A stretch of DNA of 44,117 bases from positions 1 through 44,117 of the IMG/VR virus record IMGVR_UViG_3300023106_000006, one strand, 5' to 3'. The translations under genes were made by a program, and so were the position numbers. A model generated the notes under the pieces. That model made no database searches, was not told the origin of the DNA, and worked only from the letters and a program-made list of their open reading frames with translations. Positions 1 through 44,117 of the stretch are shown piece after piece. The first letter of the stretch is position 1. The number at the start of each line of letters is the position of its first letter. The stretch is from a virus.

Positions 1-127
1 AGAAGCCGCCGCCGAACGCGAACGCATTGAAGCACAAAGATTGGAAAACGAGCGTTTGAAAAAAGAAGCGGCCGCAAAGGAAGCGCAGATTTTAGCCGAA
101 AGAGAAGCCGCAGCGAAAGCGCAAGCA
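1..127. repeat. 127-bp exact terminal direct repeat (circle closure)
   Basis: Bases 1-127 are identical to 43991-44117. An exact overlap of this size at the two ends of a contig is the usual sign of a circular or circularly permuted molecule, and 127 is also a common assembler k-mer length. The repeat lies inside one open reading frame that stays in frame across the join. I therefore read it as an assembly overlap, not as a biological terminal repeat. Unit length is 43,990 bp. Confidence 0.95.
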
Positions 128-466
128 TTGATCGAAGAAAAAGCACGTAAAGAAGCTGAAGCTGAGAAAGTAAAACAGGATGCTATTTTAAAAGCAGAAC
201 GAGAAGCAAAAGAAAAAGTCGAAGCTGAATTGCGTGCTAAAAAAGAAGCTGAGGCTACTGCTGAATTAGCCGCCAAGCAAAAAGCTGAGGCAGAGAAAAA
301 AGAAGCGGATAAACTTGCAAAGGCTCCGGTAAAAAAACAATTGAGCGTTTGGGTAAATTCATTTGAACTGCCGAGCGTTCAGGTAAACAACGAAACGTCA
401 AAAGAAATTCAGGAGAAATTCGAGGCGTTTAAAAAGTGGGCATTGTCAGAAATTGAAAAAATATAA
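1..466 (+). CDS. C-terminal part of coiled-coil protein next to Bet recombinase (gene starts at 43374, crosses the junction)
   Basis: This is the end of a 360-residue protein whose start is at 43374. Joining 43990 to base 1 keeps the frame open. The part here is almost entirely a long Ala/Glu/Lys-rich heptad region with repeated AEREAAAKA-like blocks, typical of a parallel coiled coil. It ends in a small non-coiled C-terminal domain (about the last 45 residues, beginning near SVWVNSFELP). Annotation programs often call such proteins TolA-like because of the Ala/Lys helix, but no membrane segment is present. The stop codon overlaps the start of the next gene by one base, which suggests translational coupling. 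A function with the recombinase is inferred from position only. Confidence 0.85.
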   Translation, partial: EAAAERERIEAQRLENERLKKEAAAKEAQILAEREAAAKAQALIEEKARKEAEAEKVKQDAILKAEREAKEKVEAELRAKKEAEATAELAAKQKAEAEKKEADKLAKAPVKKQLSVWVNSFELPSVQVNNETSKEIQEKFEAFKKWALSEIEKI

Positions 467-822
467 TGACAACCCTATCACAAATCCGAGAAGCTACAAA
501 CACAGCTTTAGGAGCAAACATAAGACTTAAAAGCCGAGCCAGGAACATTGTTTACGCCAGAATAATTTATGCCGCTATTGCCAGAAAAAGAGTATCTAAT
601 TCATTGTATGAAATAGGGCAGGAAGTAAATAAAGACCATTCTTTAATCGTGCATTATCTTAAAGTGTTCCCTGACTTGAAAAAGTATAGGGATTTTAACG
701 AAATGTACTGCAAAGTTATCCGGGAATTAAACAAGTCGCATACTTCATCGCAGGACAAAGTAACTTGCAATAATATTTCGGTCGATCGTATTTCTTTTTT
801 CCCTACCTTTCCAACTTCATAA
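466..822 (+). CDS. DnaA domain IV-like helix-turn-helix protein
   Basis: This 118-residue protein has no ATPase motif. Residues about 24-70 resemble the DNA-binding domain IV of DnaA: a helix with ARNIVYARIIYAAIAR, then SLYEIGQEVNKDHSLIVHYLK, which parallels the DnaA signature (s-l-eIG--f---DHtTVihA-rk). In DnaA this segment reads the DnaA box. Here it could let the phage recognise its own origin or host DnaA boxes, or act as a regulator. It overlaps the upstream gene by one base (TAATG) and is followed by a strong terminator, so it ends the recombination operon. The Ser/Cys-rich tail after residue 90 is not recognisable. Function is inferred from the domain match and the position beside replication genes. 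Confidence 0.75.
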   Translation: MTTLSQIREATNTALGANIRLKSRARNIVYARIIYAAIARKRVSNSLYEIGQEVNKDHSLIVHYLKVFPDLKKYRDFNEMYCKVIRELNKSHTSSQDKVTCNNISVDRISFFPTFPTS

Positions 823-839
823 TTGATTTTGGTTTGGTG

Positions 840-879
840 AAAGCCGGAGTTTTGTAGAAATTTCTCCGGCTTTTTTTTG
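840..879 (+). terminator. Intrinsic terminator closing the recombination operon
   Basis: An AAGCCGGAG/CTCCGGCTT stem (841-849 with 864-872) with a 14-nt loop is followed by a run of T. It lies just after the stop codon at 822 and separates the Bet/DnaA-like operon from the helicase leader. This is a clear GC-rich intrinsic terminator. Confidence 0.92.
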
Positions 880-885
880 TATCTT

Positions 886-893
886 TATATTTC
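886..893 (+). promoter_or_regulatory. Candidate -7 element for the helicase leader
   Basis: TATATTTC differs from TATATTTG, the form most used in this genome, only at the last base. A second candidate, TATCTTTA, overlaps it at 880-887. No convincing TTG -33 box is seen. Which element is used decides whether the transcript starts just before or inside the pairing segment at 895-901. Confidence 0.45.
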
Positions 894-894
894 C

Positions 895-964
895 TCTGAC
901 GGTGAATAATAGCAATAGGCTAATAAATTATAAGCGTCAGAACTTTTAATTTATTAGTTTTTTT
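895..964 (+). ncRNA. Leader RNA 1: pseudoknotted terminator before the helicase gene
   Basis: A 10-bp stem, CTAATAAATT/AATTTATTAG (920-929 with 948-957), is followed by seven T (958-964) and forms an intrinsic-terminator-like hairpin four bases before the helicase start codon. Its 18-nt loop contains CGTCAGA (935-941), the exact reverse complement of TCTGACG at 895-901 upstream. The RNA can thus fold as a loop-to-5'-end pseudoknot. I see no promoter between terminator and gene, so helicase expression should require read-through. The 5' segment is not clearly inside its own hairpin here, unlike the other family members. Attenuator function is inferred. Confidence 0.7.
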
Positions 965-968
965 ATTT

Positions 969-2606
969 ATGAAGAAATACGAATTATATCATTACCAGAA
1001 TAAAATGGTAAATGAAACATTTGAAAAAATAGAACTTTACGATTCTGTTTTAAATCAATCTGCAACCGGATCTGGTAAAACGGTTATAATGTCAGAATTT
1101 ATAACGCAATACCTAGTCCGAAACCCTGGGGGCAAAGTTTTGGTTTCGGTCCATCGTGACGAACTTGTTAACCAAACTTCTGATACTTTAGCAGAGTTTG
1201 GAATATTAAGCGAAAAAATAACGCAAAAATCAAAACCAGATTGGTCCGGAAATGTTTTCGTAGGAATGACACAGACTATTTGGTCCCGAAAAATAGAGAT
1301 CGATATTGATTTATTGATAATAGATGAAGCGCATGAACAGGTTCATGTAAAATCATTTGCTTTATTTAAAAAAGCCAAGAGAGTAGGATTCACAGCAACG
1401 CCTATAATAAACAAACGAATAAGTTACTATGAATGTTCATATTGCCAAAAACGATACGATGTACGTGAAATATGCTGCTATAACGAACATGTTGAAAAGT
1501 GGTCCGCTCCGGTCATCATGTCTGAAACTTATGACTCTATAAATATTGGACCGCCTATTAAACAATTAATTGAAGAGGGTTCTTTGGTTGACGAAGTAGT
1601 GTATTGCTACGATTATTATTCTAAACTTGAAGCATCCGGTAACGATGATTTTGACGAAAATGAGATTGCTGAAGAGTCAGTAAAGCATGATTTAAATGTT
1701 TTAGAAGAGTATAAAGAAAAGGCAATTGGTAAAAAAACAATGATTTTCACAGCTTCAACAAAGCAAAACATTTCATTGGTTGATACATTTTCAGAATATC
1801 CTATTCGCTCTTATGATTCAGTAAATAACGATACCTCTGAAAGAAAGGAAATCGTACAATGGTTTAGAAATACAGCAGGGGCAATATTAGTTTCTACGGG
1901 AACTTTTACGACCGGGTTCGATGTTCGGGAAGTAGAGTGTATAATAGTCAACAGGCCTACAAAATCACTTTCTTTATGGCATCAAATTGTAGGTCGTGGC
2001 GCAAGGACTGTTCGTGAAGGAATGTTTAAGGATCATTTTATTTTGATTGACCTTGGGGGCAATGTAGCTCGTTTAGGTAAGTGGTCCGATGATATAGATT
2101 GGCTTAAAATATTTAACATTGGTCTGCATCCTGCTAAAAAGAAAAAGGAATTATTAATACAATGCGATAAATGCGGTTATAATTGGATTGGAAGTGCAAA
2201 AGATGAATGTCCCGACTGTGGTCATGTAAATGTCGTTATAAAAGAAGAAAGCGCAGGAGGTCCGATTGAAAAGGAATTAGAACAGGTGCAAAAGAAAACA
2301 ATGCTAGTTTCTAAAATACCTATTCCAGACGGTAGAAAAATAGCAGAATATGTAAAAAGGACCACAAATAATAAAAATGATTACTACAAAATACTCATAG
2401 ATAAATATATTGATCTTTGGAAACTAAATTCGGTCCCAAAAGAAAAATACGAAATGAGGATCAGAATGAAAACTTTAGACCACAAAATACATGAATATTT
2501 CAAAAAACATTATCGGCATAGCGCACAATTTGAATTTGGAACCCACAGGACTTACAATTATCTTATAGAAAAAACAAAAGAAAAATTAGCCAAGTGTTAT
2601 AGTTAA
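969..2606 (+). CDS. SF2 DEAH-box helicase with zinc-binding motifs
   Basis: This 545-residue protein is a superfamily 2 ATP-dependent DNA helicase/translocase of the Rad25/type III restriction-like group. Visible motifs are Walker A ATGSGKT at residues 32-38, DEAH at 119-122, a GFTATP motif III-type segment near 140, and motif VI HQIVGRGART near 338. Two cysteine clusters are present: CSYC followed by CC near 156-170, and CDKCG followed by CPDCG near 399-420. Both look like zinc ribbons used in DNA contact. It probably unwinds DNA during replication or recombination. The gene is preceded by leader RNA 1 and followed by a 434-bp non-coding region. ATG 969 is the first start after the terminator. 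Confidence 0.93.
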   Translation: MKKYELYHYQNKMVNETFEKIELYDSVLNQSATGSGKTVIMSEFITQYLVRNPGGKVLVSVHRDELVNQTSDTLAEFGILSEKITQKSKPDWSGNVFVGMTQTIWSRKIEIDIDLLIIDEAHEQVHVKSFALFKKAKRVGFTATPIINKRISYYECSYCQKRYDVREICCYNEHVEKWSAPVIMSETYDSINIGPPIKQLIEEGSLVDEVVYCYDYYSKLEASGNDDFDENEIAEESVKHDLNVLEEYKEKAIGKKTMIFTASTKQNISLVDTFSEYPIRSYDSVNNDTSERKEIVQWFRNTAGAILVSTGTFTTGFDVREVECIIVNRPTKSLSLWHQIVGRGARTVREGMFKDHFILIDLGGNVARLGKWSDDIDWLKIFNIGLHPAKKKKELLIQCDKCGYNWIGSAKDECPDCGHVNVVIKEESAGGPIEKELEQVQKKTMLVSKIPIPDGRKIAEYVKRTTNNKNDYYKILIDKYIDLWKLNSVPKEKYEMRIRMKTLDHKIHEYFKKHYRHSAQFEFGTHRTYNYLIEKTKEKLAKCYS

Positions 2607-2867
2607 ATTTAAGTAAGACACGTTGTTAAGCATTAAAAATAATAGGATTATTTTATTTGTGCGCTTGTGTTCTATATTTGCCCTTACTATACTCTATATA
2701 GAAAACGCGTTTTTGCTAAAATCGACTTTTTTAAAAATAAAAAATTAAAAAAGATAAAGATACGTCACTTTTAGCGTATTTTTAATCGTAAGGCACTATA
2801 AACACTGGTATTTTATCTGCGTCATATCTTTTTTTATATAAAACATTGTAGTGTCATTTTTGTTTAC
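2607..2867 (+). promoter_or_regulatory. Palindrome-rich AT-rich intergenic region; possible replication origin
   Basis: No gene is supported here. The region holds a promoter-like TATATTTG at 2673-2680, then the palindromes TCTATATAGA (2693-2702) and AAAACGCGTTTT (2702-2713). A perfect inverted repeat follows, CTTTTTTAA/TTAAAAAAG (2726-2734 and 2745-2753), within a nearly pure A/T stretch. ATACG/CGTAT arms lie around 2761-2780. Several GTCA-containing segments follow (near 2764, 2821 and 2853). Palindromes beside a melting-prone stretch, upstream of the primase-helicase and downstream of a DnaA-like gene, fit an origin of replication or a complex early control region. No direct proof is visible. 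Confidence 0.45.
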
Positions 2868-2875
2868 TATATTTG
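2846..2875 (+). promoter_or_regulatory. Bacteroidota-type promoter for leader RNA 2
   Basis: TTG at 2846-2848 and TATATTTG at 2868-2875 are separated by 19 bases, matching the -33/-7 promoter format of Bacteroidota primary sigma factors. Initiation is expected about five bases after the final G, near 2880. Confidence 0.75.
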
Positions 2876-2879
2876 CAAT

Positions 2880-3036
2880 ACAACAGTCGGGGTAGATGAT
2901 GTCAGAGGCTGAAATCTTGATTGTTGTTGTTTTTAAATAAGCTTTTCGGATTGGTGGATTCGAAAAATAAAGATACATTAACTTAATCGGTTAAGGGAGT
3001 AGTTGCCACCACAGCGAAACCTAACCGATTTTTTTT
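2880..3036 (+). ncRNA. Leader RNA 2: kissing-loop terminator before GIY-YIG gene
   Basis: The leader starts near 2880. It can form an outer ACAACA/TGTTGT pairing, then a hairpin TTTTCG/CGAAAA (2943-2948 with 2961-2966) whose 12-nt loop carries TGGTGG (2952-2957). The terminator stem AATCGGTTA/TAACCGATT (2985-2993 with 3022-3030) ends in a T-run to 3036, and its loop carries CCACCA (3006-3011), complementary to that TGGTGG. The start codon of the GIY-YIG gene follows at 3041. This is the longest member of the leader family. The terminator is clear; the kissing pair is only 6 bp, so that part is less certain. Confidence 0.65.
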
Positions 3037-3040
3037 ATTT

Positions 3041-3547
3041 ATGATAGGAATATATAAAATAACAAATCCAATAGGCGAGGTTTATATAGGACAAAGCAAA
3101 GATATAAACAGACGATTTTTAGACTACAAAAGATTTACATCGTTAAATATTCAAAAAAAGTTAGCAAAATCATTTTTTTATTATGGCTACTTAAATCACT
3201 CTTTTGAAATTTTAACTGAATGTAAGCCTAATGAATTAAACAATTTTGAAAACTTTTATCAGTTAAAATATAACTCTATACAAACAGGGTTAAATAGTAT
3301 TTTAAAATTTCCTGATTCTGATGAACAGAAAACTATTAAAAATAACAAATCGCTTATAGATTATGATATTTATGAAAAATACTATGACTTATTCAGTCCC
3401 CGAGGAAAAAGAATAATTGATTTATCAGACGGAACTATATACAATTCTTTTGAAGAGCTTTCAAAAAGATATAGAATTAAGAAATCGATATTATATAATA
3501 AAGTAAAAAGGGAAAGTGATAATTCTGTTTTCAGAACAATATTTTAA
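3041..3547 (+). CDS. GIY-YIG endonuclease with NUMOD-like C-terminus (putative homing endonuclease)
   Basis: Residues 2-20 read GIYKITNPIGEVYIGQS, the GIY-YIG core, followed by an Arg near residue 25 (INRR) expected in the active site. The C-terminal 45 residues (RIIDLSDGTIYNSFEELSKR and following) match the NUMOD1-type helix-turn-helix that homing endonucleases use for DNA recognition. At 168 residues it is compact but looks intact. It is inserted between helicase and primase genes, a common place for phage free-standing homing nucleases. Its reading frame ends just before the primase start at 3552. Expression probably depends on read-through of leader RNA 2. Confidence 0.85.
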   Translation: MIGIYKITNPIGEVYIGQSKDINRRFLDYKRFTSLNIQKKLAKSFFYYGYLNHSFEILTECKPNELNNFENFYQLKYNSIQTGLNSILKFPDSDEQKTIKNNKSLIDYDIYEKYYDLFSPRGKRIIDLSDGTIYNSFEELSKRYRIKKSILYNKVKRESDNSVFRTIF

Positions 3548-3551
3548 TATT

Positions 3552-5903
3552 ATGATAAACCCAATCGTAAGTATATTCAAAAAAGTAACAGAACCAAACA
3601 ATCCGTTTCAAAAAAATGTATTGTATTGCTTGGAGCGCATTAGGTCCGGTAAATCAAAAGATATTGTCGATCAGCTTCGAAAAATGTCTGATGCTGATTA
3701 TGCTAAAAATAAATCAAGACTTCCGGGAACTTGTTTTAATGGAAAGTTTCGGTCCCGTTCCGCTTCTGGTTTAATAGAGCATTCCGGTTTAATAATTTTA
3801 GACTTTGATAAATTTGAAAGTTCTGAAGAAGCATATTCATTTAAAAATTCAATATTGTCAGATGAGTTTGTTTTTTCAACTTGGATATCGCCAAGCGAAA
3901 AAGGCGTAAAGGTTTTAGTTAAAATACCTAATGATCCAAAGAATCACAAAGCGTATTTTGAGTCTTTAGAAAAATATTATAACAGTCCAAATTGGGACCA
4001 ATCCGGAAGCGATGTTTCTCGTTTTTGTTTTGAATCTTATGATCCGGATATTTACATAAACCACGAAAGCTCAGTTTGGATACAAATGGAAGAGCCTAAC
4101 ATTGAGGATATAGGAACTTATGAGCCTATTGTTAGAATGACTTCGGATAATCAAATAATCGAAAAATTATTGGTTTGGTGGGAAAAGAAATACGGAATGA
4201 CTATCGGTAAAAAAAACACAAATCTTTATATTTTAGCAAGCGCATTTTATGATTTTGGTATATCTAAAAGCGATGCTCTTCACGAGTGCTTAAAGTTCAA
4301 CTCCGGCGGCAAGGAAAAAGAAATTGAATCGATTATAAAAAGTTCTTATTCTAAATCTACGCAACCAGGAACTAAGCATTTTGAGGACCACGTAACAAAA
4401 GAAAAAATAGAAAAAATGATCAGGTCCGGAAAATCAAAAAAAGATATTGAAAAGCATCACAAAGATGTTGATATTTCAAAATTAAAAGAAAGTCTGGACG
4501 TTGATGAATTTTGGTTTTATAACGACAAAGGATCTATTGTTCTAAGCACTCACAAATTTAAGTTCTGGTTGGAGCAAAAAAATTTCTTTAAATACTACCC
4601 TTCAGAAAATTCAAGCACATTTACTTTTATAAAAAAGGAGCAAAATCTTCTGGAAGAAACCAATGACAAAAGGATAAAAGATTTTGTTTTAAACGATATT
4701 TTGGACCGTGAAAATATTGGTTATGGACCATACGATTTTATGGCTTCAAATACCGGATATTTTAAAAATGACTTTCTTTCAATGCTATCGACTACTGACG
4801 TAAAAATAAAAGAAGATACGATAAACGAGTGTTATTTGTATTTTAAAAATTGCGTCGTTAAAATAACAAAGGATAAAGTTGAAGAAATAGATTATATTGA
4901 TGTTGATGGTTATATTTGGAAACGTCAAATAATAAACCGTGATTTTAAAAAATCTGACCATCACTTAGCAGAATTTAGAAAATTTATTTGGCTTATATCT
5001 GGTAAGTCGGTAGAAAAATATAATTCATTTAAATCAGTAATAGGGTATTTGCTACATTCTTTTAAAACCTCTGCAAACAATAAAGCAATTATTTTTAATG
5101 ACGAAACTGTTTCTGAAAATCCAAACGGAGGATCTGGCAAGGGTTTGTTTTGGAATGCTTTAAAAAACATGAAAAAGGTAGCTTCTATTGATGGAAAAAC
5201 ATTCGAATTTACAAAGTCTTTCCCGTATCAAACTGTTAGCACAGATACTCAAATTTTGGTTTTTGATGATGTTAAAAAGAACTTTTCATTCGAATCGTTA
5301 TTTTCACTAATAACTGAGGGTATTACCCTAGAGTATAAAGGACAGGATGCAATTTCAATTCCCGTGGAAAAATCCCCAAAAATTTTAATTACCACGAATT
5401 ATACTTTGGGTGGTTTAGGGGGTTCTCATGAACGCAGAAAGTTTGAGGTTGAAATGTCTGCATATTTTAATTTCAAACATACGCCTTTAGATGAATTTGG
5501 TCACATGCTTTTTTCTGATTGGACCGAAGATGAATGGTTACGCTTTGATAATTATATGATTAATTGTGTTCAATATTATTTAGAAAATGGATTGGTAAAA
5601 CACGATTTTAATAATTTGGAAGTACGTAAATTTATTAAGGAAACTTCTTACGAGTTTTATGAATGGTCCGCAGACACTGAAAATATACCGATGAATGTAA
5701 GGCTTGATAAAACCGAGTATTTCATAAAATTTACAAATGAATACCAAGACTATAAGAAATTTCTTAGTCAAAGAAAATTTACTCAATGGCTTGAAAATTT
5801 TGGTCAATACTATAAATTAGATACACAGTCCGGAAGAACTCATTCAACACGTTGGATTAGCTACGGGCCGACAAAAGAAGAAGATAACGATATTCCATTT
5901 TAA
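3552..5903 (+). CDS. BT4734-like primase / SF3 helicase fusion (replication protein)
   Basis: The 783-residue protein has an N-terminal domain of the BT4734/VirE-N type: LIILDFDKFES followed by WISPSEKGVKVLVKIP and GSDVSRFCFESYDPDIYIN, a primase-like fold common in Bacteroidota mobile elements. The C-terminal half holds a superfamily 3-like NTPase with Walker A GGSGKG near 526-531, Walker B ILVFDDV and motif C KILITTNY. It likely primes and unwinds DNA at the origin. I chose ATG 3552 because the earlier in-frame ATG (3516) lies inside the GIY-YIG gene and adds only 12 residues with no similarity. The stop at 5903 is one base from the next gene, so the genes are co-transcribed. Confidence 0.88.
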   Translation: MINPIVSIFKKVTEPNNPFQKNVLYCLERIRSGKSKDIVDQLRKMSDADYAKNKSRLPGTCFNGKFRSRSASGLIEHSGLIILDFDKFESSEEAYSFKNSILSDEFVFSTWISPSEKGVKVLVKIPNDPKNHKAYFESLEKYYNSPNWDQSGSDVSRFCFESYDPDIYINHESSVWIQMEEPNIEDIGTYEPIVRMTSDNQIIEKLLVWWEKKYGMTIGKKNTNLYILASAFYDFGISKSDALHECLKFNSGGKEKEIESIIKSSYSKSTQPGTKHFEDHVTKEKIEKMIRSGKSKKDIEKHHKDVDISKLKESLDVDEFWFYNDKGSIVLSTHKFKFWLEQKNFFKYYPSENSSTFTFIKKEQNLLEETNDKRIKDFVLNDILDRENIGYGPYDFMASNTGYFKNDFLSMLSTTDVKIKEDTINECYLYFKNCVVKITKDKVEEIDYIDVDGYIWKRQIINRDFKKSDHHLAEFRKFIWLISGKSVEKYNSFKSVIGYLLHSFKTSANNKAIIFNDETVSENPNGGSGKGLFWNALKNMKKVASIDGKTFEFTKSFPYQTVSTDTQILVFDDVKKNFSFESLFSLITEGITLEYKGQDAISIPVEKSPKILITTNYTLGGLGGSHERRKFEVEMSAYFNFKHTPLDEFGHMLFSDWTEDEWLRFDNYMINCVQYYLENGLVKHDFNNLEVRKFIKETSYEFYEWSADTENIPMNVRLDKTEYFIKFTNEYQDYKKFLSQRKFTQWLENFGQYYKLDTQSGRTHSTRWISYGPTKEEDNDIPF

Positions 5904-5904
5904 T

Positions 5905-6219
5905 ATGACAGAGCATACTTTACAAATAGAAGAAATTCAATGGTTCAGAAATGAATTTGAAAGAAAAGGATTAGGGGTTATTGTCCCGGTCCCAAATGAA
6001 GCAACCTACAAAGATAAAACTTTTGTGATTTGCAAAGGCGCTTCGGACTTGATCGTTGTTTTAAAGTCGGCGGTTTTATTTATCGAAAACAAAACCATAA
6101 ACGGACTTCAAAAAACAGACCAAGTAACTTTCCAGAATAAAATAGAAAATCTTGGATACGAATATCATATTTGCAGATCCTTGGAGCATTTCAAATTTAT
6201 TATTAACGGATATATTTAA
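5905..6219 (+). CDS. VRR-NUC domain nuclease
   Basis: This 104-residue protein matches the VRR-NUC (PD-(D/E)XK superfamily) layout: a GASDLIVV strand with the catalytic Asp, FIENKT as the E-x-K element, and QVTFQNKIENLGYEYHICRS as the Q-containing helix plus last strand. Single-domain VRR-NUC proteins of about this size occur in many phages and are structure-specific nucleases. Immediately behind the primase-helicase it may process branched intermediates, and it could supply the nuclease partner missing beside the Bet recombinase. The usual EVK is IENKT here, a mild variation that keeps the acidic residue and the lysine. Confidence 0.82.
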   Translation: MTEHTLQIEEIQWFRNEFERKGLGVIVPVPNEATYKDKTFVICKGASDLIVVLKSAVLFIENKTINGLQKTDQVTFQNKIENLGYEYHICRSLEHFKFIINGYI

Positions 6220-6231
6220 AATCATAACACA

Positions 6232-6756
6232 ATGACAAACCAAGAAAATAAAACATATTTCAAAGACAAAGAAGAATTTCAAAAGTATATTTTTCAAAAT
6301 AAACCTTCAGAATTATGGCTAGATGAATTTATGGAAAATGAGCCTTATGTATTGTTGAAATATGATAAAGATAATTTCAGAGGTTGCTATAATCATCAAT
6401 CTTTATTATCGGGGAATCAATCAGATTTTAAGTGGCTATACAAAGAAAATATTTATGTTAAAATTATGACAAACCAAGAAAAAGACCTAAAAAACGCACG
6501 GGAGTATTTGAATAATGAGCAATACAAAGACTGTCAATTAATGGAACAAGGCAGAGTTGTATTAGGAAGAGAAGAGCTGCCAGAACTACTCGCAAAACAC
6601 GTCCAATGGCTGGAGCAAAAAGGCGTGATACAATTCACATCAAACAGGCACCTTGTTGATGAAAATAACGGATTAGTAAAATGCAAACATTGCGATAGGT
6701 TGAATTGCAAATATAACGACAGCTGCATTGAGTGTGGAGAATCTGATTACAAATGA
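6232..6756 (+). CDS. Hypothetical protein with C-terminal zinc ribbon
   Basis: I do not recognise this 174-residue protein. The first 80 residues are rich in Lys, Glu and aromatic residues. The middle is helical and charged. The last 26 residues hold a probable zinc ribbon (CKHC and CIECG, with an extra NCKY cysteine). It sits in the replication operon, 12 bases after the nuclease gene, and its stop overlaps the next small gene (ATGA). A DNA- or RNA-binding accessory role is only an inference. Confidence 0.75.
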   Translation: MTNQENKTYFKDKEEFQKYIFQNKPSELWLDEFMENEPYVLLKYDKDNFRGCYNHQSLLSGNQSDFKWLYKENIYVKIMTNQEKDLKNAREYLNNEQYKDCQLMEQGRVVLGREELPELLAKHVQWLEQKGVIQFTSNRHLVDENNGLVKCKHCDRLNCKYNDSCIECGESDYK

Positions 6757-6914
6757 ACATCAATAGACCATTGAACCAAATACCATCCAACGAAACGCCT
6801 TTCGAATACCAAGGCAAACAAGTCTACATTTCCGGCAGAGATCAAACGCATTGGATTCTTCGCGTAATCGGAACTGATGAATTTTTAAGGGTAGTGAATT
6901 TGGAAAGAAAATAA
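6753..6914 (+). CDS. Small hypothetical protein (53 aa)
   Basis: An ATG overlapping the upstream stop codon (ATGA at 6753-6756) opens a 53-residue frame that fills the gap up to the terminase promoter. The product has a compact beta-type pattern (FEYQGKQVYISGRD, then HWILRVIGTDEFLRVVNL). Tight coupling and full use of the gap support a real gene. No family is recognised. Confidence 0.65.
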   Translation: MNINRPLNQIPSNETPFEYQGKQVYISGRDQTHWILRVIGTDEFLRVVNLERK

Positions 6915-6917
6915 TTG

Positions 6918-6925
6918 TATATTTG
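6918..6925 (+). promoter_or_regulatory. Promoter -7 element of the packaging operon, probably giving a leaderless mRNA
   Basis: TATATTTG ends only four bases before the ATG at 6930. With Bacteroidota spacing the transcript should start at or next to the A of the start codon. The element at 23594-23601 has exactly the same distance to its ATG. No good -33 TTG is at optimal distance (TTTG at 6899-6902 is too close). Confidence 0.6.
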
Positions 6926-6929
6926 CGGT

Positions 6930-7313
6930 ATGGCCTACGATAAAGAAAAAATATTCTCAGACGCAAAGCAATTAATCGAAGATGAAAACTTATATTTCAT
7001 CGAAGATATTGTTTCGTTATTGCCACTAACAAAGCCTACATTCTACGACTTTTTCCAGGTTGATTCTAACGAACTTAACGAACTAAAAGGAATGTTAGAT
7101 AAAAACCGTGTTTCTGCCAAATCTCAAATGCGTAAGAAGTGGAAAGATGCTGAAGCTCCAGCACTGCAAATTGCCTTAATGAAACTTATTTGCACCGATG
7201 AAGAAGCGCACAGGTTGAACGGATCTAAAACCGTAAACGAAAACATAAACCAAAATGTACCTGTTCTAAACAACGATCCGTTATCAGATGCAGACAACGA
7301 CAGCACTACGTAA
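6930..7313 (+). CDS. terS: Terminase small subunit (putative)
   Basis: This 127-residue helical protein lies directly before and overlaps the large terminase. Residues 15-45 (LIEDENLYFIEDIVSLLPLTKPTFYDFF) look like a winged or helix-turn-helix DNA-binding segment, as in small terminases, followed by a central helix (NELNELKGMLDKNRVSAKSQ) and an Asn/Asp-rich disordered tail. Small terminases form a ring that recognises the packaging site. An upstream in-frame TTG at 6915 would add five residues but lies inside the promoter element, so ATG 6930 is preferred. Identification rests mainly on position and helical layout. Confidence 0.75.
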   Translation: MAYDKEKIFSDAKQLIEDENLYFIEDIVSLLPLTKPTFYDFFQVDSNELNELKGMLDKNRVSAKSQMRKKWKDAEAPALQIALMKLICTDEEAHRLNGSKTVNENINQNVPVLNNDPLSDADNDSTT

Positions 7314-8514
7314 GATATCGGCGTTAAGAAAGCGGATTTGGGGCATACAGGGCGGACAGGGGGCAGGGAAAACAATTTCCATTTTAATAATCCTGATAAA
7401 TCATGCTTCAGGGAATCCAAACAAAGAAATATACATAGCTTCTGACGAATTGTCAAAGATGCGGATTACCGTAATTAAAGACTTTGTTAAGGTAATGCAG
7501 TCATTTAACTTATTCAAGAAAGAATATTTTACTGACGGTACTCTTTACAGATTCCCTAACGGTAGTTTTATTAAGTTCCTAGGACTTGATAAAGTCGATA
7601 TTGGTAAGGGATTGCGTTCGGACATTATGTTTGTGAATGAGGCAAATAAATCAAAATTCGACACTTATCGTGAACTAACTTCAAGAGCGAAAAGGGTAAT
7701 TATTGACTTCAACCCGAACAAAAAGTTCTGGTTTCATACTGAAGTTGAAACACGAAACGATTGCGACTTTATTAAGTTAACCTACCTAGACAACGAATTT
7801 CTTTCAGATGAAGAGCGTGGAGAAATACTGCGTTACAAAGAAAAAGGTTTTGACGCAAACGGAGTTGTAATAAATCAGTATTGGGCGAACATGTGGAGGG
7901 TTTACGGTCTAGGGGAAGTTGGACAGGTAGAAGGGCGGATTTACAATTGGAAGCCTATACCTTACGATGAATATTTGAAAATTGACAAAACCAAATACTA
8001 TGGTTCGGATTGGGGAATGGTTGACCCTTGGGCGGTAGGAGAAATAAAATACCATGACGGAAATCTTTATGTCCATGAATTGAATTATGCAAGCGAAAAT
8101 GAAATCAGGCGTAACTTATCCCCTGCCGAATTGCATCAAATTAACGGAATTGATGAAGACGGTTTAGTCCCTTGGAAATTCAACAGATTAGGCGTTAGTA
8201 AAAACGCAGTTGTGGTTTGCGACAACAATAGGCCGAATAAAATTAAAGCATTAAGAAAGGCTGGCTGGGAATATGCTGTTGCGGTTGGAGGAAAAAGCAA
8301 ACTTTTAGACAGGATTGGAACGCTTCAGGGAATGAACATTTTTTACACTGACTGCAGTAAAAATATAGAGTATGAACAAGAGAATTTCTGTTACGCTAAA
8401 GACAAATTCGGGGTTATCCAAGAAGAGCCTGTAGATCAGGATAATCACCATATTGACGAAATTGCCTATGTTGTACAAAAATTATTCGATTTAGGCGTAA
8501 TTAAAAATATTTGA
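7288..8514 (+). CDS. terL: Terminase large subunit
   Basis: This 408-residue protein carries both terminase activities. The ATPase has Walker A GGQGAGKT near residues 21-28 and Walker B IMFVNEAN. The RNase H-like nuclease has acidic residues in GSDWG, VVCDNN and HHIDEIAY near the C-terminus. It drives genome packaging and cuts the concatemer. ATG 7288 overlaps the small terminase by 26 bases, typical of coupled terS-terL pairs. The protein is slightly short for the family but all motifs are present. It is followed by leader RNA 3. Confidence 0.95.
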   Translation: MQTTTALRKISALRKRIWGIQGGQGAGKTISILIILINHASGNPNKEIYIASDELSKMRITVIKDFVKVMQSFNLFKKEYFTDGTLYRFPNGSFIKFLGLDKVDIGKGLRSDIMFVNEANKSKFDTYRELTSRAKRVIIDFNPNKKFWFHTEVETRNDCDFIKLTYLDNEFLSDEERGEILRYKEKGFDANGVVINQYWANMWRVYGLGEVGQVEGRIYNWKPIPYDEYLKIDKTKYYGSDWGMVDPWAVGEIKYHDGNLYVHELNYASENEIRRNLSPAELHQINGIDEDGLVPWKFNRLGVSKNAVVVCDNNRPNKIKALRKAGWEYAVAVGGKSKLLDRIGTLQGMNIFYTDCSKNIEYEQENFCYAKDKFGVIQEEPVDQDNHHIDEIAYVVQKLFDLGVIKNI

Positions 8515-8515
8515 T

Positions 8516-8523
8516 TATATTTG
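8516..8523 (+). promoter_or_regulatory. Promoter -7 element for leader RNA 3
   Basis: TATATTTG immediately follows the terL stop codon. Initiation is expected near 8528. No clear TTG is at the -33 distance; TTAG is present. Confidence 0.6.
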
Positions 8524-8527
8524 CCAT

Positions 8528-8620
8528 TAACTGATGTGAAGATGCATCATCCCGAATGTATGAGAGATCAATTCAATATTAATTTACCGCTCCCGGCTTC
8601 ATTGTCGGCAGCGGTTTTTT
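8528..8620 (+). ncRNA. Leader RNA 3 between terL and portal, with loop-loop complementarity
   Basis: Hairpin 1 is TGATG/CATCA (8532-8536 with 8545-8549) with loop TGAAGATG. A second hairpin is possible at 8554-8574 (GAAT/ATTC plus TGA/TCA). The terminator stem ACCGCT/AGCGGT (8586-8591 with 8610-8615) is followed by six T, and its loop contains CTTCA (8597-8601), complementary to TGAAG (8537-8541) of loop 1. The portal start is 13 bases beyond the T-run. The layout is the same as leaders 4-6, but the kissing pair is only 5 bp, the weakest of the set. The terminator itself is clear. Confidence 0.6.
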
Positions 8621-8633
8621 ACTTTGGTAAATA

Positions 8634-9905
8634 ATGAATTGGTTTCAGAACACAATCGCCAGGACGTTCGGAATCCCTACGCTCGACGAGGTTGTGATGT
8701 ACGTAAACGACCAGATTAACGGAAGCACTAATTTTCAAAGCGCAACCGATGATAAAAATAAGTTGGAACGCATATTTAGCAATCCGGCTTTATTGAAGGT
8801 GTTCTGTTTACAATGCGATATGTTCAGCTTAGGTAAAGTTTACGTTTACCAAAACGGTAAAGCCTTAAAAACAGATCCGTTCCTTGACATGATTAAGCAG
8901 CCAAACCCGTTCCAAAGGGAAGCTCAATTTAAATGGGATTTCATGTTTTGGAACATGATCGGCAACACTTACGTTTATGCTGATTCTTATATTCCGGCAA
9001 TCGATAATAAGCTGTACATTCTGGAAAATCACAAAATGAAGTTCCCGACTGAAATGTTGACTTATCAGGATAAGATTGTGCTTTCTAAGTCAACAGAGGA
9101 TGCGATAAACAATTTTGACATTGAATATCGTTATGCTGATGGAACAGCAACCAATTTGAATTGGCGGTACATTATCCACAACCCAGACCTAAGCAACGGG
9201 ACAGGTAATTGGTTTGGAGGTCAAAGCCGGATTGATGCGCTTTACAAAATCGTAAGCAACTCCGAAAGAGCAATCGAGGCAAAGAATGTGAATTTGCAGT
9301 ATTCAGCTAAGTTTCTGGTAGCAGGACAGGCAGATCCGGGTAATATCGACCAACTTCCAATGGGCGAACAGGAAAAGCGGGACATTGAAACTAAAATGAA
9401 CGGACGTAAGCGTGTCTATGCCATTAAAAGCATGATCGACATACAAAGGTTCGTTTCTGACATTGGGGCGTTAAAATTAGACGACAGTTACCTGGCAGAC
9501 TATTTTACAATTGGATCGATGTACGGCATACCTAAGGACGTTTTAGAAGCCTTCAACTCGGGAACGTATGAGAACCAGGAAAAGGCAAGAGGCGCGTTCG
9601 TTTCTTACTGCTTGCAGCCAAAAGGTAACGGTTGGTTTGAAAGCCTTGCAAGTTTCTTCGGGTACACAGATAAAACAATCCTGATCGATTGGGAACATTT
9701 GCCGTTTATGCAAGTTTTCGCCAAGGAAAGAGCCGAAACGGATAAAATTAAATCTGAAACTCTGCTTAATTACATGAAAGCCGGGGTTACAATGGATCAG
9801 ATCAACGAAATGTTGGATATGGAATTAAGAGAATTAAATTATGAAACAGCAAATAGAGCCGCAAGCACCCAACAGCAAAACGCACAAGAAAGTCAAAAAG
9901 TCTGA
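8634..9905 (+). CDS. Portal protein
   Basis: The 423-residue product has the HK97-type portal pattern: an N-terminal helical segment, SLGKVYVYQNGK followed by a FLDMIKQPNPFQREAQFKWDFMFWNMIGNTYVY core, a central EAKNVNLQYSAKFLVAGQ wing helix, and a Gln-rich disordered tail. Portals form the dodecameric channel at one capsid vertex where terminase docks. Its place between terL and the prohead protease fits exactly. Expression probably depends on read-through of the leader RNA 3 terminator, or on transcription arriving from terL. Confidence 0.88.
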   Translation: MNWFQNTIARTFGIPTLDEVVMYVNDQINGSTNFQSATDDKNKLERIFSNPALLKVFCLQCDMFSLGKVYVYQNGKALKTDPFLDMIKQPNPFQREAQFKWDFMFWNMIGNTYVYADSYIPAIDNKLYILENHKMKFPTEMLTYQDKIVLSKSTEDAINNFDIEYRYADGTATNLNWRYIIHNPDLSNGTGNWFGGQSRIDALYKIVSNSERAIEAKNVNLQYSAKFLVAGQADPGNIDQLPMGEQEKRDIETKMNGRKRVYAIKSMIDIQRFVSDIGALKLDDSYLADYFTIGSMYGIPKDVLEAFNSGTYENQEKARGAFVSYCLQPKGNGWFESLASFFGYTDKTILIDWEHLPFMQVFAKERAETDKIKSETLLNYMKAGVTMDQINEMLDMELRELNYETANRAASTQQQNAQESQKV

Positions 9906-9931
9906 AAAGACAGTATTTATACCAATAGAAA

Positions 9932-10606
9932 ATGGAAAAGATAACAAAGAACCTAAAAACAGACGTTAAAGACGTTACAGAAAAAGGAATCGTTACAATC
10001 GGGATTACTCAGTTTGACGAATGGGATTCTGATAACGACCGAATGTTTTCCGGATCCCTTACCAAAACATGGAATGAGGGTAAACAGGTGCATTTGCTAC
10101 ATCACCAAAAAAATCTAAATTCTTTTGTTGGATTACCTGTTGGAAAAGATCCAAAGACTGGGATCATTGACAGTAAATTAAACCTGAATAAACAATTGGG
10201 GCGTGATCTTTTAGAAGACTACAAATTCAGCATGGAACACGGTAGGCCATTACAACACTCGCATGGATTTATTCCGGTCGCGGGTAAATATCAGAAAAAC
10301 GAAAAGGGCGGACGTGATTTTCACGAGGTAAGGCAATTCGAATACTCGACTTTGTTGTTTGGAGCGATTGCAAACACTCCGATATATAGTATAAAGTCGG
10401 ATGAAAATATGTCTGAATTCATTGAGGAGTTAAAACAAAGAGTTTCTTTTTGTGGCTATTCCGATGAATATGGAAAACTAATTGAAACAAAAATTTCAGA
10501 ATTGGAATTAATGATAAAAGAGCCGTCGCATGACACTCAAAATACAAACGAGCCGCAGGAAAGCACTCAAAAACTTAAAACTTTTTATTCACTATTAACA
10601 TCTTAA
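9932..10606 (+). CDS. Prohead serine protease (HK97 family)
   Basis: This 224-residue protein shows the prohead protease motifs. The catalytic His lies in VHLLHHQ and the catalytic Ser in QHSHGFIP, followed by FEYSTLLFGAIANTPIY in place of the usual E-x-S strand. It cleaves scaffold or delta domains of the capsid protein during head maturation. It lies between portal and capsid genes and ends four bases before the capsid start. The C-terminal 50 residues (Asn/Glu/Thr-rich) look disordered. Confidence 0.87.
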   Translation: MEKITKNLKTDVKDVTEKGIVTIGITQFDEWDSDNDRMFSGSLTKTWNEGKQVHLLHHQKNLNSFVGLPVGKDPKTGIIDSKLNLNKQLGRDLLEDYKFSMEHGRPLQHSHGFIPVAGKYQKNEKGGRDFHEVRQFEYSTLLFGAIANTPIYSIKSDENMSEFIEELKQRVSFCGYSDEYGKLIETKISELELMIKEPSHDTQNTNEPQESTQKLKTFYSLLTS

Positions 10607-10610
10607 AAAA

Positions 10611-11876
10611 ATGGATGAAGTAACAAAAGCGGCAGAGGAATTGAAAGGTCAGATCGAAGGATTTAAAACCGAACTTACCAAAGCAGCTACCAAAGAAGAA
10701 TTCAAATCTTTAGAATCAAAGATTGAAGAATTCGTAAAAGCTAACAAAGTTGACGAAAATCTTGAAGCTACTGTGAAAGAGCTAAAAGAACAGTTGGCTA
10801 TCGTAAAGGAAAACACACACGTGTTCCAGGCAGCGGGCGACGACCTTTTTACGGTTATCGAAAAAGGATTGAAAGACTTTTTACCAAAAGTAAAAGAGAT
10901 TTCACAAAAGAACGGATCAAGCGAGAAAGCATGGGAATTGGAGCTTGAAATTAAAGCCCCAATCAACATGGCTACAACCGCCATTACAAACAACTCGGCT
11001 ACTCCGGTAAATTATGTTTATCAGCAAGTTACCGATTACATGGCTGATCCAAGAGCGCGTCAGTACATTTTGCCTTACCTTTCAAACGGTAACACAAACA
11101 AAGCTTCACTTCCTTACATGGATAAAATCCCAACGGAAGGAACAATGGCGATTACAGCAGAAGGCGCATTGAAACCGCTCATTTCTGTATCCTTTGTTTT
11201 GCGTTATTCGACTGCTAAGAAAATGGCCGGGCGTACTAAAATCTCCGAAGAGGCATTGGACGATATCCCGAACATCATGTCAATCATCCGCAACGAATTG
11301 GTTTACCAACACGATATTGCGGTTCAGGCTGACGTTTTTACATTCGTATCGGCATTCGCTCCGGCGTTTGTAGCTGGGGATTTGGCTGCATCAACCGAAG
11401 CACCGAACAACTACGACGTTATCCGTGCTGCTGCTTACGCAATCAAAATCGCATCAAAAGGTATGTTTATCCCTAACGCTGCGGTTATTCCAAGTGCAGA
11501 TGTTTACGAAATGGGAGCGACTAAAGATGCAAACGAAAATTATGTATTGCCTCCTTTCGTATTGCCTGACGGTACACGTGTTGAAGGTATGGCTATCATC
11601 GAAGATCCTTACGGAATCGTAGCGGCAGGAAACTTCATTGTTGGCGACTGGAAACAAATTCACCGTGACGTTTACAAATCGTTTACCGTTCGTATCGGAC
11701 AGGGTATTGTTGGGAACGCAACAGCGGCCAACATCGTTTCTGATTTTGAATCGAATATGTACACGATCATTGGAGAAAGCCGTTACCACTTATGGGGTTA
11801 CGAAAACGCAAAAGTTGCATTCGTTGACGGATCATTCGCTGCGGTTAAAACAGCAATCGAACTGGAAGTAGTTTAA
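10611..11876 (+). CDS. Major capsid protein (HK97 fold, with N-terminal delta domain)
   Basis: The 421-residue product begins with about 90 residues of charged coiled coil (AAEELKGQIEGF through AIVKENTH), the delta/scaffold domain of HK97-type capsid proteins that the upstream protease removes. The rest is the HK97 fold: an N-arm, an E-loop segment (MAITAEGALKPLISVSFV with KKMAGRTKISEEALDD) and a P/A-domain with VIPSADVYEMGATKD and PDGTRVEGMAI. The gene uses a more GC-rich, regular codon set than its neighbours, as expected for a highly expressed gene. Confidence 0.93.
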   Translation: MDEVTKAAEELKGQIEGFKTELTKAATKEEFKSLESKIEEFVKANKVDENLEATVKELKEQLAIVKENTHVFQAAGDDLFTVIEKGLKDFLPKVKEISQKNGSSEKAWELELEIKAPINMATTAITNNSATPVNYVYQQVTDYMADPRARQYILPYLSNGNTNKASLPYMDKIPTEGTMAITAEGALKPLISVSFVLRYSTAKKMAGRTKISEEALDDIPNIMSIIRNELVYQHDIAVQADVFTFVSAFAPAFVAGDLAASTEAPNNYDVIRAAAYAIKIASKGMFIPNAAVIPSADVYEMGATKDANENYVLPPFVLPDGTRVEGMAIIEDPYGIVAAGNFIVGDWKQIHRDVYKSFTVRIGQGIVGNATAANIVSDFESNMYTIIGESRYHLWGYENAKVAFVDGSFAAVKTAIELEVV

Positions 11877-11893
11877 TCTTTAAAACATACAAA

Positions 11894-12193
11894 ATGGCAG
11901 ACGCTAAAGCAATTACAACGGCATCCGTACAGCTTACAGATGACCAAAAGACCGAGAAAGCGGAAAACACCCGTAAATCTCAGGCCGGGTACGAAGGTAA
12001 CCACCACATGGATAAAGTCGAAGTGACTATTAACCAGAAAACCAAGTACTACAAAAAAGGGCAGAAAGACACGGTACATCCTACTGTCGCCCTGATTATG
12101 CAGGAAAAGGGGATTATCGACAAAGGTTGGGAGAAAAACGTTAAAACGTACAACGCTCCCAAAGTAGTAGACGGACAACTCGTTAATAATTAA
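11894..12193 (+). CDS. Small head protein, unknown
   Basis: This 99-residue protein directly follows the capsid gene. The N-terminal half is Ala/Thr/Lys-rich and probably disordered. The C-terminal half (KVEVTINQKTKYYKKGQKDTV, then ALIMQEKGIIDKGWEK) looks like a short beta-hairpin plus helix, as seen in small head-associated proteins that carry the membrane-side MuF-like or decoration motifs. No family can be named with certainty. The gene is two bases from the next one. Confidence 0.75.
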   Translation: MADAKAITTASVQLTDDQKTEKAENTRKSQAGYEGNHHMDKVEVTINQKTKYYKKGQKDTVHPTVALIMQEKGIIDKGWEKNVKTYNAPKVVDGQLVNN

Positions 12194-12195
12194 AA

Positions 12196-12873
12196 ATGGC
12201 ATACTTAATAGACGACACTTTTTTTATTGGGAGCATAGAAGTTCCTAATCTCGATGAAGCAAATTCAAAGTCTTTAACGGCTTTGAATAGAATCATCGAT
12301 GAAAAGTGTCGTTTGTTATTGTTGTCGGCTTTAGGTCTTTTAAACTTTCAGGAAATGGATAGTTTTCTGGTTAACGGAAAATTACCCGATGTTCCTGAAT
12401 CGCCTGAAGTAGATCCGGTTCCGGCGAAGTGGCGTAATTTAATCACTGGTTGTAATTATACCGTTGACACAGTTACAAAACGATGGAAGGGATTGTACTT
12501 TACAGAAGGATCGTTTAAAGGTTCCGTATTGGCGAATTACTGCTTTACCTTCTGGTTACAGGAAAACGTTTCTTATCAAAGTGGTGTTGGAGAGGTTAAG
12601 GCCGAGGCTAAAAATACATTCGGTGTAAACTCTACTCAGAAATACACAACGGTATGGAATGAATTTCTTTCAATGTACCAGGGTTCGGACTGTTCGAGAA
12701 GATTAGGCAATGTTTATCATGTTGGAATTCCGCAGTATGACGGCTATTATGTCGGATATTTCGGAAATAACAACAACGATGTTTCTTTGCTTCAGTTCTT
12801 ATCCGAAAACGCTACTGATTATCCGGACTGCGAATTGTGCGTTTACGACGTAAAAAATCAGTTAGGATTATGA
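12196..12873 (+). CDS. Putative head-tail connector/adaptor protein
   Basis: This 225-residue protein in the connector slot is mainly helical at the start (TALNRIIDEKCRLLLLSALGLLNF) with a Trp-rich centre (KWRNLITGCNY, TKRWKGLYF, YCFTFWLQENVSYQSGVGEV). DUF6712-like proteins at this site in Bacteroidota phages have a similar look, but I cannot confirm membership. Its stop overlaps the next start (ATGA). Confidence 0.72.
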   Translation: MAYLIDDTFFIGSIEVPNLDEANSKSLTALNRIIDEKCRLLLLSALGLLNFQEMDSFLVNGKLPDVPESPEVDPVPAKWRNLITGCNYTVDTVTKRWKGLYFTEGSFKGSVLANYCFTFWLQENVSYQSGVGEVKAEAKNTFGVNSTQKYTTVWNEFLSMYQGSDCSRRLGNVYHVGIPQYDGYYVGYFGNNNNDVSLLQFLSENATDYPDCELCVYDVKNQLGL

Positions 12874-13394
12874 TAGTTCCGGAAACGCTTTTAAGGGAGA
12901 TTTTTAGCCAGATTCCTGATGTAGTTTATACGGATGTGAATAGGGGGGAAACGAGTATTCCGGTGAAGTATCATTGGGGAGGACAGGACGATTTGAATTT
13001 GTACATGAAGCAGGAAAGCGGAAATACAACACCGCTTATTTGGTTAGTACAGGGTAGTAAAGACGAAATGCAAGCCGGGGATTTAACCCGTGACATTAAG
13101 TTGATCCTTGCTAAAAGTTCCGAACACAAAACATCGATGAACCCGATTGTGTGGGACACCGAATTTGTCAACTTTCTAAATCCGTTGTTGGAAAATGTAA
13201 TTAAGGCTCTTGAAAGATCAGGAGTAACGCAACCGGAAGGGCGTAAATATTCCGTTTACAGAGAAGCTAATTACAGCGAATACGAACGCGAAGGAAAAAC
13301 AAAAACTATCGATCATTGGAATGTTATTATTTTAGAATGCACATTGCTTTTAAACGAAAACTTTCAATGCATCAACACTATTAACTTTTATTAA
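12870..13394 (+). CDS. Putative tail completion/neck protein
   Basis: ATG 12870 overlaps the upstream TGA, and an earlier in-frame ATG (12837) would lie inside the upstream gene. The 174-residue product (PETLLREIFSQIPDVVYTD, then TPLIWLVQGSKDEM, NPIVWDTEFVNFLNPLLENV, HWNVIILECTLLL) has an alternating beta/alpha pattern compatible with neck or tail-completion proteins. It sits just before the major tail protein, where such proteins are encoded. Assignment is by position. Confidence 0.7.
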   Translation: MIVPETLLREIFSQIPDVVYTDVNRGETSIPVKYHWGGQDDLNLYMKQESGNTTPLIWLVQGSKDEMQAGDLTRDIKLILAKSSEHKTSMNPIVWDTEFVNFLNPLLENVIKALERSGVTQPEGRKYSVYREANYSEYEREGKTKTIDHWNVIILECTLLLNENFQCINTINFY

Positions 13395-13409
13395 AAAACA
13401 AATAATATT

Positions 13410-14345
13410 ATGGCAACAGTTATAGGTATTGACTGCTCCGGTAAAAATGGAAACATTGGCGTAGGAAATTGTATTGCTACACCAGGGCAAAAAATCGGAC
13501 ACATCAAACTGCCTTTAGGGTGGTCGGCTCCGATTACAGACGCTTTTGATAAGGCGTATTGGAATGATTTAGTTCAACAAGGAGTTGCGAAATTCTTTAG
13601 CGGCGCATTCGGTGTTACAACCGAAACGGCAGATCCGACAACAGAAACGAGTTCATTGCAAATTCAGGCCGTCACCACACGTGCATTGCCTGTTGTAACG
13701 AGTATCTTTAAAAAAGGGTACGAATGGCACGCTGGCGCATTTATGAACTCCGGTTACAACGACACTTCAGTTATTGAAATATTTCAGGATGGATCGTTAA
13801 GAGTGGCTTTGTCGAAAGACGGGCAAACTATTTCAGGATTCAATGTTGGGATGTATGAAGTATTGACTGTTCAGGACGCAACCGACGCGGCTATTCAGCA
13901 AACGCGCATCATGTACCAGATGGTTGATTTGCTTCAATACAACACGCAGGGAATTTTCATTACGAACCTGAATTTCAACCCAAACACCGAAATTAATAAC
14001 ATCGTTGATGTTGCAATGACGGGACGCGCTGATGTTTCAGAAAACGCAATCTACGTTAAAACACCTTGGCTTAGAAACCCAACAGATTCTATTTCAGGTT
14101 TTGCCGCTGCGAATTTCAGAATTACAGTTTCAGGTGTTGCTGATCCTATTGACGGCACGGTTGTAAAAGACCCTGTGACTAAAGAGTGGAAAATTGAGCC
14201 AACAGCAACATTGACAACTTCTACTCCGGTAGTAGTGTACTTGACCGATGCGACAGCAACGCCGCCAGTCGATGTGGCTAAGGTAGGTGTTAATTCGCCT
14301 CGTTTCTACGAAGGACAGACCGATGTAATTACTCCGGTATCTTAA
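13410..14345 (+). CDS. Major tail (tube) protein
   Basis: The 311-residue product has a beta-rich sequence with few charged helices, regular codon use and a C-terminal Ig-like extension (about residues 235-311, TVSGVADPIDGTVVKDPVTK onward) rich in Thr/Val/Pro. It lies after the connector genes and before the chaperone-sized genes and tape measure. Such proteins polymerise into the tail tube. A strong terminator follows directly, which separates it from the tape-measure operon and fits very high expression. Confidence 0.8.
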   Translation: MATVIGIDCSGKNGNIGVGNCIATPGQKIGHIKLPLGWSAPITDAFDKAYWNDLVQQGVAKFFSGAFGVTTETADPTTETSSLQIQAVTTRALPVVTSIFKKGYEWHAGAFMNSGYNDTSVIEIFQDGSLRVALSKDGQTISGFNVGMYEVLTVQDATDAAIQQTRIMYQMVDLLQYNTQGIFITNLNFNPNTEINNIVDVAMTGRADVSENAIYVKTPWLRNPTDSISGFAAANFRITVSGVADPIDGTVVKDPVTKEWKIEPTATLTTSTPVVVYLTDATATPPVDVAKVGVNSPRFYEGQTDVITPVS

Positions 14346-14369
14346 AACATTTTGAGTTAGATTAAGTTT

Positions 14370-14399
14370 AAAGCCGTTGCATATCGTAACGGCTTTTTT
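14370..14399 (+). terminator. Intrinsic terminator after the major tail protein gene
   Basis: AAAGCCGTT/AACGGCTTT (14370-14378 with 14388-14396) with loop GCATATCGT is followed by a T-run. It should limit read-through from the abundant head/tail-tube transcript into the tape-measure operon. Confidence 0.92.
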
Positions 14400-14401
14400 A
14401 A

Positions 14402-14409
14402 TATCTTTG
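14402..14409 (+). promoter_or_regulatory. Promoter -7 element for the tape-measure operon
   Basis: TATCTTTG fits TAnnTTTG and lies two bases after the terminator T-run, 24 bases before ATG 14434. The terminator/promoter junction recurs at several places in this genome. Confidence 0.7.
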
Positions 14410-14433
14410 AAACAACATAAAAAAATAAAGATT

Positions 14434-14724
14434 ATGAATGTATTTAATAAGCAAATCTTTGGAGAGGATGCCGATTGGTTTTTAGCTCAGTCGTGCGCTA
14501 AAAAAAAGGAATGGATTAAGAAAAACACAAACCAAACAAACGATGCTTTGATTGATGAATTTCTAAAAGCAATCAGACCGGACAAAGACGGCGAGTGCCA
14601 AGGATGTAAAGACAAAAAAAATGAGCAGACAATCGCCAAAACAGTTCCAACAGAAGTTGCAAAGCCTGTTGTCGATAACGACACTCCGGGAACTGAATCG
14701 AAAAAGCGTAGAGTTAATAGATAA
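14434..14724 (+). CDS. Hypothetical tail gene, possible tail assembly chaperone
   Basis: ATG 14434 follows the promoter and an A-rich leader; an earlier in-frame ATG (14377) lies in the terminator. The 96-residue product (NVFNKQIFGEDADWFLAQSC, then KKEWIKKNTNQTNDALIDEFLKA) is helical, has a CQGC pair and a Lys/Arg tail. Position two genes before the tape measure is that of tail assembly chaperones, but no similarity is recognised. The stop overlaps the next ATG by one base. Confidence 0.7.
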   Translation: MNVFNKQIFGEDADWFLAQSCAKKKEWIKKNTNQTNDALIDEFLKAIRPDKDGECQGCKDKKNEQTIAKTVPTEVAKPVVDNDTPGTESKKRRVNR

Positions 14725-15191
14725 TGGCAAATATTTCCGCAAAAGAATATCAATCCAGGCTTCAATCAATAATCTCGAACCCTTCGTTTTTTAACAACGA
14801 ATTGGTTAAGCTTATCGAACAAGACAAGGGGCGTTTTCTTTTTGAGGAAAAGAAAAATGAATTTCAATTTGGATATCGTCCGAATGGAAAAAAAATAGGA
14901 AAATACCAAAGCGAAAGCTATGCTTTTGACAAACACAATCAAAATGCGCTTGCTGGATATGGTTATGTTGATCTTTTTAAAACCGGAGCTTTCGTTAATA
15001 GCCTTTTCGTTGTTAGAGGCGGCAAAAACGGTGTTTTATTTGATGCATCTAACAATAAAAAAGATTTATTAGGTAAGAAGTATGGATATGATATTTATGA
15101 CATATCTAGGCGGTCTTTATTGGAGTACGGGCAAAACTATATTCGTTTAGACATTGTGAAAATATTTAAAAATAAATACAAAATTGGATAA
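14724..15191 (+). CDS. Hypothetical tail protein (155 aa)
   Basis: This 155-residue mixed alpha/beta protein has an aromatic-rich middle (FEEKKNEFQFGYRPNGK, then YAFDKHNQNALAGYGYVDLF) and a C-terminal RLDIVKIFKNKYKIG. It overlaps both neighbours by one base, so it is translationally coupled in the pre-tape-measure operon. No family is recognised; minor tail or chaperone roles are possible. Confidence 0.72.
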   Translation: MANISAKEYQSRLQSIISNPSFFNNELVKLIEQDKGRFLFEEKKNEFQFGYRPNGKKIGKYQSESYAFDKHNQNALAGYGYVDLFKTGAFVNSLFVVRGGKNGVLFDASNNKKDLLGKKYGYDIYDISRRSLLEYGQNYIRLDIVKIFKNKYKIG

Positions 15192-15805
15192 TGAAATATA
15201 ATTCTTACGATAATATTCCTGCTAAGGTTTTTTTTGATATAAGAAAAACCCAAAACTATCAACTTCTTTGTCCCAAGCCTGGGGAAAATCCTAAAAAAGT
15301 ATTTATTGAGATATTTGACGAATACTTTTTAAAGTCAGAAAACCCAGACGCTAAAGAGTATCTTTTACTGACCGAAGAATCTGCTTTCTTAAGGTATAAA
15401 ATGGGATGTTTGACTTCTATAGTTAAGTTTTGGTGGAACATTCCATCAAAAATGTGGAATAGCAAAACGGTATTGCAAATAGTTATTCAACAAATGGACG
15501 CATTGAAGATATCTTTTGATATTCATATCGATTATGACGTCCCTGTTATGGATGAAATATCAAGAATATTAAATGTTGAGATCGGGATATTAAAAGATGA
15601 GTTATCTATTTGCGAAACACGAATCAACGAAATATTAAAATCAAACACAAAGGATGTTTTTGATTTTTACGAATCTTTAAGCGCTTTGTCTGATGCTCAC
15701 GGCAGAACCCTGCATGCTATGATTTTGCTTCCAGAATACGTGGCAGAAGAAAAAAGGGCGATAAAAAAATCTGAGGCTATAAAACTTCAAAACATGAAAA
15801 AATGA
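15191..15805 (+). CDS. Hypothetical protein, candidate tail assembly chaperone
   Basis: This 204-residue, largely helical protein ends at the tape-measure start with a 4-base ATGA overlap. Segments such as ILKDELSICETRINEILKS and FYESLSALSDAHGRTLHAMI are amphipathic helices. The gene occupies the slot next to the tape measure where siphophages encode the tail assembly chaperone that coats the tape measure. I see no slippery sequence for the frameshift that many phages use here. Confidence 0.7.
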   Translation: MKYNSYDNIPAKVFFDIRKTQNYQLLCPKPGENPKKVFIEIFDEYFLKSENPDAKEYLLLTEESAFLRYKMGCLTSIVKFWWNIPSKMWNSKTVLQIVIQQMDALKISFDIHIDYDVPVMDEISRILNVEIGILKDELSICETRINEILKSNTKDVFDFYESLSALSDAHGRTLHAMILLPEYVAEEKRAIKKSEAIKLQNMKK

Positions 15806-18800
15806 GCGATTTTATAGAGATTATACCGCAGTCTGCAATTGATCGATTAGTTTCCGCTAACGCTGAGATTGTGAAAATGATTTCAAACGTAGACGTTTTG
15901 AACAAAAAGCAGGGCGGCGTTAAAACACCAAGCCAATCTGACGATGCAATAAAGCAATTAACTGCTGCATACAACGAACAGGAAAAAACAATTGCTAAAC
16001 TTCAAAAGCAATTAGAATCACTGGCAAGGTCAAGAACTGTAAATGCCAAACTTACGACTCAGGAAAAAATAGACAATGCTATATTGCAACGAGCAGCAAA
16101 CGAGCAAGCTAAATCAATAAGTATCCTGACGACAGAATATGATAAGGCAAGCATAACCTTAGAACGACTCAGGAAAGAAGCCAAAGCCATAGGTTATGAG
16201 TTCGGAGAAGACAGTAAGATATTTCAAATTGCAGCGGCAAATGTTCGAGTACTCGACGAAAGAATAAAAGCTATTGACAGATCCTTGGGATTAAATCAAA
16301 GAAACGTTGGTAATTACGTGGGGGGTTATAACGGACTTAGCGCATCTATATCTCAAATAGCCAGAGAACTTCCTTCGGCGGCCTATGGATTTCAGACATT
16401 CGCTGTTGCTATCGGAAATAATGTTCCCATGGCTGTGGATAATATACAAAGAGTAATTGCAGAAAATAAAGAATTAATCGCTCAAGGCAAACCAGTAGTT
16501 AGTGTATGGAAGCAAATTGGAGACGCTATATTTTCTTTCAACACATACATGACTATAGGACTTCTTGTATTGGCGTTATACGGGAAAGAGATTGGAGAAT
16601 GGGCTAAATCACTTTTTGGCGCTAATGCTGAACTTGAAAAATTAAATGAAAATCAGAAGAAGTTTAATAAATCAAGACTAGAGGGGGCAAAAGAAGCTAT
16701 TGCTCCAATCGATGAGCTTAATAAATACCTAAGAATAGCAAAAGACGTTACAGCCTCAGATGATGAGAGAGCCGTAGCTATTGAAAGGATAAGATCAGCC
16801 TATGTAGGATATTCAAAAAACATAACCGATCAGCAGTTTTTAGACGGGAACACCGCTAAATTTAATAAAGACGTGGTAAAAGCTTTGAACGACAGAGCCG
16901 ACGCTGAACAAAAAGTAAAACTTGTTCAAGACAATAAAAAGACGATTAAAGACCTTGAATATGAATTAGGGTTAAACGACACTCTTTTAAAGAAGTCGAA
17001 AGAGAGGCAAAGCCAACTTGAAAAAAGCATTAATAATGCGTTAGGATCAGAAGAAAGGTCTGCGTTAAATTCATTGTTAGTATCGGAAAATAGAAAAGTT
17101 ACAGACCTTACTACAAGGAGGTCGGTTATCGAAAAAAGCATCACGGCTATAAATAAACAAAATTTAAAATATACTGAGCAAATATATAAACTCCAGAAAG
17201 ATTCGATATTATTAGAGGATAGTAAGGATTCTAAGGATAAAAAATCTAATGTACTAACGGACTATATAAAAACACTTAACGAATTCGACCAAGCGGCTTA
17301 TGAGTTAGGTAAGTTCAGGAGGGAAAGAGAGATACAATTATTGGAACAACTTTCTGCTGACGAGAAAAGAAGTTTTGCTGACAGGATAACGACTTATGGT
17401 GAAATGCTTCAAAAAAAGCAGGAATTACTTAGTTATAATCTCAAGTACGAGCAAATGCAACTGGACGAAGCGCAAAGAGTTGAGATCTATCAGGCTGATG
17501 CGAGATATAAGCAAGAAGTGGAAGAAGCAAGCGGAAATGCTCAACAATTAATTAAAATACGTAAATATCATAATGATGAAATAGCCTTAATAAACCGACA
17601 ATACAATAGCCGTGAATTACTTCTAAAAGCAAAATATGACGCGTCATATTTAGATGTTGTAGATCAAACAAGCAAATCTGAATTAGATATAATCAAGAAA
17701 AGACGTGAGATTGTCGCTTCTACAGAAAAGACTTATCGAGACGAGCAATCTTCTATATTTAAAAAGAACTCAGACAACGAAAAACTATCATTAGCGATAA
17801 GACAACAGTCTTTTGAAAGCTATATAGCATTAAAGAGAAAAGAATTAGATATTGAAAAAGTTATTGCCTTGGCTAAAGCAGGGAATAATGAAGAAGAAAT
17901 AAAACAAATAAAAGCAAGATTTGAAGTAGCCAATAGGCTATTGAACACCGAATTTAAAGAGCAAAGCCCATTCGCTAAATCTTTAGAGTATGCAAACGGA
18001 CAATTAAAAGAATTATCTAATAACATACAAAATTCTTTCCTAGGCAGTGCGGGTCTTTCTAGTTTGTCAACCTTGTTAGACGGCACGTTTTCTAAAGTAA
18101 CTGATGGTTTTGATCAAATGGCTTCCGAAGTAGCTAAAAGAGGCGGCACATTGGAAGAAATATTGGCAGCGCAAAGCGATGCTACTAGAAAAAAAATGGC
18201 ATATACCTTTTTGACAGTTTCTGAAATAGCAAAAGAAACTTTCGCACTGATATCGAATTTAAGCCAGGAAAATTTCGACGCTGCTTACGAAAGATTGGAA
18301 AAGGAAAAGAATGTTGCTATTTTATTCGCAGGGGAATCAGCAGCTGCCAAAGAGCAAGTAGAAAGGGATTACGATGAAAAGAGAAAACAATTACAACGAC
18401 GTGAAGCGCAAGCCGCCAAAGAGATTGCTGTTTTCAACGTAATTATTAATACAGCGCAAGCGATTATTAGCGCATTGGCAACGGCTAAAAATATTTATGC
18501 GGGTATTGCATTGTCTATATTCGCGGCCGCAGTTGGAGCAACGCAATTAGCAGCAATTAACGCAGCGCAACCGCCGTCATTTTTCAAAGGTACGGACAAC
18601 GCTCCGGGCGGCTATGCTTGGGTAGATGAACGTGGACCTGAAATCCATACTGACAAACACGGAAATATTAAAAGCACCGGATCAAAAAAGGGAGCAAATC
18701 TCAGAATGTTGGAAAAAGGCGATAAGATTTTAACCCACGAAAAAAGCAAGGCGTTAATGTTCGATAATGGACTGAATTCTATTTTGAGCAATAACGGAAT

Positions 18801-19005
18801 TTCAGCAAGTCCAAACATCACTTTGAATAATGACAATACGCAATTGTTATCCGCTTTGAATGGCGTTAAAAACAGTATTGATAGTAAACCCGTAGGCGGC
18901 ATGGAAATTTCAGACGGTGAAATGAAGTCTTACATTATCGTGAACAATAAAAAATTGTACAAAGCCAATTGCGCCGCCAGAAATATCAGACAAGTATTCA
19001 TATGA
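15802..19005 (+). CDS. Tail tape measure protein
   Basis: This 1067-residue protein is the longest in the genome. It has long coiled-coil regions (about residues 40-160, 280-640 and 690-760) and hydrophobic segments near 235-262 (TYMTIGLLVLALYG) and 870-920 (FNVIINTAQAIISALATAKN). The C-terminal region has a glycine-rich SFFKGTDNAPGGYAWVDERG and EKGDKILTHEKSKAL motif often found at the ends of tape measures. These proteins set tail length and may help DNA cross the host envelope. By the usual rule of about 0.15 nm per residue the tail would be roughly 160 nm (inference). Confidence 0.93.
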   Translation: MSDFIEIIPQSAIDRLVSANAEIVKMISNVDVLNKKQGGVKTPSQSDDAIKQLTAAYNEQEKTIAKLQKQLESLARSRTVNAKLTTQEKIDNAILQRAANEQAKSISILTTEYDKASITLERLRKEAKAIGYEFGEDSKIFQIAAANVRVLDERIKAIDRSLGLNQRNVGNYVGGYNGLSASISQIARELPSAAYGFQTFAVAIGNNVPMAVDNIQRVIAENKELIAQGKPVVSVWKQIGDAIFSFNTYMTIGLLVLALYGKEIGEWAKSLFGANAELEKLNENQKKFNKSRLEGAKEAIAPIDELNKYLRIAKDVTASDDERAVAIERIRSAYVGYSKNITDQQFLDGNTAKFNKDVVKALNDRADAEQKVKLVQDNKKTIKDLEYELGLNDTLLKKSKERQSQLEKSINNALGSEERSALNSLLVSENRKVTDLTTRRSVIEKSITAINKQNLKYTEQIYKLQKDSILLEDSKDSKDKKSNVLTDYIKTLNEFDQAAYELGKFRREREIQLLEQLSADEKRSFADRITTYGEMLQKKQELLSYNLKYEQMQLDEAQRVEIYQADARYKQEVEEASGNAQQLIKIRKYHNDEIALINRQYNSRELLLKAKYDASYLDVVDQTSKSELDIIKKRREIVASTEKTYRDEQSSIFKKNSDNEKLSLAIRQQSFESYIALKRKELDIEKVIALAKAGNNEEEIKQIKARFEVANRLLNTEFKEQSPFAKSLEYANGQLKELSNNIQNSFLGSAGLSSLSTLLDGTFSKVTDGFDQMASEVAKRGGTLEEILAAQSDATRKKMAYTFLTVSEIAKETFALISNLSQENFDAAYERLEKEKNVAILFAGESAAAKEQVERDYDEKRKQLQRREAQAAKEIAVFNVIINTAQAIISALATAKNIYAGIALSIFAAAVGATQLAAINAAQPPSFFKGTDNAPGGYAWVDERGPEIHTDKHGNIKSTGSKKGANLRMLEKGDKILTHEKSKALMFDNGLNSILSNNGISASPNITLNNDNTQLLSALNGVKNSIDSKPVGGMEISDGEMKSYIIVNNKKLYKANCAARNIRQVFI

Positions 19006-21740
19006 AAATATTCCACTTAAATTTCAAGAATGAAGAGCAACCAGGTAGGATAAGAATTACCGAGCCGATGCAAGCCGATGCCGGAATGGTAATCACAAAC
19101 GAGCGTGAAGGTTACGGAATGAATATTTCATTTGCGAGTGAAACAACTGACATTAAATTTATCAGGGGTTTTTTCGATCCCGCTGAGCAGGAACAGGTTC
19201 TGCCGGACGGTACCGTTGTCATGGAAATGACAATGGGTTTTGAGTGGTTGGAATTGTATAGCAAGAAATACGGTTGGAACGCAGATATTGAGTTTGAAGT
19301 TGAGGAAGGTTCGACTTTTAAAACGGTTGGAGCGTTGGATTTTATAGGTGCTGAAATCAGCAAAGATGCTATTAAATGCAAAGTGGTGCAGAATACCGAA
19401 AGAGCAAAAATAAAGCGCCGGGAAACTACGCAAATTGATGTTTATTCAAATAAGGACATTTCCGGAAAGCCAATTGACCCGTTGCAGCCGATTAAAATGC
19501 TTTTGAAGGCAAAACCCGTTACAGGCGTAAGTGTTTGGGAGCAAAGGCAAAGTTATTTATTGTTGGCAGGGGGTAGTATTTATTTCAATTTGGCGACTTA
19601 CTTAACAACGGTTGGCATTGAAGATTCTTTGGTTCCTTTCGAGGCGTTGGGCGGTTTTGGTGATGCGCAAGCGGCTGGCCGACAGTTCAAATACATTCGG
19701 GCGCAAACCAACCTCACCAATGTAAAAATACATTTCGATTTGGATATCGATTTCTTTTACAGGGTTTCGTTTCCTGCCTCAACGGATCAATCAGAATGCT
19801 TTATCAGGGTTTATGCGCTTTGCTCTTTAGATCCTTACGAACTTACGCCGGACAGCGCAATTTGGAATCAGGAAATATATAAAAAGTCATTATACGGGCG
19901 CACGAACCAGAATTTCCACTTACCTGACACTTTGGATGCTAATCTACCGGATTGCCCGAAGGATTATTGTATTTCGATTATTTGGGCGTTATCATGGGAT
20001 ACTGAGCATTTAGGGGAGACAGATAGCAGCGGTTACAATTTCGGAGAGTTCCTAACTGTGCTTTTAAGCAGCGGCGTTTCGGTAATATTTCAGGACGTTT
20101 CAAACGGTACTACATTAAACACCCGCACGAGTTGGTCAGTTCAAAAGTCTACATTCCAAATCACAGCAACACAAACCGCATTTGACAGCGTTATTTCAGG
20201 CGTTCGATATGGCGACTTGTTCAAACAGGCGGTTAAATCAATAAATGGTCAAACCGTTTCGATTCCTGAATTTGAACCAGGAGGTAGATATTACGACCAA
20301 ATTGCCTTCAATGGTTACGGGATTCGTCAATTCACGGATAAACCTTTTTTGATTGACTTCAAAAAGATTTATGATGATTTGAAAGAGGTTAATTTCTGGT
20401 ATCAATTGGCGAATTCAGGCGTAAAAATTCAGCATTACGATGATTTTTTCAGGAGTTACGATATGGGCGGATTTCTGCAAGCATATCCGGTCGATTTTAC
20501 CGAAATTAAGGATGATGAATATGCGGTAAACACCTTCGAGTTTGGATATTCCACTTATGAGCAAGGCGACAATGAAAGGAATACAACCGATGCGATACAT
20601 ACCGACCAACAAAAGTCATTACCGAGCGACAAGGTACCGAATACAAAGCAGATTGAGTTAAATATAATTCGCGATCCGTTTGCCGGAGAAAAAGCACGTC
20701 GGGACGGAGTTAATACCAAAAACACCACTTCATTAGAAAATGATACTAAGATATTCGTTTATGACATTGTGCCTTTACCCCCAGGTACATACAGAAAGTA
20801 CGGACTTAATTTATTAGCCAGAAAAAGCAACGGACGCCTGGAACTGCTTAACACATCAACTGATTCAAACAGCACATCTTTCGGATGGGATACAATAGGC
20901 GTAACGGTTGGGGGTAATTTTGAAATATTCTCAAATGCGGCGAATGGAGGGTTGTTTCAAATTATTTCAATTACACCTACTACGTTGGTTTTGCAGCCGA
21001 CAAGTCCCGTTTCAATAGTTGATTATGAAGGATATGTAGTTTTCGGATTCACCATTACCGGAGTTTCATTCATGAACAGAACCGACGAAGAAATGATAGT
21101 TGAGAATATCCAAAACGGGGATAACTTCGGAAACTTGCTTCATTCGCCACGCAGAAATATCATAGAGTGGGAAAGTTGGTTAGCTGCTGCCGCAATGTAC
21201 GATCCGACCGGAATCATTCGCACGACATCATTTAAAAACAACGGACTTGCAAGGACTAAATTCAGGAACGAACGTTTTTATCAGGAAAATGAAGAAATCC
21301 CTGTTTCATCATTGAAAACAGCCGTTTTAAGACCTGAATTAATAAATACTACGGTATCGGCTACTTTACAAGAGGTTGTCGAATTGGAACGCTTACAAGA
21401 AACCGAATTCGGGTTTATCCGGGTTCAAACACTAAACGGAACTGAGAAAATATTTATTAAGAAGTCCGAGTACAATATACGGGGCGGTTTCTTAAAAATA
21501 ACAGGTTGGCGTAAAAATGAACCTGATTTTATTGCTATTGAAAGATCTGGTGAATTTGTGTTGATTAACGGAACGCCTTACGGTGAATTTAGATTTAATG
21601 TATCAGAATACGGATTAGTTTCGTTATTCGATGTAAAAAATATCTTACTTAATAAGCCACAACCCTACCAAAAAGTAACAATAAACGGAAACACCTATAC
21701 AAATGTTGTTGATTTTGTTGCGGCATTGGAAAATGTTTAG
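19002..21740 (+). CDS. Tail tip/distal tail protein
   Basis: ATG 19002 overlaps the tape-measure stop (ATGA); an earlier in-frame ATG lies inside the tape measure. The 912-residue product directly follows the tape measure, the usual place of distal-tail and tail-tip proteins. It is beta-rich: the first 150 residues (KIFHLNFKNEEQPGRIRITE, then FIRGFFDPAEQEQVLPDGT) look like a baseplate hub-type domain, and many DFTEIKDDEYAVNTFEFGYS-like strands follow. The C-terminal part includes RPELINTTVSATLQEVVELE and a compact domain with NGTPYGEFRFNVSEYG. The role is inferred from position and size. Confidence 0.82.
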   Translation: MKIFHLNFKNEEQPGRIRITEPMQADAGMVITNEREGYGMNISFASETTDIKFIRGFFDPAEQEQVLPDGTVVMEMTMGFEWLELYSKKYGWNADIEFEVEEGSTFKTVGALDFIGAEISKDAIKCKVVQNTERAKIKRRETTQIDVYSNKDISGKPIDPLQPIKMLLKAKPVTGVSVWEQRQSYLLLAGGSIYFNLATYLTTVGIEDSLVPFEALGGFGDAQAAGRQFKYIRAQTNLTNVKIHFDLDIDFFYRVSFPASTDQSECFIRVYALCSLDPYELTPDSAIWNQEIYKKSLYGRTNQNFHLPDTLDANLPDCPKDYCISIIWALSWDTEHLGETDSSGYNFGEFLTVLLSSGVSVIFQDVSNGTTLNTRTSWSVQKSTFQITATQTAFDSVISGVRYGDLFKQAVKSINGQTVSIPEFEPGGRYYDQIAFNGYGIRQFTDKPFLIDFKKIYDDLKEVNFWYQLANSGVKIQHYDDFFRSYDMGGFLQAYPVDFTEIKDDEYAVNTFEFGYSTYEQGDNERNTTDAIHTDQQKSLPSDKVPNTKQIELNIIRDPFAGEKARRDGVNTKNTTSLENDTKIFVYDIVPLPPGTYRKYGLNLLARKSNGRLELLNTSTDSNSTSFGWDTIGVTVGGNFEIFSNAANGGLFQIISITPTTLVLQPTSPVSIVDYEGYVVFGFTITGVSFMNRTDEEMIVENIQNGDNFGNLLHSPRRNIIEWESWLAAAAMYDPTGIIRTTSFKNNGLARTKFRNERFYQENEEIPVSSLKTAVLRPELINTTVSATLQEVVELERLQETEFGFIRVQTLNGTEKIFIKKSEYNIRGGFLKITGWRKNEPDFIAIERSGEFVLINGTPYGEFRFNVSEYGLVSLFDVKNILLNKPQPYQKVTINGNTYTNVVDFVAALENV

Positions 21741-21748
21741 TAATATTG
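21718..21748 (+). promoter_or_regulatory. Candidate promoter for leader RNA 4
   Basis: TTG at 21718-21720 and TAATATTG at 21741-21748 are separated by 20 bases. TAATATTG departs from TAnnTTTG at one position. The same octamer occurs at the RHH gene promoter (35986-35993). The -33 part lies inside the end of the tail-tip gene. Confidence 0.5.
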
Positions 21749-21751
21749 TCT

Positions 21752-21867
21752 ACTGAAATATAACAAGCGGAATATTAGAGGGATTCCAATTGTACGATAT
21801 ACAGAGTTGAATTAATAGTTTAACTTCTGAAACCGTGACCCGACGAACCTCTAATTTGTCGGGTTTT
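21752..21867 (+). ncRNA. Leader RNA 4: three-hairpin RNA with 8-bp kissing loops
   Basis: Hairpin 1 is GGAAT/ATTCC (21769-21773 with 21783-21787) and exposes the nine-base loop ATTAGAGGG. A middle hairpin pairs CAGA/TCTG and GTT/AAC within 21802-21829. The terminator-type hairpin ACCCGAC/GTCGGGT (21838-21844 with 21858-21864) has a 13-nt loop carrying CCTCTAAT (21848-21855), the exact reverse complement of ATTAGAGG (21774-21781). The T-run has only four bases, so termination may be leaky. The gene start follows at 21892. With leader 6 this is the clearest case of the family. Confidence 0.75.
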
Positions 21868-21891
21868 CGCGTTTTATAAATAATTAGGATT

Positions 21892-22128
21892 ATGGAAAAC
21901 ACAGTTACAATTTCTTTAAAAGAATACAACTTACTATTAGAAGAAAACAAAGCGTTAAAAAATGGGTTTTTAATTCATGTAAATATACGCAATGGTTTTT
22001 GTGAGTATTTCAAAAAAGAACAAGCAATAGGTATTTTATCAGATGAAATATCTGTATTAAAAACTAAATTAAAAGAAGCAACTAAGCCTAATTTATTGCA
22101 AAGGATTTTTAATTCTATAGGATATTAA
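21892..22128 (+). CDS. Small coiled-coil protein (78 aa)
   Basis: The 78-residue product starts with TVTISLKEYNLLLEENKALK, a helix of the type seen in small phage regulatory or chaperone proteins, followed by a second helix (IGILSDEISVLKTKLKEATK). It follows leader RNA 4 and precedes other small genes placed between tail-tip and fibre genes. Function is unknown. Confidence 0.75.
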   Translation: MENTVTISLKEYNLLLEENKALKNGFLIHVNIRNGFCEYFKKEQAIGILSDEISVLKTKLKEATKPNLLQRIFNSIGY

Positions 22129-22148
22129 AAACTAAAAAAAATAACATT

Positions 22149-22970
22149 ATGAAACACATTTTCAAAATCGGTGATGGAATGACCATCGAAAACAGTACGG
22201 CAGAGGAAAGGAAAGAGATTATGAAACTAATATTCGAAAAAGGATATCCAACAATTCGAAACGAATTTGATTATATTGATTTCGAGTTTAGTGACTGTGT
22301 TCTTTTTATGGAAAACGGCTTTGGAACGTCAAAAAAAGTCACCACCCCACTAACCTACACACAAATGAAAGCGTTAATCCTTGGCGACACTTCAAAAATG
22401 CCGTTTAAAGCAGCTTGCGAGGCTATAAAACACGGTACGCATCAAATTGAAAAGGATTGTGATAATCTGGATTTGCTTAACCAAATATTACATGATGCTT
22501 TTGGTTCTGCGTGTAAGTCACAAGGTTCGGCTGCATGTTACTATAAAGCAGGACTGTATTGGGTGGGTAATTCTGGACCAAACAGTTTACCAATCATCAA
22601 ACTATCAGAGATAATGCCTAAAGAGGAAAAGCGGATTGATATTGTAAACACAGATTCCGTAAATCAGGTGGATGAATTTCATGCAAAGTTTCTGAATACT
22701 CTTTCAATATTAGATAAAGTTACGGTCAATATCGAAAAGATTAAAAAACTTCAAGAAAAGCAAGAACATCTTTTGAAGAAAAACAAAGAATTGATTTCGC
22801 AAAGGGATTGTATTGGGCGGCAATTAAAAATTAAACCGATTGAAGGAACTCTTCAGCACCTTGGTAACGGAACCTATCAAGTAAAGTTTGACGATCCGAA
22901 AGTTGAATCCATCCCAACCCTAACCCGAAAAGAAGCCGAAGAAAAACTTAACGTTAAAATTGTAGATTGA
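22149..22970 (+). CDS. Hypothetical protein (273 aa) with C-terminal coiled coil
   Basis: I do not recognise this protein. The N-terminal region has MTIENSTAEERKEIMKLIFE followed by a beta segment. A cysteine-containing central part (FGSACKSQGSAACYYKAGLY) comes next. Residues about 190-225 (TVNIEKIKKLQEKQEHLLKK and on) form a coiled coil, ending in a small HLGNGTYQVKFDD beta element. It lies in the tail region between tip and fibre genes but looks more like a cytoplasmic protein than a virion fibre. Confidence 0.75.
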   Translation: MKHIFKIGDGMTIENSTAEERKEIMKLIFEKGYPTIRNEFDYIDFEFSDCVLFMENGFGTSKKVTTPLTYTQMKALILGDTSKMPFKAACEAIKHGTHQIEKDCDNLDLLNQILHDAFGSACKSQGSAACYYKAGLYWVGNSGPNSLPIIKLSEIMPKEEKRIDIVNTDSVNQVDEFHAKFLNTLSILDKVTVNIEKIKKLQEKQEHLLKKNKELISQRDCIGRQLKIKPIEGTLQHLGNGTYQVKFDDPKVESIPTLTRKEAEEKLNVKIVD

Positions 22971-22971
22971 T

Positions 22972-23199
22972 ATGGAAAAGGAAATATTAAATAAAGCCAG
23001 AATAATCGAAAGTGATATTATTGAATTTGAATCGTTTTTAAATGTTTCTAAAAATAAATTTTCTATTACGCTTCATTATTCAGACGAATCTGGTTTAAAT
23101 GGATTTGATAGCCGTATCGATAAAAAGTTTAATGATTTGTTTAGAGAATTCTTTAAACAACAAATACAAAGACTCGAATCTGAGTTAAAAGAATTATAG
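22972..23199 (+). CDS. Small hypothetical protein (75 aa)
   Basis: This 75-residue product begins one base after the preceding stop. Two helices (EKEILNKARIIESDIIEFES and FREFFKQQIQRLESELKEL) flank a short beta segment (KFSITLHYSDES). Nothing specific is recognised. It is co-transcribed with the 273-aa gene. Confidence 0.7.
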   Translation: MEKEILNKARIIESDIIEFESFLNVSKNKFSITLHYSDESGLNGFDSRIDKKFNDLFREFFKQQIQRLESELKEL

Positions 23200-23227
23200 A
23201 CTGAGAATACATTTTTAATACCACTTT

Positions 23228-23260
23228 TAAATCCTTGCTGTAATGGTAAGGATTTATTTT
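23228..23260 (+). terminator. Terminator-like hairpin
   Basis: TAAATCCTT/AAGGATTTA (23228-23236 with 23248-23256) with an 11-nt loop is followed by TTTT. The stem is AT-rich and the T-run short, so a weak terminator or mRNA end is likely. A TACATTTT element upstream might be a promoter, but this is not convincing. Confidence 0.55.
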
Positions 23261-23274
23261 AAAACTTATGAATT

Positions 23275-23556
23275 ATGAAAAACAATAGAATTAATCGAAA
23301 ACTAAAATACATTCGTGAAAAAAATAAGATAAGAAGACTATTATTTTTAACGCTTGTTTTTCAAAAAAAATACAAGCCTCTTAATTTTCCAGATTCAGAA
23401 GAACTTGAATTTATGCGAAACAACTGCTTCTATATGTTAAAAAAACATTTTAGGATAAAATGGGAAAATATAAATGTCCAGATAATACCAGGTCAAACCG
23501 CAGAAGATTTAACAAATAATGTAGAATCATACGCTATTAAAGTATCCAAGTGCTAA
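23275..23556 (+). CDS. Small basic hypothetical protein (93 aa)
   Basis: This 93-residue protein is strongly basic at the N-terminus (NNRINRKLKYIREKNKIRRL), which suggests nucleic-acid contact or a disordered tail. It is followed by PDSEELEFMRNNCFYMLKKH and a short beta end. No family is recognised. It stands alone between two terminator-like hairpins. Confidence 0.65.
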   Translation: MKNNRINRKLKYIREKNKIRRLLFLTLVFQKKYKPLNFPDSEELEFMRNNCFYMLKKHFRIKWENINVQIIPGQTAEDLTNNVESYAIKVSKC

Positions 23557-23562
23557 ATTTTC

Positions 23563-23592
23563 AATCCCATCAATAAACGGTGGGATTTTTTT
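23563..23592 (+). terminator. Intrinsic terminator before the fibre operon
   Basis: AATCCCA/TGGGATT (23563-23569 with 23581-23587) is followed by seven T. The next promoter (23594-23601) starts directly behind it. Confidence 0.88.
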
Positions 23593-23593
23593 A

Positions 23594-23601
23594 TATATTT
23601 G
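23594..23601 (+). promoter_or_regulatory. Fibre operon promoter, probably leaderless
   Basis: TATATTTG is followed by four bases and then ATG 23606. This is the same spacing as at the small terminase gene, so transcription should start on or next to the start codon. Confidence 0.68.
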
Positions 23602-23605
23602 CCTT

Positions 23606-24787
23606 ATGACAATTGACAACGCACTTTTACGCTTTAAAACCTCTTTAAAAGCCGCCAAAGAACTAGGCGATAGTAAAGTTGCCAATGTGTTTGATTGGTC
23701 ATTTTTATGTGTTTCCCCTGTTGAGGAATACCTGCAAATATCAAACTTCAACACCGATATTAATTTCGGAGGTGATTATAAAGCCGAATTAGTTGATTGC
23801 TGCGACAAGGTACTCAAAGACATCACAAACAACGTTTTCATTTATCAGGGTTCAAACTCGGAATCCGGTTATCAGAATATAGCCGTTGAACTTGCTTACA
23901 TTGGCGATTTCTACCCGCATTGGGGGCGTAAATGTTATCTTAAAATATCACATTGGGCGGGCGGTTCCCCTGTTAGCGATTTGGTTATTTACAGTAATCC
24001 GTTCCACGTGGCATACAATCTAAAAGAGATATTGCGCATCGATTACAGAGGTTACGGAATTAACAATGGCGTTGATTATACGAACTTTAATTTCATGCAG
24101 TCGTTTGGACTTAAAGGCTGGTTTAATAAATTCACAGATGAAACAGAAACCGAAAAGTATTTACAGGAGTCCGGCAATACAGTTTCCAGCAACGCAACGG
24201 TATCGTTATTGGCGGAATATACTTTTGAACACGTTTCAGTCCACGCCCAGAAAGCACTTGCCAGATGGATCAGATCGCCACGATTTTATTTAAACGGTGT
24301 TCGTCACACGGCCAACCAATTATCACTTGGAGAACGTGAAGGGAATAGCAACTTTTATGAAGGTAAGTTTTCAGGTTATCCAAACGAAGCGGACACTTAC
24401 ACGCCAGCACTACAAATCGCACCGCTTTTATCATTCACGCCAATTTATCCGGTTGGAGTTTACACGTTAGCCGGACTGCTGCCACAAATTCAGGGACAAT
24501 TCAACTATCCGATTACATTAGGCGTTGGTAATTTATACGTTAGGAAAGTTTCTGACGATTCAGTTGTAAATACTTTTGATCAATCGGATATTGTTGTAAC
24601 AGACAATTCCTTTGAAATAAATCAAGCTGCTGCCGATGAAAATGGCGAATATTATGTTACTTTTGATGAAAGTTTGTTTTTATTTCCATTTGGGCAAAGT
24701 CAGTATGTTGTTGAGTGGAAGTTTCAAATAAGCGCAGGAGATTGGTTAAATACGGATTGGAATAACAGCGATTTCTTTACAAATTAA
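23606..24787 (+). CDS. Tail fibre/baseplate protein
   Basis: This 393-residue protein opens the fibre operon. The N-terminal 130 residues include FGGDYKAELVDCCDKVLKDI and YIGDFYPHWGRKCYLKISHW. The middle has SLLAEYTFEHVSVHAQKALARW. The C-terminal part is beta-rich with Ig-like strands (NLYVRKVSDDSVVNTFDQSD, then ENGEYYVTF and SQYVVEWKFQISAGDW). Similar proteins in flavobacterial siphophages are annotated as minor tail or fibre proteins. Exact role and receptor are unknown. Confidence 0.78.
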   Translation: MTIDNALLRFKTSLKAAKELGDSKVANVFDWSFLCVSPVEEYLQISNFNTDINFGGDYKAELVDCCDKVLKDITNNVFIYQGSNSESGYQNIAVELAYIGDFYPHWGRKCYLKISHWAGGSPVSDLVIYSNPFHVAYNLKEILRIDYRGYGINNGVDYTNFNFMQSFGLKGWFNKFTDETETEKYLQESGNTVSSNATVSLLAEYTFEHVSVHAQKALARWIRSPRFYLNGVRHTANQLSLGEREGNSNFYEGKFSGYPNEADTYTPALQIAPLLSFTPIYPVGVYTLAGLLPQIQGQFNYPITLGVGNLYVRKVSDDSVVNTFDQSDIVVTDNSFEINQAAADENGEYYVTFDESLFLFPFGQSQYVVEWKFQISAGDWLNTDWNNSDFFTN

Positions 24788-24790
24788 GAT

Positions 24791-25309
24791 ATGGGAAAAA
24801 AAGCAACATTAGTTACAAAAATAGCCGGACTTACTGATGGCGGTTTAAATACCGCTGCCGAAGTTCGGGCATTGCTTACGGAATTTTTAGATGATGTTTT
24901 TACGACACCTGTTTTTGACAACCTTACAACACAAACAAATATTGTGACCACGGCATTGCCTGGAGGTACTTCGGGAACTCTAACGGCAAACATTTGCTTC
25001 AGACAAATTGGGGGACAAATACGGATTGACCTTATCATAAATAACGCAACCAGTTCGGCTCTTAATGGATTCAATTTGTTTTCATTCAAACCGGATGCGG
25101 GCGGCTACATAAACAACTTTATGCCTAGCGATATTGAAGATCCTGCAACGGGACTTCCTAAAATCAGCACGCAAAGAGGATTCAACGGAACTTCGACAAT
25201 AGCACAATTCGCAATTGGATGGATTTCAGGCACACCTGTTTTGAAATGCTACGGACAATTACCTTTTGGAATCACAACCCTAGACATGATTTACGACCAA
25301 AAACAATAA
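24791..25309 (+). CDS. Putative tail fibre protein (172 aa)
   Basis: This 172-residue product has a short helical start (EVRALLTEFLDDVFTT) followed by a beta-rich domain (FRQIGGQIRIDLIINNATSS, IAQFAIGWISGTPVLKCYGQ). Helix-then-beta layout is usual for small fibre or tip proteins that attach through the helix and bind receptors with the beta domain. It begins three bases after the preceding gene. Receptor binding is inferred from position. Confidence 0.7.
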   Translation: MGKKATLVTKIAGLTDGGLNTAAEVRALLTEFLDDVFTTPVFDNLTTQTNIVTTALPGGTSGTLTANICFRQIGGQIRIDLIINNATSSALNGFNLFSFKPDAGGYINNFMPSDIEDPATGLPKISTQRGFNGTSTIAQFAIGWISGTPVLKCYGQLPFGITTLDMIYDQKQ

Positions 25310-25310
25310 A

Positions 25311-26144
25311 ATGATAAATTACATTATGGCAATTATACTAGCTACTTTCAATCCTACAATACGCCCTGATTTCAGCAGGAATTTGCTTCCCTATGCTTCG
25401 ACTTTCAACGAAACGCAAGCTTGGAATGTTTCAGGCGTTGGTGTAACTCCGGGAACAGTTGTAAATGATGCAACACATCACAGATACGGAACAAAGGCTT
25501 TGCGTATTAACAGCACGGCAGACACGACTTTGTATTTTGATTTGGCAGATGCTTTAAACTTTACCGCTGAGCAAACAGGAATGTATGTTGTTTCATTTGA
25601 AACGTATCACGAGGATTTGTTAGGCGATGACCCGAATTTAACCGCCGAGTTCTACATTAACGGCATTAATCCTGTTCAAATACAAGCAGATTTAATACAA
25701 GGATCGGAAAGTGAGAATGTATGGCAGCGTTTTTCTCAGGTAATGAATTTAACCGCTGGGGATGTCATTTCGTTTAAAGGCACATTCACAAGTGGTGCGG
25801 CAGACAGCACTTTTTGGTTAGACGGTTTAAAAGTCGAAGCAGATCCGAACAAAACAGGGTTTCCAAGCGTGTACGCTGAACCTGAATTGTTAGGAAAATT
25901 GGTGGCACTAACTTTTGGAACGGTAGCGGCCGGAGCAAGCACAACGCAAGTTGTAGCAATGCCTGAAGCAAAAGACGGTAACATCGTACATTACGGTGTT
26001 AGAAATGCAATTATGATATTGGGCGGCCATTGGGGGAAGGCTTGGGTAAATACAGCCGGATTTGTAACAATTCCATTTAAAAACGATACGGGTTCATCAA
26101 TTAACTTAACCCCAGCTAACTTTTTGATTAAAATAGAGAAGTAA
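25311..26144 (+). CDS. Fibre protein with carbohydrate-binding-like domain
   Basis: This 277-residue beta-rich protein has a region from about residue 25 to 175 (NLLPYASTFNETQAWNVSGV, HRYGTKALRINSTADTTLYF, WQRFSQVMNLTAGDVISFKG, FWLDGLKVE) with the jelly-roll pattern of carbohydrate-binding modules. That fits binding of a host surface glycan. A second in-frame ATG at 25326 gives a start typical of tail proteins (MAIILATFNP); the choice is uncertain. The stop overlaps the next start by one base. Confidence 0.75.
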   Translation: MINYIMAIILATFNPTIRPDFSRNLLPYASTFNETQAWNVSGVGVTPGTVVNDATHHRYGTKALRINSTADTTLYFDLADALNFTAEQTGMYVVSFETYHEDLLGDDPNLTAEFYINGINPVQIQADLIQGSESENVWQRFSQVMNLTAGDVISFKGTFTSGAADSTFWLDGLKVEADPNKTGFPSVYAEPELLGKLVALTFGTVAAGASTTQVVAMPEAKDGNIVHYGVRNAIMILGGHWGKAWVNTAGFVTIPFKNDTGSSINLTPANFLIKIEK

Positions 26145-26719
26145 TGGAAGAAAGATTTCTTTTAATTGAAGAAGCTCAACCGGGGATATGGAACTTTAAA
26201 GATAGCCAGATTCCCGATCCTTACCATGTTTCAAAATTCCTTTTTGATGTGGATATGGGACGCTTTCAAGTAAAAGAAGGACGGGGCGGTTCAGGCGCAA
26301 GGCGTTTTGCATATTTAACGTCCAATATATCTGTAAAACTTTACGGACAGGCTTTAGTTCCTAGTTTTGCTAGTGCTGACGCTTTGAAATTCTACCTAAA
26401 GGAAAACGATTTCCCTGGTTATTTTGATGAAATAAGTGGCGTTCCAGAAGCTCCAAAAGACGGAAAACTATACGGTAGAAAAAACGGCGAATGGATTGAA
26501 GTTACAGGCGGATCCGGCTCGTCAACTGCGTGGTATTACGAAGATATTTACCCAGGCGGTACAATAACGGTTCCTGCGGGATTAAAAATTATGAGTTGCT
26601 ATATTGAACAAGGCTCACATATTTATCCGTCACAGCGATCAATAGTAGGCACAACGCTCACAATTACGGGATCTGATTTAGAAGTGGACATGAAATTAAC
26701 AATTGAAGGATTTTATTAA
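26144..26719 (+). CDS. Putative tail fibre protein (191 aa)
   Basis: This 191-residue product starts with EERFLLIEEAQPGIWNFKDS and has a GRGGSGARRFAYLTSNISVK segment. A central GKLYGRKNGEWIEVTGGSGSS motif is the K-L-Y-G-R-x-N-G-x-W element common at the base of phage fibre tips. A C-terminal beta domain follows (YPGGTITVPAGLKIMSCYIE). It is coupled by one-base overlap to the gene upstream. Confidence 0.75.
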   Translation: MEERFLLIEEAQPGIWNFKDSQIPDPYHVSKFLFDVDMGRFQVKEGRGGSGARRFAYLTSNISVKLYGQALVPSFASADALKFYLKENDFPGYFDEISGVPEAPKDGKLYGRKNGEWIEVTGGSGSSTAWYYEDIYPGGTITVPAGLKIMSCYIEQGSHIYPSQRSIVGTTLTITGSDLEVDMKLTIEGFY

Positions 26720-26720
26720 G

Positions 26721-28481
26721 ATGAAAAAATATTTATTGCTATTATTGGCTGTTTCGGGATTTGCTCAAACTCCATTTTCAGGCGGGATTAAAACGAGTAG
26801 GATTGACGGTTATGTGAATCAGGACATTTCCATAAATTCCACAACAGGCGGTTTGCTTATTCCGAGAATGACAACTACTCAAAAGAACGTGATTGCAAGT
26901 CCTACAATGTTTACGCAAGTAATTGATATTACATTGGGGAAACACCAATATTACGATGGTTCTGTTTGGGTAGATAGCTTTGGCGGCGGTTCTCAAAACA
27001 TCAAGCAAACCCTCGACAACGGCAACACGGCTTTAGGTGTTGGAATGGAACTTACTGAAGACGGGAGCGATCCTTTTAACCCGATTGGCGGGTATATTAA
27101 TATTACTGATGCGGTTGGGAATTATACCAATATTAGAGGCGGCGGAGTTGGAACTCAGGAGTTCGGGACTTTTAAAAATACCGCATACTCATTTAACGGG
27201 ATTACACATACTGAGGAATTTGGAGCAACAAATATTTTATTTGAAGCGCCTACCGATTACACAGGAACGTGGATTTTCCCAGACTTAGCAGCGGGTACTG
27301 ACAGGGTTGCGGGTGAACAATGGGTAATTGACAACTTCCCTGGCGGCGGCGGATTCCAAAACCCAGCAACTGAAGACTTGGATATGAACCTGATGAATAT
27401 CTTAAATGTAAAAGACATTAGTTTTTCAGGATTAATTAACGGAGGCGCTTTGTCAGGAACCAATACAGGTGACAATGCGGCAAATACAAATTCTAATGCC
27501 TATTCTGATTCTAAAGTAGAAAATAATTTAACTGCATCTACCTCAATTGCTCCAAGTAAAACTGCGGTTAATACAGGTTTAGCATTAAAAGAGAATTCAG
27601 CAAATAAACAGAATTCACTTACAACAGACGGAACAGGGGTTAAATTCCCAACGGTAGATGCTATAAATGCAGGATTAGCGACAAAAGGCAACGGAACCGT
27701 TACAAGTGTTACAGGCGTGTCAAATGAAACAACCGTAGCAAGCGGAACTACAACGCCTGTAATCGGAATTGCATCGGCTTATACGGCTGCTAGGGATGCG
27801 GTTGCGAATGGAAAAGTTGCCGATGCAATAGTTGACGGAGTTACTACGGTTGCGCCAAGCCAGAACGCTGTATTTGATGCATTGGCCATGACTTGGCAGG
27901 GATTGGGGAATACAGCGGTAAACAACAACATGGTTTTGGGAACCACTACAAATTTTAACTTCTCGATTATAAGAAACAATTCTACCATGTTGGCATTTAA
28001 CAACAATGCAATCGGTGTTGGTGGAAACGTATTTTTTACTGGAGGAAACGTAGCAAACAACGGTCAATTAGGTATTGGAAGCACAACGACTGCTTTGAGT
28101 TATTCCAGGGCATTAAACGATGCTGTAGATTTGGCAACTCTTACTAATTCAGGCGCTACATCAACGGGTAGAAGTTTTGTTTTGCGTTCAAATATTGGAG
28201 GCACAACCGCAGACAGGTTTTCGGTATTAAAAAATGGTCAGGCAGAAGGACAACCAGCGACTTCGCCTACACAGTTAATGACGTTAGGACAATTAGGATC
28301 TATAAGCGCATCGACAATCGCATTGACGAAAGCTGCTTTAAATGCTGCTTATCCTGATGTTCCGGTCGGTCACGTTGTACAGGCAAAAGACGTGACGACG
28401 GGACCGATGATTTACATTAAAAACTCAGAAGCGGGAACTGCAGACGTTTGGCTTTCAATTGTAGCAACTTTAACACCTTAA
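26721..28481 (+). CDS. Large fibre-like protein with N-terminal signal peptide
   Basis: ATG 26721 gives a 586-residue protein starting with the signal peptide KKYLLLLLAVSGFAQ, cleavable before Gln in the manner of Bacteroidota signal peptidase I substrates. Residues about 40-85 (TTGGLLIPRMTTTQKN, then HQYYDGSVWVDS) match the GLLIPRMT motif widespread in flavobacterial surface proteins. The middle carries two copies of a fibre repeat (STSIAPSKTAVNTGLALK and GVTTVAPSQNAVFDALA). The C-terminus (AYPDVPVGHVVQAKDVTTGP, with AEAGTADVWL-like end) resembles fibre tips. An alternative TTG start (26703) adds six residues. Virion proteins are normally not exported, so the signal peptide is odd. Confidence 0.82.
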   Translation: MKKYLLLLLAVSGFAQTPFSGGIKTSRIDGYVNQDISINSTTGGLLIPRMTTTQKNVIASPTMFTQVIDITLGKHQYYDGSVWVDSFGGGSQNIKQTLDNGNTALGVGMELTEDGSDPFNPIGGYINITDAVGNYTNIRGGGVGTQEFGTFKNTAYSFNGITHTEEFGATNILFEAPTDYTGTWIFPDLAAGTDRVAGEQWVIDNFPGGGGFQNPATEDLDMNLMNILNVKDISFSGLINGGALSGTNTGDNAANTNSNAYSDSKVENNLTASTSIAPSKTAVNTGLALKENSANKQNSLTTDGTGVKFPTVDAINAGLATKGNGTVTSVTGVSNETTVASGTTTPVIGIASAYTAARDAVANGKVADAIVDGVTTVAPSQNAVFDALAMTWQGLGNTAVNNNMVLGTTTNFNFSIIRNNSTMLAFNNNAIGVGGNVFFTGGNVANNGQLGIGSTTTALSYSRALNDAVDLATLTNSGATSTGRSFVLRSNIGGTTADRFSVLKNGQAEGQPATSPTQLMTLGQLGSISASTIALTKAALNAAYPDVPVGHVVQAKDVTTGPMIYIKNSEAGTADVWLSIVATLTP

Positions 28482-28491
28482 CTTTATAGAA

Positions 28492-29013
28492 ATGAACTTA
28501 CAGAAAATCGCAAAAATTATTTTAGCATTTGCACTTATAATGGTGTTTTACTGCTTTGCTGCATCATACAGCGAAAATCAAGAAGATGGGCCAATTGGAA
28601 CGAATCCCGTTTCATACTTCTTTACCGATGCTACAATTGAAAGTTTGAAAGTGAATTACCACGCCAAAGGAACAGCTTCTGACAGCATATTGGTACACAA
28701 CAATACCACAAAACAACTGAATGTAATTGCGCCATTCAAAAGAGTAACGCCATATTCCGGAACCACAAACGCATCGGGAGTGTACACTGTTACTTTCGCT
28801 ACACCTTACGCAGTTGCTCCGAATATCCAGGCAAATATGGTAAATCAATCAGCTACAAATCAATTTTTGAGAATATCGGCTATCAGCACGACCGGATTTA
28901 CAGTCAATACATTTGCCCGGGCATCATTAACCGTTTTAGGCTTGGAATTATTAGCCGCTGCAACGGTAGTTGTTCCGAGTGCGCCCGTTGATGTTTTAAT
29001 TACAGAAAAGTAA
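28492..29013 (+). CDS. Putative fibre-tip/lectin-like protein with hydrophobic N-terminus
   Basis: This 173-residue protein has a hydrophobic N-terminal helix (residues about 8-25, IILAFALIMVFYCFAAS) that could be a signal peptide or membrane anchor. A region with NPVSYFFTDATIESLKVNYH follows. The C-terminal beta domain (GVYTVTFATPYAVAPNIQAN, FLRISAISTTGFTVNTFARA) has the pattern of H-type lectin-like fibre ends. It follows the 586-aa protein by ten bases. The exported N-terminus repeats the feature of its neighbour. Confidence 0.72.
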   Translation: MNLQKIAKIILAFALIMVFYCFAASYSENQEDGPIGTNPVSYFFTDATIESLKVNYHAKGTASDSILVHNNTTKQLNVIAPFKRVTPYSGTTNASGVYTVTFATPYAVAPNIQANMVNQSATNQFLRISAISTTGFTVNTFARASLTVLGLELLAAATVVVPSAPVDVLITEK

Positions 29014-29034
29014 CCAATTAATTTATATATACAA

Positions 29035-29196
29035 ATGGACATAGTTATCATCAGGACGAGAGCGCCTAAATCACCAGCAGAAGCACAGGAGTTATTAGAT
29101 ATGGTTTTGGCAGAAGAAGCAGCCGGAAATCTGGTGCAGACCGTTGATTGGGCAAGAGCCGGAATCCATCCAAGACCAACAAGACCGACATCTTAA
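29035..29196 (+). CDS. Small hypothetical protein (53 aa)
   Basis: ATG 29035, preceded by an A/T-rich tract, opens a 53-residue frame whose stop is directly followed by the next ATG (TAAATG). The product has a beta start (DIVIIRTRAP), one helix (SPAEAQELLDMVLAEEAAGN) and a Pro/Arg tail (GIHPRPTRPTS). It fills the gap exactly, which supports it. No family is recognised. Confidence 0.65.
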   Translation: MDIVIIRTRAPKSPAEAQELLDMVLAEEAAGNLVQTVDWARAGIHPRPTRPTS

Positions 29197-29604
29197 ATGA
29201 GCGTTTTGCACAAACATATTATAGCCATATTCCTTTGGATTGTGGCTATTTTGTATTTAGATCACTTTGGGTATTACTATTACTTTTCAGGTCTTGTTTA
29301 CGGGGTAGAATGGCTTTATTTGCTTGCGTGGATTGCTGTTAAGTATGACGGTCAAAAAAAGAATGTAATTGTTTCGGCTGCCCTTGGATCGTTATTCGCA
29401 TTTAATGTGTTTTCAATCTCACAGGCTGTATTTTGCAGCGTGATTTATATGCAAAGATTGGGTTATTGCCTTTACGGTACTGAAAATATAATCGACCAAA
29501 CACAAGCGGAATGGCTTTGCTTTCATTACTTTATATCGGGGTTGTTTGCAATGTTCGTATTTTTTTATTTTATAATTAATTGGGAAAAGTGGTTGGAAGT
29601 GTGA
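29197..29604 (+). CDS. Integral membrane protein, four predicted segments
   Basis: This 135-residue protein has hydrophobic stretches at about residues 8-24, 28-48, 60-83 and 108-130 (for example IIAIFLWIVAILYL and FHYFISGLFAMFVFFYFIIN), consistent with four transmembrane helices. It ends the tail/fibre operon and is followed by leader RNA 5. Candidate roles are superinfection exclusion or an accessory holin, but nothing identifies it. Confidence 0.75.
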   Translation: MSVLHKHIIAIFLWIVAILYLDHFGYYYYFSGLVYGVEWLYLLAWIAVKYDGQKKNVIVSAALGSLFAFNVFSISQAVFCSVIYMQRLGYCLYGTENIIDQTQAEWLCFHYFISGLFAMFVFFYFIINWEKWLEV

Positions 29605-29621
29605 AATAATGTTTATGTTTG
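29593..29621 (+). promoter_or_regulatory. Promoter for leader RNA 5
   Basis: TTG at 29593-29595 and TATGTTTG at 29614-29621 are separated by 18 bases. Initiation about four to five bases after the last G falls on the first base of the hairpin 1 stem. The promoter of leader 6 has the same octamer and the same spacing. Confidence 0.8.
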
Positions 29622-29624
29622 CGT

Positions 29625-29718
29625 ACTGTTTTATCGGCTCGAAACGTCTAACAGTCAATTATCAAACTATTTAATTTGATAGGGAAAACCCGTAGCATTC
29701 GAGTGTTGCGGGTTTTTT
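29625..29718 (+). ncRNA. Leader RNA 5: three-hairpin kissing-loop terminator RNA
   Basis: Hairpin 1 is ACTGTT/AACAGT (29625-29630 with 29650-29655) with GCTCGAA in its loop (29637-29643). Hairpin 2 is TATCAAA/TTTGATA (29660-29666 with 29675-29681). The terminator hairpin pairs 29687-29697 with 29704-29714 (11 bp including two G-T pairs) and has the hexaloop TTCGAG (29698-29703), exactly complementary to CTCGAA of loop 1. Six T close it at 29718. The gene starts at 29740. The promoter, hairpin 2 and the GTGTTG beside the terminator stem resemble leader 6, so the two are probably paralogous. Confidence 0.8.
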
Positions 29719-29739
29719 CGGTTTAATACTTTCCCTGAA

Positions 29740-30549
29740 ATGGAAAATAACAAAAAACTATTCAAAGCAATGATACGTGTTGTAAAATCTATTGCTTCAA
29801 AAGATGAATATTATGCTGGAGGATTTGATACTGTTGAAATTATTAGGGAGCCACTTATTGAAGCCAAAGATAATGCAGAAGTAAAATCTATTTTGCTTGA
29901 GCGTTACCCACAGTTTTTTCCGAACGGTAAAGTGTATTCAAAGGAAACAAAAGATCAAGCACAATTCTTTTATGTACTTGTGTATCCTCTTTATGATTAC
30001 GAAAAGCAACAAATTGATAAAGGGGAATGGAAATGTGCCTCGTGTGGTCACGTCCACGCTAACACCTACGTAAACCGTCCGAGATTTAACGAAAGAATGT
30101 TTGGTCTGGATGTATTGTTTTGCAAAAGCGATGATGACTATTGTATGAAGGAATTTATAAAGTCAAAAAATGACGGTATAGAAATTCCAGACGACATGAA
30201 TTACGTAAAAACTGATTCTCCAAATTACATTTACAAATGCACAGAAAAATCAACAAACAAATGCTATATTGGTAAAACCCGAAACGCACCTTTCTTTCGG
30301 TGGTGGAATCATTTACAGCATTCCGTAAGTCCATTCGGAATTTATTTACGACAAACAAAATTAAGCGATTGGTCTTTTGAGGTATTGGATGTTTTACCGA
30401 GCAACATCCCAGATTCAGAAGTTTTTAAAATCGAATCAACATATATTCAAAAGTTTAACAGTATCAATGACGGTTTTAACTCATTAATAAGTAATAAATC
30501 TGTAAAAGAAGAAAGCGTAAATTTATTTTCTGACATAATCCCGTCCTAA
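29740..30549 (+). CDS. Zinc-ribbon protein fused to GIY-YIG nuclease domain
   Basis: This 269-residue protein has an N-terminal helical domain (about 1-95), a zinc-ribbon-like segment (KCASCGHVHANTY near 99-111, with later cysteines in LFCKSDDDYC), and a C-terminal GIY-YIG domain. The latter reads YIYKCTEKSTNKCYIGKTRN with the following Arg in FFRWWNH and a Glu in VFKIESTYI, the expected catalytic set. It may be a homing endonuclease or a nuclease acting against competitors. The last codons form part of a terminator (30537-30564). Expression appears to depend on leader RNA 5. Confidence 0.8.
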   Translation: MENNKKLFKAMIRVVKSIASKDEYYAGGFDTVEIIREPLIEAKDNAEVKSILLERYPQFFPNGKVYSKETKDQAQFFYVLVYPLYDYEKQQIDKGEWKCASCGHVHANTYVNRPRFNERMFGLDVLFCKSDDDYCMKEFIKSKNDGIEIPDDMNYVKTDSPNYIYKCTEKSTNKCYIGKTRNAPFFRWWNHLQHSVSPFGIYLRQTKLSDWSFEVLDVLPSNIPDSEVFKIESTYIQKFNSINDGFNSLISNKSVKEESVNLFSDIIPS

Positions 30550-30564
30550 CAGTCGGGATTTTTT
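30537..30564 (+). terminator. Intrinsic terminator overlapping a stop codon
   Basis: AATCCCG/CGGGATT (30537-30543 with 30554-30560) with loop TCCTAACAGT is followed by a T-run. The loop contains the stop codon of the GIY-YIG fusion gene, so the last codons and terminator are shared. Confidence 0.88.
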
Positions 30565-30567
30565 ATT

Positions 30568-30575
30568 TACATTTG
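30568..30575 (+). promoter_or_regulatory. Promoter -7 element before the HAD gene
   Basis: TACATTTG fits TAnnTTTG. It lies 18 bases before ATG 30594 and just behind the terminator T-run. No clear -33 element is seen. Confidence 0.6.
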
Positions 30576-30593
30576 ATGATTAATTAATAAATT

Positions 30594-31082
30594 ATGAAAG
30601 TAATATTTTTAGACATTGACGGCGTTTTAAATGTAGCCTCTAAAAACCGTGACGAATTTGGTCAAATATTTACAGAAAGATTTGTAAATAACCTAAGCTT
30701 TATAATTGCTTGTACTAAGGCTAAAATTGTAATCAGCAGTACTTGGAGATATAGAGGCGACCAGTTTTTAATAGACTTATGGAAAAACAGGGGACTACCT
30801 GGAGAAATAATAGGCAGAACAATTGGTTATTTTAATCCTGAATATTATGAATTATTCGGAGAAAAAGAAGTCGTTAGAGGTGAAGAAATTAAACATTGGT
30901 TAGAGAATAACTCTAATATAGAATCATATGTTATTTTAGATGATGATTCAGATATGTTGCCAGAGCAAAAGTATAATTTTGTCCAAACATCAAACAATAT
31001 AAATCATAATGATTGCGCTGATATAGGCTACGGACTTACTAAGATATGCGCGGAAAAAGCAATACGAATATTAAATAAATAA
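30594..31082 (+). CDS. HAD-superfamily phosphatase of the Swiss-Army-Knife RNA repair type
   Basis: The 162-residue protein begins VIFLDIDGVLNV, the HAD motif I with two catalytic Asp. Motif II is VISSTWRYRGD and motif IV YVILDDDSDM. This pattern is that of small HAD domains found in Swiss-Army-Knife RNA repair proteins and in stand-alone phage proteins, which remove phosphates from nucleic acid ends. It might heal 2',3'-cyclic or 3'-phosphate ends made by host RNA-cutting defences (inference). No ligase or kinase partner is visible nearby. Confidence 0.83.
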   Translation: MKVIFLDIDGVLNVASKNRDEFGQIFTERFVNNLSFIIACTKAKIVISSTWRYRGDQFLIDLWKNRGLPGEIIGRTIGYFNPEYYELFGEKEVVRGEEIKHWLENNSNIESYVILDDDSDMLPEQKYNFVQTSNNINHNDCADIGYGLTKICAEKAIRILNK

Positions 31083-31089
31083 TTAACCA

Positions 31090-32868
31090 ATGAAAAAACT
31101 AATTATCCTCCTACTTTTCCCAATCCTTACTTTCGCCCAATGGACAAAACAACAATCCAAAGCAGGCGAACCGAGTTACGGACTTAATATACCAGCGTTC
31201 ACAAAACAACTGAACGCTAAAAAAGCAACCGTTCCCGACGCATCCGGAAATTTATCGCAGTACGCACTTATTGAAGACTTCAACTTTGCTGATGATAAGA
31301 TTGCAAAGAAATACGGACTTCGGAGTTTTCACGGATTTGACAAAGACGGGCGTTCGATTAGCATTGCAGTTTCAAAAGAAGGCGTTGAGGCAACAATTAC
31401 GGATTCCCTACAAACGTTTGTACAGCCAACAGGCAATGGTTATAAGATAGGCCGGGTAGAAAGCAAAAGGGAGTTTTCCTGCGATGTTGACGAAAGGCAA
31501 ATTATATCTGATTTTACGGAGCGTGCCAAAGTAAATCAAAAAGCTGCAGCTGTCAGGGGCGATATTACCATACTTCGGGTTGCAATGTCCTTTACTGCAG
31601 AATTCGTTCAGAGATTAGGAGGTACGCAAGAGAAAGTATTTACCTGGCAAAACAGGGTTCTTACAAACGTGAATTCCACTTTTAGAAAAGAATTAGCTGC
31701 AGTTGTGCAATTGGTTCCGGGAAACGAAAAGTTAATATTCTATTCCAAAACAAAAGATTATCCATTTACACATACAGGTAATTATGCTGCAGAAAATCAA
31801 AAATTAGTAGATGCAAAAATAGGAACGGCCAATTACGATATGGCTTGCGTTTACGGATTGGGTATTGGAGGGAATGCAACGAAAGTCGGTTCAGTTACTG
31901 ATCCGTTATTCAAAGGGCAATGTTTTGTTTTGTATTTAGATCCCGCAAACGCAAAAGATGATTTTAATGTAAATACGCACGAATGGGGGCATCAGGTTAA
32001 CGGAATCCATACCAGAAGTTACGTTGTAGGCACCGGAAATGTAGAACCAGGCAGCGGAGTAACCATAATGAGCCATGCGGGGGCGGCTCCCGCAGCTTAT
32101 AACGTTGCTGCAAATTCATCACCAATATTTCATCCTTCATCTGCAGTTCGCATAATTCAGTATTTATCTACATTGCCTTTAGGGAGTATTACGACCGGGA
32201 ATAGAAAGCCTACGGTTAACGCTGGAGCTGATAGGGTAATTGAAGCCGATACGCCATTTTCATTATCTGCAGTCACTTCCGATCCGGACGGCGATAAAGT
32301 CACAATTAGAATTGCACAAATTGATCTGACACCGCCACTATTTACCAAACCAAACAGATTAAATTATTCGGGTGCGCTGCAGCTTGTTTCTGCAGATACG
32401 CAAACGGGATATGTGAATTTCACAAATAACGGTACTTGGAATGTGTTGCCAGGAATACCGCGAACTATGAATTTCAGGGTTTTTGCAATGGACGGAAAAG
32501 GCGGCGTTGCTTGGGATGATATTAAAGTTACAGTTATTCCAAAGCAAATACCCGTCAGCAATGCGCCGATTCTATCATACGTTCCCGGATCGCTCACCAA
32601 AACAAGCGTTAAATTACAATGGAGTGTTCCGGTTAATTTTCCCGTTACCGAGTATTCAATTTACAGAAACCCGACGTGTGATAATTCAGAAAAGGCGGGA
32701 GCAGCGTGTGAAAATTACCTTACAAAAACCACAAACACATTTATAACCGTAACATTCAATGCAGCCGATAAACTCAAAGGCAGCGTGATATACGTTGTTA
32801 AAGGCAAAAATTCAGACGGTTGGCGAACTGAAAAAAGTAATAGTTTGATGGTTGAGATTCCGAAATAA
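31090..32868 (+). CDS. Secreted reprolysin-like metalloprotease with Ig-like and fibronectin III domains
   Basis: This 592-residue protein has signal peptide KKLIILLLFPILTFAQ with Gln at the new N-terminus, then a propeptide-like region. The metzincin catalytic domain has HEWGHQVNGIH at 297-307, all three zinc-binding His and the Glu present. A Met-turn (VTIMSHAG) follows about 20 residues later. Next come an Ig/PKD-like domain (KPTVNAGADRVIEADTPFSL, SDPDGDKVTI) and a fibronectin III-type domain (TKTSVKLQWSVPVNFPVTEY). The layout matches secreted Bacteroidota reprolysins, but the type IX sorting domain is missing and the usual Gly at motif position 8 is Asn. Such a protease is very unusual in a phage genome. 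Confidence 0.86.
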   Translation: MKKLIILLLFPILTFAQWTKQQSKAGEPSYGLNIPAFTKQLNAKKATVPDASGNLSQYALIEDFNFADDKIAKKYGLRSFHGFDKDGRSISIAVSKEGVEATITDSLQTFVQPTGNGYKIGRVESKREFSCDVDERQIISDFTERAKVNQKAAAVRGDITILRVAMSFTAEFVQRLGGTQEKVFTWQNRVLTNVNSTFRKELAAVVQLVPGNEKLIFYSKTKDYPFTHTGNYAAENQKLVDAKIGTANYDMACVYGLGIGGNATKVGSVTDPLFKGQCFVLYLDPANAKDDFNVNTHEWGHQVNGIHTRSYVVGTGNVEPGSGVTIMSHAGAAPAAYNVAANSSPIFHPSSAVRIIQYLSTLPLGSITTGNRKPTVNAGADRVIEADTPFSLSAVTSDPDGDKVTIRIAQIDLTPPLFTKPNRLNYSGALQLVSADTQTGYVNFTNNGTWNVLPGIPRTMNFRVFAMDGKGGVAWDDIKVTVIPKQIPVSNAPILSYVPGSLTKTSVKLQWSVPVNFPVTEYSIYRNPTCDNSEKAGAACENYLTKTTNTFITVTFNAADKLKGSVIYVVKGKNSDGWRTEKSNSLMVEIPK

Positions 32869-32880
32869 GTTGTATGTTTG
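32852..32880 (+). promoter_or_regulatory. Promoter for leader RNA 6
   Basis: TTG at 32852-32854 and TATGTTTG at 32873-32880 are separated by 18 bases, identical in format to the promoter of leader 5. The expected start is A32885, the first base of the hairpin 1 stem. Confidence 0.8.
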
Positions 32881-32884
32881 CGAT

Positions 32885-32973
32885 ACGTTAAAGACGGCTA
32901 CCTTAAACGTAAAAATTAAACTAACAATTTAATTGGATAAAAGTCCCTTCATGTAGCCGTGTTGGGACTTTTT
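32885..32973 (+). ncRNA. Leader RNA 6: three-hairpin RNA with 8-bp kissing loops before the Dam gene
   Basis: Hairpin 1 pairs ACGTT/AACGT (32885-32889 with 32906-32910) and, after an A-A mismatch, AAG/CTT, leaving exactly the eight-base loop ACGGCTAC (32894-32901). Hairpin 2 is AATTAAA/TTTAATT (32914-32920 with 32928-32934). The terminator stem AAAAGTCCC/GGGACTTTT (32939-32947 with 32964-32972) has a 16-nt loop with GTAGCCGT (32953-32960), the perfect complement of loop 1. The methyltransferase start follows at 32985. This is the best-formed member of the family. A regulatory or small-RNA role is inferred. Confidence 0.82.
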
Positions 32974-32984
32974 CTATTTATATT

Positions 32985-33443
32985 ATGGAACTTAAAAAAA
33001 ATGATTGTTTACAAACACCAAAATACATTACAGAAGCATTAGGTCCTTTTGATTTAGATCCGTGCGCAGGTTTAGACACTTTTATAGCAAATATAAATTT
33101 ATGGGACGGTAACGGAGAAGACGGATTAACATCTGAATGGAGCGGTTTTGTCTGGTGCAATCCGCCTTTTTCGCAAAAAGAAATTTGGGCAGAAAAGATG
33201 CTTAAACACGATAATGGCATTATGGTTTTGCCTGAAAGGGGATCTGCTCCTTGGTTTGGTCCATTATCTGAAAAACTTGGACGATATTTTGTTATGGGTA
33301 AAAAAATAAACTTTATAGGCGGCCCAAGTTCTAACAATTTAGGAAGTGTATTGTTTCCGTTTGGAGATCTTGCAGTCGAAAGAATAGAGAAATCAGGATT
33401 GCCAGGACACTTTGTTTCTGTTTTATGGTTTAAGGAAAGATAA
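32985..33443 (+). CDS. Phage N6-adenine methyltransferase (Dam-like)
   Basis: This 152-residue protein matches the small phage Dam family: CLQTPKYITEALGPFDLDPC at the start, the catalytic CNPPFSQ motif near residue 60, and the conserved IMVLPERGSAPWFG and RYFVMGKKINFIG segments. It transfers methyl groups to adenine in DNA, probably protecting phage DNA from host restriction or marking replicated DNA. Leader RNA 6 lies directly upstream and two promoter/terminator units follow, so its expression looks tightly controlled. Confidence 0.9.
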   Translation: MELKKNDCLQTPKYITEALGPFDLDPCAGLDTFIANINLWDGNGEDGLTSEWSGFVWCNPPFSQKEIWAEKMLKHDNGIMVLPERGSAPWFGPLSEKLGRYFVMGKKINFIGGPSSNNLGSVLFPFGDLAVERIEKSGLPGHFVSVLWFKER

Positions 33444-33450
33444 ATTTCCC

Positions 33451-33510
33451 TACATTTACACTTTCATAATAAATATTTTTAACCTCGCTGTAAAAAGTGA
33501 GGTTTTTTTT
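33451..33510 (+). terminator. Promoter-like element and intrinsic terminator after the Dam gene
   Basis: TACATTTA at 33451-33458 resembles a -7 element. About 25 bases further the stem AACCTC/GAGGTT (33481-33486 with 33499-33504) with loop GCTGTAAAAAGT and eight T forms a good terminator. It could simply end the Dam transcript, or be a very short promoter-terminator unit. TTTACA within the -7 element and TGTAAA in the loop are complementary, but the first would not be transcribed from this promoter. Confidence 0.8.
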
Positions 33511-33512
33511 AT

Positions 33513-33722
33513 TATGTTTACAATCACTTTAAAACACATTATTATGATATTCAGATAATCTAAATCATTTGCAAATGAAACATCAAAGAAATGGCGGCGT
33601 TATTAACGGCGGCACAAGCTACAATTAAAAGACCAGGTTCCGGCCATCACATTTACATAATCATTTTTTCTTTAATAAGTTTTAGCCGTAACGACCTGCA
33701 CAGTTTGTACGGCTTTTTTTAT
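33513..33722 (+). promoter_or_regulatory. Promoter-leader-terminator unit, possible seventh leader RNA
   Basis: TATGTTTA (33513-33520) is followed by about 160 bases without a supported gene. A terminator follows, AGCCGTA/TACGGCT (33684-33690 with 33708-33714) with a T-run. The terminator loop contains GACCTG (33693-33698), which pairs with CAGGTT at 33634-33639 (one G-T pair). ACGGC upstream near 33606 could compete for the terminator stem. A 17-codon frame (33574-33627) lies inside. Evidence is weaker than for leaders 1-6. Confidence 0.45.
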
Positions 33723-33730
33723 TACATTTA
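33723..33730 (+). promoter_or_regulatory. Promoter -7-like element before the lysis operon
   Basis: TACATTTA follows the terminator at once and lies 19 bases before ATG 33750. The same TAnnTTTACAATC context occurs at 33513. Confidence 0.5.
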
Positions 33731-33749
33731 CAATCTAAACACTTTAATT

Positions 33750-33938
33750 ATGGAAAAGGCGACAATATTTCAGCTTTATAAAAACTGGCGTGGTCAATGG
33801 CGTTGGCGTTTGAAATCAAAGAACAACGGCAAAATATTAGATGCGAGCACCGAAAGTTTTAAAAACCGAGGCGATTGCATTGATAATGCTAAAAATACTT
33901 TGACCGGATTGCAAAACGCTAATCTGGAAAATTTATGA
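33750..33938 (+). CDS. YegP-like DUF1508 domain protein
   Basis: ATG 33750 gives 62 residues: FQLYKNWRGQWRWRLKSKNN, then GKILDASTESFKNRGDCIDN. This is the compact DUF1508 fold (two strand-strand-helix units usually, here one). Its role is unknown; host members are small cytoplasmic proteins. An open frame extends upstream to 33591 but would read through promoter and terminator signals, so I reject it. The stop overlaps the next start (ATGA). Confidence 0.8.
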   Translation: MEKATIFQLYKNWRGQWRWRLKSKNNGKILDASTESFKNRGDCIDNAKNTLTGLQNANLENL

Positions 33939-34318
33939 AAAAGTTCATAAACGCTTTTTTCAGCACGACCGACTTAATGCACTTGGTAAAACCTGGTGGG
34001 TTAGCCGCTTGGATTCACGACAATAAACACTTGCACTTCCTACTTACCGCACCCATTTGCGCTGTTGTAATGTATTTCTTCATTGATTGGCAGGATTTCT
34101 ATAATCTATTTTGGTTCGACTACGTTTGCATTGTATTTGCCGTTTCCTTTATTTTCGGTTGGTTTCCAAATGCGGCCCGGGAACAATATTGGGATGAAAA
34201 AACATTTAAAGAACAAGGCTATCATGTTTTCGATTGGTCGGATATTCGTTGGGGATTTTATGGCGGCGTATTGGGTAGTTTTATATCTTTGATGCTAACT
34301 TTAAAGTTTGGATCATGA
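33935..34318 (+). CDS. Membrane protein of the lysis cassette (DUF2279-like appearance)
   Basis: This 127-residue protein has three hydrophobic segments (about residues 35-50, 58-78 and 104-122; for example LLTAPICAVVMYFFI and FYGGVLGSFISLMLTLKF), with a polar Trp/Tyr-rich loop (REQYWDEKTFKEQGYHVFDW). It begins in a 4-base overlap with the DUF1508 gene and overlaps the holin candidate by four bases. This dense packing points to a lysis operon. It may be a holin or antiholin, but it also resembles bacterial putative periplasmic DUF2279 proteins. Confidence 0.72.
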   Translation: MKKFINAFFSTTDLMHLVKPGGLAAWIHDNKHLHFLLTAPICAVVMYFFIDWQDFYNLFWFDYVCIVFAVSFIFGWFPNAAREQYWDEKTFKEQGYHVFDWSDIRWGFYGGVLGSFISLMLTLKFGS

Positions 34319-34551
34319 AAAATTGGCGTACGAGTTTAGCATCAATCGTTACCGCACTTGGATTAGTGCCTACAGCGATTCAACAATTAGAATTAGAAGT
34401 AGTTCCGAGCTGGCTTAAAATAGTCGGATTGGCAGCTACTTTTTTCGGTACTATCGGTATTGGGCTTTTGGCAAAAGATAAAAACGTTACAGGAGTTGGA
34501 AACTTTGCAGAAACAAAAGCGGAAATCGAAAACAAGGAGCATGAAAAATAG
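34315..34551 (+). CDS. Putative holin
   Basis: The 78-residue product has two hydrophobic segments (TSLASIVTALGLVPTAIQQL and WLKIVGLAATFFGTIGIGLL) joined by a short turn, and a charged C-terminal tail (KDKNVTGVGNFAETKAEIEN). Size, topology and position upstream of spanin-like and endolysin genes match class II-type holins, which make the membrane lesion for endolysin release. Assignment is by topology and context. Confidence 0.78.
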   Translation: MKNWRTSLASIVTALGLVPTAIQQLELEVVPSWLKIVGLAATFFGTIGIGLLAKDKNVTGVGNFAETKAEIENKEHEK

Positions 34552-34627
34552 TGTTACACACGATCAATGGTTGCCAACCCCAACCGAACAATCCCAAATC
34601 AACAACATCGAAGTGGAAATCGTGTAA
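34541..34627 (+). CDS. Possible 28-aa micro-ORF within an inverted repeat
   Basis: ATG 34541 overlaps the holin stop by 11 bases and opens a 28-codon frame (KNSVTHDQWLPTPTEQSQIN and on). Its ends coincide with the arms of an inverted repeat, TGTTACAC/GTGTAACA (34552-34559 region and 34620-34630), with an extra GAT/ATC pairing inside. It may be a real micro-protein, or the RNA structure may be what matters. I cannot decide. Confidence 0.35.
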   Translation: MKNSVTHDQWLPTPTEQSQINNIEVEIV

Positions 34628-34662
34628 CATTTCTATTTGACAATTAACATACCTTTGAATAT

Positions 34663-34989
34663 ATGGATCCAAACGAAGCTGGCGCATTTGCTTTAAGTTG
34701 GGCTAAGCTACGAGATTCAGAAAAGACAATGGTTGTTCTTCTTTGTGTAATGGCGTTATTTGGTTTTATGTATTTCTACGACAGGAATAGCCTTATACAG
34801 TCATTACAAGCGCAAGTTACGGACGCACATAAAGAAAACAAAGATTTGAAAAAAGCATTGAAAACCAAAGATTGTGTTGTAGTTGTCGTAACAACTAAAC
34901 TTATAAATTTTGCCGAAAACTCTACCAAGCATAGCGACAGCAGCCGGGCAAGTTTCGAAAAATCTATCAAAGAAAGAAATGGGAAATAG
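34663..34989 (+). CDS. Putative inner-membrane spanin-like protein
   Basis: This 108-residue protein has an N-terminal cytoplasmic stretch, one transmembrane segment (TMVVLLCVMALFGFMYFY, residues about 21-39) and a coiled-coil region (LIQSLQAQVTDAHKENKDLK), followed by a polar end. That is the layout of Rz-type i-spanins, which link inner and outer membranes at the last step of lysis. The next gene starts inside its 3' end and encodes a secreted-looking protein, as in Rz/Rz1 pairs. A TACCTTTG element at 34650-34657 may serve as a local promoter. Confidence 0.65.
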   Translation: MDPNEAGAFALSWAKLRDSEKTMVVLLCVMALFGFMYFYDRNSLIQSLQAQVTDAHKENKDLKKALKTKDCVVVVVTTKLINFAENSTKHSDSSRASFEKSIKERNGK

Positions 34990-35203
34990 AATGTCATTAT
35001 TCATTTGTATGTTTTTACTTTTATCCAGCAATAAGAGCCTGGAGAATAACGTCAAATTGCCGCCTAAAAAACCTAAAGCAGAAAAGGTGATATCGGAAAG
35101 CCAGAAATCTACAAACGAATGCATATTAGCCGCTAACAAGGCTATTTCGGAATACTACAAAAGTTGGGAGTCTACCGAAGAAAAAAGGATGGCTCTTAAA
35201 TGA
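34979..35203 (+). CDS. Putative outer spanin-like or secreted small protein
   Basis: ATG 34979 lies in an 11-base overlap with the upstream gene. The 74-residue product starts GNRMSLFICMFLLLSSN, a signal-peptide or anchor-like segment, followed by Pro/Lys-rich sequence (KLPPKKPKAEK), typical of o-spanins, and a helix with ECILAANKAISEYYKSW. No standard lipobox is clear; Cys 10 lies inside the hydrophobic segment. The pairing with a coiled-coil membrane protein suggests a two-component spanin (inference). Confidence 0.6.
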   Translation: MGNRMSLFICMFLLLSSNKSLENNVKLPPKKPKAEKVISESQKSTNECILAANKAISEYYKSWESTEEKRMALK

Positions 35204-35325
35204 CCTCAATCCCTACATACTTACTAATCCCAATTTGTATATTTGCATTAATCGGCTTCGGAGTATTTATATTTATAGCCGTTGGGGTAATTCAGGATTT
35301 TATTAGAAAAAGGAGATACAGATGA
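35200..35325 (+). CDS. Small single-span membrane protein (41 aa) of the lysis cassette
   Basis: ATG 35200 overlaps the upstream TGA (ATGA), and its own TGA overlaps the endolysin ATG at 35322 in the same way. The 41-residue product is one hydrophobic helix (PICIFALIGFGVFIFIAVGV) followed by a basic tail (DFIRKRRYR). Coupling on both sides makes it very likely real. It could be a second holin, an antiholin or a pinholin-like factor. Confidence 0.75.
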   Translation: MTSIPTYLLIPICIFALIGFGVFIFIAVGVIQDFIRKRRYR

Positions 35326-35894
35326 AAATCAACAACGCACAATTCTTAGAAGTAGCAAAACAATTCGGATTTAAATACGCCGCTTTAAAGATGTTTTGGG
35401 AAGTTGAAAGTTCAGGTATTTGCTTTGGCGCCGATGGTAGAATAATAATACAGTTTGAACCCGTTTGGTTTAAAAGGCTTTTTGCTGATTGGCAAAAAAG
35501 CACGCCGGGATCGTTGTGGATTGTGAATAAAGTCGAAACTCAATCAAAGGAATGGCTTGCTTTTAATTCCGCTGCCGGGATTGATACAGAATCAGCGATG
35601 GAAGCTACTTCTATTGGCGGTCCACAAATAATGGGATTACATTGGAAGCGGCTTGGTTTTTCTTCAGTAAAAGAAATGTGGGAGTTCTGCAAAGAGTCGG
35701 AAAAAAACCAATTGATTTGTATGGTTAAATTTATAATGACCGACAAAAGACTGTTATCAGCCGTTAAAAACCTAAACTTTCATTTGATTGCAACATACTA
35801 CAACGGATCAGGATATAAGGATTTTGCTATTGCAAACGGCACGGTTCCTTATGACGTGAAACTCAAAAAAGCATATTACAAACATTCGGCATAA
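35322..35894 (+). CDS. Endolysin, N-acetylmuramidase family
   Basis: The 190-residue protein is a single N-acetylmuramidase domain (PF11860 type). The catalytic Glu is in FWEVESSG near residue 27. Further family signatures are IIQFEPVWFKRLF, TQSKEWLAFNSAAGID, and AMEATSIGGPQIMGLHWKRL. It cleaves the glycan strands of peptidoglycan at the end of infection. There is no signal peptide, so release through the holin is expected. A strong terminator follows at 35917-35943, ending the lysis operon. Confidence 0.92.
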   Translation: MKINNAQFLEVAKQFGFKYAALKMFWEVESSGICFGADGRIIIQFEPVWFKRLFADWQKSTPGSLWIVNKVETQSKEWLAFNSAAGIDTESAMEATSIGGPQIMGLHWKRLGFSSVKEMWEFCKESEKNQLICMVKFIMTDKRLLSAVKNLNFHLIATYYNGSGYKDFAIANGTVPYDVKLKKAYYKHSA

Positions 35895-35916
35895 ATAATC
35901 ACAATACTATTCTTAC

Positions 35917-35943
35917 AAACGCTCCTTAATTGGGGCGTTTTTT
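35917..35943 (+). terminator. Intrinsic terminator after the endolysin
   Basis: AAACGCTCC/GGGGCGTTT (35917-35925 with 35932-35940, one G-T pair) with loop TTAATT is followed by a T-run. It separates the lysis operon from the early gene block. Confidence 0.9.
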
Positions 35944-35959
35944 GTTAAAGTTTTATCGC

Positions 35960-35993
35960 TACGTAAAACATACGATTATTTTACGTAATATTG
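35960..35993 (+). promoter_or_regulatory. Operator-like inverted repeat and promoter of the RHH gene
   Basis: TACGTAAAA (35960-35968) and TTTTACGTA (35979-35987) form a perfect 9-bp inverted repeat with a 10-bp spacer. The candidate -7 element TAATATTG (35986-35993) overlaps its right arm, so a bound protein would block RNA polymerase. The gene downstream at 36017 encodes a ribbon-helix-helix protein, and autoregulation is the obvious reading. Confidence 0.75.
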
Positions 35994-36016
35994 CTGTAAC
36001 ATTAAAACGAAATAAA

Positions 36017-36148
36017 ATGGTAAGAATTGAAATCCGTGTTTCTGAAGAAGAAGCAAAAAAGCTAAATGACCTGGCTAAAAAAGAAAACCGTTCACGTAAA
36101 AGCCTTTGCGAAAATGCGGTTAAAAAACTTTTAACTGAATCAAAATGA
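36017..36148 (+). CDS. Ribbon-helix-helix transcriptional regulator (43 aa)
   Basis: ATG 36017 gives a 43-residue protein with the CopG/Arc-type layout: strand VRIEIRVSEE, helix AKKLNDLAKK, turn, helix SRKSLCENAVKKLL. RHH proteins bind inverted repeats as dimers through the strand. A longer frame from 35930 would start inside the terminator and cross the operator, so it is rejected. It is the first gene of the early block and overlaps the next by four bases. Confidence 0.85.
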   Translation: MVRIEIRVSEEEAKKLNDLAKKENRSRKSLCENAVKKLLTESK

Positions 36149-36378
36149 AAATAGAACGTAAATTTCATAAAGGCGCACAATTCGATAAACGATCAAATGC
36201 TGCTTTTTTGCTTAGAGTTGACGATTTGAAAAAAGTAAAAAATTGGATTGATGAAGATTTTGAAAATGCTATACAAATGTTAAACACTTGTAAATCTGAT
36301 ATTGATAGGCAAATCAAGCACATGAATGAAGTACGAGAAAAAAACAAACAAAATGAAATTAAATCCGGCCACAAATAA
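36145..36378 (+). CDS. Hypothetical early protein (77 aa)
   Basis: This 77-residue, mainly helical, charged protein (DLKKVKNWIDEDFENAIQML and following) is coupled to the RHH gene by an ATGA overlap. It could be a partner of the regulator, as in toxin-antitoxin or repressor/anti-repressor pairs, but no toxin motif is visible. Function is unknown. Confidence 0.72.
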   Translation: MKIERKFHKGAQFDKRSNAAFLLRVDDLKKVKNWIDEDFENAIQMLNTCKSDIDRQIKHMNEVREKNKQNEIKSGHK

Positions 36379-36565
36379 AGACCAACAAAAAGCAATTGAC
36401 AAAATACTATGCAAAGATCATAATTTCAGCGAAAAAACTCTTAATGAATTTATGTTAAATTTTAATTGCTGTGGTGTTTTTCCAACTAATGACTGCTCAG
36501 AATGCAGTGAATTTAAAAATGGACTTAAAAAATTCCGAGAACTCCGGGATAAACAACTTAAATAA
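36353..36565 (+). CDS. Hypothetical early protein with cysteine cluster (70 aa)
   Basis: ATG 36353 lies inside the end of the previous gene. The 70-residue product has NFNCCGVFPTNDCSECSEFK, a cluster of four cysteines that may bind zinc, between two helices. An alternative start at 36326 overlaps more. No family is recognised. Confidence 0.65.
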   Translation: MKLNPATNKDQQKAIDKILCKDHNFSEKTLNEFMLNFNCCGVFPTNDCSECSEFKNGLKKFRELRDKQLK

Positions 36566-36572
36566 AGGGATT

Positions 36573-36746
36573 ATGAGAACAACAACGGCTATATTGTGTA
36601 CTGTAATGGGATTCATTGCTATTCCATTACAATTAATGAGTATTATCAATAATCAACAGACAACGCTTTACATATTACTGCTTATTTTAACATTGCCTGG
36701 ATTCATAAATTCAATTATATTTTTATATAAAAAATACGATTTTTAA
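36573..36746 (+). CDS. Small membrane protein (57 aa)
   Basis: ATG 36573 gives 57 residues with two hydrophobic helices (ILCTVMGFIAIPLQLMSI and LYILLLILTLPGFINSIIFL). It is an early-block membrane protein; superinfection immunity is one option but nothing is specific. The longer frame from 36471 overlaps the previous gene strongly and is not preferred. Confidence 0.65.
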   Translation: MRTTTAILCTVMGFIAIPLQLMSIINNQQTTLYILLLILTLPGFINSIIFLYKKYDF

Positions 36747-36778
36747 CCGATGCTTTGGCATCACAAAAATTATAGGGG

Positions 36779-36979
36779 ATGAGAAAATTAAATTTAAGGC
36801 TAATTAGAACGGGTGGGGGTATTTTTCACGATAGCCGAGCCGATGCAAGATTATTAGGGGATCAATTAAATAAAGTCGCTGCAAAATGTGATGAAATTAT
36901 TGATGAATTAGAAAAGACCAAAAAAGAACTTTATGATTTAAAATCAGTTCTAACCTCCAACCACACAGTTAACAATTAA
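36779..36979 (+). CDS. Hypothetical early protein (66 aa)
   Basis: This 66-residue product has a short basic start (KLNLRLIRTGGGIFHDSRAD) and a helical region (VAAKCDEIIDELEKTKKELY) that may form a coiled coil. It follows a small hairpin (GATGC/GCATC, 36749-36762) placed right after the upstream stop codon. Function is unknown. Confidence 0.68.
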   Translation: MRKLNLRLIRTGGGIFHDSRADARLLGDQLNKVAAKCDEIIDELEKTKKELYDLKSVLTSNHTVNN

Positions 36980-36990
36980 AAAATAAGATT

Positions 36991-37227
36991 ATGAAAAACA
37001 ACAATCCCGCGGCGTTTCCTGTCGCAATGAGCGAACAAACATTTAGCAATCAAGAATCAGCGCCTTGGCAAGAAGGAATGACATTAAGAGATTATTTCGC
37101 CGCTAAAATTATTCAAGGAATACTTGTTAATAACCCCTTATTACCATTACAATCGTCTTATTACACAGGCACCGCTTATGATATTGCCGACGCAATGTTA
37201 ACCGAAAGAGAAAAAAGTAAATCATAA
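36991..37227 (+). CDS. Hypothetical phage protein of a widespread small family (78 aa)
   Basis: The pattern GMTLRDYFAAKIIQGILVNN with a following YDIADAMLTERE recurs in many phages and prophages as small proteins of about this length. A function is not established. It is preceded by a disordered start (NNNPAAFPVAMSEQTFSNQE). It lies in the early block with short spacing to both neighbours. Confidence 0.75.
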   Translation: MKNNNPAAFPVAMSEQTFSNQESAPWQEGMTLRDYFAAKIIQGILVNNPLLPLQSSYYTGTAYDIADAMLTEREKSKS

Positions 37228-37231
37228 CATA

Positions 37232-37519
37232 ATGGATAATACAACGAAAGACATTCATAAAGCTGCTGAAAATTACGCAAACGGTATTAATCAAAGCGAT
37301 ATGAAAAAAGCATTCAGCAGAGTTGACTTTAAAGCTGGCGCAAATTGGATGCAGGAAACCCGCTTAACCCAATTCGAGGAAATGAAAAAGGCTTTGGAGA
37401 AGATAGCGAATGCACCATACCCATACAATGATTATGAACGGGAATCATGGATTGAAACAGCTAGAACGTTATCAGCCGCATCCCTCGCCTCACTATCAGA
37501 AACCAATGAAAAACCTTAA
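37232..37519 (+). CDS. Hypothetical early protein (95 aa)
   Basis: The 95-residue protein is helical (DIHKAAENYANGINQSDMKK, ANWMQETRLTQFEEMKKALE) and includes an AxNYANG/FKAGANWMQ pattern seen in small uncharacterised phage proteins. It starts four bases after the previous stop. No function can be given. Confidence 0.7.
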   Translation: MDNTTKDIHKAAENYANGINQSDMKKAFSRVDFKAGANWMQETRLTQFEEMKKALEKIANAPYPYNDYERESWIETARTLSAASLASLSETNEKP

Positions 37520-37522
37520 GCA

Positions 37523-37621
37523 ATGAACACACAAGAAGAAAAACCAAGGAAACAAACCAAAACGGTATTGCACTACTATTCGGAATCGGAGTACATAGAA
37601 AAATCAACTTTAAAAACATAA
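37523..37621 (+). CDS. Micro-protein candidate (32 aa)
   Basis: ATG 37523 opens a 32-codon frame that fills the gap between two genes. The product is Lys/Gln/Tyr-rich (NTQEEKPRKQTKTVLHYYSE). A gap filled so exactly in a tightly packed region is the main support. Confidence 0.5.
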   Translation: MNTQEEKPRKQTKTVLHYYSESEYIEKSTLKT

Positions 37622-37623
37622 TT

Positions 37624-37965
37624 ATGATATTTTACGAAGATAAATTTTATCACAACACAGACGATTTGGCTCAAAGAATTGGACATGCTGAATTATGGAA
37701 TTTACCAGAAGATTCTGTTTTTAATTATCAGTTTTGTGAATTGCAGCCAATCACCAAATTTGACGGGTGGAATATTTCTGAAACCATTGACGATGAAAGG
37801 CTTCCTTTAGATGGTGATGAACACATGAGAAATTCCGTAGCGATAGTTTTAAATGCAAACATTGATTGGGATAAAATAAACGATTTGCTTCCTAAATTAT
37901 GGTATCCAACGGTACATTCAGGAGAAGTTACAAGGGATGAATTATTGGCTTTCTTCCCGTTTTAA
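37624..37965 (+). CDS. Hypothetical early protein (113 aa)
   Basis: This acidic 113-residue alpha/beta protein has segments FYEDKFYHNTDDLAQRIGHA and VAIVLNANIDWDKINDLLPK. No family is recognised. It may be a small inhibitor or modifier of a host function, as often encoded in such blocks, but that is only a general inference. Confidence 0.7.
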   Translation: MIFYEDKFYHNTDDLAQRIGHAELWNLPEDSVFNYQFCELQPITKFDGWNISETIDDERLPLDGDEHMRNSVAIVLNANIDWDKINDLLPKLWYPTVHSGEVTRDELLAFFPF

Positions 37966-37998
37966 GGAACATTACACGATAAACTAAAATTAGAAATT

Positions 37999-38238
37999 AT
38001 GAGCGCAGCAGTAAAAAGATTAAGATACAATTGGAGAGCAGTAGGCAGTACCGTAGACAGGGATGGTGCAGGGGATGATTGTGATTATTTTGAAGTCGGT
38101 AGGGATGATGTTAAATCAATAGTGGAAAATATTCCCAACAATGGAATGGAATTTTGGAATTTCTTTGTAACAAAAACAGACGGTTCTAAGTTTAGAGTAT
38201 TTAACCCAAATTTCATAGAGTATTTTAAAGAAGGCTAA
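37999..38238 (+). CDS. Hypothetical early protein (79 aa)
   Basis: This 79-residue product has a beta-rich pattern (VKRLRYNWRAVGSTVDRDGA, FWNFFVTKTDGSKFRVFNPN). It is not recognised. The stop codon is followed by a short ACTC/GAGT hairpin before the next gene. Confidence 0.68.
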   Translation: MSAAVKRLRYNWRAVGSTVDRDGAGDDCDYFEVGRDDVKSIVENIPNNGMEFWNFFVTKTDGSKFRVFNPNFIEYFKEG

Positions 38239-38269
38239 CCACTCCCAAAAAGAGTAAAATTAAATAGAT

Positions 38270-38518
38270 ATGACAGCAGAGGAAATGTTGATTGAAATCG
38301 TAAAGTACAAATATAAATGTTATGGATTCCCTTATGTTTTTTTAGATTATTGTCAGCAAACAGGGAATTGGTCCATAACATGGCGAAATCCAATTAAATT
38401 CACAAACGATTTGGATCCAAAATCAAAAACACCTATAGAGGCTTGTCAAGCAGCTTTGGATTTCATCAAAAATAATCCTACGCGTTTCTGGTTAGAGAAG
38501 GACAAGCAAATATCGTAA
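38270..38518 (+). CDS. Hypothetical early protein (82 aa)
   Basis: The 82-residue product runs helix (EEMLIEIVKYKYKCYG), beta segment (TGNWSITWRNPIKF) and helix (TPIEACQAALDFIKNN), resembling the small domains of uncharacterised phage proteins with a GNWSI/EACxxAL pattern. Function is unknown. Confidence 0.7.
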   Translation: MTAEEMLIEIVKYKYKCYGFPYVFLDYCQQTGNWSITWRNPIKFTNDLDPKSKTPIEACQAALDFIKNNPTRFWLEKDKQIS

Positions 38519-38623
38519 CCCTAGACTAACCGCCCGTTAAGTAAACAAAAACCAATTCAGTTAACACATAAATTTTTAATGTTAACTAAAATCAAAAGTA
38601 TTAACCAATTAAATTTAAAGATT

Positions 38624-38881
38624 ATGGATACAAAGACAATTTTAGCAGATTCTCATTCGGCAGATTTCCAAGAAGGAACGTGGACTTTTGAACCGCAAGA
38701 AGAATTTACGCTAATTGGTGGGGTTTTCGCTATAATTCCAGAACCACAATACCAAAAACTATTAACAGCCGTTCGCGGAATCAGGAATTCAATGTCAGCG
38801 CATCCGGATTACGAACCTGATTCAGAATTTGAAGGAATGGTTTCCAGAGTAGATGAAATTTTAACGGAGCTAGAGTACTAA
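38624..38881 (+). CDS. Hypothetical early protein (85 aa)
   Basis: I prefer ATG 38624 because it has the A-rich context used elsewhere here; an earlier in-frame ATG at 38579 would add 15 residues. The product has a beta part (ADFQEGTWTFEPQEEFTLIG) and a helical end (KLLTAVRGIRNSMSAHPD). No family is recognised. Confidence 0.68.
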   Translation: MDTKTILADSHSADFQEGTWTFEPQEEFTLIGGVFAIIPEPQYQKLLTAVRGIRNSMSAHPDYEPDSEFEGMVSRVDEILTELEY

Positions 38882-38888
38882 CCAAAAC

Positions 38889-38955
38889 ACCCCGTCCACG
38901 ATTTAACCTTAATAACGGTCGAAATGTGGTAATTTCAAGAGTTGATGTACGGGGT
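38889..38955 (+). ncRNA. Structured intergenic RNA element
   Basis: A 7-bp stem ACCCCGT/ACGGGGT (38889-38895 with 38949-38955) closes an inner stem. That inner stem is CCAC and ATTT (with a bulged G) pairing with AAAT and GTGG (38896-38904 with 38932-38939), topped by ACC/GGT. A single-stranded stretch of nine bases remains on the 3' side. There is no T-run, so it is not a normal terminator. It fills the gap between two genes; a processing site, mRNA stabiliser or small regulatory RNA are options. Confidence 0.45.
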
Positions 38956-38970
38956 TAATTAAAAACACTT

Positions 38971-39231
38971 ATGACTACACTTTCAACAAACTTTTGGGAT
39001 AAGATAAAAAACGAATATTACGCACATATTCAGAAAACAGCCGAAGACATATCTTTGGTTGAATGGGCCAAAATTAATCATCCTGTTATGCAAATTGATC
39101 CAGACGGACTATTTGATAGAATGAAAGATTTAATCCTGAACATAGAGGTTGAAGAGCATTCAAAAGCCTGTATGTGGCACGAAACAGAAGATGAATTAAA
39201 TGCGGTTTGCAAAATACTTAAACAACTTTAA
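38971..39231 (+). CDS. Hypothetical early protein (86 aa)
   Basis: This 86-residue helical protein (FWDKIKNEYYAHIQKTAEDI, EEHSKACMWHETEDELNAVC) is not recognised. It ends three bases before a membrane protein gene. Confidence 0.7.
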   Translation: MTTLSTNFWDKIKNEYYAHIQKTAEDISLVEWAKINHPVMQIDPDGLFDRMKDLILNIEVEEHSKACMWHETEDELNAVCKILKQL

Positions 39232-39234
39232 AAA

Positions 39235-39582
39235 ATGATACAAACAAAAGACAAATTACCAAGATGGTGGATATGGCTAATTTTAGGCGTGGCGGCAATT
39301 GCTGTAATCGCTTACTTTGTAAATCGCCATTATTCCGAAAAGTACGCCAGGATTGAAGCAATCCAGGCCAAAGAAGCCGAAATTCAAATCGTAAAGGAAA
39401 CAATCGGGCAAAAAACAGCCGATAACCTGACCAAAAACACATCAGCTATACAAAGCAGTGAATCGGATGTGAAAGCCGCTAAAAATGTAGTTAAAACAGC
39501 TAAGATTAAACCCGTGATCGAAGTTTCTGATTCGGTTATTTATAGTGAGGATTTTCAACGTTGGTTAAAGAGAGGGGAATAG
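39235..39582 (+). CDS. Single-span membrane protein with coiled coil, spanin-like layout
   Basis: The 115-residue product has a short cytoplasmic start, a transmembrane helix (WWIWLILGVAAIAVIAYFV, residues about 11-29) and a long coiled coil (YARIEAIQAKEAEIQIVKET and on) with an Ala/Lys-rich end. This is the i-spanin layout again, although it lies 4 kb from the lysis cassette. A secreted, coiled-coil protein gene lies two genes downstream (40055). Whether this is a second spanin set is open. Confidence 0.65.
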   Translation: MIQTKDKLPRWWIWLILGVAAIAVIAYFVNRHYSEKYARIEAIQAKEAEIQIVKETIGQKTADNLTKNTSAIQSSESDVKAAKNVVKTAKIKPVIEVSDSVIYSEDFQRWLKRGE

Positions 39583-39584
39583 TT

Positions 39585-40058
39585 ATGGAAAAATTAATAT
39601 TAGATCCGTGTTGCGGCAGCAAAATGTTTTGGTTCAATAAACAAAATGAAAGTGTTTTATTCGCTGATAAAAGGACAGAATCGCACATTCTTTGTGACGG
39701 CAGAAAACTTGAAATAAAACCAGATATTGAAGCTGATTTCACAAATATGCCTTTTGCAGACAATTCCTTTAAACTTGTGGTTTTTGATCCGCCGCACATG
39801 GATTCTTTAGGCGAGAAAAGTTGGATGGCTTTAAAATACGGTAGGCTTCCTGATAATTGGTCAGAATACATCAGAAAAGGTGCTTCAGAATGTTTCAGGG
39901 TTTTAGAACCAAACGGGATATTGATTTTTAAATGGAATGAAACCGATATTCGGGTTACTGAAATATTAAAATGCTTTGATTACGAACCTTTATTCGGACA
40001 TCCCAGCGGCAAGCAATCTAAAACGCATTGGATAACTTTTATGAAAATAGCAAAATGA
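39585..40058 (+). CDS. SAM-dependent methyltransferase with DPPH motif
   Basis: ATG 39585 gives 157 residues. DPCCGSKMFWF near the start is the SAM-binding motif I, DFTNMPFADNSFKLVVFDPP is motif IV with DPPH, and CFRVLEPNGILIFKWNE is the following strand-helix. D/N-PP-(Y/F/H/W) motifs are typical of N6-adenine or cytosine-N4 methyltransferases. DNA or small-molecule targets are possible. It is the second methyltransferase of this phage and differs from the Dam-type one at 32985. Confidence 0.85.
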   Translation: MEKLILDPCCGSKMFWFNKQNESVLFADKRTESHILCDGRKLEIKPDIEADFTNMPFADNSFKLVVFDPPHMDSLGEKSWMALKYGRLPDNWSEYIRKGASECFRVLEPNGILIFKWNETDIRVTEILKCFDYEPLFGHPSGKQSKTHWITFMKIAK

Positions 40059-40441
40059 AAAAACTACTCCTAATCCTATTCACAATCCCGGCGCTATCAC
40101 AAGTACAACCGCCAACTACAAAGCGTTTAATCGAAATGTACTACACCGAAAAATCCCAAAAGCAGCAAATATCCAATTTAATAAAAGCCGCCGACAGTTG
40201 CGTTGTGATTGTTGAGAAACAGGATAAACGATTGAAAGAAGTGATTGCTGATAATGAGAAAACAGCTTCGGAATTACGGGGATTGTATGACGAACTTGGA
40301 AAATTACAGGTTGATAATGCGGCATTGAAAGAAAAGAAGCCTAAGCCTTGGGGAATCGGAATACAGGCCGGGGCAACCTACGACGGAAAAACAAAACCCT
40401 ACATTGGCGCGGGTGTATCTTATAACTTAATTAGATTTTGA
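40055..40441 (+). CDS. Secreted coiled-coil protein with possible outer-membrane C-terminus
   Basis: ATG 40055 overlaps the methyltransferase stop (ATGA). The 128-residue product starts with signal peptide KKLLLILFTIPALSQ, cleavable before Val or Gln. A helical coiled coil follows (VEKQDKRLKEVIADNEKTAS), then a beta-hairpin end (GIGIQAGATYDGKTKPYIGA) that finishes with an aromatic residue (final Phe), as outer-membrane proteins do. It could be the outer half of a spanin-like bridge with the 39235 protein. This is inference from layout. Confidence 0.65.
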   Translation: MKKLLLILFTIPALSQVQPPTTKRLIEMYYTEKSQKQQISNLIKAADSCVVIVEKQDKRLKEVIADNEKTASELRGLYDELGKLQVDNAALKEKKPKPWGIGIQAGATYDGKTKPYIGAGVSYNLIRF

Positions 40442-40445
40442 TGTT

Positions 40446-40697
40446 ATGGCTGGAAAAATATTATTGCTTGTAAAAGACGAAAACGGAAAGGCGCTTACTC
40501 ACGAATACCGTAAAAAGAAACCAAAGTACACGAAATTCGGAGAAGAACCGAAACGCTACGAATGTACAAAGCGTAAATGCAAATGGCAGGGGTTGGATTC
40601 TGAAAGGGAGCAAAAACGAACCGATCCGAAATATCTAATGTATGAATCAGTTTGTCCTAATTGCGGCAATAATGAGTTCTACGGACTAACAGAATAA
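40446..40697 (+). CDS. Zinc-ribbon protein (83 aa)
   Basis: This 83-residue protein is very basic, with YECTKRKCKWQGL and CPNCGNNEFYG forming a probable zinc ribbon (C-x4-C and C-x2-C). Small basic zinc ribbons in phages often bind nucleic acids or host polymerase. Nothing more specific is visible. A terminator follows directly. Confidence 0.75.
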   Translation: MAGKILLLVKDENGKALTHEYRKKKPKYTKFGEEPKRYECTKRKCKWQGLDSEREQKRTDPKYLMYESVCPNCGNNEFYGLTE

Positions 40698-40703
40698 CCT
40701 CAC

Positions 40704-40731
40704 AAAATCCACTTTAATCGGTGGATTTTCT
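40704..40731 (+). terminator. Intrinsic terminator
   Basis: AAAATCCAC/GTGGATTTT (40704-40712 with 40721-40729) with an 8-nt loop is followed by TCTT. The stem is good but the T-run is interrupted by C. Confidence 0.78.
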
Positions 40732-40743
40732 TACTTAATAAAG

Positions 40744-40811
40744 CATTGTGACGTCATTTTGTGTAGTTCGTCGATTATATTATTACATGACAGATTTGTA
40801 ATGTATATTTG
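40744..40811 (+). promoter_or_regulatory. Promoter with operator-like repeats for the pre-recombination operon
   Basis: TATATTTG at 40804-40811 is the -7 element. Just upstream, ATTACA (40782-40787) and TGTAAT (40797-40802) form a perfect 6-bp inverted repeat between the -33 and -7 positions. Further up lies the palindrome TGACGTCA (40749-40756), inside CATTGTGACGTCATTTT, which shares 14 of 17 bases with a box at 2844-2860 in the replication control region. No TTG is at the -33 distance. Regulated early transcription is likely. Confidence 0.62.
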
Positions 40812-40848
40812 AACTCAGATAACAATAACAATTAAAAAAATAGGAATT

Positions 40849-41142
40849 ATGCAAACCTCAAACCCACTAATAAATCAATTTATTATCAATACCGTTTTAA
40901 TCGATCCTATTCAGGATATTTTAAGTAAAATAAAAGAAGGCAGTTTTAGAGATTGCGATATCAAATGGTTGGATTCTAAATTTGAAGCTTTTATTAAATT
41001 TGCCGCAGAAACTTTGGGTATTACAGGAATTATGCCAAGCGAAGTACTTGCTTCTAAAAGCTTTAAGCATTTAAACAATTATTCTAAAGATGTTTATTCA
41101 AAAAGATTTCAAACATTATTAGATTATTTCAAAAGTCTTTAG
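40849..41142 (+). CDS. Hypothetical early protein (97 aa)
   Basis: This 97-residue helical protein (LINQFIINTVLIDPIQDILS, WLDSKFEAFIKFAAETLGIT, YSKRFQTLLDYFKSL) is the first gene behind the operator-bearing promoter. It has no recognised domain. Being first in a regulated operon just upstream of an HTH-like gene, it might be regulatory. Confidence 0.7.
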   Translation: MQTSNPLINQFIINTVLIDPIQDILSKIKEGSFRDCDIKWLDSKFEAFIKFAAETLGITGIMPSEVLASKSFKHLNNYSKDVYSKRFQTLLDYFKSL

Positions 41143-41179
41143 CAACTTAATCAGGGATGCGGCTGTAACGCATATTTAA

Positions 41180-41473
41180 ATGAACTACAAAGATCACATT
41201 ATCCAATTAATTACCGACTCTAAAATATCCGATCAAGATGCTGCAAAGGCAATGTTTATTTCTTACGGAACATTTAGAAACTGCAAAGCTGATATTGCCC
41301 GAAACAACTTCACAGAAAAGAACTACAACGACCTGAAAGCGTTTTTAGTGGAGCACGCAAAGACAATTACATTTGCGGTTAAATCGAATGTATTACCGAC
41401 TTATGATAAAACAGAATCGGATTTAATCAACAAAGCACAAAAAGAATCAATTAATAAATCTAGTAAGTTATGA
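41180..41473 (+). CDS. Helix-turn-helix-like small protein (97 aa)
   Basis: Residues about 5-45 (DHIIQLITDSKISDQDAAKA, MFISYGTFRNC) have a helix-turn-helix appearance, followed by FTEKNYNDLKAFLVEHAKTI. It may bind DNA, possibly one of the inverted repeats upstream of this operon. A short hairpin (ATGCG/CGCAT near 41158-41174) sits between it and the preceding stop. The family is not identified. Confidence 0.65.
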   Translation: MNYKDHIIQLITDSKISDQDAAKAMFISYGTFRNCKADIARNNFTEKNYNDLKAFLVEHAKTITFAVKSNVLPTYDKTESDLINKAQKESINKSSKL

Positions 41474-41745
41474 GAAAACCAACAGTAATAGCAATATCAA
41501 TAGTTTTGTTTCTATGGTGCGTAACAGGTTTATGGGCGTTTTGGCTTTTCGGATACACGGGCGGCAGGATAACTCAGAAAGCAGACAGTTTCAACAATGA
41601 ACCTGTTATCTCTACTTTAGTTTGGTATGATGGAGAAATAATAGAATCCTGGTACGATCCGATAAGCAAAATGTCTAAACAGGACATTAAAAACAGAAAA
41701 GAAGAAGCAGAAAACCTTTTAAACATAGTAAAAAATATTGACTAA
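41470..41745 (+). CDS. Single-span membrane protein (91 aa)
   Basis: An N-terminal transmembrane helix (VIAISIVLFLWCVTGLWAFW) is followed by a soluble part with a beta segment (VISTLVWYDGEIIESWYD) and a helical end. It overlaps the upstream gene by four bases. The function is unknown. Confidence 0.7.
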   Translation: MRKPTVIAISIVLFLWCVTGLWAFWLFGYTGGRITQKADSFNNEPVISTLVWYDGEIIESWYDPISKMSKQDIKNRKEEAENLLNIVKNID

Positions 41746-41781
41746 CCGCTTGCGAAAAGTAAGCATTAAAAAAATAGAGTT

Positions 41782-42123
41782 ATGGAAAAATCAATTTACG
41801 CATTTAACGGATTCATACCAAGCGACGAAGACGTTGTGTCAATAAACATTTATAAACTAATAAGATACGGAAAAGATAATGTTAGATATGCTTGGGTAAT
41901 AATAAATGGTGCTGAAGGAAGCGGGATAGGAACTCTAACAAACGAATTTGGAGAAAATGAAAAAGAAGACGCTTTAATTCAAATAACAAGATATAGAGAC
42001 GAAAACTTTCACATTCTTAAAGGAACATTCGACGAAGCTATGACTTATTATCAAATTCTGAAAAATAAATTACAATCCGAGTTGAATAATAAAAATCCAG
42101 AATTATGCCAGACCCAACCCTAA
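41782..42123 (+). CDS. Hypothetical early protein (113 aa)
   Basis: This 113-residue alpha/beta protein (SINIYKLIRYGKDNVRYAWV, then FDEAMTYYQILKNKLQSELN) is not recognised. The gene follows a GCTTGC/GTAAGC hairpin located directly after the previous stop codon. Its 3' end overlaps the next gene by 19 bases. Confidence 0.7.
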   Translation: MEKSIYAFNGFIPSDEDVVSINIYKLIRYGKDNVRYAWVIINGAEGSGIGTLTNEFGENEKEDALIQITRYRDENFHILKGTFDEAMTYYQILKNKLQSELNNKNPELCQTQP

Positions 42124-42356
42124 CACCAGACCCGGAGCAATTCAAGGCCGCCAATCTATTCGAAGCGTGGGAGAATCTAAAAGAGGATAACCAGCGAATT
42201 GAAAGTGAAGAAATGGAGTGGTATTTAAGTGAGTTGCATGCTCAATCATTATACAACCGCCGCATGAAAGATAACATGAAGCTGATGATCGAAGGAATGA
42301 TTGACAGCGGATACAAAACCATATTGTTAAACCAATTAAATCAGATTAAGTTATGA
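42105..42356 (+). CDS. Hypothetical helical protein (83 aa)
   Basis: The 83-residue product is Pro/Asp-rich at the start (PDPTLTPDPEQFKAANLFEA) and then helical (WENLKEDNQRIESEEMEWYL, MKLMIEGMIDSGYKTILLNQ). It overlaps both neighbours, so the three genes are translated together. No function is assigned. Confidence 0.68.
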   Translation: MPDPTLTPDPEQFKAANLFEAWENLKEDNQRIESEEMEWYLSELHAQSLYNRRMKDNMKLMIEGMIDSGYKTILLNQLNQIKL

Positions 42357-42628
42357 AAAACGAACCAACCCAATTAGAACTTTACCAAGCGCAAAGAATA
42401 GCAGCTTTGGAAAACGCCTTAAAAGAGGCTCAGAGCGATTTAAAAGAACTTTCAATACTTGCGGACAAGAAAGCATTAAAGATTCGTGTAAACGATCCGA
42501 ATTACTTAAATCCAATTTCGGATATGGAATTTGAGATTGTAGAGCCTTGCAAGCACTTGCATAGTAAAATAAACGGTCACGGGGTTTCTGTTTGCGCTGA
42601 TTGTGAAACAAATAAATATTCAATTTAA
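42353..42628 (+). CDS. Hypothetical protein with C-terminal zinc-ligand-like residues (91 aa)
   Basis: The product has an N-terminal helix (ELYQAQRIAALENALKEAQS) and a C-terminal CKHLHSKINGHGVSVCADCE, which carries Cys/His residues placed to bind zinc. It lies 12 bases before the recombinase gene and may belong to its operon as an accessory protein. No family is recognised. Confidence 0.7.
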   Translation: MKNEPTQLELYQAQRIAALENALKEAQSDLKELSILADKKALKIRVNDPNYLNPISDMEFEIVEPCKHLHSKINGHGVSVCADCETNKYSI

Positions 42629-42640
42629 AAATCAATTATT

Positions 42641-43372
42641 ATGAGTACAGAAATTACAACAGCAGTAGACGACAAACAATTAATCGGCTATTTAGACAAT
42701 TTGGGATTGACCTCAAAACTTACTCCCGGCGAAAAGGATACGTATATTCAAATCGCAAAATCTTTCGGACTTAACCCTTTCAAAAGAGAAATTCACGTTT
42801 CAAAGTATGGCGATAATCTGAGCATTATTACCGGGTATGAGGTTTACATTAAAAGAGCCGAACGTAGCGGACAATTAGACGGATGGAATGCCGTAACTTC
42901 AGGAAGTGTTGCGACAGGTGATTTAAAAGCAACCGTAACTATTCACAGAAAAGACCGCTCACATCCTTTTGTTTGGGAAGCACTTTATGACGAATGCGTG
43001 CAAAAAACACGTGACGGAGCAGTTACAAAGTTTTGGCAGAAATCAGCATTTATGACCAAAAAAGTTGCAATTTCCCAAGCATTTAGATTATGCTTTTCCG
43101 ACGAACTTGGTGGAATGCCTTACACCTCAGATGAAGTAAATAACGAGCCGGAAACTTACGACGTTCAACACGTTGAGGTCGTGCAGCAAATCGAAGAAAA
43201 GAAAGTTCCAAAACTGAACGCCAAACAATTCGATAAGCTGATTCTATCAGATATTGAAACCATCGAAAAGCATTTGGACGCAATCGAGCAGGGAAATCTT
43301 GAAGCTACGCAAGTTCAGGTTTTCGATTTGAATAATAAATTAACAGAATTAAAAACACCAAAATCAGAGTAA
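42641..43372 (+). CDS. bet: Bet/RecT-family single-strand annealing recombinase
   Basis: The 243-residue protein matches the Bet/RecT family: SFGLNPFKREIHVSKYGDNL, IITGYEVYIKRAERSGQLDG, and FWQKSAFMTKKVAISQAFRL leading to LCFSDELGGMPYTSDEV. These proteins anneal complementary single strands in phage recombination and concatemer formation. The C-terminal 60 residues are a variable helical tail. It is followed at two bases by the coiled-coil gene, an arrangement repeated in many phages. No lambda-type exonuclease is found; the VRR-NUC protein (5905) may act instead. Confidence 0.9.
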   Translation: MSTEITTAVDDKQLIGYLDNLGLTSKLTPGEKDTYIQIAKSFGLNPFKREIHVSKYGDNLSIITGYEVYIKRAERSGQLDGWNAVTSGSVATGDLKATVTIHRKDRSHPFVWEALYDECVQKTRDGAVTKFWQKSAFMTKKVAISQAFRLCFSDELGGMPYTSDEVNNEPETYDVQHVEVVQQIEEKKVPKLNAKQFDKLILSDIETIEKHLDAIEQGNLEATQVQVFDLNNKLTELKTPKSE

Positions 43373-43373
43373 A

Positions 43374-44117
43374 ATGTTACTATCAAGAGAAAAAAGAGAA
43401 GAGCAAATCGAATGGGATTTACACGAAACACAAGCGGAATTACCGCCAATGGAATTGGAATTATCCGGCACAGTAGATCCGGAAATATTCGGAATCGAAC
43501 CTGTAAAAGCTAAAGAAATGGTTAGCGGACTTACCGTTACATTATCAGAAAGGGAAGTTTTAAAATCGGCTTACGTGGATGTTATTGCACTTCCAATTAC
43601 TACTGAAAACCTAGCGACATTCAAAGAATTGCGTTTAAAAATCGTTAAGAACCGGACTCAGGGACTGAAGTCCTGGCACACGGCAAATAAGGCTTTTTAT
43701 CTTGCTGGTGGTCGTTTTGTTGACGCCATATACAACAAAGAAGTTATTGAAAACGAGCAAATGGAATCGAAATTGTTGGATGCTGAAAAGTATTTTGAAC
43801 AACAAGAACACGCTAGGCTTGCCGATCTTAAAAATGAGCGAGAAACCTTATTAGAACCATACGTTGATGCTGTACCGAATGACCTTCATACTTTGGATGC
43901 TGAGGTTTTCGATGCTTTTTTAGCAGCTAAAAAAGCCGCATACGCCGCAAAGATAGAAGCTGATAAATTAGAAGCTGAGAGAATTGAAAAAGAAGCCGCC
44001 GCCGAACGCGAACGCATTGAAGCACAAAGATTGGAAAACGAGCGTTTGAAAAAAGAAGCGGCCGCAAAGGAAGCGCAGATTTTAGCCGAAAGAGAAGCCG
44101 CAGCGAAAGCGCAAGCA
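43374..44117 (+). CDS. N-terminal part of the coiled-coil protein (continues at base 1, ends at 466)
   Basis: The start of the 360-residue protein lies one base after the bet stop codon. Residues about 25-160 form a globular region (TVDPEIFGIEPVKAKEMVSG, NLATFKELRLKIVKNRTQGL, HTANKAFYLAGGRFVDAIYN) resembling DUF1351-type phage proteins often found beside RecT/Bet. From about residue 165 the chain turns into an Ala/Glu/Arg/Lys coiled coil that crosses the contig junction. The frame is open to the end of the window and continues exactly at base 1. Direct contact with Bet is plausible but unproven. Confidence 0.85.
   Translation, partial: MLLSREKREEQIEWDLHETQAELPPMELELSGTVDPEIFGIEPVKAKEMVSGLTVTLSEREVLKSAYVDVIALPITTENLATFKELRLKIVKNRTQGLKSWHTANKAFYLAGGRFVDAIYNKEVIENEQMESKLLDAEKYFEQQEHARLADLKNERETLLEPYVDAVPNDLHTLDAEVFDAFLAAKKAAYAAKIEADKLEAERIEKEAAAERERIEAQRLENERLKKEAAAKEAQILAEREAAAKAQA
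43991..44117. repeat. Second copy of the 127-bp terminal overlap
   Basis: Identical to bases 1-127; see the first copy. When the circle is closed, one of the two copies should be removed. Confidence 0.95.

Follow-up and report, generated by a model that had tools for sequence, protein, structure and literature searches.

An apparently uncatalogued family of kissing-loop terminator leaders that probably sets whether early genes of Bacteroidota phages are read

Premature termination in replication-operon leaders is decided by RNA pairing in P4 immunity and in pT181 antisense attenuation, where the pairing partner is a separate processed or antisense RNA acting in trans. The put RNA of HK022 is a structured 5' leader that acts in cis, with terminators in the transcription path; it is conserved in sequence and acts on the polymerase over distance. 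In the guanidine-IV riboswitch (GGAM-1 or mepA motif), a kiss with the terminator loop arises while the terminator is still incomplete, impedes its stem and promotes read-through (PMC11611296, PMC10907184), and highly conserved bases of the loops form the ligand pocket (PMC7736828). In the cobalamin riboswitch a kiss, L5-L13, joins the expression-platform hairpin, through its loop, to a loop of the upstream domain (PMC10907184).

The leader described here lies at positions 32884-32979 of the window (the whole stretch of DNA analysed, a phage record of 44,117 bases). Like guanidine-IV, it has an upstream hairpin whose loop can kiss the terminator loop, over 8 bp in the window, in a family of 36 members and with covariation; unlike guanidine-IV, the loops of the family vary freely and form 7-9 plain Watson-Crick pairs that imply no ligand. 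Since the loops are not conserved and no Rfam match was obtained, the family was not assigned to guanidine-IV. Searches of Rfam at the gathering score gave no match in the window or in fifteen member-holding loci, and the guanidine family was absent among matches of the window leader to E 10. The Bacteroidete trp peptide leader (RF01692) was rejected for the window leader, at 23.5 bits against a cut-off of 49. The platform hairpin of the env8 cobalamin riboswitch hides the ribosome site and not a terminator, and its large ligand-binding core is absent from the family. As in P4-type immunity, terminators with internal complementary segments stand in leaders before primase and helicase genes, but the partner segment lies within the same short leader, unlike in P4 and pT181, and a trans RNA was not found. 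Unlike put-type RNA, members share a shape with no loop sequence conserved across them and no Rfam match. No description of such phage leaders was found in a library of 5.4 million open-licence papers.

The leader before the methyltransferase gene and its orthologs

The record carries an identical direct repeat of 127 bases at its two ends (1-127 and 43991-44117), as would be expected of a complete circular or terminally redundant phage genome. The gene content and the TAnnTTTG promoters suggest that the host belongs to the Bacteroidota. The features of the leader, and of other leaders discussed below, are listed in Table 1.

Table 1. Coordinates of leader elements and of leaders in the window and in Flavobacterium phage mumin6-4
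Feature	Position	Strand	Sequence or pairing	Basis or remark
Putative Bacteroidota promoter	32851..32880	+	GTTG 32851-32854, TATGTTTG 32873-32880	Sequence; kept at the orthologous locus in relatives
H1, 5' hairpin	32884..32911	+	Loop ACGGCTAC at 32894-32901	
H2, linker hairpin	32914..32934	+	AATTAAA-CTAACAA-TTTAATT	Stem varies on both sides in relatives
H3, predicted intrinsic terminator and U-tract	32939..32979	+	Stem 32939-32972; GTAGCCGT at 32953-32960 in the loop, partner of 32894-32901	
Dam-type N6-adenine methyltransferase gene, 152 aa	32985..33443	+		Pfam PF05869, PHROG 111
Leader before helicase gene (969)	888..957	+	TCTGACG 895-901 / CGTCAGA 935-941	Same pairing in L116
Leader before GIY-YIG gene (3041) and primase	2943..3030	+	TGGTGG 2952-2957 / CCACCA 3006-3011	
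Promoter-hairpin-terminator leader before portal gene (8634)	8532..8615	+	TGAAG/CTTCA, 5 bp	
Leader before ORF 21892	21769..21864	+	ATTAGAGG 21774-21781 / CCTCTAAT 21848-21855	
Possible weak member before GIY-YIG gene (29740)	29625..29716	+	CTCGAA / TTCGAG, 6 bp	
mumin6-4 member before NUMOD4/HNH endonuclease	11171-11248			
mumin6-4 member before gp036 and helicase gp037	12208-12305			

The H1 stem (TACGTT-A-AAG / CTT-A-AACGTA) has 9 pairs, a single A-A mismatch and an 8-nt loop, and begins four bases past TATGTTTG. The H3 stem (AAAAGTCCC / GGGACTTTT), also of 9 pairs, closes a 16-nt loop, TTCATGTAGCCGTGTT. The first-pass annotation had described the first loop as fully complementary to the terminator loop, and this was borne out: ACGGCTAC and GTAGCCGT form 8/8 Watson-Crick pairs, with a duplex energy of -12.3 kcal/mol, and the pairing covaries at orthologous loci (below). 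Its placement of the hairpin at the 5' end of the transcript likewise agrees with the predicted start, near 32884/32885, since the positions of TATGTTTG and GTTG match the Bacteroidota promoter consensus. A promoter upstream of the leader is thus plausible from its sequence; TAnnTTTG alone shows no excess over its chance frequency within the window. The ATG of the downstream gene follows the U-tract, and the gene was rightly named a Dam-type methylase (Pfam PF05869, E 1.2e-9). The upstream neighbour (31090-32868) encodes a 592-aa protein with a reprolysin-like metallopeptidase domain (Pfam PF13583), an unusual cargo at this phage size.

The fold of the whole leader was better than those of 200 shuffles (z -4.7), the 8-mer was regained in 196 of 1,000,000 shuffles of the terminator loop, and a loose scan of the window ranked ACGGCTAC/GTAGCCGT first among its loop pairs. 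Because the shuffle odds for a single leader (~2/10,000) are insufficient for a whole window, relatives were compared. The orthologous locus was found in five related phages, after the same upstream gene, with the flanks, the promoter and the TTGGATAAA spacer nearly constant. Covariation was taken from anchored sequences, because a tool-made alignment of the three loop alleles misplaces the loops. The alleles are ACGGCTAC/GTAGCCGT (window and L114), TCGCTAC/GTAGCGA (L111 and L113) and CTCGACA/TGTCGAG (L112, L115 and, by reading, G003), and all three are self-complementary within each version. The H2 stem also occurs in versions with both sides altered (AATTAAA/TTTAATT, AATTAAG/CTTAATT and AATTAGA/TCTAATT). 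Chance was ruled out for the 32884 locus by the covariation there, and on these comparative grounds it is close to certain that the loop-loop pairing is real.

The gene behind the leader at this locus differs by phage: a methylase in the window, a radical SAM gene in G002, and unrelated ORFs in G001, G004 and L111. A variable cargo slot was seen behind the leader in the window (32985-33443) and in L072, L075, L081, L111 and L112; in L075 it holds a radical SAM protein with a CPVGCRFC motif (7257-8189). Inspection by eye showed no such leader upstream of methylase homologs in other phages, which means that it is not carried along with the methylase gene; since the downstream gene varies among phages, the leader serves the slot and not the methylase. 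The methylase-specific role given to it by the first-pass annotation was accordingly not upheld, as other members also precede helicases, primases and homing endonucleases; timing of the methylase for restriction protection is a guess, and the earlier interpretation as a whole is partly supported.

Distribution of the leaders in phages

The same anatomy recurs before phage primase and helicase genes: a TAnnTTTG promoter, a hairpin with a 7-10-nt loop, a linker, a terminator with a loop complementary to that of the hairpin, and a start codon, the last about 10-26 nt past the terminator in nearly all members. Loose scans for loop complementarity near any terminator were swamped by chance, and for this reason the criteria were tightened, and shuffles and a set defined by homology were brought in. 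The homology set was built from regions 5' of phage primase and helicase genes, chosen by protein homology only, plus the 32884 locus, and comprised 33 distinct leaders in which a terminator lies close to the start codon. In 13 of the 33 the two loops matched over at least 7 bp (0.7 expected when terminators were swapped among leaders) and in 17 over at least 6 bp (2.7 expected); neither count was reached in any of 20,000 permutations.

The whole of the fetched sequence (212 loci, 4.4 million strand-bases) was scanned for a promoter, an H1 whose loop measures 7-10 nt, a terminator holding 7 or more bases complementary to that loop, and a start codon. The scan gave 42 distinct matches, against 2 to 11 in each of ten dinucleotide shuffles and 11, 9 and 3 in wrong-sense controls (same sequence, reversed, complement only). 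Six matches, without a close ORF or coding-like, were set aside, and 36 were judged clear. These carry 27 distinct kissing sequences, with a median loop of 8 nt and a median H1 start 4 nt after the promoter motif. Unpaired loop bases lay almost always on the 5' side (17 vs 2, p 0.0007; 10/10, p 2e-5), as expected for kissing hairpins; this placement was no criterion of the search. Because relatives preserve the pairing where both loops differ, the kissing-loop terminator leaders are a real RNA switch family of Bacteroidota phages, apparently uncatalogued, which probably determines whether early genes are expressed.

Further leaders were found in the window (Table 1). The one before the helicase gene has a weak H1 stem and an AT-rich terminator, and the terminator of the possible member at 29625 is able to close down to a 4-nt loop. 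In a cross table of loops and terminators, the own terminator was best or equal best for each leader (diagonal 7, 6, 5, 8, 6, 8; off-diagonal at most 6). The portal leader (8516-8634), weak in its pairing, was rejected as a member and is probably of a different type, perhaps a second class of leader: relatives (L010-L034) keep the terminator and the hairpin, the latter in versions that differ between groups (TGATGTGAAGATGCATCA, TTGATGCGATATCAA and ATGTTGTGAAACAT), and have no clear loop pairing.

Flavobacterium phage mumin6-4 (MN812223), a cultured phage, carries two members, at 11171 and 12208, which recur in 34 and 46 phage records, respectively. At the second position the loop pairs are GTGGAACG/CGTTCCAC in mumin, GTGAGACG/CGTCTCAC in lillamy and GTGAGAAG/CTTCTCAC in morran, within a 136-nt leader that is, in the latter two, 91% and 81% identical to the first. 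These loops are an orthologous series of clean compensatory changes. No convincing member was seen in the stretches from Olleya Harreka_1, elemoF, phi46:1, P12024S and the Manatee Spring podovirus; a scan of genome contigs gave only two distant primase relatives, neither of whose contigs matched in the tight scan.

In several primase and helicase leaders (L117-L119, L126, L127 and L166) the terminator loop is complementary to a CTCTCTGA-like segment at the 5' terminus, without a good H1 stem, and these leaders may be a simpler version of the device; the constant feature is therefore pairing of the RNA 5' end with the terminator loop. A reduced leader stands before the helicase in L120 and L121, where the promoter TATATTTG is directly followed by AAAGCCCTAAATTAATAGGGCTTTTTTT and then ATG, with no upstream hairpin. 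Genes after members encode ResIII/Helicase_C helicases, a PIF1-like helicase, primases with a BT4734-like domain, HNH/NUMOD4 endonucleases, a DNA methylase, a KilA-N protein and unknown proteins, as well as GIY-YIG endonucleases in the window.

Models for the action of the loop pair

As the terminator lies between promoter and start codon, it must be passed for the gene to be expressed, and its loop leaves the polymerase earlier than its 3' arm. A proxy for co-transcriptional folding was applied to the 36 members, in which the last 14 nt at the end of the U-tract were hidden during nested minimum-energy folding. Loop pairing was then formed in 29 members and the terminator stem in 2, although hiding 14 nt favours early pairings whatever the terminator and nested folding cannot depict H1 together with the kiss. 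With the full RNA the terminator was formed in 34 of the 36 and the loop pair in 1; for the window leader the fold switched between 32975 and 32983. In the nested minimum-energy fold of that leader an inner hairpin (CAUG-UAGC-CGUG) takes up part of GTAGCCGT and is therefore a local competitor for the kiss in the finished RNA.

From the loop pairing ahead of the terminator stem, together with the guanidine-IV precedent, we propose that the element is a transcription attenuator acting in cis, in which loop pairing before terminator closure would favour read-through; we give this reading a probability of about one half. The polymerase would start at the TAnnTTTG promoter and the RNA would fold immediately into H1. 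The terminator-loop segment would then pair with the H1 loop, as a kissing helix of 7-9 bp, while the 3' arm of the terminator has still to emerge. Such a kiss may delay closure of the lower terminator stem, so that some polymerases reach the gene 10-26 nt downstream; without it the polymerase would stop and release a short RNA, the leader, some 90 nt long. Transcription of the leaders, a functional terminator and a kiss that works against termination, not for it, are inferences. No signal that gates the loop pairing was found.

A rather unlikely alternative is that the kiss strengthens the terminator, or locks the terminated RNA as a compact, stable small RNA, with the gene off by default or expressed only by leakage or from another promoter. 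The median linker span was estimated at 93 Å against 87 Å for a coaxial rod, and the span was shorter than the rod in 15 of the 36 members only. As the two are similar, geometry does not force competition, a kiss and a closed terminator can coexist in principle, and geometry was rejected as proof of competition. The match of span and rod favours the terminator-strengthening alternative, as do kissing loops whose one or two unpaired 5' bases allow both stems to be closed, and an RNA 5' end within H1 in most members. Against it, the distance of the start codon from the terminator suits read-through in nearly all members, and pairing removes the terminator loop from its hairpin before the 3' arm emerges.

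It is quite unlikely that the private loop pairs also act in trans, a released leader RNA binding a nascent leader of the same specificity to give copy-number feedback or P4-like superinfection immunity. Loops that change with complementarity kept and flanks almost constant would fit such action, as would the mutual distinctness of the window leaders and the many members that stand before replication genes; yet cis pairing should win over trans pairing, and a complementary free RNA was not found. A phage-wide code, in which private loop pairs diversify from sister leaders and rival phages and released RNAs shut or open the matching leader of a newcomer, is equally doubtful.

Recognition of the folded leader by a phage or host protein, or by RNA polymerase itself, which would then pass terminators as in nut and put systems, is very unlikely. 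It would suit this reading that one phage carries several leaders, placed ahead of separate transcription units, and that shape is retained without sequence, but loops and stems offer no conserved sequence for a protein to read, and no candidate regulator was identified. Chance complementarity of two unrelated hairpins is scarcely credible: a single 8-mer match has odds of ~2e-4 per loop pair and the window has many pairs, but against it stand the statistics of the family and the compensation of loop changes at orthologous loci.

One known riboswitch class uses a kiss between leader and terminator loops as a ligand-controlled switch; in the present leaders the kiss takes the form of simple base pairing, without conserved sequence. 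Many Bacteroidota phages carry such leaders ahead of replication genes, DNA methylases and homing endonucleases, and the family was missed by sequence-based family searches because its loops change freely. If the leaders work as the proposed cis attenuator, they would give these phages a simple and modular control of early genes, and would offer a ready set of orthogonal terminators for Bacteroidota genetics.
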